Part shown: one piece after another, positions 1 through 45,739 of the stretch
Layout: every line of letters begins with the position of its first letter
Position numbering within the stretch: position 1 is the first letter of the stretch
From: Pelagibacteraceae bacterium AG-325-C10
GTDB lineage: Bacteria > Pseudomonadota > Alphaproteobacteria > Pelagibacterales > Pelagibacteraceae
NCBI GenBank assembly: GCA_003282975.1
Contig: QBYD01000010.1
Span: 1 to 45,739 of the forward strand
Length of the DNA stretch: 45,739 bases
Reading direction: 5' to 3'
Notes under the pieces: generated by a model
The model's input: the letters and a program-made list of their open reading frames with translations, nothing else
The model's database searches: none
Told to the model about the DNA's origin: nothing
Translations under genes and position numbers: made by a program

Positions 1-539
1 ATTTTATCATGTTTTTCTGGTGTCATCACAACCACTTTTGAGCCAATTTTCTTCCAAAATTTACTTAAAATATTTAAATGAATTTTTTTGGTATTTTGAT
101 CTTTTATTAATACACACCATTTATTGACAAAAATATTTTCTTTGCCGTGTTCTGGACCACTTACCTCAGAACCAGCTATTGGGTGACTTTGTATCCAATT
201 CAAATCTTTCTTCAAATACTTTTTAATAATTTTTGTAGTTTCAATTTTAGAGGAGCCAATATCTGTAATTAATGTATTGGGTTTTATAAATTTATTAATT
301 TTGATTATAAGTCTTTGATACTCACTCATTGGAGTGCAAAAAATTATAAGATCTGAATTAATTATTCCATCTTTTAATGTTTTTACAATTACCCCAGGTA
401 ACTTCAATTTTTTCATTTTAGCAATATTTGATATCGATTTTTCATAAACAAATATTTTTTTTGCTAATTTTTTTTTATGAATACGTCTTAATAACGAAGA
501 ACCTAATAATCCGCACCCGATAATCAAAATATTTTTCAT
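1..539 (-). CDS. tyrA: Prephenate dehydrogenase, C-terminal part beyond the window
   Basis: Reading from the ATG at 537-539 gives about 179 residues that run off the left edge without a stop, so the gene is partial. It opens with a dinucleotide-binding motif (IIGCGLLGSS, residues 6-15) and later carries HPIAGSEVSGPE, the substrate-site signature of the TyrA family. The enzyme oxidatively decarboxylates prephenate (or arogenate) with NAD(P) in tyrosine synthesis. Its start codon overlaps the hisC stop by one base (TAATG), so the two are translationally coupled. The family call rests on these two motifs; prephenate versus arogenate preference cannot be told. Confidence 0.85.
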   Translation of the reverse strand, partial: MKNILIIGCGLLGSSLLRRIHKKKLAKKIFVYEKSISNIAKMKKLKLPGVIVKTLKDGIINSDLIIFCTPMSEYQRLIIKINKFIKPNTLITDIGSSKIETTKIIKKYLKKDLNWIQSHPIAGSEVSGPEHGKENIFVNKWCVLIKDQNTKKIHLNILSKFWKKIGSKVVVMTPEKHDK

Positions 540-1621
540 TAATTTAATACCTCTTTTACAGCGCTCATAAACTTTAAACTTTCTTCTTTAGACCCAATAG
601 TTAATCTTAATTTATTATTAATATGATATCCATCTTGGGTTGATCTTAAAATTATCCCTTTATTTTTTAATTTTTCATATAAATATTTTGCTGAATATTT
701 ACACTTTTCAAAATCAAGAAACAAAAAATTTGCAGAAACAGGATTGGAATAAATTTTATAGTTCTCTAAAAATTTTTTAATCTTTTTTGCATATAATATA
801 TTGTGCTTAATTGATCTATTGATAAATTTTTTATCCTTTAATGACTCAGCTGCAGCTAGTTGAGCAATTCCATTAATATTAAAAGGTGGTTTAATTATAT
901 TTAAAGCATTAATTATTTTTTTTGAACCATATCCCCATCCTACTCTTAAAGAAGCTAATCCAAACATTTTTGAAAAAGTTCTAAGAATGAAAACATTTTC
1001 TTTATTTTTAAATAAATCTAAACCTGAGACATAGTCAGAATTCTTCATATATTCAGCGTAAGCATCGTCTATTACCAATAATATCTTTTTATTTAGCTTT
1101 TTTCGTAATTCTAAGACTTCTTTTTTTGTCAAATAAGTTCCTGTTGGATTATTTGGATTAGCAATAAAGACCAACTTTGTTTTTTTTGTAATTTTTTTTA
1201 AGATTTCTTTAGTTGAAATTTTGAAATTTTTTTCTTTAGCAAATACAACTTTTGCGCCAACTATTTTTGAGTAAATCCTGTACATTAAAAAACTAAATTC
1301 TGGAAGCACCACCTCATCTTTTGGATTTAAAAATAACTGACAAATCATCTGGATAACCTCATCTGATCCTGCTCCACAAATAATTTTGTCTTTATTGCAC
1401 TTATAAGCTTTAACTATTGCTTCTTTTAAATTTTCAGATTTTCCATCTGGATATTTATCTAAAGTAAATTTATTACTTGATATTAATTTTTTAGCTCTAG
1501 GACTCATGCCTAAGGCAGACTCATTTGCTGATAATTTTATTACTTTTTTTAGTTTTCTTATTTTTGACTTACCAGGCTTATAAGCTTCAATATTAAATTT
1601 TTTAAACTTTGGAGTACTCAT
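539..1621 (-). CDS. hisC: Histidinol-phosphate / aromatic aminotransferase
   Basis: A 360-residue class I/II PLP aminotransferase of the HisC family. The substrate and cofactor motifs ANPNNPTGTY (about 154-163) and DDAYAEY (185-191) are present, and RTFSKMFGLASLRVG holds the PLP lysine at about K218. Length fits the family. In histidine synthesis HisC transaminates imidazole-acetol phosphate with glutamate. Here no his gene is nearby and the gene overlaps tyrA, so a main or additional role in the last step of tyrosine or phenylalanine synthesis is likely; many HisC-like enzymes do both. It is divergent from metX across a 188-base spacer. Confidence 0.85.
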   Translation of the reverse strand: MSTPKFKKFNIEAYKPGKSKIRKLKKVIKLSANESALGMSPRAKKLISSNKFTLDKYPDGKSENLKEAIVKAYKCNKDKIICGAGSDEVIQMICQLFLNPKDEVVLPEFSFLMYRIYSKIVGAKVVFAKEKNFKISTKEILKKITKKTKLVFIANPNNPTGTYLTKKEVLELRKKLNKKILLVIDDAYAEYMKNSDYVSGLDLFKNKENVFILRTFSKMFGLASLRVGWGYGSKKIINALNIIKPPFNINGIAQLAAAESLKDKKFINRSIKHNILYAKKIKKFLENYKIYSNPVSANFLFLDFEKCKYSAKYLYEKLKNKGIILRSTQDGYHINNKLRLTIGSKEESLKFMSAVKEVLN

Positions 1622-1692
1622 TTTTTATTTTATGAGCTCTTTATAGATAAAATTACAAATTTTTATAGAGAATAAGAGTATATTTTAAAAAA

Positions 1693-1721
1693 TTGACATA
1701 ATTATCAAGTTCTAGTAAAAA
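1693..1721 (+). promoter_or_regulatory. Predicted promoter of the metX operon
   Basis: A perfect -35 box TTGACA (1693-1698) is followed after 17 bases by TAAAAA (1716-1721), a 4 of 6 match to the -10 consensus. Transcription would begin near 1727, exactly at the first base of the riboswitch, so the transcript would have almost no sequence 5' of the aptamer. Position and spacing are good; the -10 match is modest. Confidence 0.5.
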
Positions 1722-1726
1722 ATTTA

Positions 1727-1773
1727 TGCGCTGATTTAACTGAATTGCGAGCGCTTAAAAAAAACCGCTAAAA
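1727..1773 (+). promoter_or_regulatory. SAM-II (metA) riboswitch upstream of metX
   Basis: The sequence matches the SAM-II class: GCGCTGATTTAAC (1728-1740), then a loop, then TTGCGAGCGC (1745-1754), an A-rich linker, and the conserved 3' strand GCTAAAA (1767-1773). The P1 helix GCGCU (1728-1732) pairs with AGCGC (1750-1754); the 3' strand pairs back into the loop as the pseudoknot. SAM-II riboswitches lower expression of methionine genes when S-adenosylmethionine is plentiful, typically by hiding the ribosome binding site. The motif closely resembles the well-studied marine metX SAM-II aptamer. It ends 36 bases before the metX ATG. Confidence 0.92.
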
Positions 1774-1784
1774 TAGTTTTTTTT
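1757..1784 (+). terminator. Possible A/U hairpin with T8 run after the riboswitch
   Basis: AAAAAAAAC (1757-1765) is exactly complementary to GTTTTTTTT (1776-1784), a 9-base-pair helix with a 10-base loop that contains the conserved GCTAAAA strand of the riboswitch. The T8 ends the helix. It is weak in energy (one G-C pair) but could compete with the pseudoknot. Whether it acts as a terminator is inference. Confidence 0.3.
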
Positions 1785-1809
1785 CTCTCAATTCAAATAA
1801 ATCTTTATT

Positions 1810-2928
1810 ATGAATATTGAGACGAATTTAAAAACATTAATTGTTAAAAACCCACTTAAGTTAGACTGTGGAAAAACAATTAAAGATTTTCCAATTGCCT
1901 ACGAAACTTATGGTTCTCTAAATTCACATAAAGATAATGCAATATTAGTATTTCATGCATTAACAGGTGATCAATATGTATCTGGTACAAATCCTGTGAC
2001 TAAAAAAGATGGTTGGTGGAGTTATGCTGTAGGTCCGGGTAAAGCTATAGATACAAATAAATATTTTGTTATTTGTTCAAATGTAATTGGAGGATGTATG
2101 GGCTCCTATGGGCCTAGTGATTTAGATAGTGAAAACGGTAACATTCAAGGAACAAATTTTCCTGTCATTACTATTAACGATATGGTCAACGCTCAGTATA
2201 ATCTACTTGACTATTTTGGGATTGATAAATTATTTTCTGTGGCAGGTGGCTCTATGGGTGGAATGCAAGTTTTACAATTTATAAGTAACTTTCCAGATAA
2301 ATCTAAAACAGTAATACCGATTGCAACGACTTCAAGTCACTCAGCTCAAAATATAGCTTTTAATGAATTAGGAAGACAAGCAATCATGGCTGACAGCAAT
2401 TGGAAAGAAGGAGATTATGGTTCTAATAATTCAAATCCAGGTAAAGGGTTAGCTGTTGCGAGAATGGCAGCACATATTACATATTTATCAAAAAAAGGTT
2501 TGCAGGAAAAATTTGGTAGAAAATTACAGGAAAGAGAAGATTTAAAATTTGGTTTTGATGCAGACTTTCAGATTGAAAGCTATCTAAGATATCAAGGCTC
2601 AGTCTTTGTTGATAGATTTGATGCAAATAGTTATCTTTATATAACTAGAGCTATGGATTATTTTGACCTGGCTAAACAATTTAATGGGAATCTATCTGAT
2701 GCATTTAAATTAACAAAAGCTAAATTTTTTATAATTTCTTTTACTTCGGATTGGCTTTATCCAACTCAAGAAAATAAGGATATTGTTATAGCTCTAAATT
2801 CTATCGGAGCTGATGTGGGATTTGTTGAGATAGAATCAGATAAAGGACATGATTCGTTCTTGTTAGATGTCCCAGATTTTTTAAATGCACTTAAAAACTT
2901 TTTGGATAAATCATACGAAGAAAATTAA
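1810..2928 (+). CDS. metX: Homoserine O-acetyltransferase (or succinyltransferase)
   Basis: A 372-residue alpha/beta-hydrolase of the MetX family. It acylates the hydroxyl of homoserine, the first committed step to methionine. The nucleophile is Ser148 in GGSMGGMQ, with acid Asp314 (FTSDWLYP) and His347 (KGHDSF) completing the triad. Some MetX proteins use succinyl-CoA rather than acetyl-CoA, so the acyl donor is not certain. It follows a SAM-II riboswitch and precedes metW by two bases, the usual metX-metW pair. The product is normally used with sulfide by MetY or MetZ, which are outside this window. Confidence 0.95.
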   Translation: MNIETNLKTLIVKNPLKLDCGKTIKDFPIAYETYGSLNSHKDNAILVFHALTGDQYVSGTNPVTKKDGWWSYAVGPGKAIDTNKYFVICSNVIGGCMGSYGPSDLDSENGNIQGTNFPVITINDMVNAQYNLLDYFGIDKLFSVAGGSMGGMQVLQFISNFPDKSKTVIPIATTSSHSAQNIAFNELGRQAIMADSNWKEGDYGSNNSNPGKGLAVARMAAHITYLSKKGLQEKFGRKLQEREDLKFGFDADFQIESYLRYQGSVFVDRFDANSYLYITRAMDYFDLAKQFNGNLSDAFKLTKAKFFIISFTSDWLYPTQENKDIVIALNSIGADVGFVEIESDKGHDSFLLDVPDFLNALKNFLDKSYEEN

Positions 2929-2930
2929 AT

Positions 2931-3527
2931 ATGAAAAATGAGTTTAATGTAATTGCTGATTTAATTGAAAAAGACAAAAAAGTTTTAGATGTTGGTTGCG
3001 CTGATGGAATTCTAATGAAATTTCTAAAAGATAACAAAAATACAAATATAAGAGGATTGGAGATCTCAAAAGAAAAGGTTCAAGAGTGTATTGCTAAGGG
3101 TTTAACTGTAATAGAAGGAAATGCTGAAAAAGACTTAAAACAATTTCCAGATAAGTCATTTGATTATGTTGTTTTAAGCCAAACACTTCAAGCTTTTTTA
3201 AATCCTGAGTTAGTTTTAAATGAACTTTTAAGAGTTGGTAAAAAAGCAATTATTACAATTCCTAATTTTGGTTACTGGAAAGTGAGACTTCACTTACTGT
3301 TTAAAGGTACAATGCCAATTACCAAAACATTGCCTGATGAATGGTACAACACACCAAACTTACATATGTGCACCATTAAAGATTTTGTTCATTTTGTTAA
3401 ATCTAGTAATATAAAAATTTTTAAATCAATAGCACTAAATAAACTAAATGCGTCATTAATAAACGAAAGAAACTTAGAAATTAAAAATTTATCTGCAGAT
3501 CTAGGAATATTTTTAATAGAAAAATAA
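2931..3527 (+). CDS. metW: MetW, methyltransferase-fold partner of MetX
   Basis: A 198-residue protein with an S-adenosylmethionine-binding motif LDVGCADG at residues 19-26 and a Rossmann methyltransferase fold. MetW proteins are found next to metX and are needed for, or stimulate, homoserine acylation in several proteobacteria; their own methyltransferase activity is unproven. Spacing of 2 bases from metX and 1 base to gloB indicates one transcript under the riboswitch. Confidence 0.92.
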   Translation: MKNEFNVIADLIEKDKKVLDVGCADGILMKFLKDNKNTNIRGLEISKEKVQECIAKGLTVIEGNAEKDLKQFPDKSFDYVVLSQTLQAFLNPELVLNELLRVGKKAIITIPNFGYWKVRLHLLFKGTMPITKTLPDEWYNTPNLHMCTIKDFVHFVKSSNIKIFKSIALNKLNASLINERNLEIKNLSADLGIFLIEK

Positions 3528-3528
3528 T

Positions 3529-4248
3529 ATGCGAGTTGAAATCATACCGTGTCTAAAAGACAATTATAGTTATGTAATTATTGATGATAGCAACAAATCT
3601 GCCTGTGTAGTGGATCCAAGTGAAGCTGAGCCAATTATAAATTATTTAAAAAACAAAGACATTAATTTAAAATATATTCTAAACACACATCATCATTTTG
3701 ATCATATTGGTGGTAATGAAGATTTAAAAAAAGAATTTGGTTCTATTGTAGTTGGTTTTAAAAAAGATTCAGAAAGAATTCCTGGTATAGATATTTTTTT
3801 AGAAGATGACCAAATATGGGAAGCAGATAATTTTAAAGCTATAATAATTCATGTTCCAGGACATACCACAGGTCATATATGTTTTAATTTTTTTCAAGAA
3901 AAGTTAGCTTTTACAGGGGACACTCTTTTTTCTCTTGGTTGTGGCAGGATATTTGAAGGAACTTATGAACAAATGTATGAGTCTCTTAATAAGATTAAAT
4001 CTTTACCTAAAGAAACTAAAATTTATTGTGGTCATGAATACACTCTCAGCAATTCAAAATTTTGTATAAAAAATGATCCTGATAACCAAAATTTACAAAA
4101 AAAAATTAAACAAATAAAAAAATTGACCTCTAATGGGCTCCCCACAATCCCAACTACAATAAAAGAGGAATTAGATTGCAACATATTTTTAAGAGCAAAA
4201 AACCTAGAATCTTTCTCAAAATTGCGCGATTTAAAGGATAATTTTTAG
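3529..4248 (+). CDS. gloB: Hydroxyacylglutathione hydrolase (glyoxalase II)
   Basis: A 239-residue metallo-beta-lactamase-fold hydrolase. The metal site THHHFDH lies at 53-59, followed by the second histidine region (PGHTTGH) and CGHEYT further on. The C-terminal domain typical of HAGH proteins is present. Glyoxalase II hydrolyses S-lactoylglutathione to lactate and glutathione in methylglyoxal detoxification. Tight coupling to metXW suggests sulfur-linked control, but the functional reason is unclear. Confidence 0.9.
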   Translation: MRVEIIPCLKDNYSYVIIDDSNKSACVVDPSEAEPIINYLKNKDINLKYILNTHHHFDHIGGNEDLKKEFGSIVVGFKKDSERIPGIDIFLEDDQIWEADNFKAIIIHVPGHTTGHICFNFFQEKLAFTGDTLFSLGCGRIFEGTYEQMYESLNKIKSLPKETKIYCGHEYTLSNSKFCIKNDPDNQNLQKKIKQIKKLTSNGLPTIPTTIKEELDCNIFLRAKNLESFSKLRDLKDNF

Positions 4249-4258
4249 TTAATTCGAC

Positions 4259-4286
4259 TTGACTAAAAACTTGCTAGAACTATATT
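4259..4286 (+). promoter_or_regulatory. Predicted promoter of the rplU operon
   Basis: TTGACT (4259-4264, 5 of 6 to consensus) and TATATT (4281-4286, 5 of 6) stand 16 bases apart in the 65-base gap between gloB and rplU. Transcription would begin near 4293, about 20 bases before the rplU ATG. This separates the riboswitch-controlled metXW-gloB unit from the rplU-rpmA-obgE unit. Confidence 0.6.
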
Positions 4287-4313
4287 GCGATAACTTAAAT
4301 ATAAATTCATACT

Positions 4314-4727
4314 ATGTCTTACGCAGTAATAAAAACAGGTGGAAAACAGTACAAAGTTAAAGCTGGTGAAATTTTAAAAATTGAGAAATTACCAGATTCA
4401 AAACCTGATTCTAAAATAGAATTTAATGAGATACTCGCATATGGAGATGATAGAACTATAGAAATAGGTTCTCCAAATGTTGAAGGTGCAAAAGTAGAAG
4501 CTGATTTAATTAAAAATGGTAAAGATAGAACTATATTAATCTTCAAAAAAAGAAGAAGACATAATTCAAGAAGAAAAAATGGTCATAGACAAGAACATAC
4601 AATGATTAGAATTAATAAAATTTTTTCTAAAGATGGTAAAGTTTTATCTGAAGCAGAAAAAATAGTTAAACCAACTAAAAAGGTTGAGGCTGAAGTTAAA
4701 CCAAAAACTGAAGCTACAAGTAAATAA
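4314..4727 (+). CDS. rplU: 50S ribosomal protein bL21
   Basis: 137 residues. The first about 105 match the normal bL21 body, beginning MSYAVIKTGGKQYKVKAG and including KKRRRHNSRRKNGHRQ, the basic rRNA-binding stretch (about 79-94). The last about 30 residues are a Lys/Glu/Pro-rich tail not found in most bL21 proteins. It forms the usual rplU-rpmA-obgE order. Confidence 0.96.
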   Translation: MSYAVIKTGGKQYKVKAGEILKIEKLPDSKPDSKIEFNEILAYGDDRTIEIGSPNVEGAKVEADLIKNGKDRTILIFKKRRRHNSRRKNGHRQEHTMIRINKIFSKDGKVLSEAEKIVKPTKKVEAEVKPKTEATSK

Positions 4728-4739
4728 ATTAGGTAAATT

Positions 4740-4994
4740 ATGGCAACAAAAAAAGCAGGTGGATCATCGAGAAACGGACGAGATAGTGCTGGGCGAAGAC
4801 TTGGTGTTAAAAAGTACGGTGGAGAAACAGTAATACCTGGAAATATAATTGTAAGACAAAGAGGAACTAAAATTTTTCCTGGTGAAAATGTAGGAATGGG
4901 TAAAGATCATTCAATTTTTTCAGTTGTAAAAGGCAAAGTTGTATTTAAAAAATCTAAAGCAGATAGAACTTTCGTATCAGTAAAACCCAATTAA
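4740..4994 (+). CDS. rpmA: 50S ribosomal protein bL27
   Basis: 84 residues, standard length. The N-terminus [16 protein letters not shown] is the conserved segment that reaches the peptidyl transferase centre. It needs no N-terminal cleavage sequence of the Firmicutes type. It lies 12 bases after rplU. Confidence 0.97.
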
Positions 4995-4997
4995 TAG

Positions 4998-7101
<2,104 letters not shown>

Positions 7102-7102
7102 A

Positions 7103-8353
7103 ATGAATAAATTTATGAATTTAATTGGAGTTAAAGCTAGAAATGCTTTGAAGATAAAAATAGATACTAAAATTAAGAATAAAGTTTTAAACGACTATGC
7201 TTTGTTCCTTGATAAAGAAAAAAAAAATATTCTTATTCAAAACAAAAAAGATGTTAATCTTGCAAAGAAAAATAAGATTAAAGAAAATTTGATAAATAGG
7301 TTGAGTATCAATCCAATCAAACTGAAAGGAATTCAAGTTTCTATTAAAAAAATTGCAAAATTAAAAGACCCTGTCAATATAACTTTAGAAAAATGGAGAA
7401 GACCTAATGGACTAAATATTAAAAGAGTATCAGTTCCAATAGGTGTCATTGGAGTTATATATGAAAGTAGACCAAATGTTACGTCAGATGTAGCTAGCTT
7501 ATGTTTTAAATCTGGAAATCCAGTAATTCTTAAAGGTGGATCTGAAGCTATTAATACTAATAGAATTTTAGCAAATCTATTTCGTAAAGCTCTAAAGAAA
7601 AATAAAGTAAATGAAAATTATATTCAATTTATTGACTCCAAAGATAGAAAAATGGTCGACATAATGCTTTCTAAAATGGATAAATTTATTGATGTAATAA
7701 TTCCTAGGGGAGGAAAAAATTTAGTTAAAAGAGTTCAAGATTTTTCTAAAGTTCCTATTATCGGTCATTTGGAAGGTTTATGTCATACATACATTGATAA
7801 AGAAGCAGAATTAAAAATGGCTACAAATATCGTTTATAATGCGAAATTAAGAAATACAAGTATTTGTGGTGCAACAGAAACAATTCTAATGCATGAAAAG
7901 ATTGTTAAAAAATTTTGTAATCCAATATTAAAAAAGCTAGAGGATAATAATTGTAAAATTTATGGAGATAATTTTATAAAAAAAAATTACTCAGGAACAT
8001 TATATCCAGCTAAAGAAAAAGACTGGTCTACTGAATATTTATCTGCAGCCGTATCTGTTAAAGTTGTTAAAAATTTAAAGCAAGCAATTGATCATATAAA
8101 TCGGTATGGGACTATGCACACAGATTCTATTGTTACAAAAAATAAAAAAACTGCCACACAATTTATGACAAATATTAAAAGTTCTATTGCAATGCATAAT
8201 ACTTCTACTCAATTTGCTGATGGCGGAGAATTTGGTTTTGGAGGTGAAGTTGGTATATCAACAAATACTTTGCCACCAAGAGGTCCTATTGGCCTAGAAC
8301 AATTAGTTTCTTATAAATATGAAATTTCAAGTCAAGGAAAGATAAGAGATTAG
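7103..8353 (+). CDS. proA: Gamma-glutamyl phosphate reductase
   Basis: Starting at ATG 7103, one base after the proB stop, gives 416 residues, the usual ProA length; a longer reading frame from 7052 would lie inside proB. The catalytic cysteine is about C255 in NTSICGATET. It makes glutamate-5-semialdehyde from the ProB product with NADPH. A second in-frame ATG lies four codons on and cannot be excluded as the start. Confidence 0.95.
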   Translation: MNKFMNLIGVKARNALKIKIDTKIKNKVLNDYALFLDKEKKNILIQNKKDVNLAKKNKIKENLINRLSINPIKLKGIQVSIKKIAKLKDPVNITLEKWRRPNGLNIKRVSVPIGVIGVIYESRPNVTSDVASLCFKSGNPVILKGGSEAINTNRILANLFRKALKKNKVNENYIQFIDSKDRKMVDIMLSKMDKFIDVIIPRGGKNLVKRVQDFSKVPIIGHLEGLCHTYIDKEAELKMATNIVYNAKLRNTSICGATETILMHEKIVKKFCNPILKKLEDNNCKIYGDNFIKKNYSGTLYPAKEKDWSTEYLSAAVSVKVVKNLKQAIDHINRYGTMHTDSIVTKNKKTATQFMTNIKSSIAMHNTSTQFADGGEFGFGGEVGISTNTLPPRGPIGLEQLVSYKYEISSQGKIRD

Positions 8354-8354
8354 G

Positions 8355-8873
8355 TTGAAAAAAAAAGTTAAAATTGGAATTTTGGGTGGATCTTTTGATC
8401 CAGCACATAAAGGGCATTTAGCAATCTCTAAAGAAGCAAAAAGAAGATTTGATTTAAAAAAGATTATTTGGGCAATAACTAAAAAGAACCCTTTCAAAGA
8501 TAAGAGTAAAACAAATCTCTCAAAACGAATAAAAGATTGTAAAAAAATTATTAGACTAAATCCATTTATAAAAGTTAAATTTTATGAGGATATAATTAAA
8601 TCAAATAAAACTATTGATCTTATCAACTATCTTAAAAAAAATGATGGTATTGAAATTTATTTTTTGATGGGAGCTGATAATTTAATAAATTTTCATAAAT
8701 GGCATAAATCAAAATCAATTTTACAAAAATGTAATATTTTAGTCTTTGATCGTCATGGATATAAAAAAAATTCTTTAAAATCAAAGACATTTAAAAGTTT
8801 AAACAAGGACAGCCTTACATTTGTTGAATTTAAAAAAGTCAACATTTCATCTTCTCAATTAAGAAAAATTTGA
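8355..8873 (+). CDS. nadD: Nicotinate-nucleotide adenylyltransferase
   Basis: 172 residues from a TTG start one base after the proA stop. GGSFDPAHKGH at the N-terminus (12-21) holds the HxGH nucleotidyltransferase motif, and ISSSQLRK near the end is the second nucleotide-binding motif (normally ISST). It adenylates nicotinate mononucleotide in NAD synthesis. No in-frame ATG is close, and the codons right after TTG already match the family start. Confidence 0.92.
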   Translation: MKKKVKIGILGGSFDPAHKGHLAISKEAKRRFDLKKIIWAITKKNPFKDKSKTNLSKRIKDCKKIIRLNPFIKVKFYEDIIKSNKTIDLINYLKKNDGIEIYFLMGADNLINFHKWHKSKSILQKCNILVFDRHGYKKNSLKSKTFKSLNKDSLTFVEFKKVNISSSQLRKI

Positions 8874-8890
8874 TAGTCTAAACTCAACTA

Positions 8891-9241
8891 ATGGATAAAA
8901 TTTCAGATCTAAAAACAATCATAATCAATACACTAGATATAAATAAAGCTGAAGATATTGTAACGATTGATCTTAAAGATAAAAGCTCAATGGCTGATTA
9001 TATGATTATTGCTAGCGGAACATCCTCAAGACACATTCAATCTTTGTCAGAACAAGTTTTAGAAAAATTAAAAGATAGTGGTGTTAAGAATTCTAAATTA
9101 GAAGGTAAGGAAAGTAATGAATGGAAATTAGTTGATGGAGTTGACTTAATTGTTCACATTTTTCATCCTGAAAAAAGAAAGTTTTATGAGCTTGAAAAAA
9201 TTTGGTCTGAATTAATACCAAAAGAAAAAGTTAGTATATGA
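8891..9241 (+). CDS. rsfS: Ribosomal silencing factor RsfS
   Basis: 116 residues, normal length, with the conserved DLKDKSSMADYMIIASGTSSRH-type core (split about 34-55) and a late WKLVDG-VDLIVHIF region. RsfS binds uL14 and blocks subunit joining when nutrients are low. The stop overlaps the ctpA ATG (ATGA). rlmH, which often follows rsfS, is not here. Confidence 0.93.
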   Translation: MDKISDLKTIIINTLDINKAEDIVTIDLKDKSSMADYMIIASGTSSRHIQSLSEQVLEKLKDSGVKNSKLEGKESNEWKLVDGVDLIVHIFHPEKRKFYELEKIWSELIPKEKVSI

Positions 9242-10377
9242 AAACTGTTCAATTTTATTTAATTATTTTTCTTACTCAGTTTCTTTTTTTAAAACAAATA
9301 AATTCAGCTGAAATTGATATTTATAAAAAAATTGATCTATTCGGTGAGGTTTTAGAAAAAATCAATAAAGAATATGTTGATGAAATAAATCAGTCTGAAA
9401 GTATGGACTCTGCAATTAATGGACTTCTTCAGTCACTTGATCCTTATTCAGCTTACATGTCACCAGAAATTTTTCAGGAAATGCAAACAGAAACTAGTGG
9501 AGAGTTTGGTGGGCTGGGAATTGAAGTTAGTATGGAAGCAGGTGTTGTAAAAGTTATATCGCCTATTGATGATACTCCTGCATCAAAAGCTGGTATAAAA
9601 GCTGGAGACTATATTGTAAAAATTAACAATATTCAGGTACAAGGAAAATCTTTAAGTGAAGCTGTTGACTTAATGAGAGGTCCAGTAGGTTCTGGAATTG
9701 AGCTTACTGTTAGACGAAGAGGAGTTAAAAAGGCTCTAATATTTAATATAACAAGAGAAATAATTGAAGTTCAGTCTGTTAAGTCTGATCTGTTAGATAA
9801 TAATATTGGATATATTCGATTAACTTCTTTTAATGACAATAGTAGTCAGCAAATTAAGAAACAAATAAAGAAATTAAAAAAAAATGAAAACTTAAAAGCA
9901 TTCATTCTTGATTTAAGAAATAACCCTGGCGGACTTTTATCTCAAGCTATTAAAATTTCAGATTTTTTTCTTGAAAATGGAGAAATCGTATCAACAAAAA
10001 GTAGAAAAAAATCAGAAAACAAAAGATGGTTTGCAAAAAAAGGTGACATTACAGATGGTAAAACTTTATTGATATTGATTAATTATGGTTCTGCATCTGC
10101 ATCTGAAATTGTTGCTGGCGCTCTGAAAGACCATAAAAGAGCTATTATACTCGGAGAAAGTAGCTATGGAAAAGGATCTGTGCAATCAATAATTCCTCTT
10201 AAAAACAAAGGGGCTATTAGATTGACTGTTGCAAAATATTACCTTCCTTCTGGAGACTCTATTTCTGAAGTTGGAGTAAGCCCTGATATTGAGGTTAATG
10301 AAGAAGGTGATAATTTTAGAATTAAAACTGAAACAGATAATCAACTTAATTACGCAATAAAGTTATTAAACGGATAA
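9238..10377 (+). CDS. ctpA: Periplasmic carboxy-terminal processing protease (S41)
   Basis: 379 residues. An N-terminal signal-like hydrophobic stretch (about 5-19) ends at NSAE, then comes a PDZ domain (about 90-165, GGLGIEV and GDYIVKIN) and the S41 protease domain. The Ser/Lys dyad is Ser287 in GSASASEI and Lys312 in GKGSVQ, at the same 25-residue spacing as in E. coli Tsp. CtpA trims or degrades periplasmic proteins at their C-termini. The murein hydrolase activator gene often found just upstream in alphaproteobacteria is absent. Confidence 0.93.
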   Translation: MKTVQFYLIIFLTQFLFLKQINSAEIDIYKKIDLFGEVLEKINKEYVDEINQSESMDSAINGLLQSLDPYSAYMSPEIFQEMQTETSGEFGGLGIEVSMEAGVVKVISPIDDTPASKAGIKAGDYIVKINNIQVQGKSLSEAVDLMRGPVGSGIELTVRRRGVKKALIFNITREIIEVQSVKSDLLDNNIGYIRLTSFNDNSSQQIKKQIKKLKKNENLKAFILDLRNNPGGLLSQAIKISDFFLENGEIVSTKSRKKSENKRWFAKKGDITDGKTLLILINYGSASASEIVAGALKDHKRAIILGESSYGKGSVQSIIPLKNKGAIRLTVAKYYLPSGDSISEVGVSPDIEVNEEGDNFRIKTETDNQLNYAIKLLNG

Positions 10378-10378
10378 T

Positions 10379-10855
10379 ATGAAAAAAAAATTAAGCGAAT
10401 TACCGCTTAGAAGTGGTGTGGGAATTATAGTCCTGAATAAACAAAATAAAGTATTTGTTGCTAAGAGAATAGATAATCCAAAAAATTTTTGGCAAATGCC
10501 TCAAGGAGGTGTAGATGAGGGTGAAAATTTTTTAAATGCTGCCTACAGAGAGCTAGAGGAAGAAACTAGTATAAAGAAAGTAAATCTAATTCAAGAATTA
10601 GAAGGAACTATAACTTACGAACTTCCTGATCGTTTATTAGGTATTATTTGGAAAGGTAAGTATAGAGGTCAAAAACAAAAATGGTTTCTGATGAGATTTA
10701 ATGGTGAAGATAATGAAATAAATATCAAAACTAAAAATCCAGAATTTTTGGATTGGAAATGGATTGAGATTGATCAACTAACCGAAGTTGTAGTTGATTT
10801 TAAATTACACGTTTACAAAGAAGTAAAGGAACAAGTTAAAAAAATTATTAATTAA
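10379..10855 (+). CDS. rppH: RNA pyrophosphohydrolase (Nudix)
   Basis: 158 residues with a Nudix box at 43-65: GGVDEGE, then RELEEE, then TSI. The glycine near the end of the box is a serine (S64), a mild departure; the catalytic glutamates are kept. RppH removes pyrophosphate from 5'-triphosphate mRNA and starts decay. In alphaproteobacteria the family is also annotated as diadenosine polyphosphate hydrolase. The last 8 bases overlap the end of the converging atpC. Confidence 0.9.
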   Translation: MKKKLSELPLRSGVGIIVLNKQNKVFVAKRIDNPKNFWQMPQGGVDEGENFLNAAYRELEEETSIKKVNLIQELEGTITYELPDRLLGIIWKGKYRGQKQKWFLMRFNGEDNEINIKTKNPEFLDWKWIEIDQLTEVVVDFKLHVYKEVKEQVKKIIN

Positions 10856-11239
10856 GAGATTTTAATACTTCAATTTTTTGATCAACTAAATATTTAGACT
10901 GGTCATTAATTTCAGGCTTGCTAGCCTCTTCTTCTGCTTGTTTAAGGAGATCTTGCTGCTTAGATTTATCTAAATCATTAAGATTAAATATTGAGCTTGT
11001 TAAAATAGATAAATTATTATTTTTGAATTCAACTATCCCATCTTCTACATAATAATTTTCATTACCTGATTTAGATAAAATTTTAATTATGCCTGGTTTT
11101 AAAAATGAGATTATTGAAATATGATCCTTAAGTATTCCCATTTCACCTTCGAAAGCAGGTACAACTACTTCCGACACATCTTCTTTAATTAAAAAAGATT
11201 TTTCTGGATTTACTATTTCGACTTTAAACTCTTCGCTCA

Positions 11240-11240
<1 letters not shown>
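10848..11240 (-). CDS. atpC: F1 ATP synthase epsilon subunit
   Basis: 130 residues. The N-terminal beta-sandwich typical of epsilon is clear (FEGEMGILKDHISIISFLKPG, about 29-49, in shortened form GEMGILKDH). The C-terminal helical part is short but present. Its ATG overlaps the atpD stop by one base (TAATG). It is last in the atpHAGDC operon. Confidence 0.93.
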
Positions 11241-13536
<2,296 letters not shown>

Positions 13537-13542
13537 ATTTTA

Positions 13543-15078
13543 TTAAGATTTAAAATTTTCCTTTAATTGAGTAATTACTTCTACAAGTAATTTTTCCATA
13601 TCGTCCTCAAGTTTTCCTGAAGCTAAAATAGAATCTATAATTTCAGGTTTATCAGACTTACATTTCTCAATTATTTTATTTTCAAACTCAGCAATATCTT
13701 TAAGTTCAATATCGTCTAAGTAACCTTTTACTCCACAAAAAACTGAAATAACTTGTTCAGCTACTGTCATTGGAGAGTATTGTTTTTGTTTAAGAAGCTC
13801 TGTTAATTTAGATCCTCTATTTAATAGTTGTTGAGTCGATGCATCTAAGTCAGAACCAAATTGAGCAAATGCTGCCATTTCTCGATATTGTGCTAATTCT
13901 AACTTCATAGATCCTGACACTTTTTTCATTGCTTTAGTTTGTGCTGACGAACCTACCCTTGATACAGATAATCCAACATTAATTGCAGGTCTAATGCCTT
14001 GGTTGAAAAGTTCTGTTTCTAAGAAAATTTGACCGTCAGTAATTGAGATTACGTTAGTAGGAATAAATGCAGATACATCTCCACCTTGTGTTTCAATAAT
14101 TGGAAGTGCAGTTAAAGAACCTCCACCATGTTCATCACTTAATTTAGCTGCTCTTTCCAGTAATCGGCTATGCAGATAAAATACATCACCAGGATATGCT
14201 TCACGTCCCGGAGGCCTTCTTAAAAGAAGGGACATTTGTCTGTAAGCAACTGCCTGCTTAGATAAATCATCATAAATTATTAAAGCATGCATACCATTGT
14301 CTCTAAAATACTCACCCATTGTACAACCTGTGTAGGGAGCTAAAAATTGTAATGGAGCAGAATCTGAGGCTGTAGCAGCAACAATTGTTGTATATTCCAT
14401 TGCTCCAGCTTCCTCTAAAGTTTTTTGAATTTGTCTTACAGTTGATCTTTTCTGACCAATAGCGACATAGACACAATAAAGTTTTTGTTTCTCATCTCCT
14501 GACTCATTAATTTTTTTCTGATTAATGATAGCATCAATTGCAACTGCAGTTTTACCTGTTTGTCTATCACCAATAATTAGTTCACGTTGTCCTCTTCCAA
14601 CTGGAACCAAGCTATCGATTGATTTTAAACCTGTTTGCATTGGTTCACTAACTGATTGTCTTGGAATAATTCCTGGAGCTTTAACTTCAACCCTACTTTT
14701 TTGAACACTTTTATCAAGTGCACCTTTGCCATCAATAGGATTACCCAGACCATCTACAACTCTTCCTAATAATTCTTTTCCTACTGGAGTATCTACAATA
14801 TTTCCAGTTCTCTTAACAACATCTCCTTCTTTAATATTTCTATCGTCACCAAAAATTACAACACCAACATTTTCGCTTTCCAAGTTTAGTGCCATACCCT
14901 TAGAGCCATCTGCAAACTCTACCATCTCTCCTGCTTGAACATTGTCAAGGCCATAAATTCTTGCAATACCATCTCCAACAGATAGTACTTGGCCAACTTC
15001 AGTTACTTCTGCTTTATCACCAAAATTTTTAATTTGTTCTTTTAATATTTTTGTAACTTCTGAAGGATTTATTTCCAT
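13543..15078 (-). CDS. atpA: F1 ATP synthase alpha subunit
   Basis: 511 residues with a Walker A motif GDRQTGKT at 170-177 and the [13 protein letters not shown] signature. It is the non-catalytic nucleotide-binding subunit. Its ATG directly abuts the atpH stop (TAA then ATG). Confidence 0.98.
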
Positions 15079-15636
15079 TTATGCCTCTATCATTCTATTT
15101 TCGATTTGTTGTAATTTATTTTTAATTGAGGTATCCACCATAGTACTTCCCACCTGTACTATTAAACCTCCTATTAAACTTTCATCATGTTTGTAGTTTA
15201 ATTTTATTTTAGAGCTAAAATTTTCTGTAAGCTCGTCTGTAATTTTTAAAATTTCTTCACCATTTAGTTCTTTAGCAGATTTTAATTCTGCCTTGAGTTC
15301 ACCTCTTTTTTTAGAACATATTTCTATAAAACTCTTTAATATTTGCTCTACATAAAAAAAACGTCTTTTAATAACTAGAAAACTTAAAAAATTCTTTAGT
15401 AAATTCTCAAATTTATTATTATCAGAAAAATTATTTATAAATTTCAAAAGATCCTCTTGGTTATTAGTTGGATCTTTAATTAAACCCGAGAAATCTTTAC
15501 TTGCTATAATTAAATCTAAAATAGATAGTGATTGTTCTTCTACTTGTTCAAGAATATTGTTTTCACTTGAAAGCTCATATAAAGCTAAAGAATATCTTTC
15601 ACTTGAAGTTATCGAAAATTCCTTATCTTTGCTCAA
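15079..15636 (-). CDS. atpH: ATP synthase delta subunit
   Basis: 185 residues. The N-terminal domain (RYSLALYEL, about 14-22) and the C-terminal IGGLIVQVGSTMVDTSIKNK (about 155-174) are diagnostic of the OSCP/delta family. The start is TTG at 15636, backed by AAAGG eight bases upstream; no ATG occurs near the N-terminus. It opens the atpHAGDC operon. The F0 genes are elsewhere, as is usual in alphaproteobacteria. Confidence 0.93.
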   Translation of the reverse strand: MSKDKEFSITSSERYSLALYELSSENNILEQVEEQSLSILDLIIASKDFSGLIKDPTNNQEDLLKFINNFSDNNKFENLLKNFLSFLVIKRRFFYVEQILKSFIEICSKKRGELKAELKSAKELNGEEILKITDELTENFSSKIKLNYKHDESLIGGLIVQVGSTMVDTSIKNKLQQIENRMIEA

Positions 15637-15693
15637 CTTGATACCTTTATTATGTAGAAGATTATTTTAAAATCACGCTTTAATTAGCATATG

Positions 15694-15699
15694 AGTATA
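15694..15699 (-). promoter_or_regulatory. Possible -10 box for the atp operon
   Basis: The 109-base gap between priA and atpH holds TATACT on the minus strand (5 of 6 to the -10 consensus). A convincing -35 partner is not seen; TTGAAG lies too close. The operon could also be read through from priA. Confidence 0.25.
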
Positions 15700-15745
15700 A
15701 TGTCTTCAAGTAACACATTCATTTAAAACACTATTTTTTGTTAGG

Positions 15746-17701
15746 TTAATTGAAGTTTATTGGGTCAACATCAACTGAAAGTTTTATTCCTGATGAAAAT
15801 TTGTAATTTGGGATAATTTCAGCGACCGAATTTTGTAAATTGAGTGATTTTGAACCCCTTATTAGCATTCTTATTCTAAATTTTTTTTTAAGTTTAAAAA
15901 TTGGTGCACTAACTGGTCCTAAAACTCTTCCCTTAATTTTTTTTTCAATAAAGTTTTTAAAATAAAAAGCTTCTTTTTCTAACTTAGCTTCATTGTCTCC
16001 TGTTAAGATTAATGAAATAAATCTTTGAAATGGTGGAAGATTGTTATGTCTTCTAATATCTAATTCTCTATCAAGAAAAATATCAGGATTACTATTGGTC
16101 AAATCAGAAATCATTTTAGTATTGGTATTATAAGTTTGAAAATACACAGTTGCTGGTTTCCCTGTCCTCCCTGCTCGACCAGAAAGTTGATGGTATAACT
16201 GTAAATTTTTTTCAGCTCCTCTTAGATCATGTCCTTGTGAAGAAAGATCAATATCGACTACAACAATACAATTTAGGCTTGGGAAATGAAAGCCTTTAGA
16301 AATTAATTGAGTTCCAACTAAGATTTGAATTTCATTATTAATTATCTTTTCTAATTTTTCACTAGAACCTTTTTTGTTCATAGTATCGCTCGAGAAAATT
16401 TCAATTTTTTTTAATGGAAAGTTTTTTTTAACTTCTTCGGATATTCTTTCAACACCAGGACCACTAAAAATAAAATCACAGTCACCATCTTTTACACAAC
16501 TTCTTTTTAATGAAGACTTAAAACCACAATAATGACATAATAAATTATTTTTATTTTTATGATAAACTAAATTAATTGAGCAATTAGGACATGAATAACT
16601 GTTAAAGCATTTGTTACAAAGTACATGGGGAGAAAACCCTCTTCTATTTAAAAAAAATAATACCTGATCGTTTTTATTAAGATGAAAATTTACTTTCTCA
16701 ATAATTTTTTTTGATAGCCATGATTGTTTTTCTAATTTTGTTTCATTGAGATTTATTATTTCATAATTCGGCAATGATGCATTTTTATAACGCTTTTCTA
16801 ATTTTGAGATAGTAAACTTGCCTTTTTTAATATTTTCATAAGTTTCAATTGATGGAACTGCTGTTATTAAATTGATAGGAATATTTTCAAATGATGCTCT
16901 TGTGATTGCCATGTCTCTAGCATTATAGGTAACACCTTCATCTTGTTTGTAAGACTGATCATGTTCCTCATCAACAATGATTAATCCTAATTTTTTAAAT
17001 GGTAAAAATAATGATGATCTAGCACCTATGACAACTTTAATTTCTCCATTTGTAATTCCGCTCCAAATAATTTCTTTCTTTTTCTTGGTAATACCTGAGT
17101 GCCAAACTGCTGGGGTAAAACCAAAGAATTCTATGAATTTTTTTTCGAATTGACCTGTTAAGCCAATCTCAGGTAATAAAATTAAGCCCTGAAAACCTTT
17201 ATTTATAATAGCATTAAGAGCCTCAAAATAAACCATTGTTTTCCCTGAGCCAGTTGTTCCTTGAAGAACATGAACTCTAAATTTTTGATTAGAAACATTC
17301 ATTTTTTTAAGGGATTTTTTTTGTTCTTCAGAAAGCTCTATTGAATTTTTTTTAGTATTAGACTTAAAAATTTTGTACGCATCTTTTTGAATTTTTTCTA
17401 CAGCATTACTGCTTAACAAAACTAGTTTTAAAGCCATTCCTTTTGGAATTATGTTATATTCAGAAAACCAATTAAGAAATTTTATAGTTGTTTTTTTTAA
17501 AGGTGTTACATTTAATTTTTTTAAAACACTCTTTATCTTAAAGTTTCTATTATTTTTTTTCTCAAATTCATCCCAAACAACTCCTGTAATATTAGATTTA
17601 CCAAAAGGGACAATCACGTAATCACCTACTTTTAAATTAAGATTACTTTCGTAGGTAAAAGGATGGTTAAATATATTTGGTAAAAGAATCGGAACTTTCA
17701 T
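15746..17701 (-). CDS. priA: Primosomal replication restart helicase PriA
   Basis: 651 residues. An N-terminal DNA-binding domain is followed by a helicase core with Walker A GTTGSGKT (148-155) and DEEH (244-247). A zinc-binding insert has eight cysteines (362, 365, 371, 374, 389, 392, 402, 408), and the C-terminus ends in the typical VDPINF. PriA reloads the replisome at stalled forks. The last zinc pair is spaced C-x5-C rather than C-x2-C. It is divergent from the hydrolase at 17753 across 51 bases. Confidence 0.95.
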   Translation of the reverse strand: MKVPILLPNIFNHPFTYESNLNLKVGDYVIVPFGKSNITGVVWDEFEKKNNRNFKIKSVLKKLNVTPLKKTTIKFLNWFSEYNIIPKGMALKLVLLSSNAVEKIQKDAYKIFKSNTKKNSIELSEEQKKSLKKMNVSNQKFRVHVLQGTTGSGKTMVYFEALNAIINKGFQGLILLPEIGLTGQFEKKFIEFFGFTPAVWHSGITKKKKEIIWSGITNGEIKVVIGARSSLFLPFKKLGLIIVDEEHDQSYKQDEGVTYNARDMAITRASFENIPINLITAVPSIETYENIKKGKFTISKLEKRYKNASLPNYEIINLNETKLEKQSWLSKKIIEKVNFHLNKNDQVLFFLNRRGFSPHVLCNKCFNSYSCPNCSINLVYHKNKNNLLCHYCGFKSSLKRSCVKDGDCDFIFSGPGVERISEEVKKNFPLKKIEIFSSDTMNKKGSSEKLEKIINNEIQILVGTQLISKGFHFPSLNCIVVVDIDLSSQGHDLRGAEKNLQLYHQLSGRAGRTGKPATVYFQTYNTNTKMISDLTNSNPDIFLDRELDIRRHNNLPPFQRFISLILTGDNEAKLEKEAFYFKNFIEKKIKGRVLGPVSAPIFKLKKKFRIRMLIRGSKSLNLQNSVAEIIPNYKFSSGIKLSVDVDPINFN

Positions 17702-17752
17702 ATTTTTATAATATAGTATTTATTAAAATATACTTACTTTGGAGAAACATAA

Positions 17753-18643
17753 ATGTTCCATAAATTTGTAGAAGAACATATCAAAGGAGATGGTGTGACC
17801 TTATTTGTTCGCCATGCTGGACCTAAAGATGCACCGCCACTAGTGCTCCTTCATGGTTATCCACAAACCTCTGCTATGTGGCACCGTATGGCTCCAATAC
17901 TTGCAAAATCATATCAGGTTGTATGCCCAGATTTACGTGGTTATGGTAGGTCAGATAAACCTATATCCAATCAATTACACACTCCTTACTCAAAGCGTGC
18001 AATGGCGAAAGATATAATTGCGATAATGCAAAATTTGGGGCACGATAAATTCTTAGTTGGTGCCCATGATCGTGGAGCAAGAGTGGCTCATAGACTTGCA
18101 CTTGATCATCCCAATTGTGTCAAAGCCATGGTTCTTCTTGATATAGCACCAACCCGAGAGATGTATGCGGGTACCAACAATGAATTTGCGCGCACTTATT
18201 GGCACTGGTTTTTTCTGATCCAGCCACAACCTATACCTGAACAAATAATTTCTGCAGATCCTGAAGGGTTTTGGAAATTAAAATGTTTTAATCAGACTAA
18301 TGGGAAAAACCCTTTTTCTAAGGAGGCTTTGGAAGAATATTTATTTTACTTTAAACAGCAAGAGGTGATTCACTCTAGTTGTGAAGATTATCGAGCAGCA
18401 GCAAGTATTGATATTGAACATGACAACGCAGACCAGGGGAAAAAAATCACGATGCCTCTGTTAGCTCTTTGGGCAAAATTTGGTGTAATTGAGTCTTGTT
18501 TTGATGCACTTGATCTCTGGCGCCTACGTGCAGAAAAGGTCGAGGGTGAAGCTCTTGATGCAACTCATTATATGGCTGAAGAGATTCCTAAGGAAGTTGC
18601 AAATCGTATGTTCAACTTCTTTTCTAAAAATCTAAAATCCTAA
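17753..18643 (+). CDS. Alpha/beta hydrolase, fluoroacetate/haloacetate dehalogenase family
   Basis: 296 residues. The full catalytic layout of the fluoroacetate dehalogenase family is visible: nucleophile Asp106 in HDRGAR, carboxylate-binding Arg107 and Arg110, acid Asp130 (LLDIAPT), halide-binding His151-Trp152 (YWHWF) and Tyr213 (CEDYRA), and base His272 (DATHYMA). Such enzymes hydrolyse haloacetates to glycolate; relatives act on epoxides. A good ribosome binding site (GGAG) precedes ATG. Base use differs from neighbours: two 60-base rows I counted are 35% and 45% G+C against about 28% nearby, with many GCN, CGN and CTC codons. This suggests recent transfer. The natural substrate is unknown. 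Confidence 0.85.
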   Translation: MFHKFVEEHIKGDGVTLFVRHAGPKDAPPLVLLHGYPQTSAMWHRMAPILAKSYQVVCPDLRGYGRSDKPISNQLHTPYSKRAMAKDIIAIMQNLGHDKFLVGAHDRGARVAHRLALDHPNCVKAMVLLDIAPTREMYAGTNNEFARTYWHWFFLIQPQPIPEQIISADPEGFWKLKCFNQTNGKNPFSKEALEEYLFYFKQQEVIHSSCEDYRAAASIDIEHDNADQGKKITMPLLALWAKFGVIESCFDALDLWRLRAEKVEGEALDATHYMAEEIPKEVANRMFNFFSKNLKS

Positions 18644-18647
18644 GAGA

Positions 18648-18671
18648 GTGTCGGTGTTTTTTTAACCGCAC
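18648..18671 (+). terminator. Possible terminator after the dehalogenase-like gene
   Basis: GUG (18648-18650) plus CGGU (18652-18655) pair with ACCG (18665-18668) plus CAC (18669-18671), leaving one bulged U and a T-rich 9-base loop. It begins five bases after the stop codon. The tail after it (TATTTCTG) is only weakly U-rich. Confidence 0.4.
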
Positions 18672-18750
18672 TATTTCTGCTGATAAACATAACTTCTAAA
18701 CGCATTTTTCCTTCTATTTTTCTGTACTATTAGTAGACCATTAAACTAAA

Positions 18751-18775
18751 TTAAAATTAAAAGTTTAATTTTTAA
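18751..18775. repeat. All-A/T inverted repeat
   Basis: TTAAAATTAAA (18751-18761) and TTTAATTTTTAA (18764-18775) are complementary except for one unpaired base, with a two-base AG loop. Lying between converging genes, it could end transcription from both sides, though an all-A/T stem is weak. Confidence 0.4.
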
Positions 18776-18786
18776 TACCAATGCTT

Positions 18787-18807
18787 TTTGAAATCTATTT
18801 GAAATCT
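18787..18807. repeat. Tandem repeat, 11-base period
   Basis: TTTGAAATCT occurs at 18787-18796 and again at 18798-18807, an 11-base period. Two copies only; it may be chance in A/T-rich DNA or a trace of slippage. Confidence 0.5.
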
Positions 18808-18825
18808 TTTTTATGGTCAATTAAT

Positions 18826-19443
18826 TTAAATAACAATTTTTTCAAAAGTAATATTTTCATCATCAACATCAATTTCTTTATAATTAAGTTGATTAAACAT
18901 TTCTTTTAATTCCAATAATCTTATGTCAAATTTAAAAGTATCTTCCAGATGTTTATATTCAAATTTCACTTTATTAATTTTAGTTTTATTAAAATCTATA
19001 GACTTTATTATTTGATAGTCATAACCCTCAGTATCAATGAAAAGATATTCAATTTCACTAATATTATATTTTTCAACCAAATCATTGAAAACTACAATTT
19101 TAATATCCACTTCTTCTATATCACTTTCAGTAATCTGAAATCTTTTTCTATGATGGTCTAAAAGATGTTTTTTTTTAAATGAACCTATTCCTGATCCCCA
19201 CTCTTTGCCAAGTTTTTTTACAGAACTTTCTTTAACATAATGAAATTTTAATTGTCTTTTTTCATTTGACACACCTACATTTTCAAAAACAATATTATTT
19301 AAATCTTTAAATCTGTTCTTTAAAGATTGTAAATTGTAATTTACAGGTTCAATCAATAAAACTTTATTTTTTTGTTTTAAAATTAATTCCTCTAATCCTA
19401 AACCATTATGGGCACCTATAATGACTAAATCAAATTTTTCCAT
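18826..19443 (-). CDS. FkbM-family methyltransferase-like protein
   Basis: 205 residues from the ATG at 19443. A longer frame from a TTG at 19488 adds a hydrophobic segment that does not look like the family. The protein has an N-terminal Rossmann strand (DLVIIGAHNGLG), LLIEPV in place of the common ExxP motif, and the C-terminal FkbM signature IDTEGYDYQIIKSIDF (about 151-166). FkbM-type enzymes methylate sugars, lipids or natural products with S-adenosylmethionine; the substrate is unknown. No other envelope gene is adjacent. It sits alone downstream of the suc operon and points toward the dehalogenase-like gene. Confidence 0.7.
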   Translation of the reverse strand: MEKFDLVIIGAHNGLGLEELILKQKNKVLLIEPVNYNLQSLKNRFKDLNNIVFENVGVSNEKRQLKFHYVKESSVKKLGKEWGSGIGSFKKKHLLDHHRKRFQITESDIEEVDIKIVVFNDLVEKYNISEIEYLFIDTEGYDYQIIKSIDFNKTKINKVKFEYKHLEDTFKFDIRLLELKEMFNQLNYKEIDVDDENITFEKIVI

Positions 19444-19506
19444 TACCAAGCAAAGTACCACAATTCTGTAAAATATATAAATAAACAATACACTCGTGAA
19501 CTATAA

Positions 19507-19539
19507 AATGTACATGAGGATTTCGGTATTCCGTACATT
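19507..19539 (-). repeat. Inverted repeat upstream of the FkbM-like gene
   Basis: AATGTAC (19507-19513) is perfectly repeated inverted as GTACATT (19533-19539), with a short inner GGA/TCC pairing. It lies about 64 bases upstream of the gene start, so it could be an operator for a dimeric regulator or an RNA hairpin in the leader. Confidence 0.4.
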
Positions 19540-19643
19540 AAAAGAACATTAAATTAAAAGTAAATGTTTAAAAAAATATTAATTAACAACAAATATAAAA
19601 TTTCAACAATCTTTTAATAATTTATTATTATCGTTGGTGCTAA

Positions 19644-19674
19644 AGGATAATTTAGGACACTCCTCTAAAATCCT
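19644..19674 (-). terminator. Probable terminator of the suc-lpd operon
   Basis: On the minus strand the hairpin begins three bases after the lpdA stop: AGGAT (19674-19670) pairs with ATCCT (19648-19644), with inner TTT/AAA and AGGA/TCCT pairs around a GTG loop, about 12 pairs with small bulges. Only a short TTT follows, so it may work as a weak terminator or an RNA-end stabiliser. Confidence 0.5.
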
Positions 19675-19677
19675 ATA

Positions 19678-21078
19678 TTATGAGTGTATCGCTCTTTTAT
19701 CTACTGATAATGCTGCTTCTTTAACAGCTTCTGAAAACGTTGGGTGAGCATGACAAGTTCTTGCAATATCTTCAGAGCTAGCACCAAATTCCATTGCAAC
19801 ACCTATTTCTGCAATAAGTTCTCCTGCATGAGGGCCAATAATGTGTGCACCTAAGACTTTATCTGTAGTTTTGTCTGCTAAAATTTTAACAAACCCCTCT
19901 GCATCATCTATAGCTTTAGCTCTAGAGTTTGCCATAAATAAAAACTTACCAATTTTGTATTTTATATTTAATTCTTTTAATTGTTCTTCTGTCTTACCAA
20001 TTGATGCAACTTCAGGTGTTGTATAAACAACACCAGGAATTGTATCATAATTGACATGGCCTGATTGACCTGCAATATTTTCTGCAACGGCAATTCCTTC
20101 ATCTTCTGCTTTATGGGCAAGCATTGGTCCACTGATTACATCACCTATTGCATAAATATTATTAATATTAGTTTTAAACGTATTGTCTGTTTTAACTCTC
20201 TTTCTTTCATCTAATTCAACACCAGCAGCTTCTAGGTTTAAACCATTAGTGTTTGCTTTTCTTCCAACTGAAATAAGCACAACATCACAATCAAAATTAT
20301 TTTTTTTACCATCTTTATCAACTGTTGAAACAACCACTCCTGTTTTATTATTTTGGATAGCTTGAACTTTATTTTGCATACTAAATTTGATGCCTTGTTT
20401 TTTTAAAATCTTCATAAATTCTGATGAAATTTCTTTATCCATGCCTGGAGTAATATGATCTAAAAATTCTACCACCTGCACTTCAGCTCCCAATCTTGAC
20501 CAAACTGATCCCATCTCTAATCCAATGTAACCACCCCCTACCACAACCATTTTTTTTGGAACTTTATCCAATTTTAATGCACCTGTTGAAGATACAATGA
20601 CTTTCTCATCAATTTCTATTCCCGGCAAAGATACTGGCTCAGAACCTGTTGCTATCACAGCTTTTTCAGCTTCAATAATAGTCTCTTTATTTTGATCATC
20701 TTTTATTATGATTTCATTTTGAGATTTGAAGCTTCCAGTTCCTCTATAATAAGTTACTTTATTTTTTTTCAGTAAAAACTCGACACCTTTAGTGAGTATA
20801 GTCACCGCTTTATCCTTACTTTTCATCATTTTTTCTAGATTTAGCTTAACTTCACCAACTTCAATTCCTTTACTGGATAAGTTTTGCACTTTATGAAATT
20901 CTTCAGATAGATTTAATAAACTTTTTGAGGGTATACATCCAACATTTAAACATGTTCCTCCAAGAGAACCTCTAGCTTCAATGCACGCTGTTTTTAATCC
21001 AAGCTGAGCAAGCCTAATTGCGCAAACATATCCACCTGGACCACCTCCAATTACTACTGCTTGAAATTTTTCTGACAT
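19678..21078 (-). CDS. lpdA: Dihydrolipoyl dehydrogenase (E3)
   Basis: 466 residues. The FAD motif GGGPGGY (11-17) and the redox-active pair Cys43/Cys48 in [12 protein letters not shown] are clear; the C-terminal HAHPTFSEA holds the catalytic histidine. It reoxidises the lipoyl groups of 2-oxoglutarate dehydrogenase and probably of pyruvate dehydrogenase and the glycine cleavage system. It abuts sucB with no spacer. Confidence 0.97.
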
Positions 21079-22398
21079 TTAAATATCCAAAAATAACCTT
21101 CTAGGGTCCTCTAAATTTTCTTTTACCATTTTTAAAAATGAAACTGACTCTTTGCCATCAATTATTCTGTGATCATATGACAAAGCCAAATACATAATTG
21201 GTCTAATTTTAATTTCACCATCAATGACCATGGGTCTATCAACAATATTATGCATTCCAAGTACACCTGATTGAGGGAGATTTAATATTGGAGTTGATAA
21301 CATAGATCCATAAATTCCACCATTACTAATAGTAAATGTTCCGCCCTGAAGATCTTCAATTGTTAATTTACCATCTCTTGCTTTTTCTGAAATATCTTTA
21401 ATATTTTTTTCAATATCAGCAAACGATAGCTCATCTGCATTTCTTAATACAGGCACAACTAAACCCTTTTCTGTTCCAACCGCAAAACTAAGATTATAAT
21501 AATTTTTGTAAACTATTTCCTCTCCATCTATTTCGGCATTTACTGCTGGGAAGTTTTTTAATGCTACAACACATGCTTTTACAAAAAATGACATGAGTCC
21601 TAATTTTATTCCATATCGACTTTGAAAATCTTGTTGGTTCTCTTTTCTCATTTCCATGATGTTAGTCATATCAACTTCATTGAATGTAGTTAGCAAAGCT
21701 GCATTTTCTTGAGCTTGTTTTAATCTTTTAGCTATTGTTTGTCTTAGTCTGGTCATTTTAATTCTTTCCTCTTGACCATATTTAATTTTTCTATCTGAAG
21801 GCTGCGGATTAGCTCCCATTAAACTTATTAGATCACCTTTTAAAACTCTTCCATCTTTTCCTGAGCCTTGAACTGAATTAATGTCTATTTTGTTTTCTGC
21901 AACAATCTTTCTAACTGCTGGCGAAAGTGTTTGGATTTCTGTATTAGTTTTAGGTTCTGATTTTTCTATTTTACCCTTTGGAACATCTTCTTCTGTAATT
22001 TCTTCAGTTAAGATTAAAGGTTCATCCTGTATATTTTGTGTCTTTTTTTTTTCAAATATTTTTGGCTCTTTTTTAGATGGATCTAATTTAATTACGTTGT
22101 CTTCTGTTTGAGCAGGTTCTATTTTTTTAATTTCCTCTTTTTTATCTGATCCTACTGATCCACTTTCTGATACTGAACCTAAGTGAGCTCCAACTTCAAC
22201 CACTGAACCATCTTTTGAATTTATTTCTGTTAAAATACCTTTTACAGGTGATGGAACTTCAAGATTAACTTTATCTGTTTCAAGCTCTACTATTGGCTCA
22301 TCTGCTTCAACAGCATCACCAGTATTTTTAAGCCATTTTGCTACTGTTGCCTCAGTAATACTTTCTCCGAGAACAGGAACTAAGATTTTTTCACTCAT
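21079..22398 (-). CDS. sucB: Dihydrolipoamide succinyltransferase (E2 of 2-oxoglutarate dehydrogenase)
   Basis: 439 residues: a lipoyl domain with Lys43 in ETDKVNLEV, a long acidic and lysine-rich linker (about 85-155), an E3-binding domain (about 158-193), and the catalytic domain ending with His410 and Asp414 in [10 protein letters not shown]. It moves the succinyl group to CoA. It follows sucA by six bases. Confidence 0.97.
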
Positions 22399-22404
22399 TT
22401 ATAA

Positions 22405-25314
22405 TTATTCAAATACCTTATCAATTATTTCTTGTTGTTGAGAATTATGCCTCTTCGCATATCCAGTCGCTGGGGATGCATCAGGGCTTCTTCCTATATA
22501 AGAAATTTGATTATTTTTAGCCTTAATAGTGTCTAATGTCCATTGGATATAATCCCTTGCTGAGAACCATGCACCCATATTTTTAGGCTCTTCTTGGCAC
22601 CAAAAAAATTCAGCATTCCCTGCAAATGGTTTTAACTCTTTAACAAGTGTTTTTGCGGGAAATGGGTAAAGTTGTTCTATTCTAAACAAAATTACATCAT
22701 CTTTTTTTAATTTTTCTCTAGCATCTAACAAATCGAAATAAACTTTTCCAGAACACATAATCACTTTTTTGATTTCAGAACTTTTTTTTAATTTTATAAA
22801 TCCTTGAGCTTGTGGATCTATTGCATGATCCCAAAGTATTCTGTGAAAAGTATTTGATTTGCTTAAATCTTCTAAATTTGAAACGCAATATTTGTTTCTA
22901 AGTAATGATTTTGGAGCCATCATAATTAAAGGTTTTCTAAAATCTCTATGCATTTGTCTTCTTAGAGCATGAAAATAATTTGCGGGAGTTGTACAATTCA
23001 TCACTTGCATATTATCGTTTGAGCACAATTGTAAAAATCTCTCTAATCGAGCTGATGAATGTTCTGGTCCTTGACCTTCATATCCATGTGGCAATAACAG
23101 TACTAATCCAGAAGCTCTTCTCCATTTTCTTTCTCCTGAAGCAATAAATTGATCTATCACAACTTGAGCACCATTTGCAAAATCTCCAAACTGTGCTTCC
23201 CATAAAGTAAGTGTGTTAGGTTCAACTAAACTATAACCATACTCAAACCCTAGAACAGCCAATTCAGATAAAAAGCTATCAACAACTTCAAATTGTTTTT
23301 GATTGTTAGAAATATTATTTAAAGGGACATATCGAGTGTTATCCTTTTGATTTCTTAAAACTGAATGTCTTTGACTGAAAGTTCCTCTTCCAGAATCTTG
23401 TCCAACTAATCTTACTGGATAGCCTTCTTCTAATAGAGATCCAAACGCTAAAGCTTCAGCTGTTGACCAATCAATATTAGATCCACTTTTAACAGCTTCT
23501 TTTCTATTATTTAATATTTTGACTATAGTTTTGTGTAAATTTAAATCGTCAGAAGATGCATTTATTTTTTCTGAAATCTCTAATAACTTTTTGGTATCTG
23601 CGCCAGTTACACCTCTTTTATCTTTTCCTTTTTCTGGTTTGTAAGCTGACCATGTACCTTCAAACCAAGCAATTTTTGGTTTGTAATCTTTTGCATTTTT
23701 AAACTGATCATCAAGTAAGTTTTTAAAAGTCTTAATGGAATTATCTAAACTTTCATTTGAGATAACATTTTCATCTACGAGTTTTTTTCCATAAACTTTA
23801 GTTGTTGAGGGGTGTGATCTAATTTTTTCATACATCAAAGGCTGGGTAAACGATGGTTCGTCTCCTTCGTTGTGACCAAACCTTCTGTAACAAATTAGAT
23901 CAACAACTACATCCCTATTAAATTTTAATCTAAACTCTGCTGCTATTCTAGCCGCATAAACAACTGCTTCTGGATCATCTCCATTTGCATGAATTATTGG
24001 AGCATCAACCATTTTTGCTATATCAGAGGGATATGGAGAGGACCTAGCAAATCTTGGGCTGGTAGTAAATCCTATCTGATTATTGACTATTATGTGAATT
24101 GTACCACCGGTGTTATGTCCTGGTAGTCCAGACATCGCAAAACATTCAGCCACAACACCTTGACCAGCAAACGCTGCATCACCGTGAATTAAAATTGGTA
24201 TTACCTTATTTCTCTTTTTATCTTTATGAAAATATTGTTTTGCTCTAGTTTGACCAAGCACAACTGGATTAACTGCTTCTAAATGTGATGGGTTGTCAGT
24301 TAAACTTACATGAACTGAATTTCCATCAAACTCTCTATTAGATGAGGCACCTAAATGATACTTAACGTCTCCCGCCCCCTCGTCTGAAGAAGTTCCAAAC
24401 TCACCAGCAAACTCATTAAATATTCTTTTGTAAGACTTTTGTAATACGTTAGCTAAAACATTTAATCTTCCTCTGTGAGACATACCAATCTTAACTTCTT
24501 TAACTTGAGACTGACCACTAATTTTAATTATTTGTTCTAAAGCAGGTATTAGACTTTCTCCTCCATCCAATCCAAACCTTTTAGTTCCAACATATTTTGT
24601 GTGAAGAAATTTTTCAAAACCTTCTGCTTGAATTAATTTATTTAAAATAGCTTCTTTACCATTTTTAGTAAAATTTAAATTATCATCTGATTTTTCAATT
24701 CTATCTCTAAACCATTTTCTCTCTGTTGGGTTAGATATGTGCATATATTCGTAACCAACCGGTCCACAATAAGTTTTTTTTAAAAAGGCTAGTAGTTCTT
24801 TAATGTTTGAGTTTTGTCTATTAGTTACTCCACCTAAATAAATATTTTTTTGATAATCTGTTTTTTTGAAACCAAAAGACTCAGGATGAAGCTCATCTAA
24901 ATAGTCTGATTTCATCAATTCAAGCGGATCTAGTTTGGCTATAAGATGTCCACGTTGTCTGTATGATCTAATCATTGAAACTGCTTTTATGGAGTCTTCA
25001 TTAGATTTTGAAGAACTTGAACTTACACCATTATTATTTGCAGTAATACCGTTAGAATTTTGTTCTTCTTGGTCAATTTTTTTTTGAAGTTCGTCAATAT
25101 CTATCGTATTTTTTTTAGGACCCCATGAAGGACCATTAATTTCTTTTGCAATAATATTTAATTCATCACCAATACCTTCAAAATAATCTTTCCAACTATC
25201 TGGTAAATCTGCATCCTTGTTTACAAATTTAAGATACATTTGCTCAATAAATGCACTATTAGTTTTGTTTAAAAATGAGGTTTTTTCGTAATCAAGATTT
25301 TTTGATGCTGACAT
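22405..25314 (-). CDS. sucA: 2-Oxoglutarate dehydrogenase E1
   Basis: 969 residues, the usual length of SucA. The thiamine diphosphate region (GDAAFAGQGVV, then NNQIGFTTSP) and the C-terminal E1 domain (HGYEGQGPEHSSARLERFLQ, shown here in part as GYEGQGPEHSSARLER) are present. It decarboxylates 2-oxoglutarate in the TCA cycle. It lies 34 bases from sucD, one of the wider gaps in this run. Confidence 0.98.
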   Translation of the reverse strand: MSASKNLDYEKTSFLNKTNSAFIEQMYLKFVNKDADLPDSWKDYFEGIGDELNIIAKEINGPSWGPKKNTIDIDELQKKIDQEEQNSNGITANNNGVSSSSSKSNEDSIKAVSMIRSYRQRGHLIAKLDPLELMKSDYLDELHPESFGFKKTDYQKNIYLGGVTNRQNSNIKELLAFLKKTYCGPVGYEYMHISNPTERKWFRDRIEKSDDNLNFTKNGKEAILNKLIQAEGFEKFLHTKYVGTKRFGLDGGESLIPALEQIIKISGQSQVKEVKIGMSHRGRLNVLANVLQKSYKRIFNEFAGEFGTSSDEGAGDVKYHLGASSNREFDGNSVHVSLTDNPSHLEAVNPVVLGQTRAKQYFHKDKKRNKVIPILIHGDAAFAGQGVVAECFAMSGLPGHNTGGTIHIIVNNQIGFTTSPRFARSSPYPSDIAKMVDAPIIHANGDDPEAVVYAARIAAEFRLKFNRDVVVDLICYRRFGHNEGDEPSFTQPLMYEKIRSHPSTTKVYGKKLVDENVISNESLDNSIKTFKNLLDDQFKNAKDYKPKIAWFEGTWSAYKPEKGKDKRGVTGADTKKLLEISEKINASSDDLNLHKTIVKILNNRKEAVKSGSNIDWSTAEALAFGSLLEEGYPVRLVGQDSGRGTFSQRHSVLRNQKDNTRYVPLNNISNNQKQFEVVDSFLSELAVLGFEYGYSLVEPNTLTLWEAQFGDFANGAQVVIDQFIASGERKWRRASGLVLLLPHGYEGQGPEHSSARLERFLQLCSNDNMQVMNCTTPANYFHALRRQMHRDFRKPLIMMAPKSLLRNKYCVSNLEDLSKSNTFHRILWDHAIDPQAQGFIKLKKSSEIKKVIMCSGKVYFDLLDAREKLKKDDVILFRIEQLYPFPAKTLVKELKPFAGNAEFFWCQEEPKNMGAWFSARDYIQWTLDTIKAKNNQISYIGRSPDASPATGYAKRHNSQQQEIIDKVFE

Positions 25315-25348
25315 CTATTTATTTAATATAGTCCTCTAATATTATTTT

Positions 25349-26224
25349 TCAATTCGACAATTTATTAAATAAAGTTTTTCCAATTATTGAAGGCGATTTT
25401 GCAACTGTTATGCCAGATTCCTCCATTTTTTTAATTTTATCTTCAGCTCCACCCTTTCCCCCTGAAATAATAGCACCTGCATGACCCATTCTTCTTCCTG
25501 GAGGAGCTGTAATTCCTGCAATAAAACCAACTATCGGTTTTTTAATTTTATGATTTTTAACAAATTCAGCCGCTTCTTCTTCTGCTGTACCTCCAATTTC
25601 TCCTATCATTAAAATAGACTCAGTCTCTTCATCATTTAAAAACAAGTCTAAACAATCAATAAAGTTTGTTCCATTTATTGGATCGCCTCCAATACCAATA
25701 CAAGTTGATTGACCTAAGCCATTCTCAGTTGTTTGCGCAACTGCCTCGTAAGTAAGTGTTCCAGATCTTGATACGATTCCAACTGTTCCTCTTTTGTGAA
25801 TATTTCCTGGCATAATTCCAATTTTACATTCGGCTGGAGTAATTATTCCTGGGCAATTTGGTCCAATCAATCTACTTTGAGTACCATTTAATTTTTGTCT
25901 TACCTTAAGCATATCCTGAACTGGGATACCTTCGGTAATACAAACAATTAATTCTATTGATGCATCAATTGCTTCAATAATTGCAGCTGCAGCAAATTTA
26001 GCAGGTACATAAATCATTGTTGCATCTGCCCCAACACTATCTTTTGCTTCGATAACACTATTAAAAACAGGTCTATCTAAGTGTTTTTGACCACCTTTTT
26101 TTGGAGTCACCCCACCAACTAAATTAGTTCCATATTTAATTGCTTGTTCAGAGTGAAAGGTGCCATGTGCACCTGTAAAGCCTTGACAGATTACTTTTGT
26201 ATCCTTGTTTACTAAAACAGACAT
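25349..26224 (-). CDS. sucD: Succinyl-CoA synthetase alpha subunit
   Basis: 291 residues. The CoA-binding N-terminus ([13 protein letters not shown]) and the phosphorylated His248 in [10 protein letters not shown] are visible. It makes ATP or GTP from succinyl-CoA together with SucC. One base separates it from sucC. Confidence 0.98.
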
Positions 26225-26225
26225 T

Positions 26226-27386
26226 TTATTTAATTGCCTCTACAATTTTTTTTGCTGCATCATCTAAGTTTTCAGCTGAAATTAACTTTAATCCTGAGTT
26301 ATCTAATATTTCTTTTCCTTCTTTGAAATTTGTCCCAGCAAGTCTCACAACTAATGGAACACTAATATTTATTTCTTTAGCCGCATCTACCACTCCTTGA
26401 GCAAGTACATCACATCTCATTATCCCTCCAAAAATATTAATTAAAATTCCTTTAACATTTTTGTCTGATAGAATTATCTTCAAGGCAGCTGAAACTTTTT
26501 CTTTTGATGCACCACCGCCAACATCTAAAAAATTAGCTGGCTCTTTTCCATATAGTTTTATTATGTCCATAGTTGCCATAGCTAAACCTGCCCCATTAAC
26601 CATACAACCAATACTTCCATCCAATTTTATGTAAGCTAGATCGTTTTTACTGGCTTCTATTTCTGTTGGATCTTCTTCATTTAAATCTCTTAACTCAACA
26701 ATCTCAGGATGTCTAAATAAAGCATTTGAATCAAAGTTTACTTTTGCATCTAAACAAATTACTTTTTCTTCCTTAGTTAAGATTAATGGATTAACCTCAA
26801 CCATATTTGCATCTGTGCTAATAAACATTTGATAAATTGATTTTATTAGCGAAATTGCTTGTGTTTTTGTACTGTCATTTAAGTTAAAAATATTAATTAT
26901 CTTCTCACAATCTTTGTCTGAAATTTCATTGCCAATATCAACTTTAGTTGTTATGATTTTCTCAGGTGAGTTACTTGCTACTTCTTCAATATCCATTCCA
27001 CCCTGGTCACTAGATATGAAAGCTATTTTAGAACTAGCTCTATCGACTAAACAAGACAAATAAAACTCTTTATCAATATTTGATGACTCTTCGACATATA
27101 GTCTTTTTACTTCTCTTCCTTCAGGACCTGTTTGATGAGTAACTAGGATTTTTCCCATCATCTCTTTTGCTGCCTCACTTAAATCTTCAATAGTATCTAA
27201 TATTTTTACTCCCCCTGCTTTTCCTCTTCCGCCAGCATGGATTTGAGCTTTTAAAACATATTTTTTTGTATTTAGTGATTTTGCTTTTTCAACAAGATCT
27301 TCAACTGTAAGACCAAATACTCCCTCTGGTACAACTGCCCCATATTTTTTTAAGATTTGTTTTGCTTGATGCTCGTGTATGTTCAT
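26226..27386 (-). CDS. sucC: Succinyl-CoA synthetase beta subunit
   Basis: 386 residues with an ATP-grasp domain ([16 protein letters not shown] start, GGRGKAGGV) and the C-terminal [10 protein letters not shown] motif. It binds the nucleotide in the SucCD heterodimer. Two bases separate it from mdh. Confidence 0.98.
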
Positions 27387-27388
27387 TA

Positions 27389-29853
<2,465 letters not shown>

Positions 29854-29892
29854 GAATACGGTCTTTTAAATCAAAAATTCTTGTTAGTCTAA

Positions 29893-30672
29893 TTAAACAT
29901 TGGCTACAGCAATCATTTTTTTAATTTCTGCAATTGCTTTTGCTGGATTTAAGCCTTTTGGACAAGCACTTGTACAGTTGAGGATAGTATGACATCTATA
30001 AAGTTTTAATTCATCAGCAACCTTCTTTAATCTAGCTTTTCTTTCCTCATCTCTACTATCAATAATCCACCTATATGCTTGAAGTAAAACTGCAGGACCT
30101 AAATATTTATCTCCATTCCACCAATAACTTGGGCAAGATGTTGAGCAGCACGCGCACATTATACATTCATATGCACCATCAAGTTTTGCTCTTTCTTCTT
30201 TTGATTGAAAAATTTCATTTGTATCTTTTGTTGAATTATTTTTTAACCAAGGCTCAATTGACTGATATTGTTTATAAAGACCATCAAGATCTCCTATTAA
30301 ATCTCTTTTTACTTTTAAATGCGGTAAAGGATAAATATCTATATCACCATCTATTTCAGCATGCGGTGTAGTACAAGCGAGACCATTTTTACCACCCATA
30401 TTCATTGCACAAGATCCACAAACTCCATGTGCACAAGATCTTCTATATGCTAATGTTGGATCAATTTCATTTTTAATTTTGTTAAGAATATCTAAAACTT
30501 TTGAAGGGCAATTATCCATATCTACTTCATAGGTATCTAGCCTAGGGTTTTCTTCTGTAGAAGGATCCCACCTATAAACGTTAACTTTTCTAATATTTTT
30601 TGAACCTGTTTTGTCTTGATAATATTTACCTTTAATTACTTCAGAATTTTTAGGTAAATTTATTTGAACCAT
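29893..30672 (-). CDS. sdhB: Succinate dehydrogenase iron-sulfur subunit
   Basis: 259 residues. [2Fe-2S] ligands Cys80, Cys85, Cys88 and Cys100 ([10 protein letters not shown]); [4Fe-4S] and [3Fe-4S] ligands begin at Cys170 ([17 protein letters not shown]) and continue in [14 protein letters not shown]. All the usual cysteines and the quinone-site Trp are kept. It passes electrons from SdhA to quinone at the membrane. Its ATG overlaps the sdhA stop by one base. Confidence 0.97.
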
Positions 30673-32447
30673 TAATACACTCTTTCTTGTGGTGGAAAGT
30701 ATTGTACTTCATTAGTTAAAGTAGATTTGTGAACTTCTCTATAACTTATTTTTGTATTCTTACCATTACACCAAGCTAGTGTATGTTGCATAAATTTTTC
30801 ATCATCTCTTTTAGGATAGTCATCTCTTGCATGGGCTCCCCTACTTTCTTTTCTGTGGTAGGCAGAGTCAACTGTAGCTACCGCTTGTCTAATCAAATTA
30901 TCAAACTCTAAAGTTTCTACTAAATCAGTATTAAATACTAAAGATCTATCTTTAACTGAGATAGAATCCATGCCATCATAAGTTTTTCTAATTTCATCAA
31001 CACCTTCTTTAAGATTTTTTTCAGTTCTAAACACTGCACATTTTGATTGCATAGTTTTTTGCATAGCAAGTCTTAAATCTGCTGTACTATTTTCACCTTT
31101 TGCATTTCTAAGTTTATCAAACCTATCCAAACATTTTTGAGTTTCAGACTCTCCAATTTCTTCATGAGGAGTTCCTGGTTTAACTAATTCAGCTGCTCTT
31201 TTTGCTGCTGCTCTTCCAAATACAACTAAATCAATTAAAGAATTAGATCCTAATCTATTGGCTCCATGAACTGAAACACACGCAGCTTCTCCAATTGCCA
31301 TCAATCCAGGAACGGTTTTTTCAGAGCCATTCACTGTCATTACCTCTCCTTTATAATTAGTTGGAATACCACCCATATTGTAGTGAACAGTTGGAACTAC
31401 AGGAATTGGTTCTTTGGTAACATCTACATTTGCAAATAATCTTGCAGCATCTGTAATTCCTGGCAATCTGCTTTCAATAATTTCTTTATCTAAATGACTT
31501 AAGTTCAAATGAACATGATCTTGATCTTTACCAACTCCTCTTCCTTCGTTAATTTCAATTGACATTGACCTACTTACTACATCTCTTGATGCTAGATCTT
31601 TTGCACTTGGGGCATATCTTTCCATGAATCTCTCACCTTTTGAATTTGTAAGGTAACCTCCTTCACCTCTAGCCCCTTCTGTAATTAAAGTACCATGACC
31701 ATATATTCCTGTTGGATGAAATTGTACAAATTCCATATCTTGTAATGGAAGTCCAGCTCTTAAAACCATTGCATTACCATCGCCTGTACACGTATGTGCA
31801 GAAGTTGCTGAATAATAAACTTTTCCATACCCACCAGTAGCAATAATTACTGTGTGCGCCCTAAATCTGTGAATTGTGCCATCATTTAAATTCCAGGCGA
31901 TTAATCCTTTGCACTCGCCATCTTTCATTAATAAATCAAGTGCAAAATATTCTATAAAAAATTCTGTATTATGTTTCAAAGCTTGACCATAAAGAGTATG
32001 AAGAATTGCATGACCAGTTCTATCAGCTGCAGCACAAGTTCTTTGAACTATCCCATTACCATAATTTTTTGTCATTCCTCCAAAAGGTCTTTGATAAATC
32101 TTTCCTTCTTCTGTTCGACTAAAAGGAACACCATATTTTTCTAATTCAATTACTGCTTTGGGTGCCTCTTTACATAAATATTCGATACTATCTTGGTCGC
32201 CTAACCAATCTGCACCTTTAACAGTATCATACATGTGCCATCGCCAATCATCTTCTCCCATGTTTCCAAGAGCAGCTGAAATACCTCCTTGAGCTGCAGA
32301 TGTGTGACTTCTTGTTGGAAAAACTTTTGAAATACATGCTGTTTTTAATCCAGCTTCGCTTAGCCCAACAGCAGCTCTTAGGCCTGATCCACCAGCACCT
32401 AACACTACTACATCGTATTCGTGATCTATTATTTTGTAAGAACTCAT
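30672..32447 (-). CDS. sdhA: Succinate dehydrogenase flavoprotein subunit
   Basis: 591 residues. FAD-binding [10 protein letters not shown] (17-26), the FAD-linking His48 in SHTSAAQGG, and the late [11 protein letters not shown] motif are clear. It oxidises succinate to fumarate. It overlaps both sdhD and sdhB by one base. Confidence 0.98.
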
Positions 32448-32773
32448 TAGTTAAGATTAAGTAATAATATAATTGTTAATAATGGTATAACTATAGCAGA
32501 TAAAAATAATAGTCTGTTTGCGACATTTTTGATTTTATCGTTTCCAATATAGTCTTCAAAAACCTCACTTATAGTTAGTGCTGAGAAAATATATGCAAAA
32601 ACTATGAATAAACTAAATAAAAACTTAGAAGTTAAATTTGTAAAAAATTTTAAAACCTCAGAATAACTTTGATCATAAATTGCAATAAAATTAACAATAA
32701 ACCAAATCATTAAGGGTAATAAAATTAATGATGAGATTTTCATAAAAACCCACTTTTTAGTAGCTAAATTCAT
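32447..32773 (-). CDS. sdhD: Succinate dehydrogenase membrane anchor, no heme histidine
   Basis: 108 residues with about three membrane segments (roughly 13-33, 50-70 and 86-106). Position between sdhC and sdhA and the retained EDY (73-75, matching E. coli Asp82-Tyr83) identify it. The residue matching the E. coli heme ligand His71, eleven before that Asp, is Phe63, and the protein contains no histidine at all. Sequence divergence is high, so the call relies partly on context. Confidence 0.85.
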
Positions 32774-32774
32774 G

Positions 32775-33158
32775 TTAAATAAAATTCCTACCTATAAAAT
32801 AAATCAAAATAGTCAAAACAACAGAGCCAAGAATAACTACTAACCCAGTGATACGAGTTGTTTGTAATTCAAATCCATAACCCATATCTAAAGCTAGATG
32901 TCTTATTTCACTTAATATTTGAAAACTAAATGACCACAATAAACCAATTGCAATAAACTTTCCCACAAATGAGTTAAGGAATAAATTTATGATATCATAA
33001 TTAACTTCTCCTAAAACTAAAAATGATACCCACGCACATATAAATGTAATTGCAAGAATATTTATAATTCCTGTTATTCTATGTGAAATAGAAACTAATG
33101 ATGAAATATGCCATCTATAAATTTGGATATGTGGAGTTAGAGGATTTTTATTTTCCAT
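32775..33158 (-). CDS. sdhC: Succinate dehydrogenase cytochrome b subunit, heme ligand replaced
   Basis: 127 residues, three membrane segments (about 30-50, 66-84, 104-124). The SISHRITG motif (23-30, quinone-site Ser and Arg) and EIRHLALDMG (84-93) mark the SdhC family. The residue seven before the RH histidine, His84 in E. coli and the heme b ligand, is Gln80 here. The start overlaps the end of asd by 11 bases. Confidence 0.93.
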   Translation of the reverse strand: MENKNPLTPHIQIYRWHISSLVSISHRITGIINILAITFICAWVSFLVLGEVNYDIINLFLNSFVGKFIAIGLLWSFSFQILSEIRHLALDMGYGFELQTTRITGLVVILGSVVLTILIYFIGRNFI

Positions 33159-34155
33159 AAAAATTATTTTCGATTAATTTTTCTGCTATCTCAACTGCAT
33201 TTAAAGCTGCGCCTCTTAAAAGGTTGTCAGACACAATCCACATATTTAAACCATTCTTTACTGTTTTGTCTTCTCTGATTCTTGAGATAAAAGTTTCATC
33301 TCTCCCTTCTGCCTCTAAAGGAGTGAAATAACCACCATCAGATCGATCATCTATTACTTTACAGCCTTCAAAATTGTTGAGTACATCTCTTACTTTTTCT
33401 AATGAAAAAGAATTTTCAAATTCTATATTAACTGACTCAGAGTGAGATACTAAAACAGGTAACCTAACACAAGTGGCAGTTAAATCTATTTTATCATCTA
33501 AAATTTTTTTTGTTTCATTTGTCATTTTAAGTTCTTCTTTTGTATAACCATCATCTGCAAACACATCTATATGAGGAATTGCATTAAATGCAATTTGCTT
33601 TGTAAAATTTTTAGACTCAACTTTATTATTTTGTAAAACTTGCTTTGTCTGCTCAATCAATTCATCCATTGGTGCCTTGCCTCCTCCTGAAACTGATTGA
33701 TATGTTGAAACAACTATTCTTTTGATCTTAAATAAATCATGTAAAGGTTTTAATGCTATAACAAGTTGGGCTGTTGAACAATTTGGATTAGCAATAATAT
33801 TTTTATTTATATCATTTAAATGATCTGAATTAACCTGAGGTACTATCAAAGGAACATCTGGGTCCATTCTATAGAAACTTGAATTATCAATAACTAAAGA
33901 ATGCTTAGCTGCTTTTTCCACAAAATTTTCTGAAATTATTCCACCTGCAGCAAAAAAAGTTATTTTTACCTTAGAAAAATCAAAGCTATCTAAGTTTGAA
34001 ACCTCATATTCTTTTCCATTAAAATTAATTTTAGATCCAGCACTTCTTGATGAAGCTAATAAATATAAATTATTAATGACTAGCTTCTTTTTTTCAAGAA
34101 CTTCGAGTATTTTTCTGCCTACATTTCCAGTGGCTCCAACAATAGCTATATTCAT
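33148..34155 (-). CDS. asd: Aspartate-semialdehyde dehydrogenase
   Basis: 335 residues from ATG 34155 (MNIAIVGATGNVG, the NADP motif at the very start); an upstream frame to 34251 overlaps dmdA and is not family-like. The catalytic cysteine is Cys126 in IANPNCSTAQ. It makes aspartate semialdehyde for lysine, threonine and methionine synthesis, supplying the homoserine used by MetX. It sits between dmdA (19 bases) and sdhC (11-base overlap). Confidence 0.96.
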   Translation of the reverse strand: MNIAIVGATGNVGRKILEVLEKKKLVINNLYLLASSRSAGSKINFNGKEYEVSNLDSFDFSKVKITFFAAGGIISENFVEKAAKHSLVIDNSSFYRMDPDVPLIVPQVNSDHLNDINKNIIANPNCSTAQLVIALKPLHDLFKIKRIVVSTYQSVSGGGKAPMDELIEQTKQVLQNNKVESKNFTKQIAFNAIPHIDVFADDGYTKEELKMTNETKKILDDKIDLTATCVRLPVLVSHSESVNIEFENSFSLEKVRDVLNNFEGCKVIDDRSDGGYFTPLEAEGRDETFISRIREDKTVKNGLNMWIVSDNLLRGAALNAVEIAEKLIENNFYGK

Positions 34156-34174
34156 GGTTATGTTAAAACTTATA

Positions 34175-35284
34175 CTAAATGAAAGGTAAATCGCAAACGT
34201 TTCCAGTACAAATATTACCACTAACGTCTGCTTTGACAATCTGAGAAACATTACAATAAGGCTTTTTCATCATGGCTATTCCAATAACTTTTTCAAAATG
34301 TGGCGAATAACAAGCTGATCTCAGTTCGCCTATTATATCACCATTTTCATCTTTTAAATCTAATGACCCTGATAAACTAACTTCTTTTGCATCAAGCTTG
34401 ATACCCATAAGTTTTTTTTGAATACCATCTGACTTGACTTTTTTTAATTTTTCTTTTCCTAAAAAATTTACATCACTATTTAATGAAACATATTGATCAA
34501 AACCACACTCGAAAGGATTGTCATTATTATCAAAATCATTACCATATGAAAGTAATCCACTCTCAATTCTTTCTATTAAGTTTGGACAACCTGGTTTAAC
34601 ATTAAATTCTTTTCCAACTTCAAATAAATAATCGTATAATTTTTGTCCTGATTGGGTATTTTGAACATAGATCTCAAAACCTCCTTGCTTTGACCAACCA
34701 GATCTAGCAATCAAATGTTTTGTACCCTCAAAATCGTAATAACTAAAACCAAAAAATTTCAATTCTTTAATTACTTTACCAAAAACTTTTTCCATCAAAT
34801 CAAAAGATTTAGGACCCTGGACTGCAATAATATCTACAATTGGTTCAATAATTTTAACATCAAATTTATATCCAGTAGCTAAACCTTTTGCAAAAAAAAT
34901 AACATCTGAGTCTGCAATTGATATCCACCATTTATCTTCTGCCAATTTTAAAACCACGGGATCATTCACTAAATTACCAGAGTCATCAATGATTGGGCAA
35001 TAATAACATCTTCCAATTTTAGATTTTGATAAATCCCTACACGTCATTAGTTGAACAAGTTTTGCTGAGTCTTTACCTTGGATTTCAACTTGTCTTTCTG
35101 CTGCAACATCCCAAATCTGGACATCTTTTTTTAAATGTTCACATGAATCTTCAATAGATCCAAATGCAGCCGGTAAAAGCATGTGATTATAAACTGTATA
35201 AGCAGTTACACCCTGGTTTTCAATTCTAGAAGTATAAGGTGTGCTTCTAAGTCTTCTAGATTTTGCTATCGAATAATTTTTCAT
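34175..35284 (-). CDS. dmdA: Dimethylsulfoniopropionate demethylase
   Basis: 369 residues of the GcvT (aminomethyltransferase) fold, length and sequence as in SAR11 DmdA. It moves a methyl group from DMSP to tetrahydrofolate, giving methylmercaptopropionate (MMPA) and 5-methyl-THF. Neighbours fit: an acyl-CoA ligase and an acyl-CoA dehydrogenase for the next two steps are upstream in the same run. Its ATG overlaps the preceding hydrolase stop (ATGA). GcvT itself would be expected beside gcvH and gcvP, which are not here. The 5-methyl-THF can feed methionine synthesis or be oxidised. Confidence 0.9.
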
Positions 35285-36057
35285 TTTTTTAAAAATTCTA
35301 GGATCTTCTCTCTCATTTCGAAGGCTTTTTCAATCATAATCATATGTCCACAATCATCTATCACATGGGTAACAGAATTATTAATCAAATTCGCAAATTT
35401 TTTTCCAAATTCTAAATTACACATCTTATCATCTGACCCAAAAATAAACATTGTAGGACAATCTATTTCCTTTGTTGCATTTGAACCATTGGCATAATTA
35501 TTACATGCAACAAGATCGACTGCTAATATTTCACTTATATCTCTTGGAGATTGGATAATTTTTTTAACTGGATTACCTCCTATGAATTTTTTAGAATCTT
35601 TAAATCCCCATTTCATCATTAGTTTAACAGCATCAGAATCACCATTTTTTGCAAGATCTATAAGATCTTGATGAACTGGCATTCGATATGACCCTCCGAT
35701 AAAAACTAACTTTTTAAGCCTATTTTTATATTTATGAGCATATTCTAATATTTCTAAACATCCTTGGGAGTGGCCGATAAGTATCACTTTTTTCAAATCT
35801 AATTCTATTAGTACACTTTCTAACCAATCAGCAATTTTTTCAATTGTATCTAAACAAGGACCATCTGAATTACCATGACCAGGTAAATCAAGTGATAAAA
35901 CATTAAAATTTTTACTTGAAAAAAATTGTTCAGCTAAAGACCAAACAATATGTGAAAGACCACTTCCATGTATAAATATTATAGTATCCTTTTTACTATC
36001 AATACCTTGCCCAGCATCTGATGCATGAACATTTTTATTTTCTATCTGAAATATCAA
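35281..36057 (-). CDS. Alpha/beta hydrolase in the DMSP cluster, role unknown
   Basis: 258 residues. Oxyanion HGSG at 30-33, nucleophile Ser97 in GHSQG, acid Asp209 or Asp210 (GSDDKM) and His238 (CGHM) make a complete triad. There is no membrane segment or signal peptide, so it is cytosolic. It is coupled to dmdA by ATGA and lies 8 bases after dmdB. None of the named Dmd steps calls for a hydrolase of this fold; a thioesterase or ester hydrolase on an MMPA-CoA pathway intermediate is possible but unproven. Confidence 0.8.
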
Positions 36058-36065
36058 GTAATTAC

Positions 36066-37682
36066 CTAGAATTGTTTTCTTAATTCAAATTTTTGAATTT
36101 TTCCTGTGGATGTCTTTGGTAACTCACAAAAAATTACTTGTTTAGGTACTTTGAATCCAGCCAAAGTTTCTTTACAAAAATCAATTAATTCTTTTTCGGT
36201 AGTAGGCTTATCAGTAACCATTTCAATAAATGCACATGGTACTTCACCCCATTTTTCATCAGGTTTAGCAACTACTGCAGCAATAGAAACCGATGGATGC
36301 TTTGAAAGAGTATTTTCTATTTCTATTGATGAAATGTTTTCTCCTCCTGAAATAATAATATCTTTAGATCTATCTTGTATTTTTACATACCCATCTGAAT
36401 GCATTACAGCAAGATCTCCTGAATGGAACCAACCTCCGGCCATAGCCTTTTCAGTGGCATCTTTATCTTTAAAGTATCCTTTCATTACAACATTTCCTCT
36501 TATCATTATTTCACCAATAGTTTTGCCATCCTTTGGAACTTCAGTCATGGTCTCAGGATCCATAACAGTCACTCCTTCAGTATTTGGATACCTTACACCT
36601 TGTCTTGCTTTAATCTCGTTTTGCTTATCTTCGTCAAATTCGTTCCATTCATCATTCCATGCACATTGTGTGACGTGACCATAAGTTTCTGTCAGACCAT
36701 ATACATGCATTACCTCAAATCCTAAATTTTTCATTTTTTTAAAAATTATACTTGGTGGAGGAGCTCCTGCTGTTAAAACGTGAACTTTTTGTTTTAGTTG
36801 CTTTCTATCATTCTCAGGTGCACCAGTAATCATATTTAATACTATTGGTGCTCCACCAAAATGAGTTACATTATATTTGTCAATTAACTCAAAAATTTTT
36901 TTAACATCAACATTTCTTAAACAGATGGTTCTTCCATTTAACATCGCAATAGTCCAAGGATAACACCAGCCATTACAATGAAACATTGGAACAACAGTTA
37001 AAAAATTTAATCTATTAGGCATGTTCCAGGCAACTGCACTTCCAGTAGACATTAAGTATGATCCTCTATGATGATAAACTACCCCTTTTGGGTTTCCTGT
37101 AGTTCCTGAGGTATAACTTAATGATATTGCCTGCCATTCATCGTCTGGCATTTTATAAAGATAATTTTTATCACCTGTATCTAAAAAACTTTCATATTCT
37201 AGGTCACCAATTTTTTCTAATTTTGATTGGTCAGCATGCTTATCATTAATATCAATTATAATAATCTTCTTATCTAAAGTTTTTAAAGCTTTTTTAACTT
37301 CTACATGTAGTTGTCTATCTACGACTAAAACTTTTGCCTCACTATGTTTAAGAATATAAGCAATTGTATTAGCATCAAGCCTAATATTTATTGTATTTAA
37401 CACTCCACCTGCCATTGGAACTGAGTAGTGAGCTTCAAAAATTTCTGGGGTATTAAAAGCTAAAAAAGAGACAGTGTCTCCTTTTTTAATTCCAATTTTT
37501 TCTAATGCACTAGCAAACTTGATAGTTCTTTTATAAACTTCACTCCAAGTATAACTTCTATCTTCATAAACTATAGCCTCATAATTAGGATAAACATCCT
37601 TTGCTCTCTCTAAGAATGTTAAAGGTGTAAGTGGTACGTAATTTGCAGAATTTTTATCTAAATTTGCATCATAACTGCTCAT
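36066..37682 (-). CDS. dmdB: MMPA-CoA ligase-like acyl-CoA synthetase
   Basis: 538 residues of the AMP-forming acyl-CoA synthetase family. The nucleotide motif YTSGTTGNPKG is at 190-200, GLTETYGH follows in the middle, SGGENISSIEIE marks the hinge, and the C-terminal catalytic lysine is about K528 in STGKIQKFE. DmdB joins methylmercaptopropionate to CoA. The assignment to DmdB rather than another short or medium-chain ligase rests on the position beside dmdA and dmdC. Confidence 0.82.
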   Translation of the reverse strand: MSSYDANLDKNSANYVPLTPLTFLERAKDVYPNYEAIVYEDRSYTWSEVYKRTIKFASALEKIGIKKGDTVSFLAFNTPEIFEAHYSVPMAGGVLNTINIRLDANTIAYILKHSEAKVLVVDRQLHVEVKKALKTLDKKIIIIDINDKHADQSKLEKIGDLEYESFLDTGDKNYLYKMPDDEWQAISLSYTSGTTGNPKGVVYHHRGSYLMSTGSAVAWNMPNRLNFLTVVPMFHCNGWCYPWTIAMLNGRTICLRNVDVKKIFELIDKYNVTHFGGAPIVLNMITGAPENDRKQLKQKVHVLTAGAPPPSIIFKKMKNLGFEVMHVYGLTETYGHVTQCAWNDEWNEFDEDKQNEIKARQGVRYPNTEGVTVMDPETMTEVPKDGKTIGEIMIRGNVVMKGYFKDKDATEKAMAGGWFHSGDLAVMHSDGYVKIQDRSKDIIISGGENISSIEIENTLSKHPSVSIAAVVAKPDEKWGEVPCAFIEMVTDKPTTEKELIDFCKETLAGFKVPKQVIFCELPKTSTGKIQKFELRKQF

Positions 37683-37684
37683 AA

Positions 37685-39448
37685 TTAATTAAATTTAAAA
37701 TTCATTATATTTGAGCTTCCAGATATTGCAGTTTTATAATGATATTCAGCTCTAGGTAGCACCTTATCAAAAAAGAATTTTGCAGTATTGATTTTATCTT
37801 CAAAGAAATCTTTATTTGTATCATAATCATTAAAGCTGACTTCTAAGATCTTAATCCAAGAATAAGCTAATGAAACAAAACCAAGCGTTTTTAGATAATC
37901 ATTTGCTGCTGCACTAACATCATCTTTTTCTTCTTTACTCTTATCATTAATCCAATCAGTAAATTTTGATAAAATATCTAAATAATAGTTTAATTCTTTT
38001 GAAAAGATTTTGACCTTTTCATTTTTACTTTCACACTCTGTTTTAATCATATTTAAAAAATTACCAATTATGTTTCCGTTTTTATTTGATAGTTTTCTAA
38101 AAACCAAATCTGCTGCTTGAACTGAATTTGTTCCTTCATAAATTGGTGTAATTCTATTATCACGATATAATTGTTCAATACCTTGATCTTTTGTAAAACC
38201 ATATCCGCCATGAATTTGCATTGCATCACTTGTAATTTCAGTTGCTAGGTCAGTAAATAAAGATTTGACTACAGGTGTCATCAATGAAACATAATCTGAA
38301 GCTTCTTGTTTAATTTTTTCATCTGGATGATTAAGGCTGACTTCTGTTTGCTGAGAAAGCCAAAAACATAAAGCTCTTTCACCTTCAATAATAGATTTCA
38401 TATTTAACAGAGATCTTCTTATATCTGCATGCTCAATAATAAAGTCTGCACCATTATTTGATTTTGAATTATTTGTTTTTCCTTGTTTTCTTTCTTTGGC
38501 ATAACTAAGTGAATTTTGATATGCTATTTCTGAAATTCCTAATCCTTGAACTCCAACAATTATTCTTTCTAAGTTCATCATTGTAAACATTTGGCTTAAA
38601 CCCTTATTTTTTGGCCCAATCATATAACCAACAGCATCATCAAAATTTAATACACAAGTTGCAGAACCTTTAATACCCATTTTATGTTCTACAGATCCTG
38701 TGCTTACCCCATTTCTAGAGCCAATAGTGCCATCTTCATTTACTATAAATTTTGGAACAAGAAATAAACTAATTCCTTTAGTTCCAGGAGGTGAGTCTGA
38801 AGCTCTCGCGATAACTAAGTGAATAATATTCTCAGTAAGATCTTGATCACCTGAAGTTATAAATATTTTTTGTCCGCTAATTTTATAAGTACCATCTGAT
38901 TGTTCGACAGCTTTTGTCTTTAACATTCCTAAATCTGTTCCACAAACTGGTTCTGTTAAACACATTGTTCCACTCCATTTTCCTTCAACCATTTTTGGAA
39001 GATATTTATCTTTCATATCTTCAGCCGCATGCCTTAAAATACAATTATAGGCACCTATAGTAAGCTCACTATAAAGTTTGAAAGAAAGAGAGGTTGCAGA
39101 TAACATTTCATCAAAAAATGCGCTTACTGTTTTAGGCATACCTTGTCCTCCATATTTAGGATCGCAGGATAAGGATACCCACCCATCCTCAATATATTTG
39201 TCATATACTTCTTTGTAACCTGGGGGAGTTCTAACAACACCATTTTCTAATTTGGCTGGATTTTCGTCGCCAGCTACTGCCAATGGTAATATAAGATTTT
39301 GATTTATTTTCGCGGCTTCTTCTAAAATATCTTTTACTAAGTCTAAGCTAACTTCATTATATTTTTCTAATTCATTATAATTTTTATTATCTCTTAATTT
39401 TTCATAGAGAAAAAGCATATCTTCTACTGGTGCAGTATAATTTGGCAT
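37685..39448 (-). CDS. dmdC: MMPA-CoA dehydrogenase-like acyl-CoA dehydrogenase
   Basis: 587 residues, the long acyl-CoA dehydrogenase type with a C-terminal extension, as DmdC proteins have. FAD and substrate motifs CLTEPVCGTDLG (163-174) and FITSGDQDL (196-204) are present, and the catalytic base is probably Glu438 in IYEGTNSVQA. DmdC makes methylthioacryloyl-CoA from MMPA-CoA. Two bases separate it from dmdB. The last enzyme, the DmdD or AcuH hydratase, is not in the cluster. Confidence 0.82.
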   Translation of the reverse strand: MPNYTAPVEDMLFLYEKLRDNKNYNELEKYNEVSLDLVKDILEEAAKINQNLILPLAVAGDENPAKLENGVVRTPPGYKEVYDKYIEDGWVSLSCDPKYGGQGMPKTVSAFFDEMLSATSLSFKLYSELTIGAYNCILRHAAEDMKDKYLPKMVEGKWSGTMCLTEPVCGTDLGMLKTKAVEQSDGTYKISGQKIFITSGDQDLTENIIHLVIARASDSPPGTKGISLFLVPKFIVNEDGTIGSRNGVSTGSVEHKMGIKGSATCVLNFDDAVGYMIGPKNKGLSQMFTMMNLERIIVGVQGLGISEIAYQNSLSYAKERKQGKTNNSKSNNGADFIIEHADIRRSLLNMKSIIEGERALCFWLSQQTEVSLNHPDEKIKQEASDYVSLMTPVVKSLFTDLATEITSDAMQIHGGYGFTKDQGIEQLYRDNRITPIYEGTNSVQAADLVFRKLSNKNGNIIGNFLNMIKTECESKNEKVKIFSKELNYYLDILSKFTDWINDKSKEEKDDVSAAANDYLKTLGFVSLAYSWIKILEVSFNDYDTNKDFFEDKINTAKFFFDKVLPRAEYHYKTAISGSSNIMNFKFN

Positions 39449-39474
39449 TCCGGGACCTTAGAATAATTCTAGAA

Positions 39475-40581
39475 TTATTGCAATTTTGAAATTATCGCAT
39501 CACCCATCGCTGATGTTGAGGTTTCTTTCATACCTTCCGATAAGATGTCTTTGGTTCTCAGACCATCATTAAGCACACCCTGAACTGCTTTTTCAAGATT
39601 ATCAGCCTCATTATCAAGGTCTAAAGAATATCTTAATGCCATTGCAAAACTTAATATTGATGCGATTGGATTGGCAATTTCTTTACCCGCAATATCTGGT
39701 GCTGAGCCATGAATTGGCTCGTACATTGCTCTCATTTCTCCATCTTTATTTTTAGCACCTAATGATGCTGATGGGAGTAAACCTAAAGATCCTGTCAACA
39801 TTGATGCTTGATCTGAAAGCATATCACCAAATAAATTATCAGTTACTATAACGTCAAATTGTTTTGGATTTCTTAAAAGTTGCATTGCACAATTATCTGC
39901 AAGCATATGGCTTAGCTCTACATCTTTATATTCTTTATCATGAAGTTCTTGGACTTCTTCTTTCCAAAGTTGGCCTGCTTCCATTACATTTGATTTTTCA
40001 CATGAGGTTACTTTGTTAGATCTTTTTTTTGCTAAATCAAAAGCTATTCTAGCTACTCTAGTAATTTCACTGGTCGTATATGTATGTGTATTTATTCCTT
40101 TTCTTTCACCATTATCTATAGGTTTAATTCCTCTTGGTTCGCCAAAATAAATTCCACCTGTCAACTCTCTAACAATCATTATATCTAAGCCTGATACAAT
40201 TTCAGGCTTAAGAGTTGATGCGTCAACTAATTGCTCAAAACATATTGCAGGTCTTAAATTTGCAAATAATTTTAATTCTTTTCTAAGCTTTAATAGTGCT
40301 CTTTCGGGTTTTTTTGAAAATTCAATATTATCCCACTTAGGTCCTCCAACAGCTCCCAACATTATCACTTCACTTTCAAGAGCTTTGTAAAAAACCTCAT
40401 CTGTTATTGGTGTTCCATGTTTGTCATACGAGCATCCGCCTACTAATGCTTCATCAATTCCAAAGTCTAAAGATTTATTATCGTTAAACCAATTAATGAT
40501 TTTTTTAACTTCATTAATAACCTCGGGACCTATTCCGTCACCTGGTAATAAAAGTATTTTTCTTTTTCTTACTTTAATCAT
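39475..40581 (-). CDS. leuB: 3-Isopropylmalate dehydrogenase
   Basis: 368 residues of the isocitrate/isopropylmalate dehydrogenase family. [11 protein letters not shown] at the start, the [13 protein letters not shown] stretch in the middle and [13 protein letters not shown] late are typical of LeuB. It oxidises and decarboxylates 3-isopropylmalate in leucine synthesis. The start overlaps leuD by 8 bases. Confidence 0.97.
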
Positions 40582-41179
40582 TAAAAATCCATGGTTTCTT
40601 GTTTTTTAAGCTTGACTCAAAATTTTCAATTTTATCTGATTTCTTTAAAGAAAGAGCAATATCATCTAGACCTTCAAGTAAACATTTTTTTTTAAATGGA
40701 TCTACTTGAAATTTAATTTCATTATTTCCATAAACTATTTTTTCTTCATTTAAATCAACAGAGATTTCTTCTTTTCTGTTTGCATATTCTGATAATTCTT
40801 TAATTTTTTCTTCCTCTAAAATTATTGGTAAGATTCCATTTTTAAAACAATTACTAAAAAAAATGTCTGCATAGCTAGAACTTATAACACAAGTTATTCC
40901 AAAATCTAATAACGCCCATGGCGCATGCTCTCTTGAAGATCCACAACCAAAGTTATTACCAGCTATCAAAATTTTAGACTCATTGTATGGTTTTTTATTT
41001 AATACAAATTCTTCGATTATTTTTCCATCATCGTCATACCTCATTTCAAAAAATAGATTTTTTCCAAGACCAGTTCTTTTAATTGTTTTTAAAAACTGTT
41101 TGGGAATTATCATATCTGTATCAATATTTACTATAGGTAAATATGCTGGGATGCTTTTTAACTTATCAAATTTTTGCAT
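40574..41179 (-). CDS. leuD: 3-Isopropylmalate dehydratase small subunit
   Basis: 201 residues with the swivel-domain motif [15 protein letters not shown] (76-90). It pairs with LeuC to isomerise 2- to 3-isopropylmalate. It begins directly after the leuC stop. Confidence 0.96.
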
Positions 41180-42584
41180 TTAATTTTGATACTTTCTAAC
41201 GTCATCTAAATTACCCGAGATAGCTGCTGCAGCAGCCATTCCTGGGCTAACTAGATGAGTTCTTCCGCCTCTTCCTTGTCTACCTTCAAAATTTCTATTA
41301 GATGTAGATGCACATCTTTCCTCAGGTTTTAATTTATCTGCATTCATGGCTAAACACATTGAACAGCCTGGCTCTCTCCATTCAAATCCAGATTGTAGAA
41401 AAATTTTATCTAATCCCTCTTGTTCTGCTTGCTCTTTTACTAAACCAGAACCTGGAACAACCATTGCATGAACATGGGATGATATTTTTTTATCTTTTAA
41501 AATTTTAGCTGCTTCTCTTAAATCTTCTATTCGCCCATTTGTACAGCTACCAATGAACACTTTATCAATTTTTATATCTGTAGCAGCCATATCTGGTTTT
41601 AATCCCATATAATCTAAAGCTCTTTTAAGAGAATTTTTTTTATCCTCATTTTTTTCATTTTGAGGATTTGGAATATTTCCATCAATAGTTATTACATCTT
41701 CAGGAGAAGTGCCCCAAGTAATCATAGGCAAAATTTCCTCAGCTTTAAGGATCATTTCTTGATCGAAAATTGCATCTGAGTCTGTTTTCAAACTATTCCA
41801 ATATTCTAAAGCTTTTTCCCATTTATTTCCCGTTGGTGACATTGGTTTACCTTTTAAATAATTAAAAATCTTTTCATCAGGTTCTATAAGCCCTGCTCTT
41901 GCTCCACCCTCAATAGTCATATTGCAAATCGTCATTCTTTGCTCAACGCTCAGTGATTTTACTAAATCGCCCCCATACTCAATTACTGAACCTGTGCCTC
42001 CAGCAGTTCCTATTTTTCCAATAATTTGCAGTATCACATCTTTTGATGTTACGCCTAAAGGTAGTTTACCGTTTACATTTATTCTAAAATTTTTTGCTTT
42101 TTTTTGAACTAAGGTCTGAGTCGCTAAAACATGCTCAACTTCAGATGTACCTATACCAAAAGCTAGTGCTCCAAAGGCCCCATGCGTTGCTGTGTGACTA
42201 TCTCCACAAACTATAACTGTTCCTGGTTGTGTAAAACCTTGTTCAGGTCCCGTAACATGAACTATACCCTGTCTTTTGTCGTTCATACTAAAAAAGTTGT
42301 ACACCAAATTCTTTACAATTTGCCTCTAAAGTTTCAACTTGTATTTTTGACTCCTCATCAGCTATTCCTTTTGTTCTATCAGTTGTAGGCACATTGTGAT
42401 CTGCTACAGCTAAAGTAAGGTTAGGTCGTCTTACTTTTCTATTTGAATTTCTTAATCCCTCAAAGGCTTGTGGACTTGTTACTTCATGAACTAAATGTCT
42501 ATCAACAAAAAGTAATGCTGTTCCATCTTCTTGTTGATCTACCAAGTGATCATTCCAAATTTTATCGTATAAAGTTGTTGGCAT
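41180..42584 (-). pseudogene. leuC: 3-Isopropylmalate dehydratase large subunit, frameshifted
   Basis: The gene is read in two frames. The first part starts at ATG 42584 ([14 protein letters not shown]) and ends at TAG 42288-42290 after GVQLF; the second continues from [19 protein letters not shown] to the normal C-terminus at 41180. Removing one T from the T6 run (42290-42295 on the complement) joins them into about 467 residues, the standard LeuC length. The iron-sulfur cysteines lie in the second part (SCTNG and GCSMCLAMN). Everything else in the gene is well conserved, so this is a recent mutation, a sequencing indel or a recoding site rather than decay. Confidence 0.9.
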
Positions 42585-42594
42585 TGAAAAAAAA

Positions 42595-43149
42595 TTATTT
42601 TTTTTCTGAAGAACTTTCTGATTTTGTTTCCTCATTTGTAGCTTCTACCACTGCAGCTTCTTCTTTAGGAGTTTCTACTACTGGTGCTGCTTCAACTACC
42701 GGAGCATCTTCTTTGGGAGCTTCCGGAGCTGATGCTACATTTTCCTCAGTTACAGTTTCTGGTTTTACATCAACATCAATTCCAATTTTTTTTCTAATCT
42801 TTTCTGCAATCCTTGCTGATTTACCAGTTCTATCTCTTAAATAGTATAATTTAGCTCTTCTGACCTTACCTGATCTGATAACTTTAATTGAGTCTATTAA
42901 CGTTCCATATAATGGAAAAGTTCTTTCAACACCTTCCCCAAAAGAAATTTTTCTAACTGTAAAAGAAGAGTTTAAATCTCTACTTTTTTTAGCAATACAA
43001 ACACCTTCAAAATATTGAATTCTTTCTTTTTTACCCTCTGTTATTCTAACTCCAACTTTTACAACATCACCTGGATAAAAATCTGGAATTTTTTTCTCAG
43101 AAAGTATTTTCTTAACATTGTGCTGATTTATTTCTTCAATTGTTTTCAT
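42595..43149 (-). CDS. rplS: 50S ribosomal protein bL19 with acidic tail
   Basis: 184 residues from ATG 43149 (MKTIEEINQ); a TTG 15 bases upstream is not needed. The bL19 body covers about 1-120 ([15 protein letters not shown] and [18 protein letters not shown]). A tail of about 60 Ala/Glu/Pro/Val/Ser residues follows, which most bL19 proteins lack. It sits in the rpsP-trmD-rplS cluster. Confidence 0.96.
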
Positions 43150-43165
43150 AGCTCTATTTACCAAA

Positions 43166-43852
43166 TTAATTTTTCTTGTATTTTTCCCATAAATCTGGTC
43201 TTCGGACGCGTGTTATAGCCTCAGATTGAGATAAACGCCAGTCTTTAATTTTGCTGTGATCACCTGATAATAGGACCTCTGGCACAGCTTTTTCCTCCCA
43301 AATTTGAGGTTTTGTGTACTGTGGATACTCCAATAACCCATTTTCAAAACTTTCATCAACTTTAGAATTTTCATTACCCAGAATACCAGGTAAAAGTCTA
43401 AGTACGCTATCTATCACAACAAATGCAGCTGTTTCACCACCTGATAAAACGTAATCTCCAATACTTATTTCCTCAATATTTCTAGTAGATAGCACTCTCT
43501 CATCAACTCCCTCAAAATGTCCACAAATTAAAGATATTGATTTTTCATCAGACAATTCTTGAGCATAATTTTGATCAAACTTTTTACCCTTTGGTGATAA
43601 ATAAATTATTTTTCCACCTTTAATTTCATTTTGATCTAGTGATTTTGCTAAGACATCAGGTTTTAAAAGCATACCAGAACCGCCACCGTAAGGAGTATCA
43701 TCAACCGTTTTATGTTTATCCTCAGCTGCGTCTCTAATGTTTACAATATTCAAGTTCCACAATTTTTTCGATAAAGCTTTTCCATAAAGTCCTTTTGATA
43801 AAGGTCCAGGAAAAACTTCTGGGTAAAGTGTAAATACTTGAGCTTGCCACAT
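43166..43852 (-). CDS. trmD: tRNA (guanine37-N1) methyltransferase
   Basis: 228 residues from ATG 43852 ([16 protein letters not shown]). The frame stays open upstream to 44008, but that part overlaps the rpsP tail and is Gln/Lys-rich noise. [15 protein letters not shown] (51-65) and [11 protein letters not shown] are the cofactor-knot motifs. It methylates G37 next to the anticodon. It follows rpsP by 13 bases with no rimM between. Confidence 0.95.
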
Positions 43853-43865
43853 AAATAATTTTGAA

Positions 43866-44267
43866 TTATTTTTGTTCCTCTTTAGGAGCTTCTGCTGCTG
43901 GTGCTGCCTCTGCTGCTGGTGCTGCTGCTTTAGGAGTTGCTGCTGGAGCTTCTTCACCTTCTTTTTTTCTTTCTTTTTTTGGAACTGCTTTTTTCGGATT
44001 GTTACCATTAGCAGGCATAGGCATTAATTCATTTTCACCTAAAATTCTTGCAACTCTTGTAGTCGGTTGAGCACCTTGACCTAACCAATACTTAATTCTT
44101 TCAGCCTCAAGACCTACTCTTTCTTTTTTATCTTTAGGCAAAAGAGGGTTAAAGAAGCCTACTTTTTCTATAAATCTTCCGTCTCTTGCAAATCGACTGT
44201 CTGCTACAACTACTTTGTAAACAGGACGTTTTTTTGTTCCACCTCTTGATAATCTTAATTTTAACAT
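43866..44267 (-). CDS. rpsP: 30S ribosomal protein bS16 with Ala-rich tail
   Basis: 133 residues. Residues 1-85 are the normal bS16 ([19 protein letters not shown]). A tail of about 45 Ala/Pro/Glu/Lys residues follows. A strong ribosome binding site AAGGAG (complement of 44273-44278) lies just before ATG, unusually good for this window. Confidence 0.96.
43891..43926. repeat. 18-base tandem repeat in the rpsP tail
   Basis: TCTGCTGCTGGTGCTGCC (43891-43908) is followed by a copy differing in the last base (43909-43926). On the coding strand it encodes two near-identical Ala/Pro/Glu hexapeptide units. It is the source of the long open frames on both strands here, and a place where length can change by slippage. 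Confidence 0.8.
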
Positions 44268-44282
44268 TTGTTCTCCTTTATA

Positions 44283-45641
44283 TTATTTTAATTGGTTAAA
44301 TAGCTCTGGCGGTATTCCCTTGTCAGACATACCTTTCAGATTTCCTTTTGACATTTTTTTCATCATTTCAGACATCATTTTAAATTGCTTGAGCAATTTA
44401 TTGATAGTGGCTGGATCTGTGCCAGAGCCATTAGCAATTCTTTTTTTTCTAGAACCTCCTATAATTTTTGGGTTCTCTCTCTCTTTTTTAGTCATTGATA
44501 AAATTATAGCTTCATTTTTTGTAATAATACTCTCATCAATTCCTGCTGAATCCATTTGAGATTTCATCTTAGAAACTCCCGGCATAAAAGACATTATACC
44601 CTCGATACCACCCATTTTTTTCATTTGTCTAAGCTGTGTTAAATAATCTTGCATAGAAAATTGACCTTTTTTTAAATTCTCTTCTGCTTTTTTTATATTT
44701 TCTTCACCTAGATCTTGAGCAGCTTTTTCAACAAGAGACACTATATCTCCCATTCCAAGAATTCTATTTGCTATTCTATCTGGGTGAAACACTTCAAGAT
44801 TATCTATTTTCTCTCCAATACCTAAAAATTTTATTGGAACACTTGAAACATATTTCATACTTACGGCTGCTCCACCTCTTGCATCACCATCTGCTCTAGT
44901 CAAAATTATTCCTGAAAGACTAACTGTATTTTTAAATTCTTTTGCAACTGACGCTGCTACTTGTCCTGTAAGCGAGTCAGCAACTAAAAACGTTTCCGTA
45001 GGTTTTATAACGCTTTCGATTTGTTTTATTTCACTCATCATTTGTAAATCAATTTGAGTTCTACCAGCTGTATCAAATAAAATTATTTCAGCTCCGTTTA
45101 AATTTGCTGCACTTATTGCTCTTTGACAAATATCGGTTGGTTGTTGACCTTCTATTATAGGAAGAGTTAAAATATTATTTTGTTCTCCAAGTGATCTAAG
45201 TTGTTCTTGTGCGGCTGGTCTGTAAATATCAAGACTAACCATCATTACTTTTTTCTTTTTATTTGTTTCTAAATATTTCGCTAATTTAGCAGTAGTTGTT
45301 GTTTTTCCTGATCCTTGAAGCCCAACAAGCATCATAGGTACAGGTGGTACCGCATTAAGGTTTATTTCATTATTAGTTTCACCTAATAAATTTACTAACT
45401 CATCGTAGACAATTTTAACAACCATATCTCCAGGAGAGGTTGATCTAATGATTTCTTGTCCTAGAACCTTTGGTTTAACATTTTCAATAAATTCTTTGGC
45501 TACTTCAAGAGTAACATCAGCCTCTAGCAAAGCCTGCCTAATGCCTCTTAAACCCTCATCTACTTGCGCCTCATCAAGTGAAGGAGCTTTTTTTAAAGAA
45601 GAAAAAATTTCTTCGAATTTATTTGTTAAGTTTTCAAACAT
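44283..45641 (-). CDS. ffh: Signal recognition particle protein Ffh
   Basis: 452 residues from ATG 45641 (MFENLTNKFEEIF); nine extra codons upstream lie in the RNA leader and are not family-like. The GTPase P-loop is GLQGSGKT (107-114), with DTAGRTQID later, and a methionine-rich M domain from about residue 320 binds SRP RNA and signal sequences. It directs membrane proteins to FtsY and the Sec translocon. It is first in the run with rpsP 15 bases downstream. Confidence 0.97.
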   Translation of the reverse strand: MFENLTNKFEEIFSSLKKAPSLDEAQVDEGLRGIRQALLEADVTLEVAKEFIENVKPKVLGQEIIRSTSPGDMVVKIVYDELVNLLGETNNEINLNAVPPVPMMLVGLQGSGKTTTTAKLAKYLETNKKKKVMMVSLDIYRPAAQEQLRSLGEQNNILTLPIIEGQQPTDICQRAISAANLNGAEIILFDTAGRTQIDLQMMSEIKQIESVIKPTETFLVADSLTGQVAASVAKEFKNTVSLSGIILTRADGDARGGAAVSMKYVSSVPIKFLGIGEKIDNLEVFHPDRIANRILGMGDIVSLVEKAAQDLGEENIKKAEENLKKGQFSMQDYLTQLRQMKKMGGIEGIMSFMPGVSKMKSQMDSAGIDESIITKNEAIILSMTKKERENPKIIGGSRKKRIANGSGTDPATINKLLKQFKMMSEMMKKMSKGNLKGMSDKGIPPELFNQLK

Positions 45642-45739
45642 ATTTATTACGCACAGCAGTAACCGCACTAGTGGGCGAAGCCTCGCTGACTAGTGTCGAT
45701 CTCTTTGTTTCCAAAGACACCGCAAAGTTAATGTTTTTG
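45642..45739 (-). promoter_or_regulatory. ffh leader RNA motif (cis-regulatory)
   Basis: This stretch upstream of ffh is clearly richer in G+C than its surroundings and folds well on the minus strand. CACUAGU (45696-45690) pairs with ACUAGUG (45673-45667), enclosing GCGA/UCGC (45687-45684 with 45679-45676) and a 4-base loop. Upstream of it, CUUUG-GAAA-CAAAG (45717-45704) forms a GNRA-capped hairpin, and GUGUC (45721-45717) can pair with GACAC (45698-45694). A structured RNA upstream of ffh has been described in Candidatus Pelagibacter (ffh motif), and position and composition agree. Its 5' part may run beyond the window. Confidence 0.8.

What the first reader, a model, noticed from the sequence alone, without database searches (positions are those of the whole stretch)
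32447..33158. Succinate dehydrogenase without either heme b axial histidine
Aligning by the fixed motifs, E. coli SdhC His84 (seven before the RH histidine) is Gln80 here, and E. coli SdhD His71 (eleven before Asp-Tyr) is Phe63. SdhD contains no histidine at all. Loss of both partners at once is what one expects if heme b has been dropped, rather than a random change in one subunit. SdhA and SdhB keep their FAD and iron-sulfur ligands, and the quinone-site Ser/Arg in SdhC and Asp-Tyr in SdhD remain, so the enzyme should still reduce quinone. A heme-free complex II would save iron and heme in an organism adapted to iron-poor ocean water.
Basis: partly seen in the sequence, partly recalled or inferred. 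Interest (0 to 1): 0.75.

Follow-up and report, generated by a model that had tools for sequence, protein, structure and literature searches.

The report
SAR11 complex II lacking heme
The respiratory enzyme succinate dehydrogenase of the ocean bacterium Pelagibacter (SAR11) has lost both amino acids that hold its heme, and the pocket around them changed in step, so it very probably works without heme, as the yeast enzyme does.

Summary
SdhC (32775-33158, minus) has Gln80 at E. coli heme ligand His84; SdhD (32447-32773, minus) has Phe63 at His71 and no histidine at all. Sequence and structure alignments agree. It is no error: in the window's genus plus 80 close named loci, 157 of 158 distinct sdhC have Gln, and 156 of 156 SdhD read have Phe or Tyr.

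"Both at once" is wrong. Four other genera of the family keep His/His; one (16 of 16) has His/Phe; one is mixed. With one odd genome set aside, the SdhD His was lost once and the SdhC His later, twice.

New here: the glycine four residues after each ligand changes with it. Of 101 families, all 8 with ligand loss changed such a glycine, against 4 of 93 without. SAR11 gained Glu on SdhC; heme-free yeast complex II has the mirror change on Sdh4, standing in for a heme propionate (PMC13066397, passages). Five other alphaproteobacterial families with ligand loss carry the yeast-side Glu.

Best reading: a working heme-free type C complex II. Heme absence is inferred, not measured; iron saving is unproven (about 1 of 10 Fe).

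The parts
32775..33158 (-). sdhC, cytochrome b556-type membrane subunit; Gln80 replaces heme ligand His84, Glu84 replaces Gly88 (E. coli numbers); Ser23, His26, Arg27 kept
32447..32773 (-). sdhD, membrane anchor; Phe63 replaces heme ligand His71, Thr67 replaces Gly75, Lys12 replaces Arg20; Asp74-Tyr75 kept; no His in the protein
32919..32921 (-). codon CAA, SdhC Gln80 at the lost axial ligand position
   Evidence: Gln in 157 of 158 distinct sdhC of the genus set
32907..32909 (-). codon GAA, SdhC Glu84 in place of the ligand+4 glycine; proposed stand-in for a heme propionate
   Evidence: Glu in 158 of 158 distinct sdhC of the genus set
32585..32587 (-). codon TTC, SdhD Phe63 at the lost axial ligand position
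   Evidence: Phe or Tyr in 156 of 156 distinct loci of the genus set with SdhD read
32573..32575 (-). codon ACT, SdhD Thr67 in place of the ligand+4 glycine
32738..32740 (-). codon AAA, SdhD Lys12 at the E. coli Arg20 position
30672..32447 (-). sdhA, flavoprotein, intact (TIGR01816 8e-290)
29893..30672 (-). sdhB, iron-sulfur subunit, cysteine motifs present

Best explanation
This is an active succinate:ubiquinone reductase of the type C architecture that no longer binds heme b. Electrons go FAD, three Fe-S clusters, ubiquinone, as in other complexes II; the heme lies off that direct path. Where the heme once cross-linked SdhC and SdhD, the protein now holds itself together: Phe/Tyr in place of SdhD His71, larger residues in place of the two glycines four after the ligands, and a new carboxylate, Glu at SdhC 88 (window Glu84), which probably pairs with a basic residue on the first helix of SdhD (Lys at 20, window Lys12) where a heme propionate used to sit. 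This would be the mirror image, across the pseudo-twofold axis of SdhC/SdhD, of the Glu112(Sdh4)-Arg97(Sdh3) bridge in heme-free yeast complex II. Loss went in steps: first SdhD His71 together with SdhC Gly88-to-Glu, at the base of the lineage that includes Pelagibacter; then SdhC His84-to-Gln, twice. Shown: residues, distribution, covariation, order on the tree. Inferred: absence of heme, the Glu-Lys bridge, full activity.
For: Ligand columns confirmed by sequence and structure alignment. Genus set: Gln84 157 of 158, Glu88 158 of 158, SdhD71 Phe/Tyr 156 of 156. No SdhD column is His or Cys in 30% or more of 180 rows. Gly88 is kept in 95 of 97 class rows and 19 of 19 SAR11 rows with both ligands, and is Glu in 12 of 12 His/Phe and 132 of 132 Gln84 rows; Gly75 is kept in 93 of 97 and 18 of 19, and in 0 of 12 and 0 of 130. 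By family: glycine changed in 8 of 8 with ligand loss against 4 of 93 without, Fisher p 2.4e-9; acidic residue 7 of 8 against 2 of 93. On the SdhA tree, His71 loss and Gly88-to-Glu need 1 change each within the family with g270 set aside (2 each with it), His84-to-Gln 2. sdhC stays under purifying selection: median dN/dS 0.157 in Gln/Phe rows, 0.251 in His/His rows. One SdhA over the forward-type cut-off in 10 of 10 genomes and one SdhC match in the five single-contig genomes of the genus among them, so no heme-bearing spare was seen. Yeast structure: no heme with one His kept, Glu112 replaces Gly and stands in for a propionate contact (PMC13066397, passages). Heme-free E. coli variant retains significant activity and supports growth on succinate (PMC3290573, passage).
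Against: No spectrum, purification or complex model exists; the SdhC-SdhD pair was not modelled and no distance was measured. Four SdhC histidines remain (10, 17, 26, 87), so a displaced heme is not strictly excluded. In family f2, 8 of 9 ligand-loss rows have no acidic residue at either glycine, and the one ligand-loss row of f54 has Val/Ala, so the carboxylate is not universal. Glycine changes also occur with both His kept: L228 Glu/Glu, L301 and L306 Arg/Glu, L234 Val/Ala, L235 and L236 Gly/Gln, g270 Gly/Ser. On starred tree branches only 3 independent pairs exist, too few for a sign test; 10 if weak branches count. The genome g270, His/His, falls inside the ligand-loss clade.
Confidence: 0.85

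Rival explanations
1. Heme is still bound, through unusual ligands (for example SdhC His26 or His87, Gln80, or water), as single-ligand mutants of E. coli can keep heme.
For: A 2001 E. [quoted passage not shown] paper not read). SdhC His26 and His87 are 99-100% conserved in the genus set.
Against: Both canonical ligands are gone, SdhD has no conserved His or Cys, the Arg at SdhD 20 is mostly Lys, and both ligand+4 glycines are replaced, in step with ligand loss. His26 and His87 match E. coli His30 and His91, also conserved in most heme-type rows, so they did not arise to compensate.
Confidence: 0.08
2. Why it happened: heme loss is an adaptation that saves iron and heme in iron-poor sea water.
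For: SAR11 responded to iron additions in one field study (PMC11069385, passages). Five of the six non-SAR11 families with ligand loss are represented by genomes of 1.1-2.0 Mb; the sixth, f54, by one of 4.8 Mb.
Against: Saves about 1 of 10 Fe in complex II; bc1 cytochrome b is kept in 10 of 10 genomes and ferrochelatase in 9 of 10; four genera of the family keep both His. Habitats of the unnamed genera could not be compared.
Confidence: 0.25
3. Why it happened: near-neutral loss. Heme b is dispensable for catalysis, so a mutation was tolerated once the anchor could be stabilised otherwise; no iron benefit is needed.
For: Heme-free E. coli and yeast enzymes work (PMC3290573, PMC13066397, passages). 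Eight of 101 sampled families show ligand loss, with different residues. The left-over SdhC ligand was then lost twice in the family.
Against: Gln84 and Glu88 are nearly fixed across the genus set, so the replacements themselves look selected.
Confidence: 0.6
4. Sequencing error, paralogue or misalignment.
For: None found.
Against: 157 of 158 distinct relatives share Gln84; a single SdhC and SdhD in the genome; alignments without gaps at these columns; relatives in the same family carry His in the same columns.
Confidence: 0.01

Closest known systems
Saccharomyces cerevisiae complex II (heme-free type C; PMC13066397, PDB 9qdl, 9qdm)
   Same: Type C fold; SdhD-side ligand replaced by an aromatic residue (Tyr108); a ligand+4 Gly replaced by Glu, in the old propionate site; active with ubiquinone (passages).
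   Different: Yeast keeps the SdhC-side His156 and has the Glu in Sdh4; SAR11 has the Glu in SdhC, and the window's genus lost the second His too. Bacterial, so most likely a separate origin (inference).
E. coli succinate dehydrogenase SdhCDAB (type C, PDB 1nek, 2wdq)
   Same: Gene order (recalled for E. coli), subunits, fold (Z 13.6 for SdhD, 13.8-14.2 for SdhC), quinone-site residues.
   Different: E. coli binds heme b by SdhC His84 and SdhD His71; both absent here.
E. coli fumarate reductase FrdABCD (type D, heme-free)
   Same: Membrane anchors of three helices each (recalled) and no heme.
   Different: Anchor sequences fall in the SdhC and SdhD families; the SdhD model matches 1kf6_D at Z 9.6 against 13.6 for E. 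coli SdhD.
Tetrahymena and Perkinsus complex II
   Same: Said to lack the membrane-domain heme b (PMC13066397 introduction, passage).
   Different: Tetrahymena has reduced SDHC/SDHD, added subunits and a noncanonical heme C in one of them (PMC10060162 figure legend); here the four-subunit plan is unchanged.

Membership tests
Type C succinate:quinone reductase | Two membrane subunits of three helices each, homologous to SdhC and SdhD | tested here: met
   TIGR02970 and TIGR02968 over cut-off; models and VIA-align to E. coli chains
Type C succinate:quinone reductase | One axial heme ligand from each membrane subunit | tested here: not met
   Gln80 and Phe63 at the ligand positions
Type C succinate:quinone reductase | One heme b bound | not testable with these tools
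   Needs spectroscopy or a structure
Type C succinate:quinone reductase | Quinone site: SdhC Ser27, Arg31, SdhD Asp82-Tyr83 (E. coli numbers) | tested here: met
   Ser23, Arg27, Asp74-Tyr75 present; invariant in the 28-row alignments A1 and A2
Heme-free subdivision of type C proposed for yeast | Loss of at least one axial ligand | tested here: met
Heme-free subdivision of type C proposed for yeast | Gly four after the SdhD-side ligand replaced by Glu (Glu112) | tested here: not met
   Thr67 here; the Glu is four after the SdhC-side ligand instead
Heme-free subdivision of type C proposed for yeast | No heme in the purified enzyme | not testable with these tools
   Needs purification
Type D (fumarate reductase FrdCD) | FrdC/FrdD anchor families | tested here: inconclusive
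   At E up to 0.01 NCBIfam listed only SdhC-type and SdhD-type models for the two anchors; FrdC/FrdD models were not tested by name

The most novel reading that the evidence does not exclude
Heme b has been lost from complex II repeatedly in Alphaproteobacteria, including the very abundant SAR11 of the ocean, by a common rule: when an axial His goes, the glycine four residues later on SdhC or SdhD is replaced, usually by Glu, whose carboxylate takes over the salt bridge of a heme propionate. SAR11 (Glu on SdhC) and yeast plus five other alphaproteobacterial families (Glu on SdhD) found the two mirror-image solutions. The rule would let heme-free complex II be called from sequence.
Probability: 0.5. 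Interest if true: 0.82.

Novelty: new variant of a known kind. Interest (0 to 1): 0.7.

Why it matters
Heme b is part of the definition of type C complex II, and its role is an open question. If one of the most numerous heterotrophs in the ocean runs its citric acid cycle on a heme-free version, with living relatives at each step of the loss (His/His, His/Phe, Gln/Phe; and Tyr/His in the sister family), the role of the heme can be tested by comparing natural enzymes rather than crippled mutants. It also offers a sequence signature that may separate heme-bearing from heme-free complex II, and bears on iron and heme budgets for SAR11.

Tried and rejected
Simultaneous loss of both ligands: rejected by genera with one His left. 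Error or paralogue: rejected. Compensating His/Cys in SdhD: no such column at 30% or more of the genus set. Decay of the anchor genes: no sign in dN/dS, though median dS is 0.87-1.36, near saturation, so values are rough. A first alignment-free check was noisy because it could pick upstream DY or other motifs; repeated with stricter motifs (180 rows of the genus set: SdhD 171 Phe, 8 Tyr, 1 unread; SdhC 173 Gln, 1 His, 6 unread). The sign test on independent tree pairs had too few supported pairs. g270 (one genome, His/His) falls inside the ligand-loss clade on the SdhA tree; holding the ligand-loss rows together without it is not rejected (AU p 0.28). Names and habitats of the genera could not be had, so the iron-habitat test was not done. 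A dimer model was not attempted; the two subunits were modelled singly and no coordinates were returned, so the Glu-Lys distance is unmeasured. The match of yeast Lys73 to SdhD position 20 is not shown by any search (the yeast Sdh4 chain was not among the profile matches).

Sampling limits: the genus set is loci coded as the window's genus plus the 80 best of 484 named relatives, whose genus codes are unknown; the two overlap, so distinct sdhC DNA was counted. The class rows are not random: 104 rows (103 genomes, G190 came twice) made of the 30 best-scoring loci, 34 from low scorers picked by hand and 40 picked down the listed ranking; one search added 11 more low scorers. Low scorers are enriched for ligand loss. 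Rows dropped before the family count: 7 loci without readable SdhD or with gaps or X (L050, L104, L131, L170, L309, L312, L316) and the repeat loci L001, L002, L016, L193; loci fetched after one search are not in it. In the order search 49 of 397 genomes had no SdhC match, 13 of them among the 151 of at least 90% completeness.

Full report
What is there. The window lies in a Pelagibacteraceae (SAR11) draft genome, 80% complete: of 484 relatives of its SdhC found in named species genomes the 80 best were kept, and all 80 bear Pelagibacteraceae, Pelagibacterales or Candidatus Pelagibacter titles. On the minus strand the order is a semialdehyde dehydrogenase gene, sdhC, sdhD, sdhA, sdhB, then an aldehyde dehydrogenase, a lactate/malate dehydrogenase, both succinyl-CoA synthetase subunits and 2-oxoglutarate dehydrogenase E1 and E2 genes. 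SdhC and SdhD hit their NCBIfam equivalogs over cut-off. The genome shows one SdhC and one SdhD.

The observation. Gln80 of SdhC aligns to the heme His of vertebrate SDHC with no gap nearby. The SdhD profile aligns without a gap to E. coli SdhD, and the SdhD model superposes on E. coli SdhD with a constant offset of 8, so Phe63 is at His71, Lys12 at Arg20 and Thr67 at Gly75. The SdhC model matches E. coli SdhC best, Z 13.8-14.2, with a large rmsd of 5.6-6.1 A, perhaps because its first 20 residues are poorly predicted.

How wide it is. In the genus set (loci of the window's genus plus the 80 named loci; 182 loci, 158 distinct sdhC), SdhC84 is Gln in 157 of 158 and His in one; SdhD71 is Phe or Tyr in 156 of 156 with SdhD read. 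Other genera of the family: g5, g6 and g267 are His/His in 14 of 14 loci (13 distinct); g268 is His/Phe in 16 of 16; g269 is His/Phe in 2 and Gln/Phe in 4 of 6; g270 is His/His in 1 of 1. In the sister family f2, g3 has SdhC His in 5 of 5 and SdhD His in 4 of 4 readable; g2 and g4 are Tyr/His in 8 of 8; g273 is Asn/His in 1 of 1. In the class sample 97 of 104 rows were His/His at first count; of the other 7, four are Tyr/His, one Phe/His, one Tyr/Val and one lacks a readable SdhD. Of 44 rows from other classes of the phylum, 43 have a readable SdhC84, all His, and 42 a readable SdhD71, all His.

Order of loss. On an SdhA tree that does not use sdhC or sdhD, the genus set is one group (support 95), with g268, g269 and g270 outside it and g5, g6, g267 further out. 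Within the family, loss of SdhD His71 and SdhC Gly88-to-Glu need one change each when the single long-branch genome g270 is set aside, two each with it; SdhC His84-to-Gln needs two either way. Supports are SH-aLRT from a quick search and many are moderate.

The pocket. A scan for columns conserved in heme-type rows and changed in Gln84 rows listed 14 SdhC and 15 SdhD columns. Besides the ligands, the sharpest and most telling are SdhC Gly88 and SdhD Gly75, both exactly four after the ligand, and SdhD Arg20; several of the others are already changed in His/His SAR11 and so mark the clade rather than heme. By family, one vote each, 8 of 8 families with ligand loss have a changed glycine and 4 of 93 without do (Fisher p 2.4e-9); an acidic residue occurs in 7 of 8 and 2 of 93. 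Families are not fully independent and the sample is enriched in low-scoring sequences, so the p-value is a guide; on well-supported tree branches there are only 3 independent pairs. Outside SAR11, six sequences in five families (f72, f118, f151, f96 twice, f53) have Tyr or Phe at SdhC84 and Glu at SdhD75; f53 also lacks the SdhD His (Val). f54 has one row with Thr84, Val88 and Ala75.

Comparison with what is known. The 2026 cryo-EM paper on yeast complex II (PMC13066397; abstract and passages seen) reports no heme, Tyr108 at the SdhD-side ligand, a direct bond to the kept His156, and Glu112 in place of a glycine forming a salt bridge with Arg97 of Sdh3 in place of a heme propionate. Residue arithmetic (108+4 = 112; 108+12 = the conserved Tyr120) puts Glu112 at E. 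coli SdhD Gly75. In SAR11 the Glu is four after the ligand on SdhC instead. The paper also reports Lys73(Sdh4)-Asp167(Sdh3); Asp167 is 11 after His156, as Asp91 is after Gln80 here, so Asp91 is a second possible partner of Lys12. The paper calls for a subdivision of type C for yeast and some protozoan enzymes; the passages I read name no natural bacterial member. Passages of PMC3290573 say the heme is off the direct electron path and that a heme-free E. coli variant retains significant activity. The listings of my searches for SAR11 or Pelagibacter with succinate dehydrogenase, for heme-free complex II, for alphaproteobacterial heme loss and for SAR11 iron and heme showed no paper on a heme-free SAR11 or other natural bacterial type C enzyme; some searches listed only part of their hits, and most subscription papers are not held, so absence from print is not shown.

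Function. Median dN/dS of sdhC and sdhD in the Gln/Phe rows is 0.157 and 0.30, not higher than in His/His rows (0.251 and 0.455); His/Phe rows give 0.216 and 0.228; sdhA is 0.03-0.05 in all three sets. Heme is still made and used elsewhere: bc1 cytochrome b in 10 of 10 genomes and a full-length ferrochelatase in 9 of 10, the exception being the window's own incomplete draft. So complex II seems to have lost heme while the cell did not.

Verdict. The simultaneity argument is wrong, and the iron argument is unproven. The covariation of the ligand+4 glycines is the strongest evidence that heme itself, not only a ligand, is gone, and suggests a general sequence rule.

Noticed in passing
L232, L233 (f96), L224 (f72), L225 (f118), L226 (f151), L237 (f53): Alphaproteobacterial families outside SAR11 with SdhC84 Tyr/Phe and SdhD75 Glu, the same Gly-to-Glu change as heme-free yeast Sdh4; L237 also lacks the SdhD His. 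Possibly further independent heme losses.
   Followed up: partly
L027, L028, L032, L190, L192, L219, L220, L239, L173 (family f2): Genera of the SAR11 sister family keep SdhD His71 but have Tyr or Asn at SdhC84 and Cys, Ser or Asp at SdhC88: a separate loss in the opposite order.
   Followed up: partly
L211 (G692, g270): His/His SdhC-SdhD in a genome whose SdhA falls inside the ligand-loss clade on a long branch; could be tree error, transfer, or a sister lineage.
   Followed up: partly
L373 (G616): The one member of the genus set with SdhC His84 kept (with Glu88 and SdhD Phe).
   Followed up: no
L228 (f122), L301 and L306 (f20): Both heme His kept but the ligand+4 residues are Glu/Glu or Arg/Glu; a test case for whether glycine change alone removes heme.
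   Followed up: no
window 21079-33158: Citric-acid-cycle genes (sdhCDAB, lactate/malate dehydrogenase, succinyl-CoA synthetase, 2-oxoglutarate dehydrogenase) run in one direction, with an aldehyde dehydrogenase gene (28360-29853) after sdhB.
   Followed up: no
G000, G012, G235, G311, G447, G448 versus G143, G376, G438, G571: A second SdhA-family hit of 529-549 aa open frame (243-277 bits), perhaps L-aspartate oxidase, is present in the four genomes of genera g5, g6, g267 and not found in the six genomes of the window's genus searched.
   Followed up: no
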